The notes below the pieces were generated by a model. The model searched no databases. It had not been told where the DNA came from and saw only the letters and a list, made by a program, of their open reading frames with translations. A stretch of DNA of 43,988 nucleotides, from IMG/VR virus record IMGVR_UViG_3300024262_000064, positions 1 to 43,988 of that record; one strand, 5' to 3'. This document shows, piece after piece, positions 1-43,988 of this stretch. The first letter of the stretch is position 1. The number at the start of each line of letters is the position of its first letter. The position numbers were made by a program, and so were the translations under genes. Source of the DNA: a virus.

Positions 1-2
1 TA

Positions 3-413
3 TTGAAGGTTGCGACCGGAGAACTTAAACCCGAAGAGGTCTTCTATGTGCGCCCAGAAGGTCTCTACCTTGACCGCAAAGGGCACAAGTATGAATGGAC
101 GAAGAATGACTACGAAAGGCAGTTAAAGTTCTGTCTGGCGGCATCTGAGAGGTTTGCGGAGGGTTATAATACTCGGGGTATGGCAGAAGAACATTTGAGG
201 GATTATCTTCCTCAAAATATTCGCCAGAACTTTGTGGTCTCATTCTCTCTTCGTTCTGCCCTACACTTCCTTGACCTGAGAGCAAAGTTAGACGCTCAAG
301 TAGAAATCCAAGCATTAAGTGAAGGTATGATCCCAGTAATGAGAGAATGGGTTCCGGAAATCTTTAATTATTATGAGGAGAAGCGTCTTCATAGAGCACG
401 GTTAAGTCCCTGA
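3..413 (+). CDS. thyX: ThyX, flavin-dependent thymidylate synthase (C-terminal part)
   Basis: ThyX methylates dUMP to dTMP using methylenetetrahydrofolate and FAD/NADPH, supplying thymidine for phage DNA synthesis. The reading frame enters from the window edge, so only the last ~136 residues are present and the first TTG in frame is not a true start. What is seen matches the ThyX C-terminal half: the block SLRSALHFLDLRAKLDAQVE followed by a helix ending in VPEIFNYYEEKR. In the family, this region carries the arginine of the dUMP site and the conserved Leu-Arg...Ala-Gln-x-Glu signature. The N-terminal RHRxxSxNExSxRY motif would lie upstream of the window. The gene is common in cyanophages. A small gene starts 6 bp after the stop. 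Confidence 0.9.
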   Translation: MKVATGELKPEEVFYVRPEGLYLDRKGHKYEWTKNDYERQLKFCLAASERFAEGYNTRGMAEEHLRDYLPQNIRQNFVVSFSLRSALHFLDLRAKLDAQVEIQALSEGMIPVMREWVPEIFNYYEEKRLHRARLSP

Positions 414-419
414 GGTATT

Positions 420-578
420 ATGAAAACTTGGTGTGTAAAAGATCATCTTACTGGTCATGTGTTTAAAGTTCTTCTTAGTGAACAGGATTTCCAAAATTTT
501 CTTAAGGAAAATCCTGATATTGATGAGTGTATTGATTGCATTGAGTGTGATGATGCACCCTCAATAACATTGGAATAA
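420..578 (+). CDS. small hypothetical protein, 52 aa
   Basis: A short open frame begins with ATG 6 bp after thyX and encodes a 52-residue acidic protein that I do not recognise. It starts MKTWCVKDHLTGHVFKVLLS and has a Cys-rich acidic middle (DECIDCIECDD) with three cysteines spaced C-x2-C-x2-C. That spacing could bind a metal, but this is only a suggestion from the pattern. The same-strand position and tight packing between thyX and the next small gene support a real gene. The codon use is A/T-rich like its neighbours. No signal peptide or membrane segment is present. Confidence 0.5.
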   Translation: MKTWCVKDHLTGHVFKVLLSEQDFQNFLKENPDIDECIDCIECDDAPSITLE

Positions 579-581
579 ATA
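574..581 (+). promoter_or_regulatory. candidate T4-type late promoter box
   Basis: AATAAATA overlaps the stop of the 52-aa gene and lies 27 bp upstream of the TTG start at 609. It matches 7 of 8 positions of the T4 late consensus TATAAATA. The context (small gene plus phoH) is not clearly late, so this is a weak call. Confidence 0.25.
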
Positions 582-608
582 ACATTACATAATATGGAGG
601 AATAACAA

Positions 609-857
609 TTGGCAATATACCCAATAGTTCATAAAGAAACTGGTGAAAAGAAAGTTGTTGAAATGAGTGTTCACGACATTCAAGAATGGTATAAGAATAA
701 TCTAGAATGGAAGCGTGATTGGAGTGAAGGATGTGCCACACCTGGGGAAACTGGTGAGTGGAAAGACAAACTTGTAAACAAACATCCTGGATGGAATGAA
801 ATTTTAGATAAGAGTTCAAAATCCGCAGGTTCAAAGTCCCAAATTAGCAAAATTTAA
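609..857 (+). CDS. conserved small cyanophage-type protein, 82 aa
   Basis: The gene starts with TTG, supported by a strong Shine-Dalgarno GGAGG at 596-600, 8 bp upstream. Its stop is immediately followed by the phoH ATG, so the two are probably translationally coupled. The product starts MAIYPIVHKETGEKKVVEMS and has a Trp-rich centre (EWYKNNLEWKRDWSEGC) and a Ser/Lys-rich tail. The opening resembles the start of FmdB-type small regulators, but the CxxC zinc ribbon of that family is missing, so I do not assign that function. Proteins of this look are common next to phoH in T4-like cyanophages, from memory. Role unknown. Confidence 0.7.
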   Translation: MAIYPIVHKETGEKKVVEMSVHDIQEWYKNNLEWKRDWSEGCATPGETGEWKDKLVNKHPGWNEILDKSSKSAGSKSQISKI

Positions 858-1628
858 ATGGCAAGAAGAAAAAGAACCACTCAAGATACTCAATCTATTG
901 GTGGTGTTGGTATGACGGCAAAACAAATCAAACGTAGAAAACCATTAAACTCCGATCTACTTTTAGATATAGATCCTTTAACAGATAATCAGGAAAAATT
1001 ATTTAAATCTTATGATGAAGGTAAGCATTTAGTTGCTTATGGTGTAGCTGGAACAGGTAAAACTTTTATTGTACTTTATAATGCACTCAAAGATGTTCTT
1101 GATGAAAAGACGCCTTATGATAAAATTTACATCATTAGGTCTTTAGTTCAAACTCGTGAAATTGGTTTTCTTCCAGGTAATCACGAAGACAAATCAGCAC
1201 TCTTTGAAATACCATATAAGAATATGGTAAAGTATATGTTTCAATTACCATCTGAAGATGATTTTGAAATGCTCTATGGTAATTTAAAAACTCAAGGTAC
1301 TATTTCTTTTTGGTCTTCTTCTTTTCTAAGAGGAACTACTTTTGATAATTGCATTCTTATTGTAGATGAATTTCAAAATATGAATGGACATGAAAATGAT
1401 TCCATCATCACTCGTGTTGGTGAAAATTGTAAAATTATGTTCTGTGGTGATGCCTCTCAAAGTGATTTGGTGAGACAGAATGAAAGAAATGGAATTCATG
1501 ATTTTATAAAAATTCTTCAAATTATGCCCTCATTTGATTTCATTGAATTTGGCATTGAAGACGTATGCAGAAGTGGTTTAGTCAAAGAGTACTTAATTGC
1601 AAAACATTCTTTAAATATTGTAATATAA
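858..1628 (+). CDS. phoH: PhoH-like P-loop ATPase
   Basis: PhoH family ATPase, a cytoplasmic P-loop NTPase related to the N-terminal half of superfamily I helicases. Visible motifs are Walker A GVAGTGKT at residues 62-69 and Walker B ILIVDEFQNM with Asp170-Glu171. A sensor-like block KIMFCGDASQSD lies near residue 200. The preceding LTDNQEKLF segment is the adenine-recognition (Q-motif-like) region. At 256 aa it has the usual length for phage PhoH. The family is named for phosphate-starvation induction in E. coli, but its role in infection is unsettled. It is very common in marine and freshwater T4-like phages. It starts directly after the preceding stop, and the next gene follows after 1 bp. 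Confidence 0.93.
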   Translation: MARRKRTTQDTQSIGGVGMTAKQIKRRKPLNSDLLLDIDPLTDNQEKLFKSYDEGKHLVAYGVAGTGKTFIVLYNALKDVLDEKTPYDKIYIIRSLVQTREIGFLPGNHEDKSALFEIPYKNMVKYMFQLPSEDDFEMLYGNLKTQGTISFWSSSFLRGTTFDNCILIVDEFQNMNGHENDSIITRVGENCKIMFCGDASQSDLVRQNERNGIHDFIKILQIMPSFDFIEFGIEDVCRSGLVKEYLIAKHSLNIVI

Positions 1629-1629
1629 A

Positions 1630-2298
1630 ATGTTCACACATATTGATTTGAAACTCCCAAAACTTTCAAGGGAGAGTATAGATGGAGTTCGCTATTACAA
1701 CATAGGTGGAGAAAATAAAAAACTAGTCTCCATTACTTCTGTGATTAGTCATTACAGCAAAGAGAAGTTTGCAAAGTGGCGTAAAAGAGTTGGTGAAGAA
1801 GAAGCAAACAGAATCACAAAAAGGTCAACCAGTCGTGGTACTGATACTCATACTTTGATTGAAAATTATTTGTTAAATGAAGAACTACCAGAGGTTCAAC
1901 CAATTTCTGAAATGTTATTCAAACTAGCAAAACCATCTCTAAATCGTATAAATAATATTCACTGTTTAGAAAGTTCTTTATACAGTGAAATTTTGGGAGT
2001 TGCTGGTTCTGTTGATACCATAGGAGAATTTGATGGGGAACTTGCAGTTATTGATTATAAAACTTCTGCAAAACCAAAGCCCCGCGAATGGATAGAAGGG
2101 TATTTTGTTCAAACTATGTTTTATGGAATGGCGTTATATGAGATGACTGGAATATCAGTTAAAAAATTAGTTATTATAATGACCTGTGAAGATGGAGAAT
2201 GTGTTATTTACGAAGAAAGAGATTTAGAAAAATATATGAAACTTGTAATTCAGTATATTAAAAAGTTTGTAAACGATAAGTTAGAACAAATTGCTTGA
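1630..2298 (+). CDS. PD-(D/E)XK superfamily nuclease, RecB/Cas4-like
   Basis: Predicted Mg2+-dependent DNA nuclease of the RecB-like PD-(D/E)XK group. The family landmarks appear in order: a histidine motif THTLIENYL (His74), the acidic residue of GVAGSVDTIG (Asp129), then VIDYKTS with Asp142 and Lys144. A QTMFYGMALYE segment follows, matching the Q-x3-Y motif typical of RecB/Cas4 nucleases. There is no iron-sulfur cysteine cluster, so it is not a classic Cas4. At 222 aa it is a stand-alone nuclease. It sits between phoH and the gp33-gp59-gp32 replication genes, which suggests a role in recombination, replication or host DNA breakdown; which one cannot be read from the sequence. Its TGA stop is shared with the -35 box of the next promoter. 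Confidence 0.8.
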   Translation: MFTHIDLKLPKLSRESIDGVRYYNIGGENKKLVSITSVISHYSKEKFAKWRKRVGEEEANRITKRSTSRGTDTHTLIENYLLNEELPEVQPISEMLFKLAKPSLNRINNIHCLESSLYSEILGVAGSVDTIGEFDGELAVIDYKTSAKPKPREWIEGYFVQTMFYGMALYEMTGISVKKLVIIMTCEDGECVIYEERDLEKYMKLVIQYIKKFVNDKLEQIA

Positions 2299-2323
2299 CA
2301 CATACGTACTAAAGTTTTATAAT
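2295..2323 (+). promoter_or_regulatory. consensus sigma70 promoter for gp33-gp59
   Basis: TTGACA (2295-2300) and TATAAT (2318-2323) are separated by exactly 17 bp, a perfect match to the bacterial housekeeping consensus. Initiation is expected near 2330. The -35 box contains the stop codon of the upstream nuclease gene. It points at gp33, which is consistent with early or middle expression by host RNA polymerase. Confidence 0.85.
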
Positions 2324-2372
2324 ATGGGAAAGATAAAAATTAATTATTGTGCCACTTACGCTTGTCCAATTA

Positions 2373-2639
2373 ATGACTTCTGATTATAATAAAGAATTAG
2401 AAAAAGTATTAGAAGAAAAATTTTACTGTCCCTCAAGATTTGCTCAAGAAGTTGAGAAACTTGTAGTGCAAGAAAGTGTTTCTTATATTGATGCAATAAT
2501 TGCTTTTTGTGAAATCAATAAAATTGATTTAGAATCTGTTCCTAAACTACTTTCAAAACCACTAAAAGAAAAGATTAAGTTTGAAGCAATGGAACTTAAC
2601 TTTCTCAAAAAAACTTCCAAGGCAAGATTAGTATTTTGA
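2373..2639 (+). CDS. gp33: gp33-like late transcription co-activator
   Basis: In T4, gp33 bridges RNA polymerase, the late sigma factor gp55 and the sliding clamp gp45, and activates late transcription. The call rests on size (88 aa from this start), the motif SYIDAIIAFCEINKIDLESV followed by KLLSKPLK, and position directly upstream of gp59, as in T4. The first possible start is a GTG at 2349, which adds MPLTLVQL. The ATG at 2373 gives MTSDYNKELE, closer to the cyanophage versions I recall, so it is preferred. Neither start has a good Shine-Dalgarno. Transcription probably starts near 2330 from the consensus promoter just upstream. Its stop overlaps the TTG start of gp59. Confidence 0.72.
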   Translation: MTSDYNKELEKVLEEKFYCPSRFAQEVEKLVVQESVSYIDAIIAFCEINKIDLESVPKLLSKPLKEKIKFEAMELNFLKKTSKARLVF

Positions 2640-3229
2640 AATTGGAACCATTTCAATCCTATCAAAAATATCTTGCTCTGAAAAATCATTTTACCTATAA
2701 GAATTACAATTACTTCACATACCACGGAAAAGTAAAAGCAAACCTTAAATCCTTCTACAAACGAAAAGATAGATTTTGGTTTGAAAAATTGTCCAGAAAC
2801 AAAACTGATCAAGAAATATTGAATTTTTTTGTTGCAAATTTTGCTTCTTGTGATGATCCTCAATCACTCTGGATTGGACAAATCATCAAGGAAGGTGAAG
2901 AAAATTATACAAACTGGATGCGTAAGAATCAATCACTTTCTTATATCTTTAAGGAAGAAGTAAGTATTCTCAATTCAAAAAACTTTGATGAGATGTTTAG
3001 TATTCAAGGCAATAAACATCCAAAAATTTTAAAAGAATTCTTACAGAAGAAACTATCATTAGAAACAATGATCATTCTCAATAGTATTTTAAATTATAAA
3101 AAGCAATTTGATGAAAAATTATTAGATCCTGTATGGGAATTTGTATCTATGAGAATTGAAAAATACTCTCCATTCCTACATATTGATAGAGATAAATTCA
3201 AATCAATTTTGAAGGAGTGTGTAATGTGA
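2636..3229 (+). CDS. gp59: gp59-like helicase loader
   Basis: gp59 loads the replicative helicase gp41 onto gp32-coated forked DNA. This 197-aa protein starts with TTG overlapping the gp33 stop by 4 bp. It has the family features FQSYQKYLALKNHF near the N-terminus, NYNYFTYHGKVKANLKSF and KRKDRFWFEKLSR. A C-terminal half follows with LWIGQIIKEGEENYTNWMRK. T4 gp59 is 217 aa, so the length fits. The order gp33-gp59-(small gene)-gp32 matches the T4 replication cluster, where gp59 and gp32 interact directly. It ends with GTAATGTGA, whose last bases are reused as the GTG start of the next gene. Confidence 0.82.
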   Translation: MKLEPFQSYQKYLALKNHFTYKNYNYFTYHGKVKANLKSFYKRKDRFWFEKLSRNKTDQEILNFFVANFASCDDPQSLWIGQIIKEGEENYTNWMRKNQSLSYIFKEEVSILNSKNFDEMFSIQGNKHPKILKEFLQKKLSLETMIILNSILNYKKQFDEKLLDPVWEFVSMRIEKYSPFLHIDRDKFKSILKECVM

Positions 3230-3570
3230 GTTTCTTTACTTCAGATATAGTCCGAGCAGAAATGGCTGAAATAACAATGTTACAGGAAGATATTTATTGT
3301 AATGTTTTTACATTTCCTACAATGAATACTGAAGAAAAAAAGTTTCACATTGCACTTCTTGAAAAACTCTTAAATAAACAAAAAGTCTTGTATACTCGTC
3401 TGTGTTTATCTGATGATCCTGAGGCAGTTGAAATGAAAGAACGAATTGTTGAATCTGCAACAATGATGGGTATGCCACCAAATGTTGATATGAATGTCAT
3501 CTTTAATAATATGAAAGGATTAATTGAAATGATGAGAGAACAACTTGACATTTCAGAAGAAGAAGAGTAG
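3226..3570 (+). CDS. conserved cyanophage protein between gp59 and gp32, 114 aa
   Basis: The frame is open from a GTG at 3217, but the better start is GTG at 3226. It has AAGGAG at 3212-3217 with an 8-bp spacer, overlaps the gp59 stop, and gives MSFFTSDIVRAEM. The protein is all-helical in appearance, with the conserved-looking blocks HIALLEKLLNKQKVLYTRL, SDDPEAVEMKERI and MMGMPPNVDMNVIFNNM, and an acidic end (EEEE). It may belong to the DUF1825 group reported in cyanobacteria and their phages, but I recall this only loosely. The function is unknown; sitting between gp59 and gp32 suggests a replication-linked role. The gp32 promoter is embedded in its last codons. Confidence 0.75.
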   Translation: MSFFTSDIVRAEMAEITMLQEDIYCNVFTFPTMNTEEKKFHIALLEKLLNKQKVLYTRLCLSDDPEAVEMKERIVESATMMGMPPNVDMNVIFNNMKGLIEMMREQLDISEEEE

Positions 3571-3573
3571 AAT
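3545..3573 (+). promoter_or_regulatory. sigma70-type promoter for gp32
   Basis: TTGACA (3545-3550), a 17-bp spacer and TAGAAT (3568-3573). The -10 differs from consensus at one base. The TAG of the -10 box is the stop codon of the upstream gene. Transcription would begin near 3580, right at the structured gp32 leader. Confidence 0.7.
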
Positions 3574-3581
3574 AATCTTAT

Positions 3582-3617
3582 GGGCTGGATGATCCCTTAA
3601 GCTAAATCATAAAAGCC
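3582..3617 (+). promoter_or_regulatory. candidate pseudoknot/hairpin in gp32 leader (translational operator)
   Basis: GGG (3582-3584) can pair with CCC (3594-3596). The ATGAT inside that loop (3589-3593) can pair with ATCAT at 3606-3610, giving an H-type pseudoknot with no gap between ATGAT and CCC. An alternative nested hairpin adds GGCT (3583-3586) with AGCC (3614-3617). It is followed by an A/U-rich stretch without Shine-Dalgarno up to the gp32 ATG at 3637. T4 gp32 represses its own mRNA by binding such a 5' pseudoknot and the unstructured leader behind it. Confidence 0.5.
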
Positions 3618-3636
3618 AAATCTGTACTGAAATAAA

Positions 3637-4581
3637 ATGTCATTTGAATCACTAAAAAAACAATCTAAGCTTGGTTCTCTTACCGATAAACTGGTAAAAG
3701 AAGTTGAAAAAATGAATACTGGCGGTGCTGGAGGAACTGATGAACGCTTCTGGAAGCCTACTATGGGCAAAGGAGATGTAGGTTCTGCAGTCATTCGTTT
3801 TCTTCCTGCTCCTGGTGATGAAGATCTACCTTGGGTAAAGATGTATAATCATGCATTTCAAGGAACTGGTGGTTGGTTGATTGACAACTGCTCCACTACA
3901 CTCGGTCAAAAGTGTCCTGTATGTGCATCAAACACTGAACTATGGAACTCTGGAAACGACCGTGATAAGGATACTGTTCGTCAAAGGAAGCGTAAACTAT
4001 CATACTATGCAAATATCTATGTAATCAAAGATCCTGCAAATCCCGAAAACGAAGGTAAGATTTTTCTTTTCAAATTTGGTAAGAAAATCTTTGATAAGAT
4101 TCTGAACTCAATGCAACCAGAATTTGAAGATGAGGCACCAGTTAATCCTTTTGATTTTTGGCAAGGTGCAAACTTCCGTCTCAAGATTCGTAAGGTAGAA
4201 GGTTATTGGAACTACGACAAATCTGAGTTTGATTCGCCTGAACCTCTTCTAAAGGATGATGATGCTATGGAAGCAATCTGGAAGAAAGAATATTCACTTT
4301 CTGCTATTGTTGCTCCAGATCAATTCAAGTCTTATGATGAACTTGAAAAGCGTTTGAATTCTGTTCTTGGTATTGGTAAAGTTGCTCCTAAGACATCTAC
4401 TGCTGATGAAGAAGAGCACTACGAATCTTATGCTCCAAAGCAAAACATTGAAGAAAATGTGATGCAGGAACTTGAGGAATCTTATCGCAAGAGTAAGAGT
4501 GTAGAACTTCCTAAAGTCACTTCTGATGATGACGATGGAGATGAGGCCCTTTCGTATTTCAGTAAACTGGCAAATTCCTGA
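3637..4581 (+). CDS. gp32: gp32 single-stranded DNA-binding protein
   Basis: Coats ssDNA during replication, recombination and repair and recruits gp59. Regions visible: a basic N-terminal cooperativity segment (SLKKQSKLG), a core with the gp32-type zinc site His72, Cys85, Cys93, Cys96 (H-x12-C-x7-C-x2-C), and many aromatic residues. The C-terminal tail is very acidic (TSDDDDGDEALSYF) and in T4 this part binds partner proteins. At 314 aa it is close to T4 gp32 (301 aa). It has its own promoter at 3545-3573 and a 56-nt leader that can fold and lacks a ribosome-binding site, compatible with autogenous control. The gene ends back-to-back with gp53 on the other strand with no spacer. Confidence 0.96.
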   Translation: MSFESLKKQSKLGSLTDKLVKEVEKMNTGGAGGTDERFWKPTMGKGDVGSAVIRFLPAPGDEDLPWVKMYNHAFQGTGGWLIDNCSTTLGQKCPVCASNTELWNSGNDRDKDTVRQRKRKLSYYANIYVIKDPANPENEGKIFLFKFGKKIFDKILNSMQPEFEDEAPVNPFDFWQGANFRLKIRKVEGYWNYDKSEFDSPEPLLKDDDAMEAIWKKEYSLSAIVAPDQFKSYDELEKRLNSVLGIGKVAPKTSTADEEEHYESYAPKQNIEENVMQELEESYRKSKSVELPKVTSDDDDGDEALSYFSKLANS

Positions 4582-5280
4582 TTACTGATATAATCTAATA
4601 TTATCTCCTCTTTTCAAGGTTCTGGACACATATTGTTCGGAACCTTGTTTGTATGGCATAATACTTTCAAGATCATTGAAGACAACATTTAAATATATTG
4701 GTTTGAGTATAAAAATATTTCTCTTTTCTTCTTGAATTTTATTTTCGTATTCGTAATTTGTAATTGGTATTGCAATATTTGATTTAATAACTTCTTCTCT
4801 TAATCCAGCATCATAATAAGTTAATGAAAAATCTTGAGGAATTTGAAGTCCTTTTGGAAGAACGGTAATTCCTAAAGTATTTTTTATTTCTGGACTTTCA
4901 TGATGATGGACAACATTATAAATTCTATTATATGTATTTTCATCAGATTCACTTCCTACTTTATACTTTGTAATTAAAAATCTATCAAACCCACTTTGAG
5001 GTAAAGGCCACTCAGTTCTTATACTAAGAATATTATTAGACAATAATATAACCCAATCTAGAGTTTCATCATTGTAAATTTCATAAGCAACATTATCAGG
5101 TCTTTCATCTCCAATTATACTATACTTGGTGAAAAAGTTTAGATTTCCAAAAATTTCTTGTCTTAACTTACCGCGTTTAAATAAATTTTTTACTATGGTG
5201 TAATCTGATATATTTTTAGGTTCTGATGCCCTAGTCACATATTCAAAATCTGGTACATTTTCAAAATATGGTCTTGTCAT
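4582..5280 (-). CDS. gp53: gp53 baseplate wedge protein
   Basis: gp53 is the wedge subunit that joins neighbouring baseplate wedges around the hub. The N-terminal signature matches: YFENVPDFEYVTR, then VKNLFKRGKLRQEIF, the ERPDNVAYEIYND stretch, and LDWVILLSNNI. At 232 aa it is somewhat longer than T4 gp53 (196 aa). The start ATG is preceded by AGGA with a 7-bp spacer and lies 1 bp after the stop of gp48, so the two are read from one minus-strand transcript. Its 3' end meets the gp32 stop codon directly, with a perfect inverted repeat inside the last codons that may terminate transcription. Confidence 0.9.
   Translation of the reverse strand: MTRPYFENVPDFEYVTRASEPKNISDYTIVKNLFKRGKLRQEIFGNLNFFTKYSIIGDERPDNVAYEIYNDETLDWVILLSNNILSIRTEWPLPQSGFDRFLITKYKVGSESDENTYNRIYNVVHHHESPEIKNTLGITVLPKGLQIPQDFSLTYYDAGLREEVIKSNIAIPITNYEYENKIQEEKRNIFILKPIYLNVVFNDLESIMPYKQGSEQYVSRTLKRGDNIRLYQ
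4615..4647 (+). terminator. 8-bp inverted repeat at the gp32/gp53 convergent junction
   Basis: CAAGGTTC (4615-4622) and GAACCTTG (4640-4647) form a perfect 8-bp stem with a 17-base loop inside the 3' end of gp53, 34 bp past the gp32 stop. Reading on the plus strand it is followed by TTTGT, a poor T-tract. It could slow or stop gp32 transcripts from running antisense through gp53, but it is not a textbook terminator. Confidence 0.35.
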
Positions 5281-5281
5281 T

Positions 5282-6634
5282 TTAGTATCCTATTGAAGCA
5301 GCGGGAAGTGTATCATACTCATCTTGATAAATTGGTTGTAATTCCTCAAAAGTTAAATTAATAACATATGAAACCATACTACCATCCTCCTTAAATGTCA
5401 TATAAGAACCAGTCGGTGTATAATCAACTTGAAAATTGGTAAGAGCGCAAGTTTTAATTTTATTAATATATGGGTGATCACTATCTTGCTCTTTATACCT
5501 ATATTGTATCTCAAATATATTTGGAGTTAATAGAAACAATTCTGACACACTTCTTCTTACTGCCATTCCTTTTTTGAAAAATCTTATGATTTTTTGAATT
5601 TGTTCTGTATCATCTTTTTCTCTTGCAGATAATTGAAATCTATAACTAAAAGTTCTTAAGGTTGGTGTATTGAAAAGTAATTCTATATTTGGATTCAAAA
5701 TTGCACCAGTAGTTCTTGCCAAAACATTTTTTCCTATTGCTGCTCCTGCAAATGCATATTCAATTGCTTTTGTTATGTTTGATTGTTCTGATCCAATTGT
5801 TTTTATAAGTTTCTCAATTGAGTCTTCTGCCCCTGCAGCTCCTTTACGAATAGCAGCACTAGATAAATCTAAACCTGCTATTTCAAAAGGATTTAATTTA
5901 TCTTGTTGCCAACTTACTGAATTTGAATCGCTTATTGTTGGTTGAATAGGAAGTGTTACTGTTCCTAATATTGTTCCTTTTTGTTCTTTACTACCAAGTA
6001 ATGTTCCTCCTGGATTATTTGTGCCACTCAATCCTGATGGTGGAGTGTATTCTCTCTGCATAAATGTTATTACATCTTGCTTTTCTCCACTGGTATTCAT
6101 GGTTTTTGGATACCTAAGATCTCCTACTGTTTTTTGTGGATTTTTTGGAAGTATTGAAGGATTACCTGGTGTTGGTAAAGTTAGAGGTGGTGGTGCTCCG
6201 GCTGCTGGAGTTGGTGCTCCGGATGCTGGAGTTGGCGTTGCTATAGGTGATGGTTGTGATGTTTGGTTTATTATTATATTTTGAGTTCTTTGAGTCAAAT
6301 TTGTTTGTAGTGAATTTTTAAATAGTTTTGTAGTTCTATTTGGATCCCAGTTGTTAATTTGATTTGGTCCGGATTGTACCGATACCATTTCTTGAATATT
6401 GTTATATTGTATTTTTCTTCCTGTGGCATTTGTATATTCATACGTTACATTTCCAATTATATCAATAGCATACTTCATATTTTGTATAACTGGGTCAGTA
6501 CTAGTTGTACTTAGTCTTGTATAACCACTACGATTGGTTGATGTTATTGTTGTTAATCTTTTATCTACCTTAGTTCCATAATTTCCTATTGGTGGATTTT
6601 TTGTTAAAGACCATGAAGTTGGAGTATTTGCCAT
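5282..6634 (-). CDS. gp48: gp48-like baseplate tail-tube cap protein
   Basis: gp48 sits on the central baseplate and primes tail-tube growth. The C-terminal 200 residues carry the cyanophage gp48 pattern: GAILNPNIELLFNTPTLRTF, then EKDDTEQIQKIIRFFKKGM, CALTNFQVDYTPTGSYMTF, and a conserved end LTFEELQPIY. This half resembles the tail-tube fold. The N-terminal half is less conserved and includes a Pro/Ala/Thr-rich linker (about residues 127-162). At 450 aa it is longer than T4 gp48 (364 aa), mostly through that linker. The start is supported by GGGAGAAG 7-8 bp upstream on the minus strand. A perfect late box lies 83 bp upstream, overlapping the gp4 stop. Confidence 0.88.
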   Translation of the reverse strand: MANTPTSWSLTKNPPIGNYGTKVDKRLTTITSTNRSGYTRLSTTSTDPVIQNMKYAIDIIGNVTYEYTNATGRKIQYNNIQEMVSVQSGPNQINNWDPNRTTKLFKNSLQTNLTQRTQNIIINQTSQPSPIATPTPASGAPTPAAGAPPPLTLPTPGNPSILPKNPQKTVGDLRYPKTMNTSGEKQDVITFMQREYTPPSGLSGTNNPGGTLLGSKEQKGTILGTVTLPIQPTISDSNSVSWQQDKLNPFEIAGLDLSSAAIRKGAAGAEDSIEKLIKTIGSEQSNITKAIEYAFAGAAIGKNVLARTTGAILNPNIELLFNTPTLRTFSYRFQLSAREKDDTEQIQKIIRFFKKGMAVRRSVSELFLLTPNIFEIQYRYKEQDSDHPYINKIKTCALTNFQVDYTPTGSYMTFKEDGSMVSYVINLTFEELQPIYQDEYDTLPAASIGY

Positions 6635-6715
6635 CAGAACTTCTCCCTAATAAGGAACATAAGAACCAAAGTTTTATTTCCTTTACACAGCATTAGAATT
6701 GAAGTTCTTTATATC

Positions 6716-7171
6716 TTATTTATAACCAAAAAGTTCTTTTTCAGTTATTATTCTAAATATAATTCCTCTGTCATCACACCACTCTTTGGCTGCGTTCCAT
6801 TTAGCAATATTTTTTTCATATGCTAATGATTCAGTAATCAAAGTTTTTTGCTTTTTCTTTCCTGCAACTGGAGGTCTTGTTTGTCTTTCTGGTTTTACTT
6901 CAATAATATATTTCTTAATTGTTCCATTTGTTTCTTTTACTTTCATAATGAAATCTGGAAAATACCTTCGCACTTTATGAGTAGTTGAATCATAATAAGG
7001 TATAAAGAACTCTTCAGATCCCCACTCTAAAATATTATCATTTCTATCACAGTATCTCATAAATTTAACTTCCCAAGATGAACGATAGATTATATTATTA
7101 TAATCTCCCTTATATTTCTCTGGATTTTGAGGATGAAATCTTCCTTGATGATATTTTCCTTCTTTACTCAT
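6716..7171 (-). CDS. gp4: gp4 head-completion nuclease
   Basis: T4 gp4 (also called gp50) completes DNA-filled heads and has a PD-(D/E)XK-type nuclease fold. Diagnostic blocks in this 151-aa protein are QGRFHPQNPEKYKGD, NIIYRSSWEVKFMRYCD, EWGSEEFFIPY, RRYFPDFIMKV (Asp73) and YIIEVKPERQ (Glu91, Lys93). A final block AKWNAAKEWCDDRGIIF follows. T4 gp4 is 150 aa, essentially the same length. It is the first gene of the minus-strand unit gp4-gp48-gp53, with a perfect late promoter box 22 bp upstream of its start. Its own ATG lies inside the opposing late box of the gp54-like gene. Confidence 0.93.
   Translation of the reverse strand: MSKEGKYHQGRFHPQNPEKYKGDYNNIIYRSSWEVKFMRYCDRNDNILEWGSEEFFIPYYDSTTHKVRRYFPDFIMKVKETNGTIKKYIIEVKPERQTRPPVAGKKKQKTLITESLAYEKNIAKWNAAKEWCDDRGIIFRIITEKELFGYK
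6717..6724 (-). promoter_or_regulatory. T4-type late promoter for gp48-gp53
   Basis: On the minus strand the sequence is TATAAATA, a perfect match to the T4 late consensus. It is formed by the last codons and stop of gp4 (Tyr-Lys-stop). It would give gp48 a leader of about 75 nt independent of gp4 transcription. Confidence 0.55.
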
Positions 7172-7176
7172 AAATA
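7169..7176 (+). promoter_or_regulatory. late promoter for the gp54-like gene
   Basis: CATAAATA on the plus strand, one mismatch to TATAAATA, ends 25 bp before the ATG at 7202. The first three bases are the complement of the gp4 start codon. It faces the minus-strand late box at 7193-7200, so the two start regions overlap. Confidence 0.55.
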
Positions 7177-7192
7177 CATAATAACTCTAGAA

Positions 7193-7200
7193 TATTTATA
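7193..7200 (-). promoter_or_regulatory. late promoter for gp4
   Basis: On the minus strand this is TATAAATA, the exact T4 late consensus, 22 bp upstream of the gp4 ATG. It abuts the start codon of the plus-strand gene at 7202 and points toward the plus-strand late box 16 bp away. Confidence 0.65.
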
Positions 7201-7201
7201 G

Positions 7202-7879
7202 ATGCCCGCTCCTATTCCAAAAAAAGTATATTTAAGTACAATAAAATCTAGATTGTTAGAACCTGCTCTAACTTCTCATTTTGTTTGTGCGTTTTCCCCT
7301 CCTCCAGGTCTTCAACCAGGAGAGGGATTTTATGGAGATAGAGTAAAAATATTTCCTGGATTAAATTATACAGCAAATCAAGAATTAATTACATTATCTT
7401 GTACAGATGCATCTCTTCCAGGATCATCTCTTGCAACAATTGATATTGATAACGATTTTCATGGAGTTTCTGAAAAACATGCATATCGTCGTTTATATGA
7501 TGATCGGGCAGATTTTACTTTTATTGTTGATGGTGAATATAAAATTTTAGATTATTTTGAGAATTGGATTTCATATTGTTCGGGAGAAGATGAAATAACA
7601 AGACAAGGAACATCAGAATATAGTTATAGGGTAAATTATCCAAAAAAATATAAAACAGACAAACTTTATATTACTAAATTTGACAGAAATATTTCCAATA
7701 GAGTACCTGGTAATTCAAATGCAACTAATGCGGGTAAAAATTATAAACCTTTTACCTATACCTTTGTAAATGCATATCCAATATCTATTGCATCTATGCC
7801 AGTTTCCTATGATACTTCTAATTTATTGAAATGCACTGTTTCCTTTTTCTATAGTAGATATGTAATTGGAAGAAGTTAA
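7202..7879 (+). CDS. gp54: tail-tube-like baseplate protein, probably gp54
   Basis: Probably the gp54-type initiator that, with gp48, starts tail-tube polymerisation; a gp19 tube-like protein is the alternative. The 225-aa sequence has the tube-fold pattern: LITLSCTDASLPGSS (cf. the 'D-x-x-x-x-P-G' loop of tube proteins), a charged strand pair AYRRLYDDRADFTFIVDGEY, an ILDYFENWISYC helix, and the C-terminal FTYTFVNAYPISIASMPVSY followed by a strand. The NAYP...I...S pattern is typical of tube and tube-initiator proteins. It is read divergently from gp4/gp48, from a late box 26 bp upstream. Start ATG 7202 has no strong Shine-Dalgarno. Confidence 0.65.
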   Translation: MPAPIPKKVYLSTIKSRLLEPALTSHFVCAFSPPPGLQPGEGFYGDRVKIFPGLNYTANQELITLSCTDASLPGSSLATIDIDNDFHGVSEKHAYRRLYDDRADFTFIVDGEYKILDYFENWISYCSGEDEITRQGTSEYSYRVNYPKKYKTDKLYITKFDRNISNRVPGNSNATNAGKNYKPFTYTFVNAYPISIASMPVSYDTSNLLKCTVSFFYSRYVIGRS

Positions 7880-7908
7880 TAATTCAGTTAAGTTGTTTGA
7901 ATTTCAAT

Positions 7909-7916
7909 CATAAATA
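7909..7916 (+). promoter_or_regulatory. late promoter box upstream of gp26
   Basis: CATAAATA, 7 of 8 match to the T4 late consensus, in the 63-bp gap after the gp54-like gene and 27 bp before the gp26 ATG. It likely starts the long tail operon. Confidence 0.5.
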
Positions 7917-7942
7917 ATATGAATTGAATGATTTAAAAAATT

Positions 7943-8662
7943 ATGCCGTTACCTAAAATTTGTACACCAACTTATGAACTTGAGTTGCCATCTACAGGTC
8001 AAACAATTAAATTTAGACCATTTTTAGTTAAAGAAGAAAAACTTCTTGTTCTTGCATTAGAAACTGAAGATACTAAACAGATCACTAACAGTATTAAAAC
8101 AGTAATCAAAAACTGTATTGAAACTAAAGGAATTAAAGTTGAGGAATTACCTACATTTGACATTGAGTATTTGTTCTTAAATATTCGTGGAAAATCTGTA
8201 GGTGAAGATATTGAAGTTAATATCATTTGTCCTGATGATGGAGAAACTACGGTTCCTGTAAAAATTAATATTGATGAGATTCAAGTCCAAAAGAATGAAG
8301 ATCATACTAAAAAAGTTAAGATTGATGAGCAGATTATGATGGAAATGAAGTATCCATCATTAGAACAATTTATTAAGAGCAATTTTGACTTTAATTCTGA
8401 CAGTCAATTGGAACAGTCATTTGATCTAATTTCTTCTTGTATTGATAAAATTTATACTGAAGAAGAAGTGTGGATTGCTTCAGATGTTACTAAAAAAGAA
8501 CTATCAGAGTTTTTGGAGCAGATGAATTCTTCTCAGTTTAAATCAATTGAAAAATTCTTTGAGACAATGCCAAAATTATCTCATAAAATAAAAGTGAAAA
8601 ATCCAAATACTAAAGTTGAAAGTGAAGTTGTTCTTGAAGGGTTATCAAGTTTTTTCGCGTAG
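7943..8662 (+). CDS. gp26: gp26-like baseplate hub/tail chaperone protein
   Basis: Member of the T4 gp26 baseplate family (T4_baseplate). In T4, gp26 is needed for hub assembly, and proteins of this type precede the tape-measure region. Signature: MPLPKICTPTYELELPSTGQ, then KFRPFLVKEEKLLVLALE, FDIEYLFLNIRGKSVGE (the family's L-x-x-I-R-x-x-S-x-G block) and a C-terminal part ending EGLSSFFA. At 239 aa it is near the T4 length (208 aa). Just before its stop there is a T TTT TTC heptamer in the right phase for -1 slippage into the next small ORF; see the separate entry. That arrangement resembles the gpG/gpGT chaperone pairs of other tailed phages. Confidence 0.82.
   Translation: MPLPKICTPTYELELPSTGQTIKFRPFLVKEEKLLVLALETEDTKQITNSIKTVIKNCIETKGIKVEELPTFDIEYLFLNIRGKSVGEDIEVNIICPDDGETTVPVKINIDEIQVQKNEDHTKKVKIDEQIMMEMKYPSLEQFIKSNFDFNSDSQLEQSFDLISSCIDKIYTEEEVWIASDVTKKELSEFLEQMNSSQFKSIEKFFETMPKLSHKIKVKNPNTKVESEVVLEGLSSFFA
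8650..8656 (+). promoter_or_regulatory. candidate -1 ribosomal frameshift site (gp26 to downstream ORF)
   Basis: The bases T TTT TTC sit exactly as X XXY YYZ relative to the gp26 frame (Ser-Phe-Phe), two codons before its stop at 8660. In the -1 frame the last stop is at 8635-8637 and the frame then stays open through the slippery site into the ORF at 8665. The fusion would read Ser-Phe-Phe-Arg-Val-Ala-Met-Ser and be about 297 aa. The downstream ATG has no Shine-Dalgarno. Confidence 0.5.
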
Positions 8663-8664
8663 CA

Positions 8665-8835
8665 ATGTCCCATATGGATCTTGAGAATTACTTTGCTTTG
8701 AATTTCGCTTTACTTCAATATCACAAATGGAGTCTAACTGAAATTGAAAATCTAATTCCTTGGGAAAGGGACATTTATGTTGAAAAACTGAAAAATCATT
8801 TAGAGGAAGAAAAACTAAAACAGCAACAAAAGTAG
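8665..8835 (+). CDS. small ORF after gp26, candidate frameshift extension of the tail chaperone
   Basis: A 56-aa frame, too short for most ORF callers. It reads MSHMDLENYFALNFALLQYH, then KWSLTEIENLIPWERDIYVE and a charged Lys/Gln/Glu tail. It starts 2 bp after the gp26 stop in the -1 frame and ends 3 bp before the first giant tail gene. The short helix with a Trp-x-x-x-x-Ile-x-x-Leu core followed by ERDIY is like the C-terminal piece of tail-assembly chaperones (the T of gpGT). No ribosome-binding site is seen, so it may be made as a fusion with gp26 or by re-initiation. Length and placement would fit a role in folding the tape measure or hub; this is inference. Confidence 0.6.
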   Translation: MSHMDLENYFALNFALLQYHKWSLTEIENLIPWERDIYVEKLKNHLEEEKLKQQQK

Positions 8836-8838
8836 TAA

Positions 8839-11800
8839 ATGACAATTCCTCCAGCAGCGATTAAAAAACTTAAAACAAATACTAAGGACTATACTCAAAC
8901 TGCTGTTATTGTTCTAATAAGTTATGGCGTCTTTAAGCCACAAGATATTGATAAAGCAATTGCTACGGTTAAATCAAAAAGTACTTGGATTGTTCCATCA
9001 AAACTTCCAGATTATGATGATAGTATTCAAAACGATATACAAGTTGGCAGAGAAACTCCTGCGATTGTAAATATCAGAAATATTATTTCTGCTCATTATG
9101 GTATTACTGTAAAAGAGGAAAAGCAAGAAGAATTAGTTGAAGAAAAGCAAGAATTACCTGAAGAAGTTTCTAATCAAGAAATAAATGATGATGAAAATAA
9201 AAAATCTTCATCTGGAGTTTTAGTACTTTCTAATACTGCAGAAAAAAATGTAAATGAAGAAAAAAATGTAAATGAAGAAAAAAATGTAAATGAAGAAAAA
9301 ACTGCAAATGAAGAAGAATTAGTTGAAGAAGAAATAGACGAAAGAATTTTAAGACTTCTTGGTTTAGAACATATTTTTGATATTGATTATGGGACATATC
9401 TATCTCTTTTAAAGGAAAAATTAATTTCCTCTAGAATGACTGGTGGTAATCTTTCTGTTGAGGAAGATGAATTATTACGAGAAGAACTTAAAAGAGTAAA
9501 GGGTAAAGTTGGTAGATTTAAACCTAAAAAAAATGCAAAAATAAATGTAAGTAATATAACAGGAATAAATTTATTAAATCCTGCTAATAAAAAAGAATCT
9601 GATGATGAAAGTCCAGATGAAGATGATGAAAGTTTAGAGAAAGAAAAAGAAAAAGAAAAAAAAGAATCTATCTTTGATGGTATTCTTAATATACTAAAAA
9701 GTATTACTAAAACTGTAGATAATATTTACAGTGCTATTTCTTTGGGCAATACTTTATTAAATAATCAATTAGAATCTGATAGGAAAAAAAATGAAAATTT
9801 AGAAAGAAAAGGTGAAGAACAAAGATTAGAAACAAAAAAGGATGGGTTTTTAACAACAGCAAAAAAAATTCTTGCTCCATTTGAGAGTATTTTTGATAGA
9901 ATATTAAAATTTTTAATATTCACTATTTTAGGAAGAGCATTTAAACTTTTTATGGATTGGGCATCAGACCCAGAAAATAGAAAAAAACTTGAGTCTGTAG
10001 GTAGATTCTTAAAAGATTGGTGGCCTGCATTATTAGGTGCTTGGTTCTTATTTGCAACTCCTCTTGGTGGGTTTATAAGAACAATAATAGGAACAGTTGC
10101 AAAATTAACTTTTAAACTTGCTAAGTTTGCAATTCCAAAATTACTTAAATTTATATCCTCAACAGTTCCAAGAGCACTTGCATCCTCAGCAGTTCCAAAA
10201 GCACTTGCATCCGCAGCACTTCCAAAGGCAGCCGCAGCCGCAGCAGTTATTGGTGGTGGTGCTTATCTTGCAAATCAAGTTACTGGACAGCAAAAGGCAG
10301 CTCCTGTTCAGGCACAAAATAAAGCAAAAGTACAAACTGGAAAAACAATTGAAGTTCGTGGAACTGATACTGGAATTGATAAATCACCAAGTGTTGGTGA
10401 TATGGGCCCAGCTACTCCATTTGGATTACTTCAAGGAATTAATACTGGTGGTATTATAAAACCTTTAGTTGATGGAGTAAGTAATAAAAATCAAAAAACA
10501 AATATCAATAATATCAATAATAGTAAAACTTATAATACTGGTGGAAATATAACCAATCTAAGTAACTTAAGTAATAGTAAAACTTATAATACTGGTGGAA
10601 ATATAACCAATCTAAGTAACTTAAGTAATAGTAAAACTTATAATACTGGTGGAAATATATTTAGTGGAGTTGTAGATAAAGATACTGGTGAAACTGTTGC
10701 TGGCGCTGGCCCTGATACTCAATTTTTACCAATTGAGAGTGGTGGTGGTGCAGTTCTTCAACGTGGAGAATCTGTACTTCAAGTTGGTGCTCGTGAAAGG
10801 ATGATTCGGAAGGTAGGGGTAGATCCACTTACTTTTAATATTGGTTCTAATGCAAATAAACCTAGAAAAATAAATGCAGACACACTTGCAAGTTCTGGTG
10901 GATTGATTGGATTAAGTAATGGTGGTCAAATTGGAGGTAGTGCTCCTGTAGGTAATAATCCTAATTTTTGGGTTACTGCTGCAATAGCAGGAAAGGAAGC
11001 AGGACATATACCTCAAGGACAAGCAGATGTTGCTCAATCAATTTACAATCGCGCTAAAGTTGGAATATATCCAGGAGGAAAGGATATTAAAAAGATCATA
11101 ACTGCTCCTGGTCAATATCAACCAACTTTTGGTAATCCTAGTGCCTGGAATGCAATTAAAGATAAAAATAGTGCAATAAAAGCAGTTGGTGATTCTAAAT
11201 TACTTGATATGTCAATAAAAAGTATAACAAATTCTTCACTACAAAGAAACGCTGCTCAGTATATTGGGTCTAGAACTGATTTTCAAGGCGAAAGTCAAAA
11301 ACCACATATGAAACCAGAAAAGGGTGATATTACAAGAGGTAAAAATCACAACTTCTTTGGATGGTTTACTGAAAATGGATATAAACAAAAATTGAGTAGT
11401 CCTGCTCCACCTTTAGTTACACCATCAACTCCCTCACAAAAACCTAAAAGCATACCAAAAAAACCGGATAATATTTTTAGTGATATGTTTGGTGTAGCGA
11501 GTAGGATGTTTAATTCAGTCATTCCAAAAAAACAACATGCACAGAAAAAACAAGGTGGTGGTGTTATAAAATTACAGGGTGGTGGTGAAGTTACTTCAAC
11601 TCCATCTCCAAAACAACAGTTGAGTGAACTTCGTCAAATGAGAGCAAATTCATTAGAGAGGCAAAAAAGATTATCAGAATCATATGGATTAAAATCATTT
11701 GGATCTGATAGAATAATAAAAAGTACAGATGGAATTTATAATCCTCATAGTGCACCAGTTACTTCAACTCCATCTCCAAAACAACAGTTGAGTGAACTTC

Positions 11801-12309
11801 GTCAAATGAGAGCAAATTCATTAGAGAGGCAAAAAAGATTATCAGAATCATATGGATTAAAATCATTTGGATCTGATAGAATAATAAAAAGTACAGATGG
11901 AATTTATAATCCTCATAGTGCATCAGATAGGCGTATGTTTCCAATAATTGGTTCACCAAATATAAAAGGTATTGCAGCATTGCAAGAAGGAGAAGGTGTT
12001 GTTCCTCGTAACGTTATGAACAATATGGGCGAACATAATTTCAATAAACTTATTACATATTTTGATAATAGTAGAACTTCAAATGCTGCAAAACTTGGAT
12101 ACACAAAACCAAAAATAAATAATATACAACCACCGATAAAATCTAAGGGAGGAATTGTTCCAATTACTTTACCTCCTATTGGCAAATCTTCTGCAAATGT
12201 TCCGACTTCATCCACTTCAGGAACTCAAGTTCCTCCATTTTCTACAGTTTCTCCGGCGGCAATGTCGGTAAGAATTAATAATGCAGATATATATGGTATA
12301 GTAGGGTAG
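8839..12309 (+). CDS. large tail protein with membrane-like segments and SleB-type hydrolase domain
   Basis: 1156-aa virion protein, probably tape-measure or hub-associated. N-terminal 330 residues are charged and Glu/Lys-rich with short repeats. About residues 352-440 contain hydrophobic stretches (FDRILKFLIFTILGRAF; WWPALLGAWFLFATPLGGF), followed by an Ala-rich segment to ~478. Asn/Gly repeats follow (~560-610). A SleB-like cell-wall hydrolase domain lies at ~706-850, with NFWVTAAIAGKEAGHIPQGQ and DVAQSIYNRAK, where Glu of KEAG aligns with the family catalytic Glu. An exact 56-residue tandem duplication lies at ~918-1029. Such proteins can form or accompany the channel through which DNA crosses the envelope. 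Domain layout parallels the next gene, suggesting paralogy. Which of the two is the functional tape measure is not decidable here. Confidence 0.75.
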   Translation: MTIPPAAIKKLKTNTKDYTQTAVIVLISYGVFKPQDIDKAIATVKSKSTWIVPSKLPDYDDSIQNDIQVGRETPAIVNIRNIISAHYGITVKEEKQEELVEEKQELPEEVSNQEINDDENKKSSSGVLVLSNTAEKNVNEEKNVNEEKNVNEEKTANEEELVEEEIDERILRLLGLEHIFDIDYGTYLSLLKEKLISSRMTGGNLSVEEDELLREELKRVKGKVGRFKPKKNAKINVSNITGINLLNPANKKESDDESPDEDDESLEKEKEKEKKESIFDGILNILKSITKTVDNIYSAISLGNTLLNNQLESDRKKNENLERKGEEQRLETKKDGFLTTAKKILAPFESIFDRILKFLIFTILGRAFKLFMDWASDPENRKKLESVGRFLKDWWPALLGAWFLFATPLGGFIRTIIGTVAKLTFKLAKFAIPKLLKFISSTVPRALASSAVPKALASAALPKAAAAAAVIGGGAYLANQVTGQQKAAPVQAQNKAKVQTGKTIEVRGTDTGIDKSPSVGDMGPATPFGLLQGINTGGIIKPLVDGVSNKNQKTNINNINNSKTYNTGGNITNLSNLSNSKTYNTGGNITNLSNLSNSKTYNTGGNIFSGVVDKDTGETVAGAGPDTQFLPIESGGGAVLQRGESVLQVGARERMIRKVGVDPLTFNIGSNANKPRKINADTLASSGGLIGLSNGGQIGGSAPVGNNPNFWVTAAIAGKEAGHIPQGQADVAQSIYNRAKVGIYPGGKDIKKIITAPGQYQPTFGNPSAWNAIKDKNSAIKAVGDSKLLDMSIKSITNSSLQRNAAQYIGSRTDFQGESQKPHMKPEKGDITRGKNHNFFGWFTENGYKQKLSSPAPPLVTPSTPSQKPKSIPKKPDNIFSDMFGVASRMFNSVIPKKQHAQKKQGGGVIKLQGGGEVTSTPSPKQQLSELRQMRANSLERQKRLSESYGLKSFGSDRIIKSTDGIYNPHSAPVTSTPSPKQQLSELRQMRANSLERQKRLSESYGLKSFGSDRIIKSTDGIYNPHSASDRRMFPIIGSPNIKGIAALQEGEGVVPRNVMNNMGEHNFNKLITYFDNSRTSNAAKLGYTKPKINNIQPPIKSKGGIVPITLPPIGKSSANVPTSSTSGTQVPPFSTVSPAAMSVRINNADIYGIVG
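9247..9300 (+). repeat. three tandem 18-bp repeats (NVNEEK)
   Basis: Three back-to-back copies of an 18-bp unit encode Asn-Val-Asn-Glu-Glu-Lys in the acidic N-terminal region of the large tail protein. A degenerate fourth copy (Thr-Ala-Asn-Glu-Glu) follows. Confidence 0.9.
10519..10661 (+). repeat. 2.7 tandem copies of a 54-bp repeat
   Basis: Copies begin at 10519, 10573 and 10627, each encoding NSKTYNTGGNITNLSNLS; the third is partial. They are nearly identical at the DNA level, so they are recent. They lie in the Asn/Gly-rich linker before the hydrolase domain. Confidence 0.92.
11590..11925 (+). repeat. exact 168-bp tandem duplication
   Basis: Positions 11590-11757 and 11758-11925 are identical except for one base near the end (cca versus tca). 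Each encodes 56 residues beginning VTSTPSPKQQLSEL and ending in YNPHSA. The frame is kept, so the protein gains a second copy of a helical, Arg/Ser-rich segment. Confidence 0.95.
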
Positions 12310-12314
12310 TATGA

Positions 12315-15300
12315 ATGGCAATTAATACACAAAAATTATTACCACCGTCATCATCATCTGCCATTGTTAAATCTGGTAAAATAAAAATAAATAAAAAATC
12401 TAAAAATAATTCTAATAATAATACTATTAATATTATTAATGCAATAAAAAAAGAATTAGAAAAAATAAAAGAAAACTTAGAAAAAATTTATAATTTAGTA
12501 TTAGATAATAATAAACTTACTGAAAAAGATTTAGAAGTAAAAAGATTATCTGCAGAAAAGTTAAAATTTACAGAAAAAGAAAAAGGATTAGAAACAAAAA
12601 ATCCAGAAAAAAAAGATAAAGAAAGTGGTATATCTATTCCTAAACTTGGAATTTTTGATAGAATTAATAGATTTATTACCTTTACTCTTCTTGGTTGGGT
12701 AGCAGTCAGATTGGTTAAATATCTTCCTAAACTTTTAGAGTTTAGTAAGAATTTATTGCCGGTAATGGAATTTTTCAGTTCTCTTACTGCAAATTTCTTT
12801 AAAGGTGTTGTTGACTTTATTGATTTTGGGTATAGTGCTTATGATAAAGTTAAGGAATTTGTAAAGGGAATTGGTGGAGAATCATTTGAAAGTGCATTTG
12901 ATGGATTTAGTGACAACTTAAATAAGTTTATTAATCTCGCAATTATTGCCGGTATGGCAACAATGGGCGGGACTGATTTTGGGCCGGGAAAAAAAGGAGG
13001 TACACCTCCAACTATATCCAAACCTGGGCAAGGAGGAAGACCTAGAGTAACTACAAGTGGAGGCAGTGGAGCAGGAAGACCAGATTTAAGAAACCCACTA
13101 AGACAAAGACCTAAAATAACTGGAACTGGTGGAGGTGCTGCAGGAAGACCAGATTTGAGAAATCCTTTAAGGCAGAAACCAAAAATAACTGGTGCTGGCG
13201 GGAAAGTTCTTGGTAAATTAGGAGGTCTTGGGGGTAGAATACCAATTATCGGTGGACTGGTTAGTTTTATTATTTCTGTAATGAGTGGTGAACCTGTAGG
13301 TAGAGCGGCAGCAAAAGCAGTTGGATTTAGTATAGGAAGTGCTCTCGGAACTTTTGTTCCTGTTCCTTTCGTAGGAACTATTCTTGGAGGAATATTAGGA
13401 GATATTGTTGGTGGAGCACTTTATGATACTTTAGTTAGCAATAAACCAAAAAAACCAAAAGTAGTTGCAAAGTCAAAAGGTGGTCAAGTATCTACAGAAA
13501 ATCAAGAAGAAAAATTAAATATAAAAAATTCTTTATTACAAAAACCTAAAGTATCTACAAGAGGTGGTAAAACAGTAGGTGGAGTAGCACAGAGAAAAGT
13601 AAAAAAAGTTGTTAAACAAAATATAATTCATTCAAAATCTACACCTATTGATCCTGGTAAATCTGTAGGTGGAAAGGAAAATCTTAAAAAGATATTTCCA
13701 GAACCTTCTAAAGATAAAACTATATGGGAAAAAGCAAAAACAATTAATCCTTATGGTTTTACTACTGGAACTTCAGAAAAAATGGGAAAAATTCCATTTT
13801 TAGGTCCATTATTTAATATTTTTGGTAAAACATTACTGGGAGATTTTCCAAATAAAAATGATTATCAAAAAGTTGGAGTTTCTATTGGTGCGTGGATTAA
13901 TACTGCAATAAATCAGGGTAAATTGCAAGGAAATATTGTTTCGGCATTTTCTAACGGTGGTATGATAGAAGATATTGGAAGAAGTGATATTAGCGGATGG
14001 GTAGAAAAATCAGTGGAAGAATTGGTAAAAAATAAAGTTACTGAGGCAATCAATGAGTTAAAGAAAAATCTTGGAATAAAATCTGAAGATGATAAAGACC
14101 CTGATCATAAGGGAGGTGGGGCCGGTGGCGGCGGTGGCGGTTATGATGATTCTTCTCACGGAACACCTGGCCCTCCTGTTAAAGCAACTTCAGGATTTAA
14201 TGCTGGTAAAGGTGATAAAAGTAGAAAAATATTTTTACATTGGACCGCCTGGGATCATAATAAAAATTTTAATAATTACCATACAACCTTTTTAGGAGAT
14301 GGTAAAGCTATGAGAAATAGACCTTATGATGTGGATGGAACTGAGCATACTGCTGGTGCTAATACAAACTCTGTAGGATTATCAATTGCTGCCATGAAAG
14401 AAGGTAAAGAAAATAAATTTGGATCTTTTCCGCCAACAGTTGCACAAGTGAGTGCAATGTCTCTTGAGGCAGCTAGATTAGCTGTTGCTTGGGGATGGGA
14501 TGAATCTACCATTGACAAAAATGTGAGAACTCACGGTGAATGGGAAAGATATGCAACGAAATCTGGTATTTTGCCAGGAGCACCACAAAGATGGGATTTA
14601 GATAAATTAAGACAATCTGATCCAATGAATAGTGGTGGTGATAAACTTCGCAAAATGATTAAGGGTTATTTTAGGAAGTTAAAATCTGGAGTAAATATTG
14701 ATTCTTCCGGTAAAGTAATTGTTAAATCTAGTGGAAGTGCTTTAGCACAAATGTCATTAGAAACTGCTACTGAACTTGTTGATAGAGTTTCCAGTGGAGT
14801 TTCTGTTTCTGGTGGTAATGCAGACTTTTGGGCTTTGGCCGCAGTTGCATCTCTTGAAAGTGGAAATGCTCAAGGACAGGCTGATGTTGCTCAAGCAGTT
14901 TATAATAGAGTTGCTTCAAGATCAAATTTTGGGCAGGGTAGCAATCATACAATTAAAGGTCATATATTAGCACGAAAGCAATTTCAACCAGTAGAACAAA
15001 CTAAAGGTAGTTATGATATTTGGTCAAAAATTGTAGATAAAGAAACTGCTATAAAAGCACTTTCTGCTCACCCTAGAGGAAAAAATGCTGCAAAAATGAT
15101 TGAGACTGCGGCTGCTAATATAAGAAATCCTAATTTGAGAAAAAATTCTGCTGAATGGGTTGGCGGTAGAACTGATTTTGCAACACCCTCCGCTGCTAAT
15201 AAGTATCCTGGTGGTTTTGGATATAAAGAAAGACATGGACATCTATATGGATGGTATGTTGGTCCGGGTTCAATTGCTTATGGTAAGACTAATCCAGGTC

Positions 15301-15947
15301 CAGCACAAACACCTCAACTTGGAAATATAACAATTATAAGTGGAGAAAATGCAAACAATCTTAAATTTGGAAATCAATCTGGAAATATAAATTCAGCAAA
15401 AGAACTTGGGAAAAGTATGGGATTGAACATAACAAGTATGTTTAGAGAAGGGGATAGTGGTTATCATGGATCAGGAAGAGCTATAGATTTTCAAACTCCG
15501 GGGAAACCAGGAAACCGAGGTACACCTGGGCAAATGGCATATGCTAGAGAATTAATAAAGAGATATGGAAATACTATAAAAGAATTAATTTATACTCCAC
15601 TTGGATTTGGTATAAAAAATGGAAAAAAAGTTCCTTTAACTACTTGGGGTTCATTATCTCCACCTTGGGCAGATCTTCCCGAAGGGCATGTACTTAGAAA
15701 ATCTACTAATGCTATTCACTATGATCACGTTCACGTTGCATTTAAAGATGGTGGAACCATAGGTAAAATAGGAAAAAATATAAAATCCATACAAACTGAA
15801 GCATCTTATGAAGAAAATCAGTCTGTAATAATTTTTATACCAGTATTACAACCAGTACCAGTACCAATAAAAGGAAGAAATAGAACTACATTTATTGGTG
15901 GTGGTGGCAGTATGGTAAATAGAGATACTAGTGGATTTGTAAGATGA
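12315..15947 (+). CDS. large tail protein with three peptidoglycan-hydrolase domains
   Basis: 1210-aa virion protein. N-terminal 110 residues are Lys/Glu/Asn-rich and probably coiled. Hydrophobic segments follow at ~112-172 (IFDRINRFITFTLLGWVAVRL) and ~306-374 (Gly-rich, IIGGLVSFIISVMSGE). Three enzymatic folds come next. First is an Amidase_2/PGRP-like domain (~622-768) with zinc ligands His642 (FLHWTAW), His740 (RTHGEWE) and Asp761 (QRWDLD). Second is a SleB-like domain (~833-985) with VASLESGNAQGQADVAQAVYN. Third is a LAS/M15-type peptidase (~1002-1148) with YHGSGRAIDF (His1051, Asp1058) and DHVHVAF (His1138, His1140). It probably opens the cell wall during injection. The hydrophobic part is similar to the preceding gene product. 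Its last four bases (ATGA) overlap the next gene. Confidence 0.8.
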   Translation: MAINTQKLLPPSSSSAIVKSGKIKINKKSKNNSNNNTINIINAIKKELEKIKENLEKIYNLVLDNNKLTEKDLEVKRLSAEKLKFTEKEKGLETKNPEKKDKESGISIPKLGIFDRINRFITFTLLGWVAVRLVKYLPKLLEFSKNLLPVMEFFSSLTANFFKGVVDFIDFGYSAYDKVKEFVKGIGGESFESAFDGFSDNLNKFINLAIIAGMATMGGTDFGPGKKGGTPPTISKPGQGGRPRVTTSGGSGAGRPDLRNPLRQRPKITGTGGGAAGRPDLRNPLRQKPKITGAGGKVLGKLGGLGGRIPIIGGLVSFIISVMSGEPVGRAAAKAVGFSIGSALGTFVPVPFVGTILGGILGDIVGGALYDTLVSNKPKKPKVVAKSKGGQVSTENQEEKLNIKNSLLQKPKVSTRGGKTVGGVAQRKVKKVVKQNIIHSKSTPIDPGKSVGGKENLKKIFPEPSKDKTIWEKAKTINPYGFTTGTSEKMGKIPFLGPLFNIFGKTLLGDFPNKNDYQKVGVSIGAWINTAINQGKLQGNIVSAFSNGGMIEDIGRSDISGWVEKSVEELVKNKVTEAINELKKNLGIKSEDDKDPDHKGGGAGGGGGGYDDSSHGTPGPPVKATSGFNAGKGDKSRKIFLHWTAWDHNKNFNNYHTTFLGDGKAMRNRPYDVDGTEHTAGANTNSVGLSIAAMKEGKENKFGSFPPTVAQVSAMSLEAARLAVAWGWDESTIDKNVRTHGEWERYATKSGILPGAPQRWDLDKLRQSDPMNSGGDKLRKMIKGYFRKLKSGVNIDSSGKVIVKSSGSALAQMSLETATELVDRVSSGVSVSGGNADFWALAAVASLESGNAQGQADVAQAVYNRVASRSNFGQGSNHTIKGHILARKQFQPVEQTKGSYDIWSKIVDKETAIKALSAHPRGKNAAKMIETAAANIRNPNLRKNSAEWVGGRTDFATPSAANKYPGGFGYKERHGHLYGWYVGPGSIAYGKTNPGPAQTPQLGNITIISGENANNLKFGNQSGNINSAKELGKSMGLNITSMFREGDSGYHGSGRAIDFQTPGKPGNRGTPGQMAYARELIKRYGNTIKELIYTPLGFGIKNGKKVPLTTWGSLSPPWADLPEGHVLRKSTNAIHYDHVHVAFKDGGTIGKIGKNIKSIQTEASYEENQSVIIFIPVLQPVPVPIKGRNRTTFIGGGGSMVNRDTSGFVR
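13071..13208 (+). repeat. two 69-bp repeats (GRPDLRNPLRQ)
   Basis: Copies start at 13071 and 13140 and encode AGRPDLRNPLRQRPKITG and a near-identical second unit. Many synonymous differences show the duplication is older than those in the preceding gene. Confidence 0.85.
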
Positions 15948-17263
15948 CAAATATAACTAAGTTCAAAATATATTCAAATTATGGAAAACCTCCAATAGAT
16001 GTTTCTTTGGCTCAGATAACATTAAGTTATTATGAAAGTATTTTAGATTATACTGTAAGAGTAACTGCCTCTTTTGTTGATACTGGTAATAGAACTGACG
16101 GTAAAAATAATGGTTCTATTCTGGAGCAAATAGGTTCTAATATAAATGCTGGAGAAAAAGTTGAATTGCAAATGGTTGACAGTCAAAATCAAAGATTATA
16201 TTTGGATGGAGATTATTCATTACGAGTAAAAGAAGTAAGAAATGTTGTAGAAGATACATTAAAAACTTCCTTTACAATTGACTTTTTTTCAAAGGAATGT
16301 ATTGACAATGAGTTTATTGAAACTAGAGTTCAAAAAAGATATGATGGAAAAATAACAGATTCTGTCATAAAAATATTAAAAAGAGATTGTATTAAAACAC
16401 CAAAATTTCTTGAGATAGATCCTGGAATAAATGATTTTAATTTTATAGGTAATACTGAAAAACCTTTTTATAAATTAGTTTGGTTGGCGAAAAGATGTGT
16501 TCCAAATATTCCTAATGCTAAAGGAAAACTTTCTGGTTATTTTTTCTATGAAGTTGGTGATAATGGTCGTGGTATAGTTGGAGGATATAAATTTAAATCT
16601 ATTGATAAATTGTTTCAGCAGAATCCTATGCGAAAAATGATATTTAATAATACTACATCAATTCCATTATCATATACTAATAAAATTTTACAATATTCTT
16701 TTGATAGTACTATAGATATAGAAAGTTCTACAAGAAATGGGTCTATGTTTCCCACTGAATTGAGAAATTTTGATTTGTATAAATTTGAATATAAAGGAGA
16801 AGGAGAAAAAGAATTTAATCCATCCGTTCAATTTAATCGGGATAATATTGGGGGATTAGAGAAAATTAATCTTGGTGACTGGGGGAATAAATCAACAAGA
16901 ATATATTCCAAGTTTAAAGATATTGGAGTTCTTCCAACTGGTATAACTGTTAAAGACCAAATAGAAAACTCTAAAAAAGAAAACTTTAATATTGAAGAAG
17001 TAATACGTCAATCATCAAATCGTTATAACAATCTTTTTAATATTAAATTATCAATAGCAATTTATGCAGATTTTGGAATACATGTAGGTGACTTAGTGCA
17101 TTGTGATTTTCCGGAAATATCAAATAATAAAAATACAAAAATAAGTGCGAAGATGAGTGGTATATATATGATAGTAGATTTGTGCCATTATATTGATGGA
17201 AATAATCTTGCTTGGACTAGATTAAATTTAGCCAGAGATTCAATAGGTAGAAAACCTTTCTAA
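15944..17263 (+). CDS. baseplate hub-like protein (gp27-type candidate)
   Basis: A 439-aa virion protein read with a 4-bp ATGA overlap from the preceding tail gene. Near the start are strands rich in alternating hydrophobics (ITLSYYESILDYTVRVTASF), as in hub domains of contractile tails. The end, GIYMIVDLCHYIDGNNLAWTRLNLARDSIGRKPF in shape, matches the closing strand pair of hub proteins that lie next to the OB-fold spike. Size (T4 gp27 is 391 aa) and position between the tape-measure-like genes and the OB-fold spike protein support a gp27 role, but the sequence similarity is too weak for certainty. It ends 1 bp before the CP12-like gene. Confidence 0.5.
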   Translation: MTNITKFKIYSNYGKPPIDVSLAQITLSYYESILDYTVRVTASFVDTGNRTDGKNNGSILEQIGSNINAGEKVELQMVDSQNQRLYLDGDYSLRVKEVRNVVEDTLKTSFTIDFFSKECIDNEFIETRVQKRYDGKITDSVIKILKRDCIKTPKFLEIDPGINDFNFIGNTEKPFYKLVWLAKRCVPNIPNAKGKLSGYFFYEVGDNGRGIVGGYKFKSIDKLFQQNPMRKMIFNNTTSIPLSYTNKILQYSFDSTIDIESSTRNGSMFPTELRNFDLYKFEYKGEGEKEFNPSVQFNRDNIGGLEKINLGDWGNKSTRIYSKFKDIGVLPTGITVKDQIENSKKENFNIEEVIRQSSNRYNNLFNIKLSIAIYADFGIHVGDLVHCDFPEISNNKNTKISAKMSGIYMIVDLCHYIDGNNLAWTRLNLARDSIGRKPF

Positions 17264-17264
17264 T

Positions 17265-17480
17265 ATGAACAGAACAATTCAACAACATATCAATGATGAC
17301 AGAGATGAATTGAGTGATTCAAATTTGAATGCTCAGCGTCGTCGTCATTTAGAAGATCAACTTAATTCTCTTGAAAAGTATCAATTAAATCATCCAGATA
17401 CTGATCACGATCCAACAAATCTTGAGTTGTATTGTGATTCGCATCCAGATGCACTAGAATGTAGAGTATATGAGGACTGA
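17265..17480 (+). CDS. small protein with CP12-like C-terminal motif
   Basis: A 71-aa protein. The first ~45 residues form a charged helix (RDELSDSNLNAQRRRHLEDQ). The C-terminus LELYCDSHPDALECRVYED has the CP12 hallmark: two cysteines (Cys57, Cys66) separated by eight residues with a central Pro, then E-C-x-x-Y-E-D. In cyanobacteria and chloroplasts this end of CP12 inserts into GAPDH under oxidising conditions and, with PRK, shuts down the Calvin cycle; cyanophage CP12 is thought to redirect carbon to the pentose phosphate pathway. Here the gene is embedded between hub and spike genes with 1-bp gap and 1-bp overlap. The CP12 N-terminal cysteine pair is absent. It could also be a structural protein that merely resembles CP12. 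Confidence 0.65.
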   Translation: MNRTIQQHINDDRDELSDSNLNAQRRRHLEDQLNSLEKYQLNHPDTDHDPTNLELYCDSHPDALECRVYED

Positions 17481-20470
17481 TGAGTCAATATAATCCCGAA
17501 AAATTTGGTGTACCTTCTCCTATTTGGTTTGGAATAGTTGAACCTGAACCCTACTGGATTGAAAATGAGAAGAATGAAAAATATACGGATAAAAAAGATA
17601 TACCAGGTTGGGGTTCTAGGTATAGAGTAAGAATTACAAGTCAACACTCCGAAAAAAGGAGTGTGATTAGTAGTAAAGAACTTCCTATGGTAGGAGTTTC
17701 TCTTCCAGTAACTGCCGGAACTGGAAGAGCGGGAAGTCGCCAAACATCAAACTTAAGACAAGGTGATTTTGTTTGGGGATTTTTTCATGATCCAGTAGAT
17801 TGCACTGAACCATTTATTGTCGGATGTTTTCCAAATACTGATCAAATAGATCTTAAAAGATTTCCAACTGGAGACGCATATGATCCAATATCTGGATACA
17901 CAACAGAGGGTGGTGCTCCTGTTCCAGATTCTTTAATTCCTGGCAAAAAACAAGGCGATCCAATTGAAGGCGCCACTAAATCTACACTACATTTTACAGC
18001 ATTAGCAGATGCGTCCATAGGAGGTCCAAACACTTCACTTCGGGTTTCTACTGATTGTGACAAAATACAATTAGGAGAAATACAATTACAGATTAGAAAA
18101 TTAATTCAAGATTTAGAAAAATTTAAACAAAGTTTAAAAGGTGACTGGACTGAAACATTAAGAAGACCTATTAAAGAAAATGGACAACAATATAGTCTTG
18201 ATGAATATGTGAATTATAAAATAGAAAATGCATCCAGAGAGATTGCAAAAGGAATGAAATGGATAATTGAATGGATAGAAAAATATACTTTAAAAAAAAT
18301 TAATGCAGCAGCAAAACAGTTATACTTTTTGATGTTTCCAGAACAAAGAAGTAATCTTAAAGATGTCATTGTCACTGTAAATGATTTAATTGCATGTCTT
18401 TTTAGAAAAATAATTAAAAATCTTTTAAAGATGATAGGGCAATTTTTACTTGCGATTATCAATAGATTTATTAACGCTCCTCTTTGTGCTATTGAAAATA
18501 TGGTGGGGGCATTAATTGGAAAACTTACTGGATTGATTAATAGTGCTCTAAGTGCAATTATGGCACCACTTAATGCTCTTTTTGGATTTATTGATATTGC
18601 TGGAGATATTATAGGTTTTGTTCAGGATCTTTTATCATTTTTATCCTGCGAAGAAGAACCGGAGTGTCCAGGAGTACGAGAATGGAGTATATGGGATGGA
18701 CCTCAAACTACTCCATTACCTGATTTGGGTGGATTAGTAGATAAAATAAAAACATTTGCAAGTTCTACGGCTCAAATTGTTGATCCAAATACTTTTGATT
18801 TTAATTTGGATTTTAGTGATATTTTCCAAGATAATTGTAATGTTGACGCAATATTTTGTGGACCACCAAGAGTTGAGTTTTATGGTGGTGGTGGATCTGG
18901 AGCTTCTGGAAATGCAATTGTAAGTGCAACCGGCGATATTTTAGGTGTTGATCTGACAAGTTTTGGTTCTGGTTACACTTCTGCTCCTACTGTAAATTTT
19001 ATAGATAGTTGCGGAAAGGGTAGGGGGGCAAGAGGAAGAGGAATAGTTGGAGGTGGTGGTACTGGTGGAACTCCTGTAACTGCTGGTGGTACTGGTGGAA
19101 CTCCTGTAACTGCTGGTGGACTCCCAGTAAATGCTGGTGGTACTGGTGGAACACCTGTAACTTCTGGAGGAACTCCTGTAACTGCTGGTGGACTCCCAGT
19201 AAATGCTGGTGGTACTGGAGGAACACCCGTAACCTCTGGTGGTACTGGAGGAACTCCTGTAACTGTTGGTGGAACTCCTGTAACTGTTGGTGGTACTGGT
19301 AGAACTCCTTTAACTACTGGTGGAACTCCTGTAACTGCTGGTGGTACTGGTGGAACTCCCGTAACTGCTGGTGGACTCCCAGTAAATGCTGGTGGTACTG
19401 GTGGAACTCCTGTAACATCTGGTGGACTCCCTGTAACTTCTGGTGGACTCCCAGTAAATGCTGGTGGTACTGGTGGAACTCCTGTAACATCTGGTGGTAC
19501 TGGTGGAACTCCGGTAACTGTTGGTGGAACTCCTGTAACTGTTGGTGGTACTGGTGGAACTCCTTTAACTACTGGTGGTACTGGTGGTGCTGGTGGTACT
19601 GGTGGAACTCCCGTAACTGCTGGTGGTACTGGTGGGATCCCAGTAAATGCTGGTGGTACTGGTGGAACTCCCGTAACTGCTGGGGGAACTCCTGTAACTG
19701 TTGGTGGTACTGGTGGAACTTCAGTAACTTCTGGAGGAATTCCCGCAACCGCTGGTGGAACTCCTATAACTGCTGGTGGTGCTGGCGGAACTCCTGTAAC
19801 CGCTGGTGGAATTCCTGTAACTGCTGGTGGTGGAATTCCTGTAACTGCTGGCGGAATTCCTTTAACTGCTGGTGGTACTGGTGGTGGTCAAATAATTGCA
19901 GTGATTATAGATAAACCTGGATTTGGATATTTACCTGATTTTGATGGGAGTAGAGGTGGAGATGGTAGAGTTTGGGCAAGACCGGACCAAATTACAATTA
20001 AAAGAAAAGATGGAACCTATGACACTCCTTATGATCCAGGAGAAGTATTTGAAGTATTTGATGGTGATATAGTAACTGGTCCGTTCACAAAGCAAGACGT
20101 TATAAAATCTCCATTACCATCAACTAACTTTGGTCAATATATTGTTTCACTCAAAATCTGTAATACTGCAATAGTTTCTGCGGGAATTAATTACTCACCG
20201 GATGATAAAATTATTGTTGAACCGGCAAATGGAGCAGTATTAAAACCAAAATTTGGTGTTGCTGGAGAACTTTTGAAAATTGATATTATTGATTCTGGTT
20301 CCGGATTTGAGGAAATGCCCAAAATTTATATCAGATCAGAAACCGGTTATAATGCAGAGATACTTCCAATTCTTTGTGTAAATAGAATAGGTGATATTCC
20401 AGAAAGTGAATACTCAATACCATTTGGTGAGAAGATTATTAAAGTTGTAGATTGTGTGGGTAAATTCTAA
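17480..20470 (+). CDS. central spike/baseplate protein with OB-fold (gp5/VrlC-like) and long Gly-Thr-Pro-Val repeat
   Basis: A 996-aa virion protein. The N-terminal ~130 residues look like the OB-fold of gp5/VgrG spikes: GWGSRYRVRITSQHSEK, then LPMVGVSLPVTAG and RQGDFVWGFFHDPVDCTEPF with IVGCF. A helical, partly hydrophobic middle follows (~195-390), with a Cys-rich linker. Next are GSGYTSAPTVNF-type beta modules, a ~275-residue low-complexity block of GGTGGTPVTAGG units, and more GFGYLP and GSGFEEMP beta modules. Similar proteins are called VrlC or gp5 in cyanophages, from memory. No lysozyme (GH24) motif is visible, unlike T4 gp5; the cell-wall activities are in the upstream gene instead. 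It starts inside the previous stop (TGATG), with GAGG just upstream. Confidence 0.72.
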   Translation: MSQYNPEKFGVPSPIWFGIVEPEPYWIENEKNEKYTDKKDIPGWGSRYRVRITSQHSEKRSVISSKELPMVGVSLPVTAGTGRAGSRQTSNLRQGDFVWGFFHDPVDCTEPFIVGCFPNTDQIDLKRFPTGDAYDPISGYTTEGGAPVPDSLIPGKKQGDPIEGATKSTLHFTALADASIGGPNTSLRVSTDCDKIQLGEIQLQIRKLIQDLEKFKQSLKGDWTETLRRPIKENGQQYSLDEYVNYKIENASREIAKGMKWIIEWIEKYTLKKINAAAKQLYFLMFPEQRSNLKDVIVTVNDLIACLFRKIIKNLLKMIGQFLLAIINRFINAPLCAIENMVGALIGKLTGLINSALSAIMAPLNALFGFIDIAGDIIGFVQDLLSFLSCEEEPECPGVREWSIWDGPQTTPLPDLGGLVDKIKTFASSTAQIVDPNTFDFNLDFSDIFQDNCNVDAIFCGPPRVEFYGGGGSGASGNAIVSATGDILGVDLTSFGSGYTSAPTVNFIDSCGKGRGARGRGIVGGGGTGGTPVTAGGTGGTPVTAGGLPVNAGGTGGTPVTSGGTPVTAGGLPVNAGGTGGTPVTSGGTGGTPVTVGGTPVTVGGTGRTPLTTGGTPVTAGGTGGTPVTAGGLPVNAGGTGGTPVTSGGLPVTSGGLPVNAGGTGGTPVTSGGTGGTPVTVGGTPVTVGGTGGTPLTTGGTGGAGGTGGTPVTAGGTGGIPVNAGGTGGTPVTAGGTPVTVGGTGGTSVTSGGIPATAGGTPITAGGAGGTPVTAGGIPVTAGGGIPVTAGGIPLTAGGTGGGQIIAVIIDKPGFGYLPDFDGSRGGDGRVWARPDQITIKRKDGTYDTPYDPGEVFEVFDGDIVTGPFTKQDVIKSPLPSTNFGQYIVSLKICNTAIVSAGINYSPDDKIIVEPANGAVLKPKFGVAGELLKIDIIDSGSGFEEMPKIYIRSETGYNAEILPILCVNRIGDIPESEYSIPFGEKIIKVVDCVGKF
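19051..19885 (+). repeat. approximately 830-bp G-rich tandem repeat in the spike gene
   Basis: Dozens of imperfect units of about 12, 21 and 30 bp built from ggtggtactggtggaact and cctgtaactgct encode GGTGGTPVTAGG, LPVNAGG, TPVTSGG and variants. Longer blocks recur as higher-order duplications; for example, the run GGTPVTVGGTPVTVGGTG occurs twice. The plus strand has many closely spaced GG pairs. The frame is kept throughout. Confidence 0.95.
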
Positions 20471-21084
20471 TGGCAAAAACAAAAAATTATTATACTATTG
20501 ATTATGGAACAACTGATGGTGATATAAAATTCGGACATGTACACGAAGACGGAGAAATATCCTCAGTAATGCTTCGTGGAAGATCTTCTGATCATTATAT
20601 TACACTTGAAAAAACAGGAAAACCTCATAGAAAAAACGGAACAATTTGTAGATCTAGAGGTACATTTCAAGTAGTAGCAGGTGATGATGTGCAACCAGGA
20701 TCACCGGGAATTTATTTGGAGGCATCTTCAGGGGATATTATTATAGCTGCTCCAAGTGGAAGAATTAGAATGATGGCTGAAAATATTGATTTACATGCTT
20801 CAGGGCATAATGGAGAAAATGGAGTAATCGGTCTTGATGCAAATGAAAAAGTTATAATTAAGGCACAAACAATTGATATTAGTTCAGTAGTTTCTACTAA
20901 AATATTTTCAGAAAAAACAGTAGAATGTATTGGTAATGGAGTTTTAAATATCTATGGTGGATTGGTTGAATGTATTGAAGGAACAACAACTATTAAGGGT
21001 TCTAAAAATGGACCTATTCCTGGATTGGGAACTCTTGAAGAAATTAAATCTGCAGCAAGAAGTTTTCTAGAGGCTTTATCATGA
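20470..21084 (+). CDS. beta-solenoid spike-like virion protein
   Basis: A 204-aa protein sharing 1 bp with the preceding stop. The centre reads PGIYLEASSGDIIIAAPSGR, then IRMMAENIDLHASG and KVIIKAQTIDISS. These are short alternating strands like the triple-stranded beta-helix of gp5 C-terminal domains and VgrG spikes. The start (YYTIDYGTTDGDIKFGHVHEDG) and a small helical end (LGTLEEIKSAARSFLEAL) flank it. Position directly after the OB-fold protein suggests that the T4 gp5 functions are split here: OB-fold in one gene, needle-like beta-helix in another. No enzymatic motif is seen. Confidence 0.6.
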   Translation: MAKTKNYYTIDYGTTDGDIKFGHVHEDGEISSVMLRGRSSDHYITLEKTGKPHRKNGTICRSRGTFQVVAGDDVQPGSPGIYLEASSGDIIIAAPSGRIRMMAENIDLHASGHNGENGVIGLDANEKVIIKAQTIDISSVVSTKIFSEKTVECIGNGVLNIYGGLVECIEGTTTIKGSKNGPIPGLGTLEEIKSAARSFLEALS

Positions 21085-22004
21085 AAATACCAGATTTGGA
21101 GATAGGTAAAAGACTTACTGTTGGCTCTAATATTATCCCAGTAACTTGTTTTGGAATAGGTCCAACAGAAATTCGTGGAACAGCAGCGATTCAGGGACCT
21201 TTGTTGGTCGGGGCATCTCAATCATTCCCGATACCAAATGCTCCAGAAGCGAGTGTGATGATCGCTCGCAGTACAAACCCAGAAGCACCTGTAGTTCCTT
21301 CAATTCTTTGTATTAATAGCAGAGGATTTCCACCAACTCCAATTGATGTAATAGTTGGAGATGTGACTGGACCAGTTGGTATATTAGTTAATTCTCTTGT
21401 GATTACTATTTTAAATGCTACAACAATTAATGTAACTTCTCCTAGTATTATTATTAATAGTTCTACAGTTCATAATGGACCTGTAGTAGTCAATGGAACT
21501 GTAATAACTAACGGTAGCAGACTTCATAATGGAAATATGGTGTTTAATGGTACTAATGTTCATAATGGATCTATTATTCTTACTGGTGTTGGACATGTTG
21601 CAGCCGCTATTCAAAGTAAAAAAGGATTTGATATCCTACACCCAACAAAGAAAAATCATCGTTTAAGACATATTTGTTTAGAAGGACCATCTGCTGAAGT
21701 TTATTTTCGTGGAACATTAAAGGATAATAATATAATTCAAATTCCAGAATACTGGTCCAATCTTGTTGATATTGAAAGTATTGGTATTAATCTAACTCCA
21801 ATTACTTGTCATCAAGAATTATTTGTGGATAAAATTGAATCCAATAGAATAATTATAAAAAATAATGCAGGAGGGCCAATTCATTGTTCTTATGTTGTTT
21901 ATGGAGAAAGAATAGATGGAGAAAAAAATATTCCAGAATATCAAGGATTGACACCTAACGATTATCCAGGAGATAATAATGAATATACGATTAATGGATT
22001 ATGA
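21081..22004 (+). CDS. virion structural protein with HPTKKxHRLRHxxLEGP motif
   Basis: A 307-aa protein with ATGA overlaps at both ends (4 bp each), so tightly coupled in the tail operon. The N-terminal half is beta-rich and repetitive (VHNGPVVVNGT, RLHNGNMVFNGTNVHNGS), suggesting a beta-helix. The C-terminal half has the conserved cyanophage fibre/baseplate segment GFDILHPTKKNHRLRHICLE, then VYFRGTL, IPEYWSNLVD and PNDYPGDNNEY. This segment is found at the ends of several cyanophage tail proteins, often as a proposed maturation or trimerisation domain; its function is not established. I would place it at the tip or periphery of the baseplate. Confidence 0.7.
   Translation: MKIPDLEIGKRLTVGSNIIPVTCFGIGPTEIRGTAAIQGPLLVGASQSFPIPNAPEASVMIARSTNPEAPVVPSILCINSRGFPPTPIDVIVGDVTGPVGILVNSLVITILNATTINVTSPSIIINSSTVHNGPVVVNGTVITNGSRLHNGNMVFNGTNVHNGSIILTGVGHVAAAIQSKKGFDILHPTKKNHRLRHICLEGPSAEVYFRGTLKDNNIIQIPEYWSNLVDIESIGINLTPITCHQELFVDKIESNRIIIKNNAGGPIHCSYVVYGERIDGEKNIPEYQGLTPNDYPGDNNEYTINGL
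21948..21977 (+). promoter_or_regulatory. candidate sigma70 promoter before the oxygenase gene
   Basis: TTGACA (21948-21953), an 18-bp spacer and GATAAT (21972-21977) lie inside the end of the upstream structural gene. Initiation near 21985 would leave a leader of about 16 nt to the ATG at 22001. It is in coding sequence, so it may be chance. Confidence 0.35.
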
Positions 22005-22675
22005 TTAAAATACATGAAATATTTCCAACAATAGTTTATCAAGGAGAAATAGAACATCATGAGCAATTTAAAAATCAATATCTTGAGGAATTAAAAAAAT
22101 ATTGGTTTAATGGTTATGAAAATGAAAGTCCAGAAAATTCTGAAAGAATATTTTTACATCATAATATAAAATATGAAATATTCTTTCAAGATTTACTTAA
22201 AAATGTTTATGATTACTTAGATATTCTTGATGTAGAAATAAATAAATTTAATTTTTATGTTACTAAATCTTGGATTGGTTTTCATAAAAATACTGAGCCG
22301 ATTTTAACCATACACAATCATAACTCATCTAATATTTCTTTTTGTTATTATATAAGTTCTAATGATACTTCAGATAAATTTTGTGTTCATCAACACTTAA
22401 ATAATAATGAAGTATCTGGAGGTATTTTTGATACCCACTCTAAATTTAACACTATTAAGAAATTCAATAAATATAATTGTAATCAATATACAATTACTCC
22501 AATTGAAGGATCAGTTTTAATTTTTCCTGGAAATTTATTACATTCAACCTTAAGAACTCAACAAATGACAGGAGAAAGAATTGTAATTGCTGGTGATATT
22601 GTTATGACTTTAAAAGAAGAGTATCAAAATCATCATCAAAGTATAGTAGACCCTTCTACTTGGACACAATTATAA
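22001..22675 (+). CDS. 2OG-Fe(II) oxygenase superfamily protein
   Basis: A 224-aa putative dioxygenase using 2-oxoglutarate and Fe(II). Motifs are ILTIHNHNSSNISFCYYIS (His105/His107, the first iron-site block of the cyanophage family), then GSVLIFPGNLLHST (His181, distal iron histidine) and GERIVIAGDI (Arg193, expected to bind 2OG). The opening HEIFPTIVYQGEI is typical of phage members. Substrate unknown; in cyanophages such enzymes are proposed to hydroxylate proteins or DNA, or to act on nitrogen or carbon metabolism, without proof. It overlaps the preceding structural gene by 4 bp but may also have its own host-type promoter. Placement at the end of the tail cluster is common for this family. 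Confidence 0.82.
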   Translation: MIKIHEIFPTIVYQGEIEHHEQFKNQYLEELKKYWFNGYENESPENSERIFLHHNIKYEIFFQDLLKNVYDYLDILDVEINKFNFYVTKSWIGFHKNTEPILTIHNHNSSNISFCYYISSNDTSDKFCVHQHLNNNEVSGGIFDTHSKFNTIKKFNKYNCNQYTITPIEGSVLIFPGNLLHSTLRTQQMTGERIVIAGDIVMTLKEEYQNHHQSIVDPSTWTQL

Positions 22676-22713
22676 TAATTTGATTAAGTAATACTCTTTA
22701 TATTGAAATAAAA

Positions 22714-23619
22714 ATGTCTTCAGAAAATACAAAATTTATTATTTCGGAATTAAAAAAAGAAAATGAACAATTGGATATAACTAATTCTGAATTATTTCCA
22801 GAACAAGTTGGTATTGCTAAAACATATATTACCAGTTATGAAAAAATTGCAAAAGTATTAGATCAGAATCAAAATATATTTACTATTATTAATCAAATAA
22901 ATCAAAAAAAGCAAGAAATAGTCAATTTATGTGCTTTAGGTTTGGGAAACTATTCTTCAGGATTGATTCAACCTACTTGTACTTTAGCTTCAGAGGTTGG
23001 CGATCTAGATACTAATGTTGTATCAGAAACTGGAAGTTTTCCACAGGATACTACTTTTGGACTTCCTCCTCTCTCTTCTATAACAACTCCAAAAATTGCA
23101 TTTGGCGTTGTGAGGACGGATAGTGTAAGAGTAGAGTTTTATCCTAGATTAGAAAATCAAGAAGCACCTACGGATAATGCTTTAGAGAATTCTTCTTATC
23201 CTATTTTACAAAACGTAAATTCTTCCTTTGCCGGAAAGGGGAAAGGAACAATTTTATTTGAGAATTCAAAATATAGTGAAGGTCAAATTAATATTTTTGC
23301 GATAAATGACTCTGGAGGATGGGATAGTATTTCTTGGAGTGGAAATGATACTAAAATTGGAAACTATTATAAAATTATTGGAGGTGGTTCTAATTGTTCA
23401 AGTTGGGCATCATCAATTCAACAACGAGAAAATGAAATAACTACATTAAGAAATCAATTATCCGATATTTTGGCACCAATTAATGGGTTTAAAAATAAAA
23501 AACATGGTTATCAATTAAGAGTTTGGGGGTTTAAACGATCTGAGGTGGTAAATAATGACACAATACTCCTTAATAATTCTATGAGGAAGACTTTAATAAA
23601 TCCACCATTTACCAGTTGA
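22714..23619 (+). CDS. uncharacterised protein, likely virion-associated, 301 aa
   Basis: I do not recognise a domain. The N-terminus (~1-75) and a segment near residues 232-255 (SIQQRENEITTLRNQLSDIL) are predicted coiled coils. Between them is a beta-rich region with VRVEFYPRLENQE and WDSISWSGND blocks. The ending YQLRVWGFKRSEV is typical of cyanophage virion proteins I have seen. It follows the oxygenase by 38 bp and closes the tail operon. The leader has no Shine-Dalgarno but an A-rich TGAAATAAAA run before ATG, similar to gp32. Its TGA stop is part of the next promoter's -35 box. Confidence 0.65.
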   Translation: MSSENTKFIISELKKENEQLDITNSELFPEQVGIAKTYITSYEKIAKVLDQNQNIFTIINQINQKKQEIVNLCALGLGNYSSGLIQPTCTLASEVGDLDTNVVSETGSFPQDTTFGLPPLSSITTPKIAFGVVRTDSVRVEFYPRLENQEAPTDNALENSSYPILQNVNSSFAGKGKGTILFENSKYSEGQINIFAINDSGGWDSISWSGNDTKIGNYYKIIGGGSNCSSWASSIQQRENEITTLRNQLSDILAPINGFKNKKHGYQLRVWGFKRSEVVNNDTILLNNSMRKTLINPPFTS

Positions 23620-23644
23620 CGCAACCACAAAAATCTGCTATGAT
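23616..23644 (+). promoter_or_regulatory. extended -10 sigma70 promoter
   Basis: TTGACG (23616-23621), a 17-bp spacer and TATGAT (23639-23644), preceded by TGC to make an extended -10. The -35 overlaps the stop of the upstream gene. It reads toward the 60-aa gene at 23670. Confidence 0.7.
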
Positions 23645-23669
23645 ACTCAAGTAATCAAAAACAAACTGA

Positions 23670-23852
23670 ATGCAAGACGAGTTCCTATCCCGATGTGTGG
23701 TTGACCCTCTCAAACGAACTGTTTATCTCTACTCCAGTGATGGTAATGAGAAGCAAGTGTCGTGTGAGACCGTAGAACAATTTATGAATGTACTTGAGTT
23801 TGTTCGCGCAACTGTGAATGAAGAAACTCTCTCATACGCAAATCCGCTTTAA
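23670..23852 (+). CDS. small protein, 60 aa, unknown function
   Basis: The 60-residue product begins MQDEFLSRCVVDPLKRTVYL and continues with YSSDGNEKQVSCETVEQFMN and a helix LEFVRATVNEETLS. The alternating strand-strand-helix pattern suggests a compact alpha/beta fold. It has its own extended -10 promoter, implying early expression apart from the tail operon. Composition is less AT-rich than the neighbouring structural genes. No Shine-Dalgarno precedes the ATG. I recall similar short proteins in T4-like cyanophages but no function. Confidence 0.7.
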   Translation: MQDEFLSRCVVDPLKRTVYLYSSDGNEKQVSCETVEQFMNVLEFVRATVNEETLSYANPL

Positions 23853-23908
23853 ATTTCCTTTTAGGTTGAAAAAATACCCCGGCCAAAATTTACACAAAAT
23901 ACCCTTTT

Positions 23909-24115
23909 ATGAATTCTGATCGCATTAACTACAAATTACTCAAAGACGTTCCCGTAAAGACAACTCCACAGAATGTAGAAGAATCAAATCAGGCACTTTT
24001 TAAGTGTACAATGACTTTACCCGAAGCCGCAAAAAACTGTGGAATGAGTCATAAGGAAATGAAACTGACTTTCTTTGAGTACTTGAAGTATCATCCAGGG
24101 ACTTATAAAGATTGA
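23909..24115 (+). CDS. small HTH-like protein, 68 aa
   Basis: A 68-aa protein starting MNSDRINYKLLKDVPVKTTP. The second half TLPEAAKNCGMSHKEMKLTF has the spacing of a helix-turn-helix (a helix 'LPEAAKNC', a turn 'GMS', then 'HKEMKLTFFEYL'), so DNA binding or a sigma-like role is possible. The evidence is only the pattern. It is same-strand and follows the 60-aa gene by 56 bp. No clear promoter or Shine-Dalgarno precedes it. Confidence 0.65.
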   Translation: MNSDRINYKLLKDVPVKTTPQNVEESNQALFKCTMTLPEAAKNCGMSHKEMKLTFFEYLKYHPGTYKD

Positions 24116-24247
24116 TACATTTGGACTCCAGTAAGGTGCTTACTAGGATATAAAAGACTGACGCCTCCCTCTGCAGAAAGAGTACCCATCAGGTCAGCGT
24201 CCAACACACTTGACAATATAAGGCAGAGGTCTTATGGTTGTCTTATA
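24116..24247 (+). other. noncoding, foldable leader upstream of the UAA tRNA
   Basis: No gene was found. The stretch contains GACGC (24160-24164) pairing with GCGTC about 35 bp downstream, an inner CTCT/AGAG stem, and CCTCTGC (24168-24174) complementary to GCAGAGG (24223-24229). The second partner lies in the spacer of the tRNA promoter. It could be a small RNA, a decayed tRNA or simply a leader. Nothing distinguishes these from sequence alone. Confidence 0.3.
24210..24238 (+). promoter_or_regulatory. sigma70 promoter for the UAA tRNA
   Basis: TTGACA (24210-24215), 17-bp spacer, TATGGT (24233-24238). Initiation would fall near 24245, only a few bases before the mature tRNA 5' end at 24248. 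Confidence 0.6.
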
Positions 24248-24321
24248 GGGCGTATATTCCAACTGGCAGAGAAAATTGACTTAAAATCAATCAAGTATCG
24301 GTTCAAATCCGATTACGCCCA
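24248..24321 (+). tRNA. tRNA with UAA anticodon (tRNA-Leu), short variable loop
   Basis: Acceptor GGGCGTA pairs with TACGCCC. The anticodon stem is ATTGA/TCAAT with loop CTTAAAA, giving anticodon UAA (Leu, codon UUA). The T-arm is ATCGG/CCGAT with TTCAAAT. Discriminator is A; CCA is not encoded. The D-stem TTCC/AGAA has one C-A mismatch. The variable region is only five bases (CAAGT), unlike normal class II leucine tRNAs, so the charged amino acid is less certain than the anticodon. Confidence 0.85.
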
Positions 24322-24339
24322 TAAATAATAATAAAAATT

Positions 24340-24618
24340 ATGTCTTATAAGATTACCTGTTCTTATAATTGGTATGTAACTGAAGATGATAAGTACATTA
24401 TTAAGACATATTATATAAATGGAATTGCTTTTACTTTTGACGAAATACCTTCAATAGTACAAGATGATCCAGAAATCATCAAAAGAGCAAATGAGCATCT
24501 AACTTATGACCCAGAATTTTTCTATTTGAAATCATTTTATTTAATAGATGAACAATGCCATCCTTGCCTTTTTGAATTAGATCTTGAGAATCCAGAGGCA
24601 CTTGACAAGATAAACTAA
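24340..24618 (+). CDS. hypothetical protein, 92 aa
   Basis: A 92-residue protein, MSYKITCSYNWYVTEDDKYI at the start, rich in Tyr, Asp and Glu, ending LFELDLENPEALDKIN. Mixed strand/helix character; one Cys-Pro-x pair (CHPC). I do not recognise a family. It lies between two tRNA units on the same strand, 18 bp after the UAA tRNA. A CATAAATA sequence at 24320-24327 precedes it but is only 12 bp from the ATG. The promoter for the next tRNA overlaps its last codons and stop. Confidence 0.6.
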   Translation: MSYKITCSYNWYVTEDDKYIIKTYYINGIAFTFDEIPSIVQDDPEIIKRANEHLTYDPEFFYLKSFYLIDEQCHPCLFELDLENPEALDKIN

Positions 24619-24630
24619 ATAACCTATAAT
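24602..24630 (+). promoter_or_regulatory. consensus sigma70 promoter for the tRNA-Thr/tRNA-Ala pair
   Basis: TTGACA (24602-24607), 17-bp spacer, TATAAT (24625-24630): a perfect consensus. It overlaps the end of the 92-aa gene. Initiation near 24637 would be 2 bases before the tRNA-Thr 5' end. Confidence 0.8.
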
Positions 24631-24638
24631 TGTTTTTC

Positions 24639-24713
24639 GCCTTTGTAGCACAACGGTAGTGCATCTCACTTGTAATGAGAAGGTTGCAAGTTCAAATCTT
24701 GTCAAAGGCTCCA
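24639..24713 (+). tRNA. tRNA-Thr (UGU)
   Basis: Acceptor GCCTTTG pairs with CAAAGGC. D-arm GCAC/GTGC, anticodon stem TCTCA/TGAGA, loop CTTGTAA with anticodon UGU (Thr, ACA codon). T-arm GCAAG/CTTGT with one G-T pair. The 3' CCA is encoded at 24711-24713. It ends exactly where tRNA-Ala begins. Confidence 0.93.
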
Positions 24714-24786
24714 GGGGGATTAACTCAGTTGGTAGAGTGACAGCTTTGCAAGTTGTAAGTCAGGAGTTCAAGTCTCCTATTCTCCA
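24714..24786 (+). tRNA. tRNA-Ala (UGC)
   Basis: Acceptor GGGGGAT pairs with ATTCTCC and includes the G3-U70 wobble pair, the classic alanine identity element. D-arm ACTC/GAGT, anticodon loop TTTGCAA with anticodon UGC (Ala, GCA). T-arm AGGAG/CTCCT. Discriminator A; CCA not encoded. No spacer separates it from tRNA-Thr. Confidence 0.93.
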
Positions 24787-24807
24787 TAAGTCTTTAAAAA
24801 TTTCAAT

Positions 24808-24963
24808 ATGTCCCTAATATCACAACAAGACCGTAAAAATGTCATTGAGTCTATAGATTTCTATATCTTTAGTAAAGGTCAAGATATGTCAGAATCAAAA
24901 AGAGCAGAGTTGAATGCACTTCTCAATTGGATCAAACTAGAGCACTATAAGAATGATAATTAA
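24808..24963 (+). CDS. small protein, 51 aa
   Basis: A short frame of 51 codons, MSLISQQDRKNVIESIDFYI at the start, then FSKGQDMSESKRAELNALLN and WIKLEHYKND. Strongly helical and polar. It begins 22 bp after tRNA-Ala and overlaps the next small gene by 11 bp, which supports both being translated. No clear ribosome-binding site. I do not recognise it; similar short helical proteins are common around cyanophage tRNAs. Confidence 0.55.
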   Translation: MSLISQQDRKNVIESIDFYIFSKGQDMSESKRAELNALLNWIKLEHYKNDN

Positions 24964-25126
24964 CCTCTGGTTCAATAAAGACATGAATCAATGGAGATGG
25001 ACTCTTACCGATCCAGTCACTTTTGACACGGAATCTGGGCAAAGAGAAGATTTGAGAATAGCAATGGCAGATATTGCAAATACTGTAGAATATCTTATTA
25101 GTAATAATAAAAACAATAAAGTATAA
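24953..25126 (+). CDS. small protein, 57 aa
   Basis: A 57-residue protein overlapping the preceding gene. It reads MIINLWFNKDMNQWRWTLTD, then a PVTFDTESGQREDLR turn and a helix IAMADIANTVEYLI. The Trp-x-Trp-x-Leu-x-Asp strand followed by a long helix looks like a compact alpha/beta protein. Function unknown. The intrinsic terminator begins 4 bp after its stop, so it is the last gene of this unit. Confidence 0.6.
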   Translation: MIINLWFNKDMNQWRWTLTDPVTFDTESGQREDLRIAMADIANTVEYLISNNKNNKV

Positions 25127-25130
25127 CTTT

Positions 25131-25156
25131 AAAACCTCTTTCCCGGAGGTTTTTTT
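25131..25156 (+). terminator. rho-independent terminator
   Basis: AAAACCTC (25131-25138) and GAGGTTTT (25146-25153) form an 8-bp stem with a 7-base loop (TTTCCCG), followed by further T residues to 25156. It ends the tRNA/small-gene unit before the fibre block. Confidence 0.9.
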
Positions 25157-25160
25157 GTAT

Positions 25161-25168
25161 GATAAATA
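25161..25168 (+). promoter_or_regulatory. late promoter box for the giant fibre gene
   Basis: GATAAATA, 7 of 8 match to TATAAATA, 4 bp after the terminator T-tract and 29 bp before the ATG at 25198. Confidence 0.55.
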
Positions 25169-25197
25169 AATGATAAGGAACTTATAGTAGTAATAAA

Positions 25198-28100
25198 ATG
25201 GGTCTCTCCAGATTATCAAATTTCATAAAGTCTATTCGCGGAAATGTATTATATGTTGATCCGAATAGTTTAGATTCTACTGATAGTATTGAAAACCAAG
25301 GAAATTCACTTACTCAACCATTTAAAACAATTCAACGTGCCCTATTAGAGGCATCAAGATTTTCATATCAACGTGGTTTTGATAATGACCGATTTGAAAA
25401 GACTTCAGTTGTCATATATCCAGGAGAACACTTAATTGATAATAGACCAGGGTGGATTCCAGATGGACTAGAACCATTAGACCCAACACTTCGTAGATTT
25501 TTCTTAAGAGGTGGAGTAAATTCAAATAATTTATTTGAATTTGACGGGACAACAAACCTTAATTTAGAAACTGACGAAAATGAACTCTATAAATTGAATA
25601 GTATTCACGGTGGTGTTATTATTCCTCGTGGTGTTTCTTTGGTTGGAATGGATCTTCGTAAGACTAAGATTCGCCCAAGGTATGTTCCAAATCCAGAAAA
25701 TGATAATATTGAAAGAAGTGCAATATTTCGTTTAACCGGTGGATCATTTTTATGGAATTTTACGGTATTTGATGCAAATCCATCTGGGCAGGTATACCAA
25801 GATTACACTTTTAACAAAAGACTTCCAAATTTTTCGCATAATAAACTTACTGTATTTGAATATGCTGATGGTGTAAATCCAGTATCTATTTCTGATGAGT
25901 TTTTAGTATATTCATCAGATAAAACTGATTTGGATATGTATTATGAAAAAATAAGTATTGTTTATGGAACTTCTTCCGGTAGATCAATTAATCCAACATT
26001 CCCAGAATCTGGACTTGATATTCAGGCAATTAATGGAGAATTTGAAATTGTCGGTTCTAAAGGAGAAAATTTTATTGTCAATGATATTTTTTCTGGAAAT
26101 AGAACAATCAGTTCAGATATTATTACAGTAGAATTAAATAGACCGATTGTAGGATTAAATGTAAATACTCCAATTCGTATTCAAGGTGTTCCAACACCAG
26201 GATATAATGGTTCTTATGTAATTTTAGAAGTAGTTGACACTGTAACTATTCGCTATAGAGCTACTACTGCTCCTCCAATTTCTTCTCCAAATATTTCTGG
26301 ATTTACTGTAATATTAGATGTAGTTGTAGACACCGTAAATTCTTCATCACCTTATATTTTTAATGTTTCACTTCGTTCTGTGTATGGAATGTGTGGAATT
26401 CATGCCGATGGCGATAAGGCAGATGGATTTAAAAGTATTGTAGTTGCTCAATTTACTGGTATTGGTATACAAAAAGATAATAATGCATTCTTAAAATTTA
26501 ATCCAAATACTGGAATTTATGAAGATAGTACTATAGTTCCTAATTTATCATCAGATTCTAGATCAATATTTAAACCAAAATATGAGAACTTTCATATAAA
26601 AGCGTCAAATGATGCCTTTATGCAATTAGTTTCTGTATTTGCAATCGGATTTGCAAAACAGTTTATTGTAGAATCTGGTGGTGATTTTTCTGTTACTAAC
26701 TCTAACTCAAACTTTGGATCAAAAGCATTAACTGCTTCTGGATTTAAGAGACAAGCATTTCCTCAAGATGATGTTGGATATATTACTCATATTATTCCAC
26801 CTAGACAAATTGAAAATGAAAGTATTACATTAGCATTTAATAGTATTGATATTAATAAAACAATAAATTCTAATGATCCAAGTAGATTGTATCTTTATAA
26901 TGAAACAAATTTTAATAATCCACCAGAAAATGTTATTGACGGTTATAGAATTGGTGCAAAGAAGGGCGAATCTTTAAGTGTAATTATTGGCAAAAATGGA
27001 GTTTCTGAAATAAAAACTTCTGAAATTATAATGCAAGTTCCTCCATCACTTGTTGGAATAGTTAGTGTAACTTCATCTAAAGTTTATGCCATTGCATCAA
27101 ATCAATTTAATATTCCTAATATTGATAGTCAAACAAATATAATTACACTTCAAACACCACATGCTCTTCAAAATGGAGAAAAAATAAGAGTTTTAAGTTC
27201 TGTAGCTTTTCTCCCAAATGGAATAGAATCAAATCAAATTTATTTTGCAATTACTGTAGATCCACAAGATCCACTTGCTTTAAATTCAACTCAAATAAAA
27301 TTAGCAAAAACAATTAATGATGCGATTTCAAATGTACCAATTAATATTAATAATAATGGTCAATTTTTAAGAATTGAAAGTCGTGTATCAGATAAATTAA
27401 CAGGGGAAATTGGTCACCCAATTCAATGGGATAGTTCTATTTCAACTTGGTATATTACAGTAAATTTGGCAAATAATCAAATATATGATTCATTCTTAAC
27501 ATTAAGTGGAGGAGATATTGGTGACTCTACTTCAAGAACATTTTTTGAGAGAACTTCTGATGATAGGAATTTAATTGATACTGTTTATCGTTATAGGTAC
27601 ATAATACCTAAGGATTCTCCTATTACTGCAAGATCTCCAATTGATTCATTTGTAATTCAAGAATCAAATAACTCAATTGGATCATCAAATACTGAGATTC
27701 AAAAATATTTTGATATTAATAAACTTTCTGAAATATCAGAACTTAATCCATATCAATTAAAAAATTTCCGATTAATTGCTTCTGCGATTTGGAATAATGG
27801 AATTGCAACTATTACTACAGAACTACCTCATGATTTAGTAGTTCTTTCTGAAGTTGAACTTAATAATATTATAAGTTCCCAAAACACACAAGGATTGAAA
27901 AATAAAGGATTTAATGGTAAATTTACTGTTATTAATGTAAGTAACCGAAAAACATTTAGTATAGCAATACCAATTACTCCTGGGATATTTCTTAATCAAA
28001 CTAAAGTTCGTGATACAAATTTACCATTTTTCAAAAAAACTAGGTATAGAGACACATATTCACTTTATAAAAAAGAAGAAATACAAGAATATATACCAGG

Positions 28101-31100
28101 ACAAAGAGATGGTATCTATCACTTATTTTTAATTACAAATTCAATTTCTCCATTTGTTGATCCATTTACTTCAGTAAAATTATCACAACCAATTGAAAAC
28201 TTTTACCCTCAGAAAAATAGAGATAATCCCAAATCTAATGTTGATTTTTCAATCTCGTTTGCTCTTCCAGATCCAATTGGTAAAGTTATTGTTAATGATG
28301 TAGAAAATAGTATTACGAGTGAGAGTGTTGGTAGATTTACATCTGATTCTAATATTGGATTTAGTATTGATGATATTCAATCTAATCCAAATGGTATTCA
28401 ACATACCATTTATACTAAAATTGATCATGGTCTGAATAGAATTACTAAAGCTTCACTTAATTTTGGTGGATTTGGTTATGGAACCGGCGATGGTCCTGAA
28501 ATTGAAACATTTTATAATGCTCAATTAGTTGGTTCTGCTACTGGAGAAGGTGCAACTGCAGTAGTTAAAGTTCAAAATAGTGAAATTATTGACATTTTGT
28601 TAATGGATGGCGGTAGTGGATATCTAGTTAATGAAGTGTTGTCAGTTGTTGGCATTGCTACTACCACTGGATTTATTCCTGCATTAATTGATGTTGATAA
28701 AATTTATGATGATATAGATTCAAATTTTAGAATTGAAGGTATATCTATACCTCCATTTAATGCCTATAATGGAGTTTATCGCGTTACAGGAGTACCAAAT
28801 AGTAGAAGAATTGAAGTTTCATCTGATGCCCCTAAGATAGCAGATTTACCCTCTATTGGAAAACTTCCAATCATTGCAGTAAACCCAATAGGTCTTGATA
28901 ATATTAATCCATTAATTTTGCAATTTGCTATATGTGCAACATCTGGAAGAGCAATTAAAATAAGTCAATATTCTTATAACTCCGTAACTGGGTTTGCTGT
29001 TATTACAACTGTAAATTCTAATGGAGTTAAAATTGATACTAGTATAATAATCACTGGATTTGATTTGATATCTGAAAATTCATTTAATGGGCAATTTTTC
29101 ATTAAAAAAATAGTTTCAGTAACTCAATTTGAAATATTTGTTGGTGTTGGTTTAGGTGCTTCTCCTAATGTAGTAGAGGATCAACAATATATAAACAGAC
29201 CTGGTTTTGGGGCAAGTGGTGGATCAATTACACTAGAAAATGAAGAGACTTCCGGGCGTCTTTCACCAAGATATGATAATTTAACAACAACGCTTGCTTC
29301 TACAATTAATGATAGTATTGAAGAAATATCTATTGATAATTTTGATGATCTTGATTTAAAAATTGGTGATTATATAATTATTGATTATGAGATTATGAGA
29401 ATTCGTGAAGATGTTTCTACTAACCCAATTAAAGTATTCCGTGGATTGCTAGGGACAACTAAAAAATCTCATATTATTAATTCTTATATTGAAAGAATTA
29501 AAGTATTTCCAATTGAATTGCGTAGAAATTCAGTTATTCGTGCCTCTGGACACACCTTTGAATATGTTGGATATGGTCCAGGAAATTATTCAACTACTTT
29601 ACCTGAAAGACAAGATAGAATATTAAGTAAAGCAGAAGAAACCTTATCACAATCATTTAAAACTGATGGTGGAATAACTGTTTATACTGGTATGAATGAT
29701 AGTGGTAATTTTTATATTGGTAATCGTAGAGTAATTTCTACCACTGGAAGAGAAGAAGTTTTTGATGCTCCTGTTCCAACAGTTACTGGAGAAGATCCAA
29801 CAGGTTCAAATAATTTTGGATTTAATTTAATTTCTCCCGATGAAGTAAGAATAGAACGTTCAATTAAAGTTGAAGGTGGTGGTAATAATAATCTTATTTC
29901 TGAATTTGATGGTCCTGTAGTTTTTAATAATAAAATTACTACTCTTGGGAGTATTGAATCTAATTCTCTAAATTTAAAAGGAAATTCAACTGTTTCTCGT
30001 AATTATACTGTAGGAGTTTCCACTCCATTTCTTTCTGCTAATCCTGGAGATGTTGTTTTTGATGAAGATCCAGAAAGTGGTGGTAATGTTGGATGGGTAT
30101 ATACACTATCAAATAAATGGGAAAAATTTGGTCCAATACAAAATAATGGATTTTATAATGGAAATTTTAGTGGCACTTTTATCGGAGATGCAAGTGGATT
30201 AACTGGAGTATCTGATATATGGACATTAGATGCAAATGGTATATTTTATAATGGAAATGTTGGAATGGCTACAAATAAATCTCTTCCAAATTTTGCTCTT
30301 CATATTTTTGGTGGCATTAAAGCCGATGGTATTTCTGAATTTAATTCTCCAGAATTAACATTTAATGTTCCGTCCTTACTTAATTTTAATGCTATTGATA
30401 CTAGAGTTAATCAAGGTCTTAGTGTTATTGGAGTTTCTACATTTTCTAATAACATTTTTATAAAAACCACTGTAGATAGCACGGATGGAAGAAACATCCG
30501 GTTTGTTCAAGCTGATACTTCAATTTCAGATACTCAGGGTTATGGTGGTATTGAGTGGGAAGGATTTGATACAGGAAACCCTGGATTAAGAGGGTATATT
30601 AGAGGTATTTCTCAAGGTAGTCAAGGTGAATTTAGTATTTCTTTTGCTACTCAAAGTCTTGGTGCTTCAAATCCAATAGAAAGACTGAGACTTAATTCTT
30701 CTGGAACTTCTGTATTCAAAAATTCAGTAGTTGGGGAACAAGGTTTTATTGGTGATTTAATTGGAGTTGCTTCAACTGCAACAAATGCAACTCTTACTCG
30801 CGTAAATCCAGATACAACAAATACTGATCGTTATGTGACATTTGTTGGTGGAGTTACTGATGCTTTTTATAATCAAAGATCATCCAATAATTTTAAATAT
30901 AATCCTTCTACTGATACTTTACAGACAACAAATATATTTGCTCTAGGAACTATTGGTATTGGAACCAATGATCCGGGAGAAAAATTGCAAGTTGATGGCA
31001 ATATTAGAATTGGTATTTCTACTACAAATAATTATATTGCTTTTAGAGGAACATTTGCTGATGGAACTAATGCTTCTGGTGATGGGGATCAGAATGGATT

Positions 31101-32985
31101 ATGGAGGAGATGGACACATACTTATATTGGAGAAAGAATATATGATTACAGTTCTTCAGGAAATGGTGAAAGATCCGAACTTTTATTATTTAAAGGAAAT
31201 GATACTAATACTGGTGTTGGTCCAGATAGAGTTAGAGTTCTTGCTGGAGAATTTAGAGTAGATGTACATACTGGTGGTCTTGCCGGTACTTTTGAACAAG
31301 TAGGAAATTCTTCTTTAGCGAAAAATAGATTAATTATTACTGCAACAGGAAATATTGGTATTGGAATTGAAAATCCAATATCTAAACTTCAAGTTGCTGG
31401 CAATATAACACCTTCCCAAGATAAACAATTTGACTTAGGTTCTTCTTCTTTAAGATGGAAAACTATTCATACTAATAGTTTGATATCTGGAGGAGATATA
31501 ACAGCACCTACTTTCCATGGTAATCTTGTTGGCAATATAACTGGTAATGTAATTGATTTTGTTGATGCTGAATTTGAAAACATTTCTGTCAATAAATGTT
31601 TTGATATATCAAATGATAAATTTTCAATTTGTTATGAACCAAATTATAATAATGTATTAGATTCTGAAGGAAAACAATTTACTAGTTCTAATGCAATTCT
31701 TTTCAGAGATAAAATTGCAGGCCCGATGATATTTGAAGCATCTGGTACTGGACCAGGTGGTTTTATTTTTAAATCACAATCTTCTAGTGATGTATATGCT
31801 AGATTTCATGACACTACTAATGGTAGTATTAACACTAAATCAATAAGGTTATATCATAGTGGAGATGAAATATTCACTTTAAATGGTAAAGGTATCCAGG
31901 TTAAACGAGGTGCTTATATTTCTGATAATGTTGGAATTGGAATTGAAAATCCAATATCTAAACTTCAGGTTGCTGGCGATATAACACCTTCTTCAACAAA
32001 GGTTTATAGTTTAGGTACACAAAATCTCAAGTGGAAAACTATTCATACTAATAGTTTGATATCTGGAGGAGATATAACTGCACCTACTTTCCGTGGTAAT
32101 CTTGTTGGTAGTGTTACATTAACTGGTAATAGTACTATAACTGGTACTATAAACGCTTCAAGTTCTACTTTAATAAAAACTGTAACCAGAAGTACTAATT
32201 CGGATCATTTCTTAACTTTTGTAAATTCTAATAACTCAAGTGCAACTAATGAAAATCTTTATACCTCTACTAGTATAAAATTCAATCCATCAAAGGGAAG
32301 TTTATCTGCAACAAAATTTATTGGACAGTTTTCTGGTAATGTAACTGGTGATGTAACTGGTAAGTTAACTGGCAATGCTTTAAGTGCAACAACTGCAACA
32401 AGAGCAATAAGTGCAACAACTGCATCTAATCTTACTAGAACTGTAATTCCCGGAAATGGATTAAGTTCTAGTGGATCTTTGAATGGTGGAAATGTTACTT
32501 TAAGTATGAGAACTCCCAATACAATTACTGCAGTATCAACAAATGATGCAGGAAATAATAAAGGGCATACACACCAACTAGGTAATAATTCAGTTACTAC
32601 TAGTAAAATATCTGATGGATCTGTCACTGCTAATAAGTTAAGTAATGAGATATACGGAATTAGAGCGTGGGCAGTTGTTCAAGCTAATGGAACACTCTCT
32701 CGCAAATCTCCAAATGTAAAAAATGTTGAAAATACTTCTCCAGGTCGTTATAAAGTTAATTTTACACAGGCATTGCCTACGAACAATTATGCAGTTACTG
32801 TTTCTCCATATACAGATGTTGATAGCTTTTTTAGTGTTACCACAAGAACCACAACAAGCGTATCATTTTCATGTATTGATCCACTCTTTGGAAATATGAT
32901 TAGTGGAGGTAATCAAAAATATAAAAATTCAAATTATGGTCCAATATATCAAAATAATGCATTTGCTTTTCAATTAGTTTATTAA
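25198..32985 (+). CDS. giant beta-helix tail fibre/adhesin, 2595 aa
   Basis: Very large virion protein. The N-terminus looks like a pectate-lyase-type beta-helix: NVLYVDPNSLDSTDSIENQG, LTQPFKTIQRALLEASRFSY, VVIYPGEHLID and GGVIIPRGVSLVGMDLRKT. Middle parts contain repeated beta modules, including GGSGYLVNEVLSV. About residues 1445-1515 contain GHTFEYVGYGPGNYSTTLPE and YTGMNDSGNFYIGN, a block shared in shape with the end of the next fibre protein. The distal part has GNFSGTFIGDASGLTG and two copies of the module NVGIGIENPISKLQVAG. The tip ends GTLSRKSPNVKNVENTSPGR, YKVNFTQALPTNNYAVTVSP and FAFQLVY, typical of phage fibre tips. Probably a receptor-binding long fibre or spike. A terminator and a late box precede it. 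Confidence 0.8.
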   Translation: MGLSRLSNFIKSIRGNVLYVDPNSLDSTDSIENQGNSLTQPFKTIQRALLEASRFSYQRGFDNDRFEKTSVVIYPGEHLIDNRPGWIPDGLEPLDPTLRRFFLRGGVNSNNLFEFDGTTNLNLETDENELYKLNSIHGGVIIPRGVSLVGMDLRKTKIRPRYVPNPENDNIERSAIFRLTGGSFLWNFTVFDANPSGQVYQDYTFNKRLPNFSHNKLTVFEYADGVNPVSISDEFLVYSSDKTDLDMYYEKISIVYGTSSGRSINPTFPESGLDIQAINGEFEIVGSKGENFIVNDIFSGNRTISSDIITVELNRPIVGLNVNTPIRIQGVPTPGYNGSYVILEVVDTVTIRYRATTAPPISSPNISGFTVILDVVVDTVNSSSPYIFNVSLRSVYGMCGIHADGDKADGFKSIVVAQFTGIGIQKDNNAFLKFNPNTGIYEDSTIVPNLSSDSRSIFKPKYENFHIKASNDAFMQLVSVFAIGFAKQFIVESGGDFSVTNSNSNFGSKALTASGFKRQAFPQDDVGYITHIIPPRQIENESITLAFNSIDINKTINSNDPSRLYLYNETNFNNPPENVIDGYRIGAKKGESLSVIIGKNGVSEIKTSEIIMQVPPSLVGIVSVTSSKVYAIASNQFNIPNIDSQTNIITLQTPHALQNGEKIRVLSSVAFLPNGIESNQIYFAITVDPQDPLALNSTQIKLAKTINDAISNVPININNNGQFLRIESRVSDKLTGEIGHPIQWDSSISTWYITVNLANNQIYDSFLTLSGGDIGDSTSRTFFERTSDDRNLIDTVYRYRYIIPKDSPITARSPIDSFVIQESNNSIGSSNTEIQKYFDINKLSEISELNPYQLKNFRLIASAIWNNGIATITTELPHDLVVLSEVELNNIISSQNTQGLKNKGFNGKFTVINVSNRKTFSIAIPITPGIFLNQTKVRDTNLPFFKKTRYRDTYSLYKKEEIQEYIPGQRDGIYHLFLITNSISPFVDPFTSVKLSQPIENFYPQKNRDNPKSNVDFSISFALPDPIGKVIVNDVENSITSESVGRFTSDSNIGFSIDDIQSNPNGIQHTIYTKIDHGLNRITKASLNFGGFGYGTGDGPEIETFYNAQLVGSATGEGATAVVKVQNSEIIDILLMDGGSGYLVNEVLSVVGIATTTGFIPALIDVDKIYDDIDSNFRIEGISIPPFNAYNGVYRVTGVPNSRRIEVSSDAPKIADLPSIGKLPIIAVNPIGLDNINPLILQFAICATSGRAIKISQYSYNSVTGFAVITTVNSNGVKIDTSIIITGFDLISENSFNGQFFIKKIVSVTQFEIFVGVGLGASPNVVEDQQYINRPGFGASGGSITLENEETSGRLSPRYDNLTTTLASTINDSIEEISIDNFDDLDLKIGDYIIIDYEIMRIREDVSTNPIKVFRGLLGTTKKSHIINSYIERIKVFPIELRRNSVIRASGHTFEYVGYGPGNYSTTLPERQDRILSKAEETLSQSFKTDGGITVYTGMNDSGNFYIGNRRVISTTGREEVFDAPVPTVTGEDPTGSNNFGFNLISPDEVRIERSIKVEGGGNNNLISEFDGPVVFNNKITTLGSIESNSLNLKGNSTVSRNYTVGVSTPFLSANPGDVVFDEDPESGGNVGWVYTLSNKWEKFGPIQNNGFYNGNFSGTFIGDASGLTGVSDIWTLDANGIFYNGNVGMATNKSLPNFALHIFGGIKADGISEFNSPELTFNVPSLLNFNAIDTRVNQGLSVIGVSTFSNNIFIKTTVDSTDGRNIRFVQADTSISDTQGYGGIEWEGFDTGNPGLRGYIRGISQGSQGEFSISFATQSLGASNPIERLRLNSSGTSVFKNSVVGEQGFIGDLIGVASTATNATLTRVNPDTTNTDRYVTFVGGVTDAFYNQRSSNNFKYNPSTDTLQTTNIFALGTIGIGTNDPGEKLQVDGNIRIGISTTNNYIAFRGTFADGTNASGDGDQNGLWRRWTHTYIGERIYDYSSSGNGERSELLLFKGNDTNTGVGPDRVRVLAGEFRVDVHTGGLAGTFEQVGNSSLAKNRLIITATGNIGIGIENPISKLQVAGNITPSQDKQFDLGSSSLRWKTIHTNSLISGGDITAPTFHGNLVGNITGNVIDFVDAEFENISVNKCFDISNDKFSICYEPNYNNVLDSEGKQFTSSNAILFRDKIAGPMIFEASGTGPGGFIFKSQSSSDVYARFHDTTNGSINTKSIRLYHSGDEIFTLNGKGIQVKRGAYISDNVGIGIENPISKLQVAGDITPSSTKVYSLGTQNLKWKTIHTNSLISGGDITAPTFRGNLVGSVTLTGNSTITGTINASSSTLIKTVTRSTNSDHFLTFVNSNNSSATNENLYTSTSIKFNPSKGSLSATKFIGQFSGNVTGDVTGKLTGNALSATTATRAISATTASNLTRTVIPGNGLSSSGSLNGGNVTLSMRTPNTITAVSTNDAGNNKGHTHQLGNNSVTTSKISDGSVTANKLSNEIYGIRAWAVVQANGTLSRKSPNVKNVENTSPGRYKVNFTQALPTNNYAVTVSPYTDVDSFFSVTTRTTTSVSFSCIDPLFGNMISGGNQKYKNSNYGPIYQNNAFAFQLVY
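31355..32109 (+). repeat. pair of ~179-bp direct repeats in the distal fibre
   Basis: Segments at about 31355-31533 and 31931-32109 (576 bp apart) both encode GIGIENPISKLQVAG, an ITPS turn, LKWKTIHTNSLISGG and DITAPTF-GNLVG. DNA identity is high except for a variable stretch after ITPS. The segments flank ~400 bp of unique sequence. Confidence 0.88.
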
Positions 32986-33021
32986 TAATCAGTTGTTTGC
33001 ATTGTATAGAATTAAAAAAAC

Positions 33022-33029
33022 GATAAATA
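33022..33029 (+). promoter_or_regulatory. late promoter box for the second fibre gene
   Basis: GATAAATA, 7 of 8 match, 31 bp before the ATG at 33061. A purine-rich GGGGTGGAG (33041-33049) follows as the ribosome-binding region. Confidence 0.55.
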
Positions 33030-33060
33030 GATAAAAGATAGGGGTGGAGAGTGAAACCCA

Positions 33061-36000
33061 ATGTCCACAGTAAATAAGAATTTTATTGTTAAGCAAGGTC
33101 TTGAAGTAGCGGAAGACCTTATTTTTGCTGATGGAAATACAGAAAAAGTTGGTATTAACACAAGAGATCCTCAATACGAACTTCAAGTAAGTGGTAGGCT
33201 CGCAGTTCAAAATGCGTTTTTAGTTGCACCTGAAAATACATTTGTTTCAAATAAGGTAGGTATTTTATCTCAATTTTCTCCATCTTCTATTACTGGAATT
33301 GATACTGCTGGATTAAAAGTTAACGATATTATAACAGATTTTAATAATCAATTTATATCTGATAATACTCGTGTTGTTTCATTAGGAACTAATATAATTT
33401 TACTGAATAAATTCCATTCAAATAATTCTAATGGAGATATAGCAACACTTATTGTTAGCAGAGATTTTGATAGTGGTGATGAAGGTAATATTTTAATTTC
33501 TCGTGGTTCTAATAAATCTCCAGCTTGGGCTTTAGCAGCTGATGACGTTAAATATAATGATGAGGATGATATTTATTTTCCAACATTTGTTTCTGGATTT
33601 GGAAGAACTAGTTTTTATGCAAATAATAATTACTTAGTTTTTAATCCCGCTCAAATAAAATTAGGTATTGGTACAGTAGATCCAAAAGCAAACTTAGATG
33701 TAAATGGTGATGTAAGTATTGGTTCTTCATTATCTGTTAATGGATTAACTCAATTAAATAATCAATTAAATGTTCTTAGTAATGCTTACATAGAAAATAA
33801 TTTAACTGTAGATAATAATATAAGTGTTGGTTCTTCTCTAATCGTTGATGGATCTTCTTTTTTCAAAGATAATGTAGAAGTAATTGGTTCTGTTGAAATT
33901 GAATCTGATCTAAATGTTGAAAATAATGTAACAATAAGTGGGTTGTTAGTAGTTGAAGACAATGCAAATTTTACAAGTAATGTTTCAGTATCTGAAGCAG
34001 CAAGTATTGGTTCAACCCTAACTGTTTCCGGTACAACTGAATTAGAAAATAATTTATCAGTACTTGGTGGAGTTCAATTTGGTAGTACCTTACAAGTTAT
34101 AGGTGAAACCACTATCAACAACACTTTGGAAGTTGATGGGATCACAACTATTAATAATGACTTAGATGTTACTGGTGATGTATCAGCAGTAACTTACTTT
34201 GGTACTGGTGACAATCTTGTTGGAATTGTAACTCAAATTGTTCCAAGTATTGGAATCAACATTTCATCCACACAAGATCCAGGAAAAGGTGTTGTTACAA
34301 TTGATGCTTATAATCCAGCAGGAAAAACTATATTTGTAAATCAAAATGGAAATGATAATAACAGCGGACTAACTGAAAATGATGCAAAGAGAACTATAAA
34401 AAGTGCAGCATCAATTTCACTATTTGGAGATACTATTAAAGTATTTCCAGGAACTTATGTTGAAGACAATCCAATTGTTCTTAATCCTACAGTATCTGTA
34501 GAAGGAGCAGAACTTCGTAACTGTGTTATCACTCCAAGAAATCCATCAAAAGATTTATTTCTTGTAAATAATGGATGCCATATTACAGATGTAAGTTTCA
34601 TTGGTCAAGAATCAAGAGATGGTGCAGCAATTGTTGCTCTTCAACCACTTCTTGGTGTTGAATCTGACAGATATTTTGATGCAGCGAGAATGCTTCGCTA
34701 TAATTTAGAATTTATTGCAGCAGAATCAGTAGGATATTTAACAAGTACTGATTACAAAAATCCACCATTTGAATTGGATAGTGGTGATTATACTTCTTGT
34801 AAAGATGATGTTAAAGATGTATTCAGAGCAGTTATTCATGACATCACACGAGGTGGTAATTCTCGTTGTGTAGGAGCGGGACTATCTTATTATACTGATG
34901 AAACTTTACAGCACATTGTAGGAGTTAAAACCGAAACTATTGATACATTTAAATTTGCAGTTGGTATTGCCTTCTCCTGCATCAATAATGTTCTTTGGGA
35001 AGGAAACTATCAAAATCAAGAATCGCAACTTCGTGATCTTGGAATGCAACCAGATCCACTAACTGGTTCAAATATAGATATTGATTCTTGTTCAAATGTT
35101 TTATCAGCAGTTCAAACTTGTGTAGGAATAGTCACAACAATTATTGATCAAGGGCCATCAGTAGGAATTGTTACTACATTTCCAGGAAACTCTGGTATTG
35201 GATTCACAACACTCAATCCAATCACAGATGCTTCATATGATGAAAGTTCAGGAAAAGTAACCTTAACTGCTCCAAACTATCCTGCGGAAGTTGGAGATAT
35301 TATAGAAGTTCGTGATTTAGAATTTTCTTGTCTATCCAATGGTTCTCCAATCATACAAAAATTCCCTTCTGGCAAATTTGGATATGAGTTTTATATTGAA
35401 AGAATAAATCCAGATACAAGTTTTGATGTATATGTTGGAATATCAACTATTTCACACACTTATATTCCAGGAACTGGATTTCTTGTTAATCGGTCAATCG
35501 CAGTTACAAATGCTGTATATGATAGAATAAGTGGTATAACTACAATTACTGCTCCTGGGGCATTTGTAAGAGTTGGAGATTTTGTTACTTTAAGAGATTT
35601 AGAGTTCTCCTGTCCAGACAGTCCACCAAATTTGTTATATCCATCCGGAAAAGAAGGATTTGCTTTTAAAGTTAATCAAGTTATTGGTGCTGGAACAACA
35701 TTTGTAGTAACAGTAGGAACATCAACTATTCCACATACTTATGAAACAGGTGGACTAGTATTTCCTGCATATTCAAGAGGTGTAGGCCCAATTACTCAAG
35801 GGCCTTATATCAGAAACTGTACTAATTTTGTTCCATTTAGCGTTGGAATGAAAATTGATGGTTTTGCTGCCGAACCTGGAGATAAAGTTGATATTGGTGT
35901 AACTGGTACTATGAGCGTAGACTCTTACACTCAATATAATCAGGCAGGTGTTGGAGTTTCTATTACTAATGGTGCTTATGCCCAGTTAGTTTCTATTTTT

Positions 36001-36885
36001 ACAATTTGTAATGACACCGCAATTTATACTGCATCAGGTGGGCAATGTGATATAACAAACTCAAACTCATCTTTTGGAGTACTTGGTCTTGTTTCTGACG
36101 GAGTTGGTGACGAAACTACAAAATCAATTTATCGTTATACTGGAGAAGTTGTTGCAGAAGCAGAGCAAGAACAATCTATAATTTCTGTAGGTGGTATTGG
36201 ATCTTATAGACCTTATGATGGTCAGACACTTTACTTTGGTGAATTATATTTTACAGTTGATAGATTTGAAATTATAAACGGAGGAAGTGGATATACTCAA
36301 ACACCTAATGTGATTATTGATGCTCCAACAGGGCCTAATGGTATTCGTGCAGAAGCAATTGCATCTATTCAAAATGGTTCTGTGATTTCTGTAGATATTA
36401 TCAGTACTGGTAATCAATATCAGGTCTCACCAAATGTAACTTTTACTGGTGGAGGTGGAAATGGAGCAGAAGCAACTGCATTGATTGCACCAATTTATTA
36501 TACTCTTGAAAGTGCAACTATTCCTTCTGCTGGCGTTTCTACTATTACTTTAAATAGAAATCTAAATAGTACAGTAAGTATTGGGACTACCGTTTACTTC
36601 TCAAGATTGAGTTTACAAATTACTTCTTCCCATTCCTTTGAATGGGTTGGTGCTGGAAATAATATATTCCAAGCAAAACCTGCTCTTGGTGGTGTAGTTG
36701 TAACCGAAAATGAAATTGTTAAAATTGGTGGTGGTGAAATCATTTATACTAGTACCGACCAGGCAGGAAACTTTAGAATTGGTGATGGAATTGTAATTAA
36801 TCAACTTACCGGTACTATTTCTGGTAGGGCATTTAGTCAGAATATTCTCAGTACAGTAACTCCACTTATCGTAGCAGTAGGTTAA
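33061..36885 (+). CDS. beta-helix tail fibre/adhesin, 1274 aa
   Basis: The N-terminal ~60 residues (NKNFIVKQGLEVAEDLIFAD) are a likely attachment domain. Residues ~215-390 are a regular stalk of short strands (SIGSSLSVNGL, ENNLTVDNNISVGSSL, ENNVTISGLLVV). Next is a DUF1565/pectate-lyase-like start, GKTIFVNQNGNDNNSGLTEN and FGDTIKVFPGTYVED, around 425-475. Two related modules follow, both with the motif GD-x-x-x-x-RDLEFSC and YPSGK (or FPSGK). A GGSGYTQTPNVII module comes next. The end is HSFEWVGAGNN then YTSTDQAGNFRIGDG and ISGRAFSQNIL. Likely a trimeric fibre of the adhesion apparatus. The late box and Shine-Dalgarno-like run upstream support the start. Confidence 0.78.
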   Translation: MSTVNKNFIVKQGLEVAEDLIFADGNTEKVGINTRDPQYELQVSGRLAVQNAFLVAPENTFVSNKVGILSQFSPSSITGIDTAGLKVNDIITDFNNQFISDNTRVVSLGTNIILLNKFHSNNSNGDIATLIVSRDFDSGDEGNILISRGSNKSPAWALAADDVKYNDEDDIYFPTFVSGFGRTSFYANNNYLVFNPAQIKLGIGTVDPKANLDVNGDVSIGSSLSVNGLTQLNNQLNVLSNAYIENNLTVDNNISVGSSLIVDGSSFFKDNVEVIGSVEIESDLNVENNVTISGLLVVEDNANFTSNVSVSEAASIGSTLTVSGTTELENNLSVLGGVQFGSTLQVIGETTINNTLEVDGITTINNDLDVTGDVSAVTYFGTGDNLVGIVTQIVPSIGINISSTQDPGKGVVTIDAYNPAGKTIFVNQNGNDNNSGLTENDAKRTIKSAASISLFGDTIKVFPGTYVEDNPIVLNPTVSVEGAELRNCVITPRNPSKDLFLVNNGCHITDVSFIGQESRDGAAIVALQPLLGVESDRYFDAARMLRYNLEFIAAESVGYLTSTDYKNPPFELDSGDYTSCKDDVKDVFRAVIHDITRGGNSRCVGAGLSYYTDETLQHIVGVKTETIDTFKFAVGIAFSCINNVLWEGNYQNQESQLRDLGMQPDPLTGSNIDIDSCSNVLSAVQTCVGIVTTIIDQGPSVGIVTTFPGNSGIGFTTLNPITDASYDESSGKVTLTAPNYPAEVGDIIEVRDLEFSCLSNGSPIIQKFPSGKFGYEFYIERINPDTSFDVYVGISTISHTYIPGTGFLVNRSIAVTNAVYDRISGITTITAPGAFVRVGDFVTLRDLEFSCPDSPPNLLYPSGKEGFAFKVNQVIGAGTTFVVTVGTSTIPHTYETGGLVFPAYSRGVGPITQGPYIRNCTNFVPFSVGMKIDGFAAEPGDKVDIGVTGTMSVDSYTQYNQAGVGVSITNGAYAQLVSIFTICNDTAIYTASGGQCDITNSNSSFGVLGLVSDGVGDETTKSIYRYTGEVVAEAEQEQSIISVGGIGSYRPYDGQTLYFGELYFTVDRFEIINGGSGYTQTPNVIIDAPTGPNGIRAEAIASIQNGSVISVDIISTGNQYQVSPNVTFTGGGGNGAEATALIAPIYYTLESATIPSAGVSTITLNRNLNSTVSIGTTVYFSRLSLQITSSHSFEWVGAGNNIFQAKPALGGVVVTENEIVKIGGGEIIYTSTDQAGNFRIGDGIVINQLTGTISGRAFSQNILSTVTPLIVAVG

Positions 36886-36889
36886 AAAA

Positions 36890-37243
36890 ATGGCAGCAGT
36901 CGCACTTAATAAATTTCTCACAGTAAGATCAAGAGTAACTACAAATCAAGTTGGAATATATACTTGTCCCGTTGGAGTTGCCGCCATCATCACATTGTGC
37001 CAGGCAACAAATGTTTCTGAAGGATTGAATTCTGGAACTTATAATATTACTGGTATTCACTCTAGAACCGATGGTGGTGCATTTAAATTTGCAAGTAAAG
37101 AACAAATTCCAGTAAATGATAGTATGAACTTATTTCCAGATGGAAGATTGGCAATGGAAACTAATGATGTTCTTTATTTTAGTTCCGATGGTAATCAACA
37201 GATTGATATAGTTCTCAGTGTACTAGAAACCGCAAAACAATAA
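36890..37243 (+). CDS. virion structural protein, 117 aa
   Basis: A 117-aa protein 4 bp after the second fibre gene. It has a jelly-roll-like pattern of strands: LNKFLTVRSRVTTNQVGIYT, VGVAAIITLCQATNVSEG, DSMNLFPDGRLAMETNDVLY and a closing IDIVLSVLETA. No catalytic motif. Small proteins of this type follow fibre genes in T4-like cyanophages and are seen in virions, so it may be a fibre hinge, cap or accessory. The role is not known. Confidence 0.7.
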   Translation: MAAVALNKFLTVRSRVTTNQVGIYTCPVGVAAIITLCQATNVSEGLNSGTYNITGIHSRTDGGAFKFASKEQIPVNDSMNLFPDGRLAMETNDVLYFSSDGNQQIDIVLSVLETAKQ

Positions 37244-37249
37244 AAATCA

Positions 37250-38350
37250 ATGGGAAAATTAAGCTCTGGAAGAGTCAAAAGGACTCCACAAACTGGCATT
37301 ACATCTGATAGATATGAATTTCTTGGATTAAGACAAGCAGAACCTAATTTAGGAGATCCTCTTGTTGGTCCTTCTTCTATTGGAGAAAATCCAATTCCAG
37401 TTGGTTCTTACTACCAACTCGCAGCCATTGGAGAAAAAGTAGGAGAAAGATATTGGACAACACCAGTTGGAATTGGAACAACCATAGGTATTATTAGTGT
37501 TTATGACAATGGATTCTTACCTAATAATGCATTTCAAAGAATTCATGGTCTAAATTTTGTAGGTGCTGGAGTAACTGTAGAAGTTCCTTCAATTGAGTTT
37601 ATCGGTGATGTGGGTATTGCCACGATTAGAATTGCGGTCAATGATATTCTAAATCAAGGTGATGTTGGGCAAATATTATTCAATACAACTGCAGGAGTTG
37701 TTGGTGGTGCTTCTAATTTTTACTATAATTCTACATCTAATAATGTTGGTGTTGGTTCTGCTCTTCCATCCGAAGATTTTGATGTAAATGGAATTATAAA
37801 AACTCAAGATATTAAAGTAGAAGGAACTTTAATTGCTCAGAATTCTCCAGGATTAAATGGTCAATACCTTAAGTCAACTGCATCTGGATTAGAATGGGAA
37901 TATATACCACAAACTCTTCGTGTTGGATTTACAACTATAGCATTAGTAAATCAATCTGTATTTCAATTTAATTATAATCCAGATATTATTGATGTTTTTG
38001 CTAATGGTGTACGTTTAAATCAAAATGAGGTGATTGCAGAGAACGGAACAACGATTACATTTAACAATCCTTGTTTTGGTGGGGAACTTATTGACATTAT
38101 TACTTACGAGTATTTTAATATTAGTAATATAATTTTAAATCAGTATTGGATAGAAACATCTTCGGGTATTCATACAGTTTCCAATGTTGGTATTGGAACA
38201 ACAAATCCAATAGATAAACTTACTGTTCGTGATGGAGATATTTCTGTTGGTATAAACACTTCTCATGGATTAGTTCTTACTTCACCTGATGGATCTAAAT
38301 ATAGATTAATCGTAGATAATGCTGGTGGTTTAACTACTGTCGCAGTTTAA
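37250..38350 (+). CDS. fibre-associated virion protein, 366 aa
   Basis: A 366-aa protein after a 6-bp gap. Its N-terminus (GKLSSGRVKRTPQTGITSDR) is followed by EFLGLRQAEPNLGDPLVGPS. Two fibre-type repeats occur, NNVGVGSALPSEDFDVNGII and SNVGIGTTNPIDKLTVRDGD, the latter also used in the neighbouring fibres (VGIGT-NP--KL-V). Between them is a domain with VFQFNYNPDIIDVFANGVRL and FNNPCFGGELIDIITYEY, resembling the beta-sandwich found near phage fibre ends. It is likely another piece of the host-recognition fibre system. Confidence 0.7.
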   Translation: MGKLSSGRVKRTPQTGITSDRYEFLGLRQAEPNLGDPLVGPSSIGENPIPVGSYYQLAAIGEKVGERYWTTPVGIGTTIGIISVYDNGFLPNNAFQRIHGLNFVGAGVTVEVPSIEFIGDVGIATIRIAVNDILNQGDVGQILFNTTAGVVGGASNFYYNSTSNNVGVGSALPSEDFDVNGIIKTQDIKVEGTLIAQNSPGLNGQYLKSTASGLEWEYIPQTLRVGFTTIALVNQSVFQFNYNPDIIDVFANGVRLNQNEVIAENGTTITFNNPCFGGELIDIITYEYFNISNIILNQYWIETSSGIHTVSNVGIGTTNPIDKLTVRDGDISVGINTSHGLVLTSPDGSKYRLIVDNAGGLTTVAV

Positions 38351-38356
38351 TAAATA
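38349..38356 (+). promoter_or_regulatory. late promoter box for the collagen-like fibre
   Basis: AATAAATA, 7 of 8 match, starting at the stop of the preceding gene and ending 22 bp before the ATG at 38379. Confidence 0.4.
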
Positions 38357-38378
38357 ATAGAACAAGAATCTTCGTACA

Positions 38379-41366
38379 ATGGCAATAAATAGAGAACTAT
38401 CACAATTTGCTAATTTTGTAGAAGTAGACGATGATACTCAAAATATTGTAATAGATAATAATTTAGGTATCGGAACTACAAACCCATCAGAAAAATTACA
38501 TATTGGAGGTAATTTAAGAGTTACTGGTGGAATTTATGATAGTTCAAATAACTCAGGATTGGAAGGTTATGTTTTAAGTTCCACTGGAGATGGTTTAGAG
38601 TGGATTGAGGGTATACCAGGGGTTCAAGGACTTCAAGGTACTCAAGGTACTCAAGGTATTCAAGGAACTGGTTTACAAGGAAATACCGGAGAACAAGGAT
38701 TTCAAGGTATTCAAGGGTTAATTGGATTTCAAGGTATTCAAGGAATTTCTGGACCTCAAGGAAATCAAGGTATTCAAGGTTTAATTGGAATTCAAGGTTC
38801 TCAAGGTACTCAAGGAATTTCTGGACCTCAAGGAATACAAGGAATTCAAGGAAATGCCGGAGTTTTTGGTTCTGATGGTGCTCAAGGAAGACAAGGAATT
38901 CAAGGAATTCAAGGAACACAAGGAATTCAAGGTCGTCAAGGAATTCAAGGAGCACAAGGATCCCAAGGAACAACTGGTTCTCAAGGTATTCAAGGTATTC
39001 AAGGTATCAGAGGTCAACAAGGAACTCAAGGTATTCAAGGTAGTCAAGGTCGTCAAGGTATTCAAGGATTTACTGGCATTCAAGGAACTGATGGAACATC
39101 AATTGATATTATTGGATCAGTTGAAGATGCAAATGCAAGTCCACCAGATAATGCACAAACAGTATTAAACACAGCATTTCCGGATGCTAATACGGGTAAT
39201 GGTGCAATTGATGAAGCAACTGGAGACCTTTGGATTTATAATGGAACTGCATGGGGTAATGTTGGTAATGTAAGAGGACCTCAAGGAATTCAAGGAGTTC
39301 AAGGGCCTCAAGGAACTCAGGGTCTTTTAGGAGAACAAGGTTTACAAGGTCTAGGAGAACAAGGACTTCAAGGTATTCAAGGATATCAAGGAACACAAGG
39401 AATTCTAGGAATTCAAGGAATTCAAGGAATTGTGGGCGATAAAGGTGATGATGGAACTTCTGTTGCAATTATAGGTTCTGTTGAAGATGTAAATGAAGAT
39501 CCGCCAAACAATCCACAAACAACTTTAAATACTGCATTTCCAACTGCTGGTGTTGGTGATGGTGTAATTGATGAAGAAACTGGAAATCTTTGGGTTTATA
39601 ATGGTTCTGTATGGAATAATGTTGGTAATATTAAAGGACCTCAAGGAACTCAAGGAACACAAGGATCTGTAGGACAGCAAGGTATTCAAGGATCTCAAGG
39701 TATTCAAGGAATTTCTGGACCTGTTGGTAGTCTCGGAGAACAAGGACTTCAAGGTATTCAAGGATTTCAAGGATTTCAAGGTATTCAAGGTAGTCAAGGA
39801 ACACAAGGTCGTCAAGGTATTCAAGGACTTCAAGGACCTCAGGGTACTCAGGGACTTCAAGGTTTAATTGGTTTATCTGGTGGTGCGGGAACACAAGGTA
39901 TTCAAGGTAGTCAAGGAACACAAGGTATTCAAGGTAGTCAAGGAACACAAGGTCGTCAAGGTATTCAAGGACCTCAAGGACCTCAAGGACTTCAAGGAAC
40001 TTTAGGAGATATTGGATCAATTGGATTTCAGGGTATTCAAGGAATTCAAGGTGAACAAGGATTTCAAGGTACTCAAGGATTGAGTGGAAATATTGGAGAT
40101 TTAGGTATTCAAGGACCACAAGGACTTCAAGGTACTCAAGGAAGACAAGGTATTCAAGGATTTCTAGGATTTCAAGGTATTCAAGGTATTCAAGGTACTG
40201 ATGGAGCACAAGGGACGCAAGGTAATCAAGGTGTTACAGGTGCTGGATTTCAAGGTATTCAAGGTGTTCAAGGATCAGTTGGTTTTCAAGGAACACAAGG
40301 GATACAAGGTCGCCAAGGAATACAAGGATATCAAGGAACACAAGGAATCACTGGACAGCAAGGTATTCAAGGTAGTCAAGGTATTCAAGGAACTTCAGTA
40401 ACTGGAGCTCAAGGAACACAAGGTATTCAAGGTAGTCAAGGAACACAAGGTATTCAAGGTAGACAAGGAACACAAGGAACACAAGGTATTCAAGGTAGAC
40501 AAGGAACACAAGGTACTACTGGAGAGCAAGGTATTCAAGGAAGACAAGGAATTTCAGTAACAGGAGATGTAGGATTTCAAGGTATTCAAGGAACACAAGG
40601 GATTCAAGGTACACAAGGTACACAAGGAATTCAGGGATATCAAGGAACACAAGGAATTCAGGGAACTGCAAGCCCATCATCAATTATTAGTCCTGGTAAT
40701 GAAACAGCTTCGGCACTTCCTCACTATCCAGTATTTGTCGCTGGAGTTGGTGAACAAAGTGCAAAAATTAGACTAACACCAACTGCATTTTCATTCACTC
40801 CAAATTCGGGAGCATTTACTGTAGGTGGATCATTAAGTGCAGGAAATAAAAGTCGCATTAGTAAAAATGCACACGCTTCGGGAGCAGATGATTATCACCT
40901 TGAATTATATTCAAATAATGTATCAGCAACAAATGAAGTCTCATTGAGAATGCATCAAGGATCTCAATATTATGGACAGATTAGATTAAGATCAGATGGG
41001 TTTCATTTTACTCAAGGTAATACTAACGTATATAGAAACATATATTTTGGTAGTGCAACTGCTAGTGGAAATATTACTGTTAGTGGAACAGTCACAGCAA
41101 GTTCCGATATTAAATTAAAAGAAAATATAAAACCATTGACAGATTCTCTGAATAAAGTTCTGCAATTAACTGGTGTAGAATTTGATCGTATAGACATAGA
41201 AGATCATCAAATTGGTCTGATCGCTCAAGAAGTGGAAAAGGTAATTCCTGATGTAATTTACGGAGATGAAATTAAATCTGTTGCATATTCAAATTTAGTT
41301 GCACTTCTTGTTGAAGCAATTAAAGAACTCAATCAAAAAGTTGACAGATTAGAAAATAAGAATTAA
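38379..41366 (+). CDS. collagen-like tail fibre with S74 intramolecular chaperone
   Basis: A 995-aa fibre. Residues 1-80 hold a VGIGTTNPSEKLHIGGNLRV module. Three collagen-like tracts of Gly-x-Gln/Gly-x-x triplets (GIQGTQG, GRQG, GPQG, GFQG) span ~80-237, ~300-353 and ~418-763. They are separated by two homologous non-collagen modules (IGSVEDANASPPDNAQTVLN and IGSVEDVNEDPPNNPQTTLN, each closing with a short W-YNG strand). Residues ~764-907 form a beta-rich tip. The C-terminus is a Peptidase_S74 chaperone: SSDIKLKENIKPL with Ser909 and Lys914 five residues apart, as in endosialidases, then IGLIAQEVEKVIPDV and a coiled-coil end. After trimerisation it should cut itself off before Ser909. Confidence 0.9.
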   Translation: MAINRELSQFANFVEVDDDTQNIVIDNNLGIGTTNPSEKLHIGGNLRVTGGIYDSSNNSGLEGYVLSSTGDGLEWIEGIPGVQGLQGTQGTQGIQGTGLQGNTGEQGFQGIQGLIGFQGIQGISGPQGNQGIQGLIGIQGSQGTQGISGPQGIQGIQGNAGVFGSDGAQGRQGIQGIQGTQGIQGRQGIQGAQGSQGTTGSQGIQGIQGIRGQQGTQGIQGSQGRQGIQGFTGIQGTDGTSIDIIGSVEDANASPPDNAQTVLNTAFPDANTGNGAIDEATGDLWIYNGTAWGNVGNVRGPQGIQGVQGPQGTQGLLGEQGLQGLGEQGLQGIQGYQGTQGILGIQGIQGIVGDKGDDGTSVAIIGSVEDVNEDPPNNPQTTLNTAFPTAGVGDGVIDEETGNLWVYNGSVWNNVGNIKGPQGTQGTQGSVGQQGIQGSQGIQGISGPVGSLGEQGLQGIQGFQGFQGIQGSQGTQGRQGIQGLQGPQGTQGLQGLIGLSGGAGTQGIQGSQGTQGIQGSQGTQGRQGIQGPQGPQGLQGTLGDIGSIGFQGIQGIQGEQGFQGTQGLSGNIGDLGIQGPQGLQGTQGRQGIQGFLGFQGIQGIQGTDGAQGTQGNQGVTGAGFQGIQGVQGSVGFQGTQGIQGRQGIQGYQGTQGITGQQGIQGSQGIQGTSVTGAQGTQGIQGSQGTQGIQGRQGTQGTQGIQGRQGTQGTTGEQGIQGRQGISVTGDVGFQGIQGTQGIQGTQGTQGIQGYQGTQGIQGTASPSSIISPGNETASALPHYPVFVAGVGEQSAKIRLTPTAFSFTPNSGAFTVGGSLSAGNKSRISKNAHASGADDYHLELYSNNVSATNEVSLRMHQGSQYYGQIRLRSDGFHFTQGNTNVYRNIYFGSATASGNITVSGTVTASSDIKLKENIKPLTDSLNKVLQLTGVEFDRIDIEDHQIGLIAQEVEKVIPDVIYGDEIKSVAYSNLVALLVEAIKELNQKVDRLENKN
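38617..40670 (+). repeat. collagen-like coding repeats (9-bp units)
   Basis: Hundreds of 9-bp units of the type ggtattcaa, ggaacacaa and ggtcgtcaa encode Gly-x-Gln triplets in three blocks (about 38617-39090, 39277-39435 and 39631-40668). Longer runs recur as exact 20-50 bp duplicates. Confidence 0.95.
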
Positions 41367-41369
41367 ACT
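41341..41369 (+). promoter_or_regulatory. candidate sigma70-like promoter for the GH130-like gene
   Basis: TTGACA (41341-41346), 17-bp spacer, TAAACT (41364-41369), the last containing the stop codon of the fibre gene. The -10 matches only 4 of 6 bases, so this is tentative; it follows the same stop-overlap layout as the gp32 promoter. Confidence 0.3.
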
Positions 41370-41392
41370 TAATTATAAACTTTGCTAATTTT

Positions 41393-42373
41393 ATGAATAA
41401 TTTTGCAAAACTTGCACTTGAAAACGGTGGAAGCATTCATCCATTGATTATTCCATCGGAACTTACAAATGGAACGGGTCTTATGAATCCGTCCATTTTA
41501 GTGGATGGTGATAAAATTAGAGTAATTGTTCGTCATGTAAATTATACATTTTATCATTCTGAAGAAAAACTATTTCAACATCAATGGGGCCCATTAACTT
41601 ATGTGCATCCTGAGAATGATATGCACTTAAGAACTATTAATTACTACTGTGAATTAGATGAAAATTATAAGATCACAAGATATAATAAAATTGATACATC
41701 AGAATTTCCAGAAAAAGAATTATGGGATTTTGTAGGACTTGAAGATGCTCGTATTTTTAAATGGGACGGAAAACTTTATACTTCTGGTGTGAGAAGAGAT
41801 TTAGATACGATTGGCACAGGGAGAATGGAACTCTGTGAGATTATCGTTACTGAAGATAGTGTAAAAGAAGTATCAAGATTTCGTATTCCACCACCGAATG
41901 ATCCAAACTCTTATTGTGAAAAGAACTGGATGCCTATTCTTGATAAACCATATCATTATGTAAAGTGGGGAAATCCAACAGAGGTTGTTAAAGTAAATCC
42001 AGAAACAGAAACTTGCGAAACAGTATCTCTTTCAGATGCAGTTTGGATGCCAAGAGATTTACGTGGAGGATCTCAAGTTATTTCCGCTGGTGATTTTTAT
42101 ATTGCTTGCATTCATGAGGTTGATTTATTTCAAAGTCAAGTTGGAAGAAAGGATGCAGTTTATCGGCATCGTTTTATTGTATGGGATGAAAATTTTAATA
42201 TAGTAAAATACTCAAAGGATTTTGCAATTATGGATGGTCATGTTGAATTTTGTATTGGTATGGATAGACATAAAGGAAATCTTTTAATGACATTTGGTTT
42301 TCAAGATAATGCTGCATATGTACTTCAAGTTCCAGAAAAAATAGTAGAGGAATTTATAAATGACAAGAACTGA
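41393..42373 (+). CDS. GH130/GH43-like beta-propeller protein
   Basis: A 326-aa predicted five-bladed beta-propeller. Signature blocks are NPSILVDGDKIRVIVRHVNY (first blade), GLEDARIFKWDGKLYTSGVR (matching the G-x-E-D-x-R-I segment of GH130, where the Asp is the proposed acid) and YCEKNWMPILDKPYHYVKWG (cf. E-K-N-W). DLRGGSQVISAGDFYIACIH and MDGHVEFCIGMD follow. Family members hydrolyse or phosphorylyse mannosides or act in glycan synthesis. Here it overlaps a two-methyltransferase protein by 14 bp and follows the fibre genes, so it may modify or build a surface or virion glycan; substrate unknown. Confidence 0.65.
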   Translation: MNNFAKLALENGGSIHPLIIPSELTNGTGLMNPSILVDGDKIRVIVRHVNYTFYHSEEKLFQHQWGPLTYVHPENDMHLRTINYYCELDENYKITRYNKIDTSEFPEKELWDFVGLEDARIFKWDGKLYTSGVRRDLDTIGTGRMELCEIIVTEDSVKEVSRFRIPPPNDPNSYCEKNWMPILDKPYHYVKWGNPTEVVKVNPETETCETVSLSDAVWMPRDLRGGSQVISAGDFYIACIHEVDLFQSQVGRKDAVYRHRFIVWDENFNIVKYSKDFAIMDGHVEFCIGMDRHKGNLLMTFGFQDNAAYVLQVPEKIVEEFINDKN

Positions 42374-43988
42374 TATTATACAACTTCTAATTGATAAAAT
42401 TAAAGCAAAATCATATCTTGAAATTGGCGTATCGGGTGGAGAAAATTTTCAAACTATTCGTTGTGAAAATAAAGTTGGAGTAGATCCAGAACTTACATCA
42501 CCAGCAACTATTTTCCTCACTTCTGACGAATTCTTTAAACAAAACAAAGATACATTTGATGTTATTTTTGTAGATGGATTACATCATGCAGATCAAGTAT
42601 ATCGTGACATTATTCATTCACTAAAAGTTTTAAATGATGGAGGATATATTGTCTGTCATGATATGAATCCCCAGAAAAAAGAACATCAAATTATTCCTTT
42701 TACAGGTGGAGTTTGGAATGGAAACTGTTGGGAAGCATTTGTTCAATTAAGACAAGAAAGAAGTGATTTAAGTATGTGTGTTGTGAATACCGATTATGGG
42801 TGTGGCATTATTCAAAAGGGAGAACAAGAAGTTCTTAAAATTAATCAAAAAGTAAATTATAAAAACTTCAATGAAAACAGAAAAGAGTGGTTGAATCTTA
42901 TTGAAGTTACTGATTTTTATGAGCAATTTGGAAATTCATTAAAAGAACTTCTTAATGCTTACGTTATGAATCCTCAAGATGTTGAAAATAATTTTGCTCT
43001 AGGTTTTTATTACGACACCATTGGTCAAACAGCATCTGCACTTTCTTTTTACTTAAGATGTGCTGAAAGATCTACTGATGATTTATTGAAATATGAATCT
43101 CTTATTCGCGGATCTATGTGCTTTGATAAGCAAGGAACCCGTGGATTTACTGTAAAAGGATTACTCCAACACGCCATTTCAATTTTACCCAAAAGGCCGG
43201 AAGCATATTATCTACTTTCAAGATTTTTTGAGAGAGATAGTAGAGATGGGCACTGGAATGATGGATATATGATTGCTTCTATCGGAGATAAAGTTTGTGA
43301 ATATAATAATTCACCACTTAGAACCAATGTGGATTATCCCGGAGATTATTCAATTTTATATGAAAGGGCAGTAACAAGTTGGTGGTGTGGACTATGCGAT
43401 GAAAGTAAAAATATCTTTAAAGATCTTCACGATAACTATACTTTAGATGAAATTCATAAGAAATCGGTTGTTGACAATTTAATTAGATTAAATGTTATTG
43501 ATAAAGAAGAACCACAATCATTTTTAACTTATTACAAAGACAAATATTCTCGTTTAAAATATAAATTTACTGATTCTGAGTTAATAGAAAGAAATTACTC
43601 AGAGGCATATCAAGATATGTTCATTCTTACTATGCTGAATGGTAAAAAAAATGGAACTTACCTTGAAATTGGAGCGGGAAATTGTTTTTACGGAAGTAAT
43701 ACTGCACTTTTAGAAGAACAATTTGATTGGGAAGGAATTGCCCTAGACATTGATGAAAATTTTGTACAATTGCATAAGAACGAAAGAAAAAATCCTTGTT
43801 TTCTTAAAGATGCAACCTTAGTTAATTACAATTCGTTTTTATCTGGATTAGATTTCCCAAGTGAAATTGATTATTTACAACTTGATTGTGATCCACCTTC
43901 TGTAACATATGATATTTTACTTTCAATTCCATTTGAAACATATAAATTTGCAGTGATTACTTATGAACACGACCATTATTGCGATGAA
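42360..43988 (+). CDS. two-domain methyltransferase with TPR-like middle (3' truncated)
   Basis: The frame is open from ATG 42360 to the window end (543 codons, no stop). Residues ~1-165 are a class I SAM methyltransferase of the Methyltransf_24 type: SYLEIGVSGGENFQT (SAM-binding loop), GVDPEL, FDVIFVDGLHHADQV, LNDGGYIVCHDM. Residues ~190-400 are helical TPR-like repeats (NFALGFYYDTIGQTASALSF; PEAYYLLSRFFER). From ~430 there is an FkbM/Methyltransf_21-like domain: GTYLEIGAGNCFYGSNTALL, EGIALDIDENFV, EIDYLQLDCDPPS. FkbM-type enzymes O-methylate sugars or polyketides. The 14-bp overlap with the beta-propeller gene suggests shared glycan work. The end of the protein is outside the window. Confidence 0.8.
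   Translation, partial: MTRTDIIQLLIDKIKAKSYLEIGVSGGENFQTIRCENKVGVDPELTSPATIFLTSDEFFKQNKDTFDVIFVDGLHHADQVYRDIIHSLKVLNDGGYIVCHDMNPQKKEHQIIPFTGGVWNGNCWEAFVQLRQERSDLSMCVVNTDYGCGIIQKGEQEVLKINQKVNYKNFNENRKEWLNLIEVTDFYEQFGNSLKELLNAYVMNPQDVENNFALGFYYDTIGQTASALSFYLRCAERSTDDLLKYESLIRGSMCFDKQGTRGFTVKGLLQHAISILPKRPEAYYLLSRFFERDSRDGHWNDGYMIASIGDKVCEYNNSPLRTNVDYPGDYSILYERAVTSWWCGLCDESKNIFKDLHDNYTLDEIHKKSVVDNLIRLNVIDKEEPQSFLTYYKDKYSRLKYKFTDSELIERNYSEAYQDMFILTMLNGKKNGTYLEIGAGNCFYGSNTALLEEQFDWEGIALDIDENFVQLHKNERKNPCFLKDATLVNYNSFLSGLDFPSEIDYLQLDCDPPSVTYDILLSIPFETYKFAVITYEHDHYCDE

Follow-up and report, generated by a model that had tools for sequence, protein, structure and literature searches.

The gp26 gene and the small open reading frame (ORF) that follows it in this T4-like phage very probably constitute a single recoded tail assembly chaperone gene, from which a predicted -1 slippage would yield a short and a long protein of the lambda G/GT kind. 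On the basis of sequence comparisons, we put the probability of this reading at about 0.92. The earlier note on this DNA had proposed such a pair, and the proposal is supported: T4 gp51 reads as an in-frame version of the fusion. The window (the whole stretch analysed, 43,988 nt, IMG/VR virus record IMGVR_UViG_3300024262_000064) contains the following features in this region:

7202..7879, + strand, tail-tube-like protein upstream of gp26 (Phage_TTP_2, E 1.5e-13; phrog_45, E 5.9e-37)
7943..8662, + strand, gp26-family gene, putative short chaperone form (TAC-N, lambda gpG-like), 239 aa (PF12322, phrog_150)
8636..8641, + strand, Shine-Dalgarno (SD)-like GAAGGG, candidate dnaX-type stimulator 5' of the slippery site (anti-SD pairing, codon bias)
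8638..8835, + strand, -1 frame open across the heptamer, stop at 8833-8835 (phrog_634)
8650..8656, + strand, slippery heptamer T TTT TTC in X XXY YYZ phase (sequence, conservation)
8665..8835, + strand, 56-aa ORF from ATG 8665, without SD at 8665 or 8674 (ORF list, phrog)
8839..12309, + strand, 1156-aa tail protein immediately 3' of the small ORF, weakly matching Hydrolase_2 (Pfam/phrog)
12315..15947, + strand, 1210-aa second giant tail protein with a Hydrolase_2 domain

The 3' end of gp26 reads AGT TTT TTC GCG TAG, with the stop codon at 8660-8662, and the zero-frame codons of the heptamer, TTT (8651-8653) and TTC (8654-8656), place it in the exact X XXY YYZ phase. The preceding stop of the -1 frame lies at 8635-8637, and this frame is open from 8638 to its own stop at 8833-8835, giving a 25-nt overlap with gp26 that holds the heptamer. 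In both respects, the Ser-Phe-Phe-Ala-stop ending with its phased heptamer and the open -1 frame around it, the coordinates given in the earlier note were correct. The predicted fusion is 297 aa long: 238 gp26 residues ending in LEGLSSFF, followed by 59 post-shift residues encoded in the -1 frame at 8656-8832 and beginning RVAMSHMDLENYF. The 56-aa ORF itself starts at ATG 8665, 2 nt past the gp26 stop, with a further ATG at 8674. Neither ATG is preceded by a ribosome-binding site, as the earlier note had observed, but the argument it drew from this is weak: gp26 and the ORF at 8839 also lack a ribosome-binding site, so that its absence at the small ORF is not diagnostic in this phage, and we dropped it as evidence for frameshifting. 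As for the heptamer, in-phase X XXY YYZ sequences occur elsewhere at 42 of 10,239 gp26 codon positions, and finding one inside the short overlap by chance has a likelihood of roughly a few per cent. Since a single sequence could be chance, the significance of the heptamer comes from its conservation across lineages.

The TTTTTTC sequence and the open -1 frame are kept at the same place in all 80 of the closest IMG/VR loci and in S-PRM1, S-BM3 and P-SSM2. More widely, an in-phase T TTT TT[C/T/G] lies near the end of gp26 in 185 of 205 related loci, and these 185 cluster into 43 lineages at 70% identity. Heptamer-bearing T4-like phages include Sinorhizobium phiN3, Rhizobium RHph_I1_9 and LG08, Vibrio D485 and R10Z, Pseudomonas pf16, Stenotrophomonas BUCT608 and Aeromonas ZPAH1, together with freshwater and estuarine cyanophages. 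Heptamer phase and open -1 window, which the earlier note had proposed comparing among relatives, are thus found together in all close relatives except S-SCSM1, and are kept in many of the distant T4-like groups. A search of viral contigs returned no relatives of the Vibrio D485 protein. The gp26 gene and frameshift site are also present on three contigs assigned to bacterial metagenome-assembled genomes (L228-L230; Gammaproteobacteria, Prochlorococcus and Bacteriovorax bins), which are probably phage contigs within these bins.

We also looked at sequences flanking the site. Across the 43 lineages, a stretch 10-17 nt 5' of the heptamer is SD-like, with a mean anti-SD pairing of -6.3 kcal/mol versus a background of -2.0 kcal/mol (p 6e-19); in the window, GAAGGG at 8636-8641 pairs moderately, at about -3.9. 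This stretch overlaps a conserved Glu-Gly pair, whose codons are biased towards GAG over GAA (17 of 23, versus 6.1 expected). On the 3' side, no conserved stem-loop was found in the phage's own group (RNAalifold energy 0, 68 sequences). Taken over all lineages, folding of the 50 nt downstream of the site is slightly more stable than at other positions (mean z -1.23), and no such enrichment is seen in the window itself. Judged from sequence, the upstream SD-like stretch is a likelier frameshift helper than a downstream stem. A heptamer with an upstream SD-like stimulator is also found in E. coli dnaX, at a spacing similar to that in the window phage. The dnaX site differs in using A AAA AAG with a 3' stem-loop and in its shift of about 50% (PMC5009743), whereas the window group has no conserved 3' stem.

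Could the heptamer be a by-product of a conserved Phe-Phe pair in AT-rich DNA, and the overlap be without function? The window is AT-rich and Phe-Phe is nearly invariant in the gp26 family, yet the codon-level data contradict this explanation. The base 5' of the Phe pair is T in 43 of 43 lineages (log10 P about -13.6), even though the codon carrying it specifies Ser, Asp, Asn, Ala, Thr or His, and every lineage uses TTT for the first Phe (log10 P about -12). By comparison, other Phe-Phe pairs in gp26 take the form T TTT TTN in 1 of 42 cases and mostly use TTC TTT. Moreover, synonymous change at both heptamer Phe codons was zero in 67 near relatives, as against a mean of 0.40 elsewhere. A T fixed across six residues and the lack of synonymous change at the Phe codons imply that the heptamer is not there by chance, and we give the by-product explanation practically no credence. 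A run of T could also allow the two frames to be joined by slippage of the RNA polymerase rather than of the ribosome, and transcriptional slippage is documented in bacteria on longer runs, of 9 (PMC5009743). Here, however, most lineages have a run of no more than 6 T and nine have 7, and the exact in-frame phase of the run, together with the conserved SD-like element upstream, points to the ribosome, leaving transcriptional slippage highly improbable.

More can be said for the small ORF as an independent gene, expressed by coupled reinitiation at an ATG after the gp26 stop and corresponding to gp51, the "hub assembly catalyst". In the window an ATG lies 2 nt beyond the gp26 stop; TAATG or TGATG overlaps are found in Vibrio and Stenotrophomonas relatives, which carry the heptamer too; and, because gp26 and the ORF at 8839 also lack an SD, its absence is compatible with initiation. 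Public records treat the small ORF variously as a separate gene, as unnamed or not at all; most annotate a separate CDS, usually as "gp51 / baseplate hub assembly catalyst". Against this, ATG, GTG and TTG are absent from the first 12 -1 codons after the site in 21 of 43 lineages, S-SCSM1 included. Since the frame of S-SCSM1 is broken, this leaves 20 of 43 lineages without a nearby start, in which the whole -1 domain, with its conserved beginning, could be obtained only by frameshifting there. In Aeromonas ZPAH1 the first start in the -1 frame is at codon 33, and the domain is unannotated in the record. The encoded start of the domain, FFR..LSHDSL..YY..., is conserved, and this conservation extends ahead of any ATG (FFR, and His at position 8). 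An independent gene would also leave the fixed heptamer unexplained. We consider it very unlikely; the 56-aa ORF most likely encodes the C-terminal domain of the predicted fusion and is not a separate gene. Given the ATGs at 8665 and 8674, an additional small product might still be made by reinitiation in the window phage. The -1 domain matches phrog_634 in 41 of 41 homologues, and a comparison with Pfam gave no convincing match to known TAC or P2 GpE families.

Turning to the gp26 family, the window protein matches PF12322 (E 1.1e-76) and phrog_150 (E 1.3e-80), and all 44 aligned family members match PF12322. T4 has two PF12322 proteins, gp26 (208 aa) and gp51 (249 aa), of which gp51 matches phrog_150 across its full length and phrog_634 at 147-246; T4-type gp26 is without a gp51-like C-terminal domain. 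As the PHROG profiles may include T4 gp51 itself, the cleaner test is hhalign run on alignments that were built separately. This relates the gp51-family C-terminus to the -1 domain with a probability of 98.1 (E 1.3e-13), and the gp26 family to the gp51 family with E 1.1e-23. By these alignments, T4 gp51 is the gp26 domain and the small-ORF domain fused in frame. Two PF12322 genes are found in T4 and 14 T-even-type genomes, and one in all 16 non-T-even genomes and 5 further records, complete frameshift-type genomes among them; the third matches seen in two records trace to a split at the end of the record and to a broken frame. The window record, a fragment, holds one copy. No TTTTTT heptamer was found at the end of gp26 in any of the 8 two-gene phages examined. 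The simplest reading of these sequence data is that most of the superfamily uses one recoded chaperone gene, while the T-evens have a duplicated short/long pair. In RB43 (L224, 2001-3294) and Klebsiella KP5 (L227, 2001-3295), gp51 is followed directly by gp26 on the same strand, beside gene 25, unlike in T4, where the two genes are divergent; the RB43/KP5 arrangement looks like a trace of tandem duplication. In one T4-like contig (L218; G006:C1:125062-125666), the gp51 gene is split over two frames, by sequencing error or in reality.

The exceptions to conservation of the site and frame are S-SCSM1, Vibrio K413 and the Ackermannviridae. In S-SCSM1 (L083, 2481-2530), which is one isolate represented by two records, the heptamer is kept, but the small domain is shifted into the +1 frame by 11 nt, AATCCTAATAG, inserted behind the gp26 stop; with a single isolate, this may be either a true change or a sequence error. 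Vibrio K413 and the Ackermannviridae have one PF12322 gene followed by a related C-terminal domain in the -1 frame, without the heptamer and, in the Kuttervirus type, without an ordinary start codon. In the Ackermannviridae (L095, L192-L209), a conserved ATT TTC AT[TC] TAA at the gp26 stop replaces the slippery sequence; L206-L208 alone have an ATG overlapping the stop, and the Kuttervirus type has ATT. We suggest, tentatively, that T4-superfamily phages may reach one short/long chaperone pair by at least three interchangeable routes: slippage on T TTT TT[C/T/G] with the help of an SD-like element, a pair of paralogous genes in the T-evens, and a third route in the Ackermannviridae and some Vibrio phages.

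In the window, the ORF at 8839..12309 occupies the position of the tape measure in other tailed phages and, by analogy, may have that function; the large ORF that comes next in Vibrio and Sinorhizobium relatives gives weak matches to the tape measure (E 1e-6 to 4e-5). Hydrolase_2-like domains, of the cell wall hydrolase type, are present in both giant tail proteins (8839-12309 and 12315-15947), which looks like the result of a duplication. A search for solved structures related by sequence found none. The predicted structure of gp26, made with contig rows only in the alignment, has a pLDDT of 85, and in a Foldseek search of the PDB the HK97 chaperone 2OB9 ranked 2nd and 3rd, at E 0.8-0.9 and probabilities of 0.28 and 0.16, which is not significant.

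The proposed recoding would work as follows. Most ribosomes would terminate at 8660-8662 to give the 239-aa short form, while a minority, probably aided by pairing of the SD-like GAAGGG with the ribosome, would shift back by one base on T TTT TTC, skip the stop and make the 297-aa long form with its extra C-terminal domain. In lambda G/GT, the region shared by the two proteins binds the tape measure, and tail tube subunits are recruited by the extra domain of the minor long form (PMC5009743). By analogy with lambda gpG/gpGT, the shared region would here bind to the tape-measure-type protein, and tail tube subunits would be brought in by the extra domain of the long form. The frequency of slippage would set the ratio of short to long forms. 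That ribosomes slip in the cell, how often they do so and in what ratio the forms arise are inferences, as are the binding roles, the last by analogy.

A 2022 study by Vladimirov, Gautam and Davidson (doi 10.1016/j.virol.2021.11.003) reportedly treats the chaperone genes of T4-like phages. In passages that cite Vladimirov et al. 2022, PMC10274946 mentions one short and one long chaperone gene in some T4-like phages, and PMC12846349 mentions poly-T shift signals in T4-like TAC-N genes. Our results support the earlier note in reading a frameshift chaperone in a T4-like phage, but the idea itself was already in the literature (Vladimirov et al. 2022, cited in PMC12846349 and PMC10274946): the duplication of the chaperone gene in T4 has been published, and the same may hold for the cyanophage site. 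In the literature searched, in which Vladimirov et al. 2022 is represented by the passages that cite it, we found no earlier account of the SD-like element, the codon-level statistics or the exceptions. The frameshift site is present in most T4 relatives, among them marine cyanophages, for which hundreds of genomes are on record; the small ORF of public records is most likely the C-terminus of the predicted fusion.

The tail assembly chaperones G/GT of lambda and E/E+E' of P2, reportedly treated by Xu, Hendrix and Duda in 2004, have short and long forms with a common N-terminus, as proposed here for gp26. As for differences, comparison with gp26 gave neither a sequence nor a fold match of significance, gp26 is the longer protein, its slippery site reads T TTT TT[C/T/G] and the stimulator looks SD-like. 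The TAC locus of phage Adele (Vandenendeviridae/Andersonviridae, PMC12846349) likewise has a conserved -1 frame and a poly-T motif at the end of TAC-N, and a downstream part misannotated as a hypothetical gene, similar to the small ORF; it belongs to other phage families and has the motif GTTTTT, and the likeness is one of description. A 2016 review described the tail chaperone frameshift as near-universal and named T4 as the exception (PMC5009743). T4 shares with the window phage both the gp26 domain and the gp51 C-terminal domain, carried in T4 by two paralogous genes without a slippery site and in the window phage by what is most likely a single recoded gene, so that the review's exception has both forms and appears to use two separate genes in place of the frameshift.
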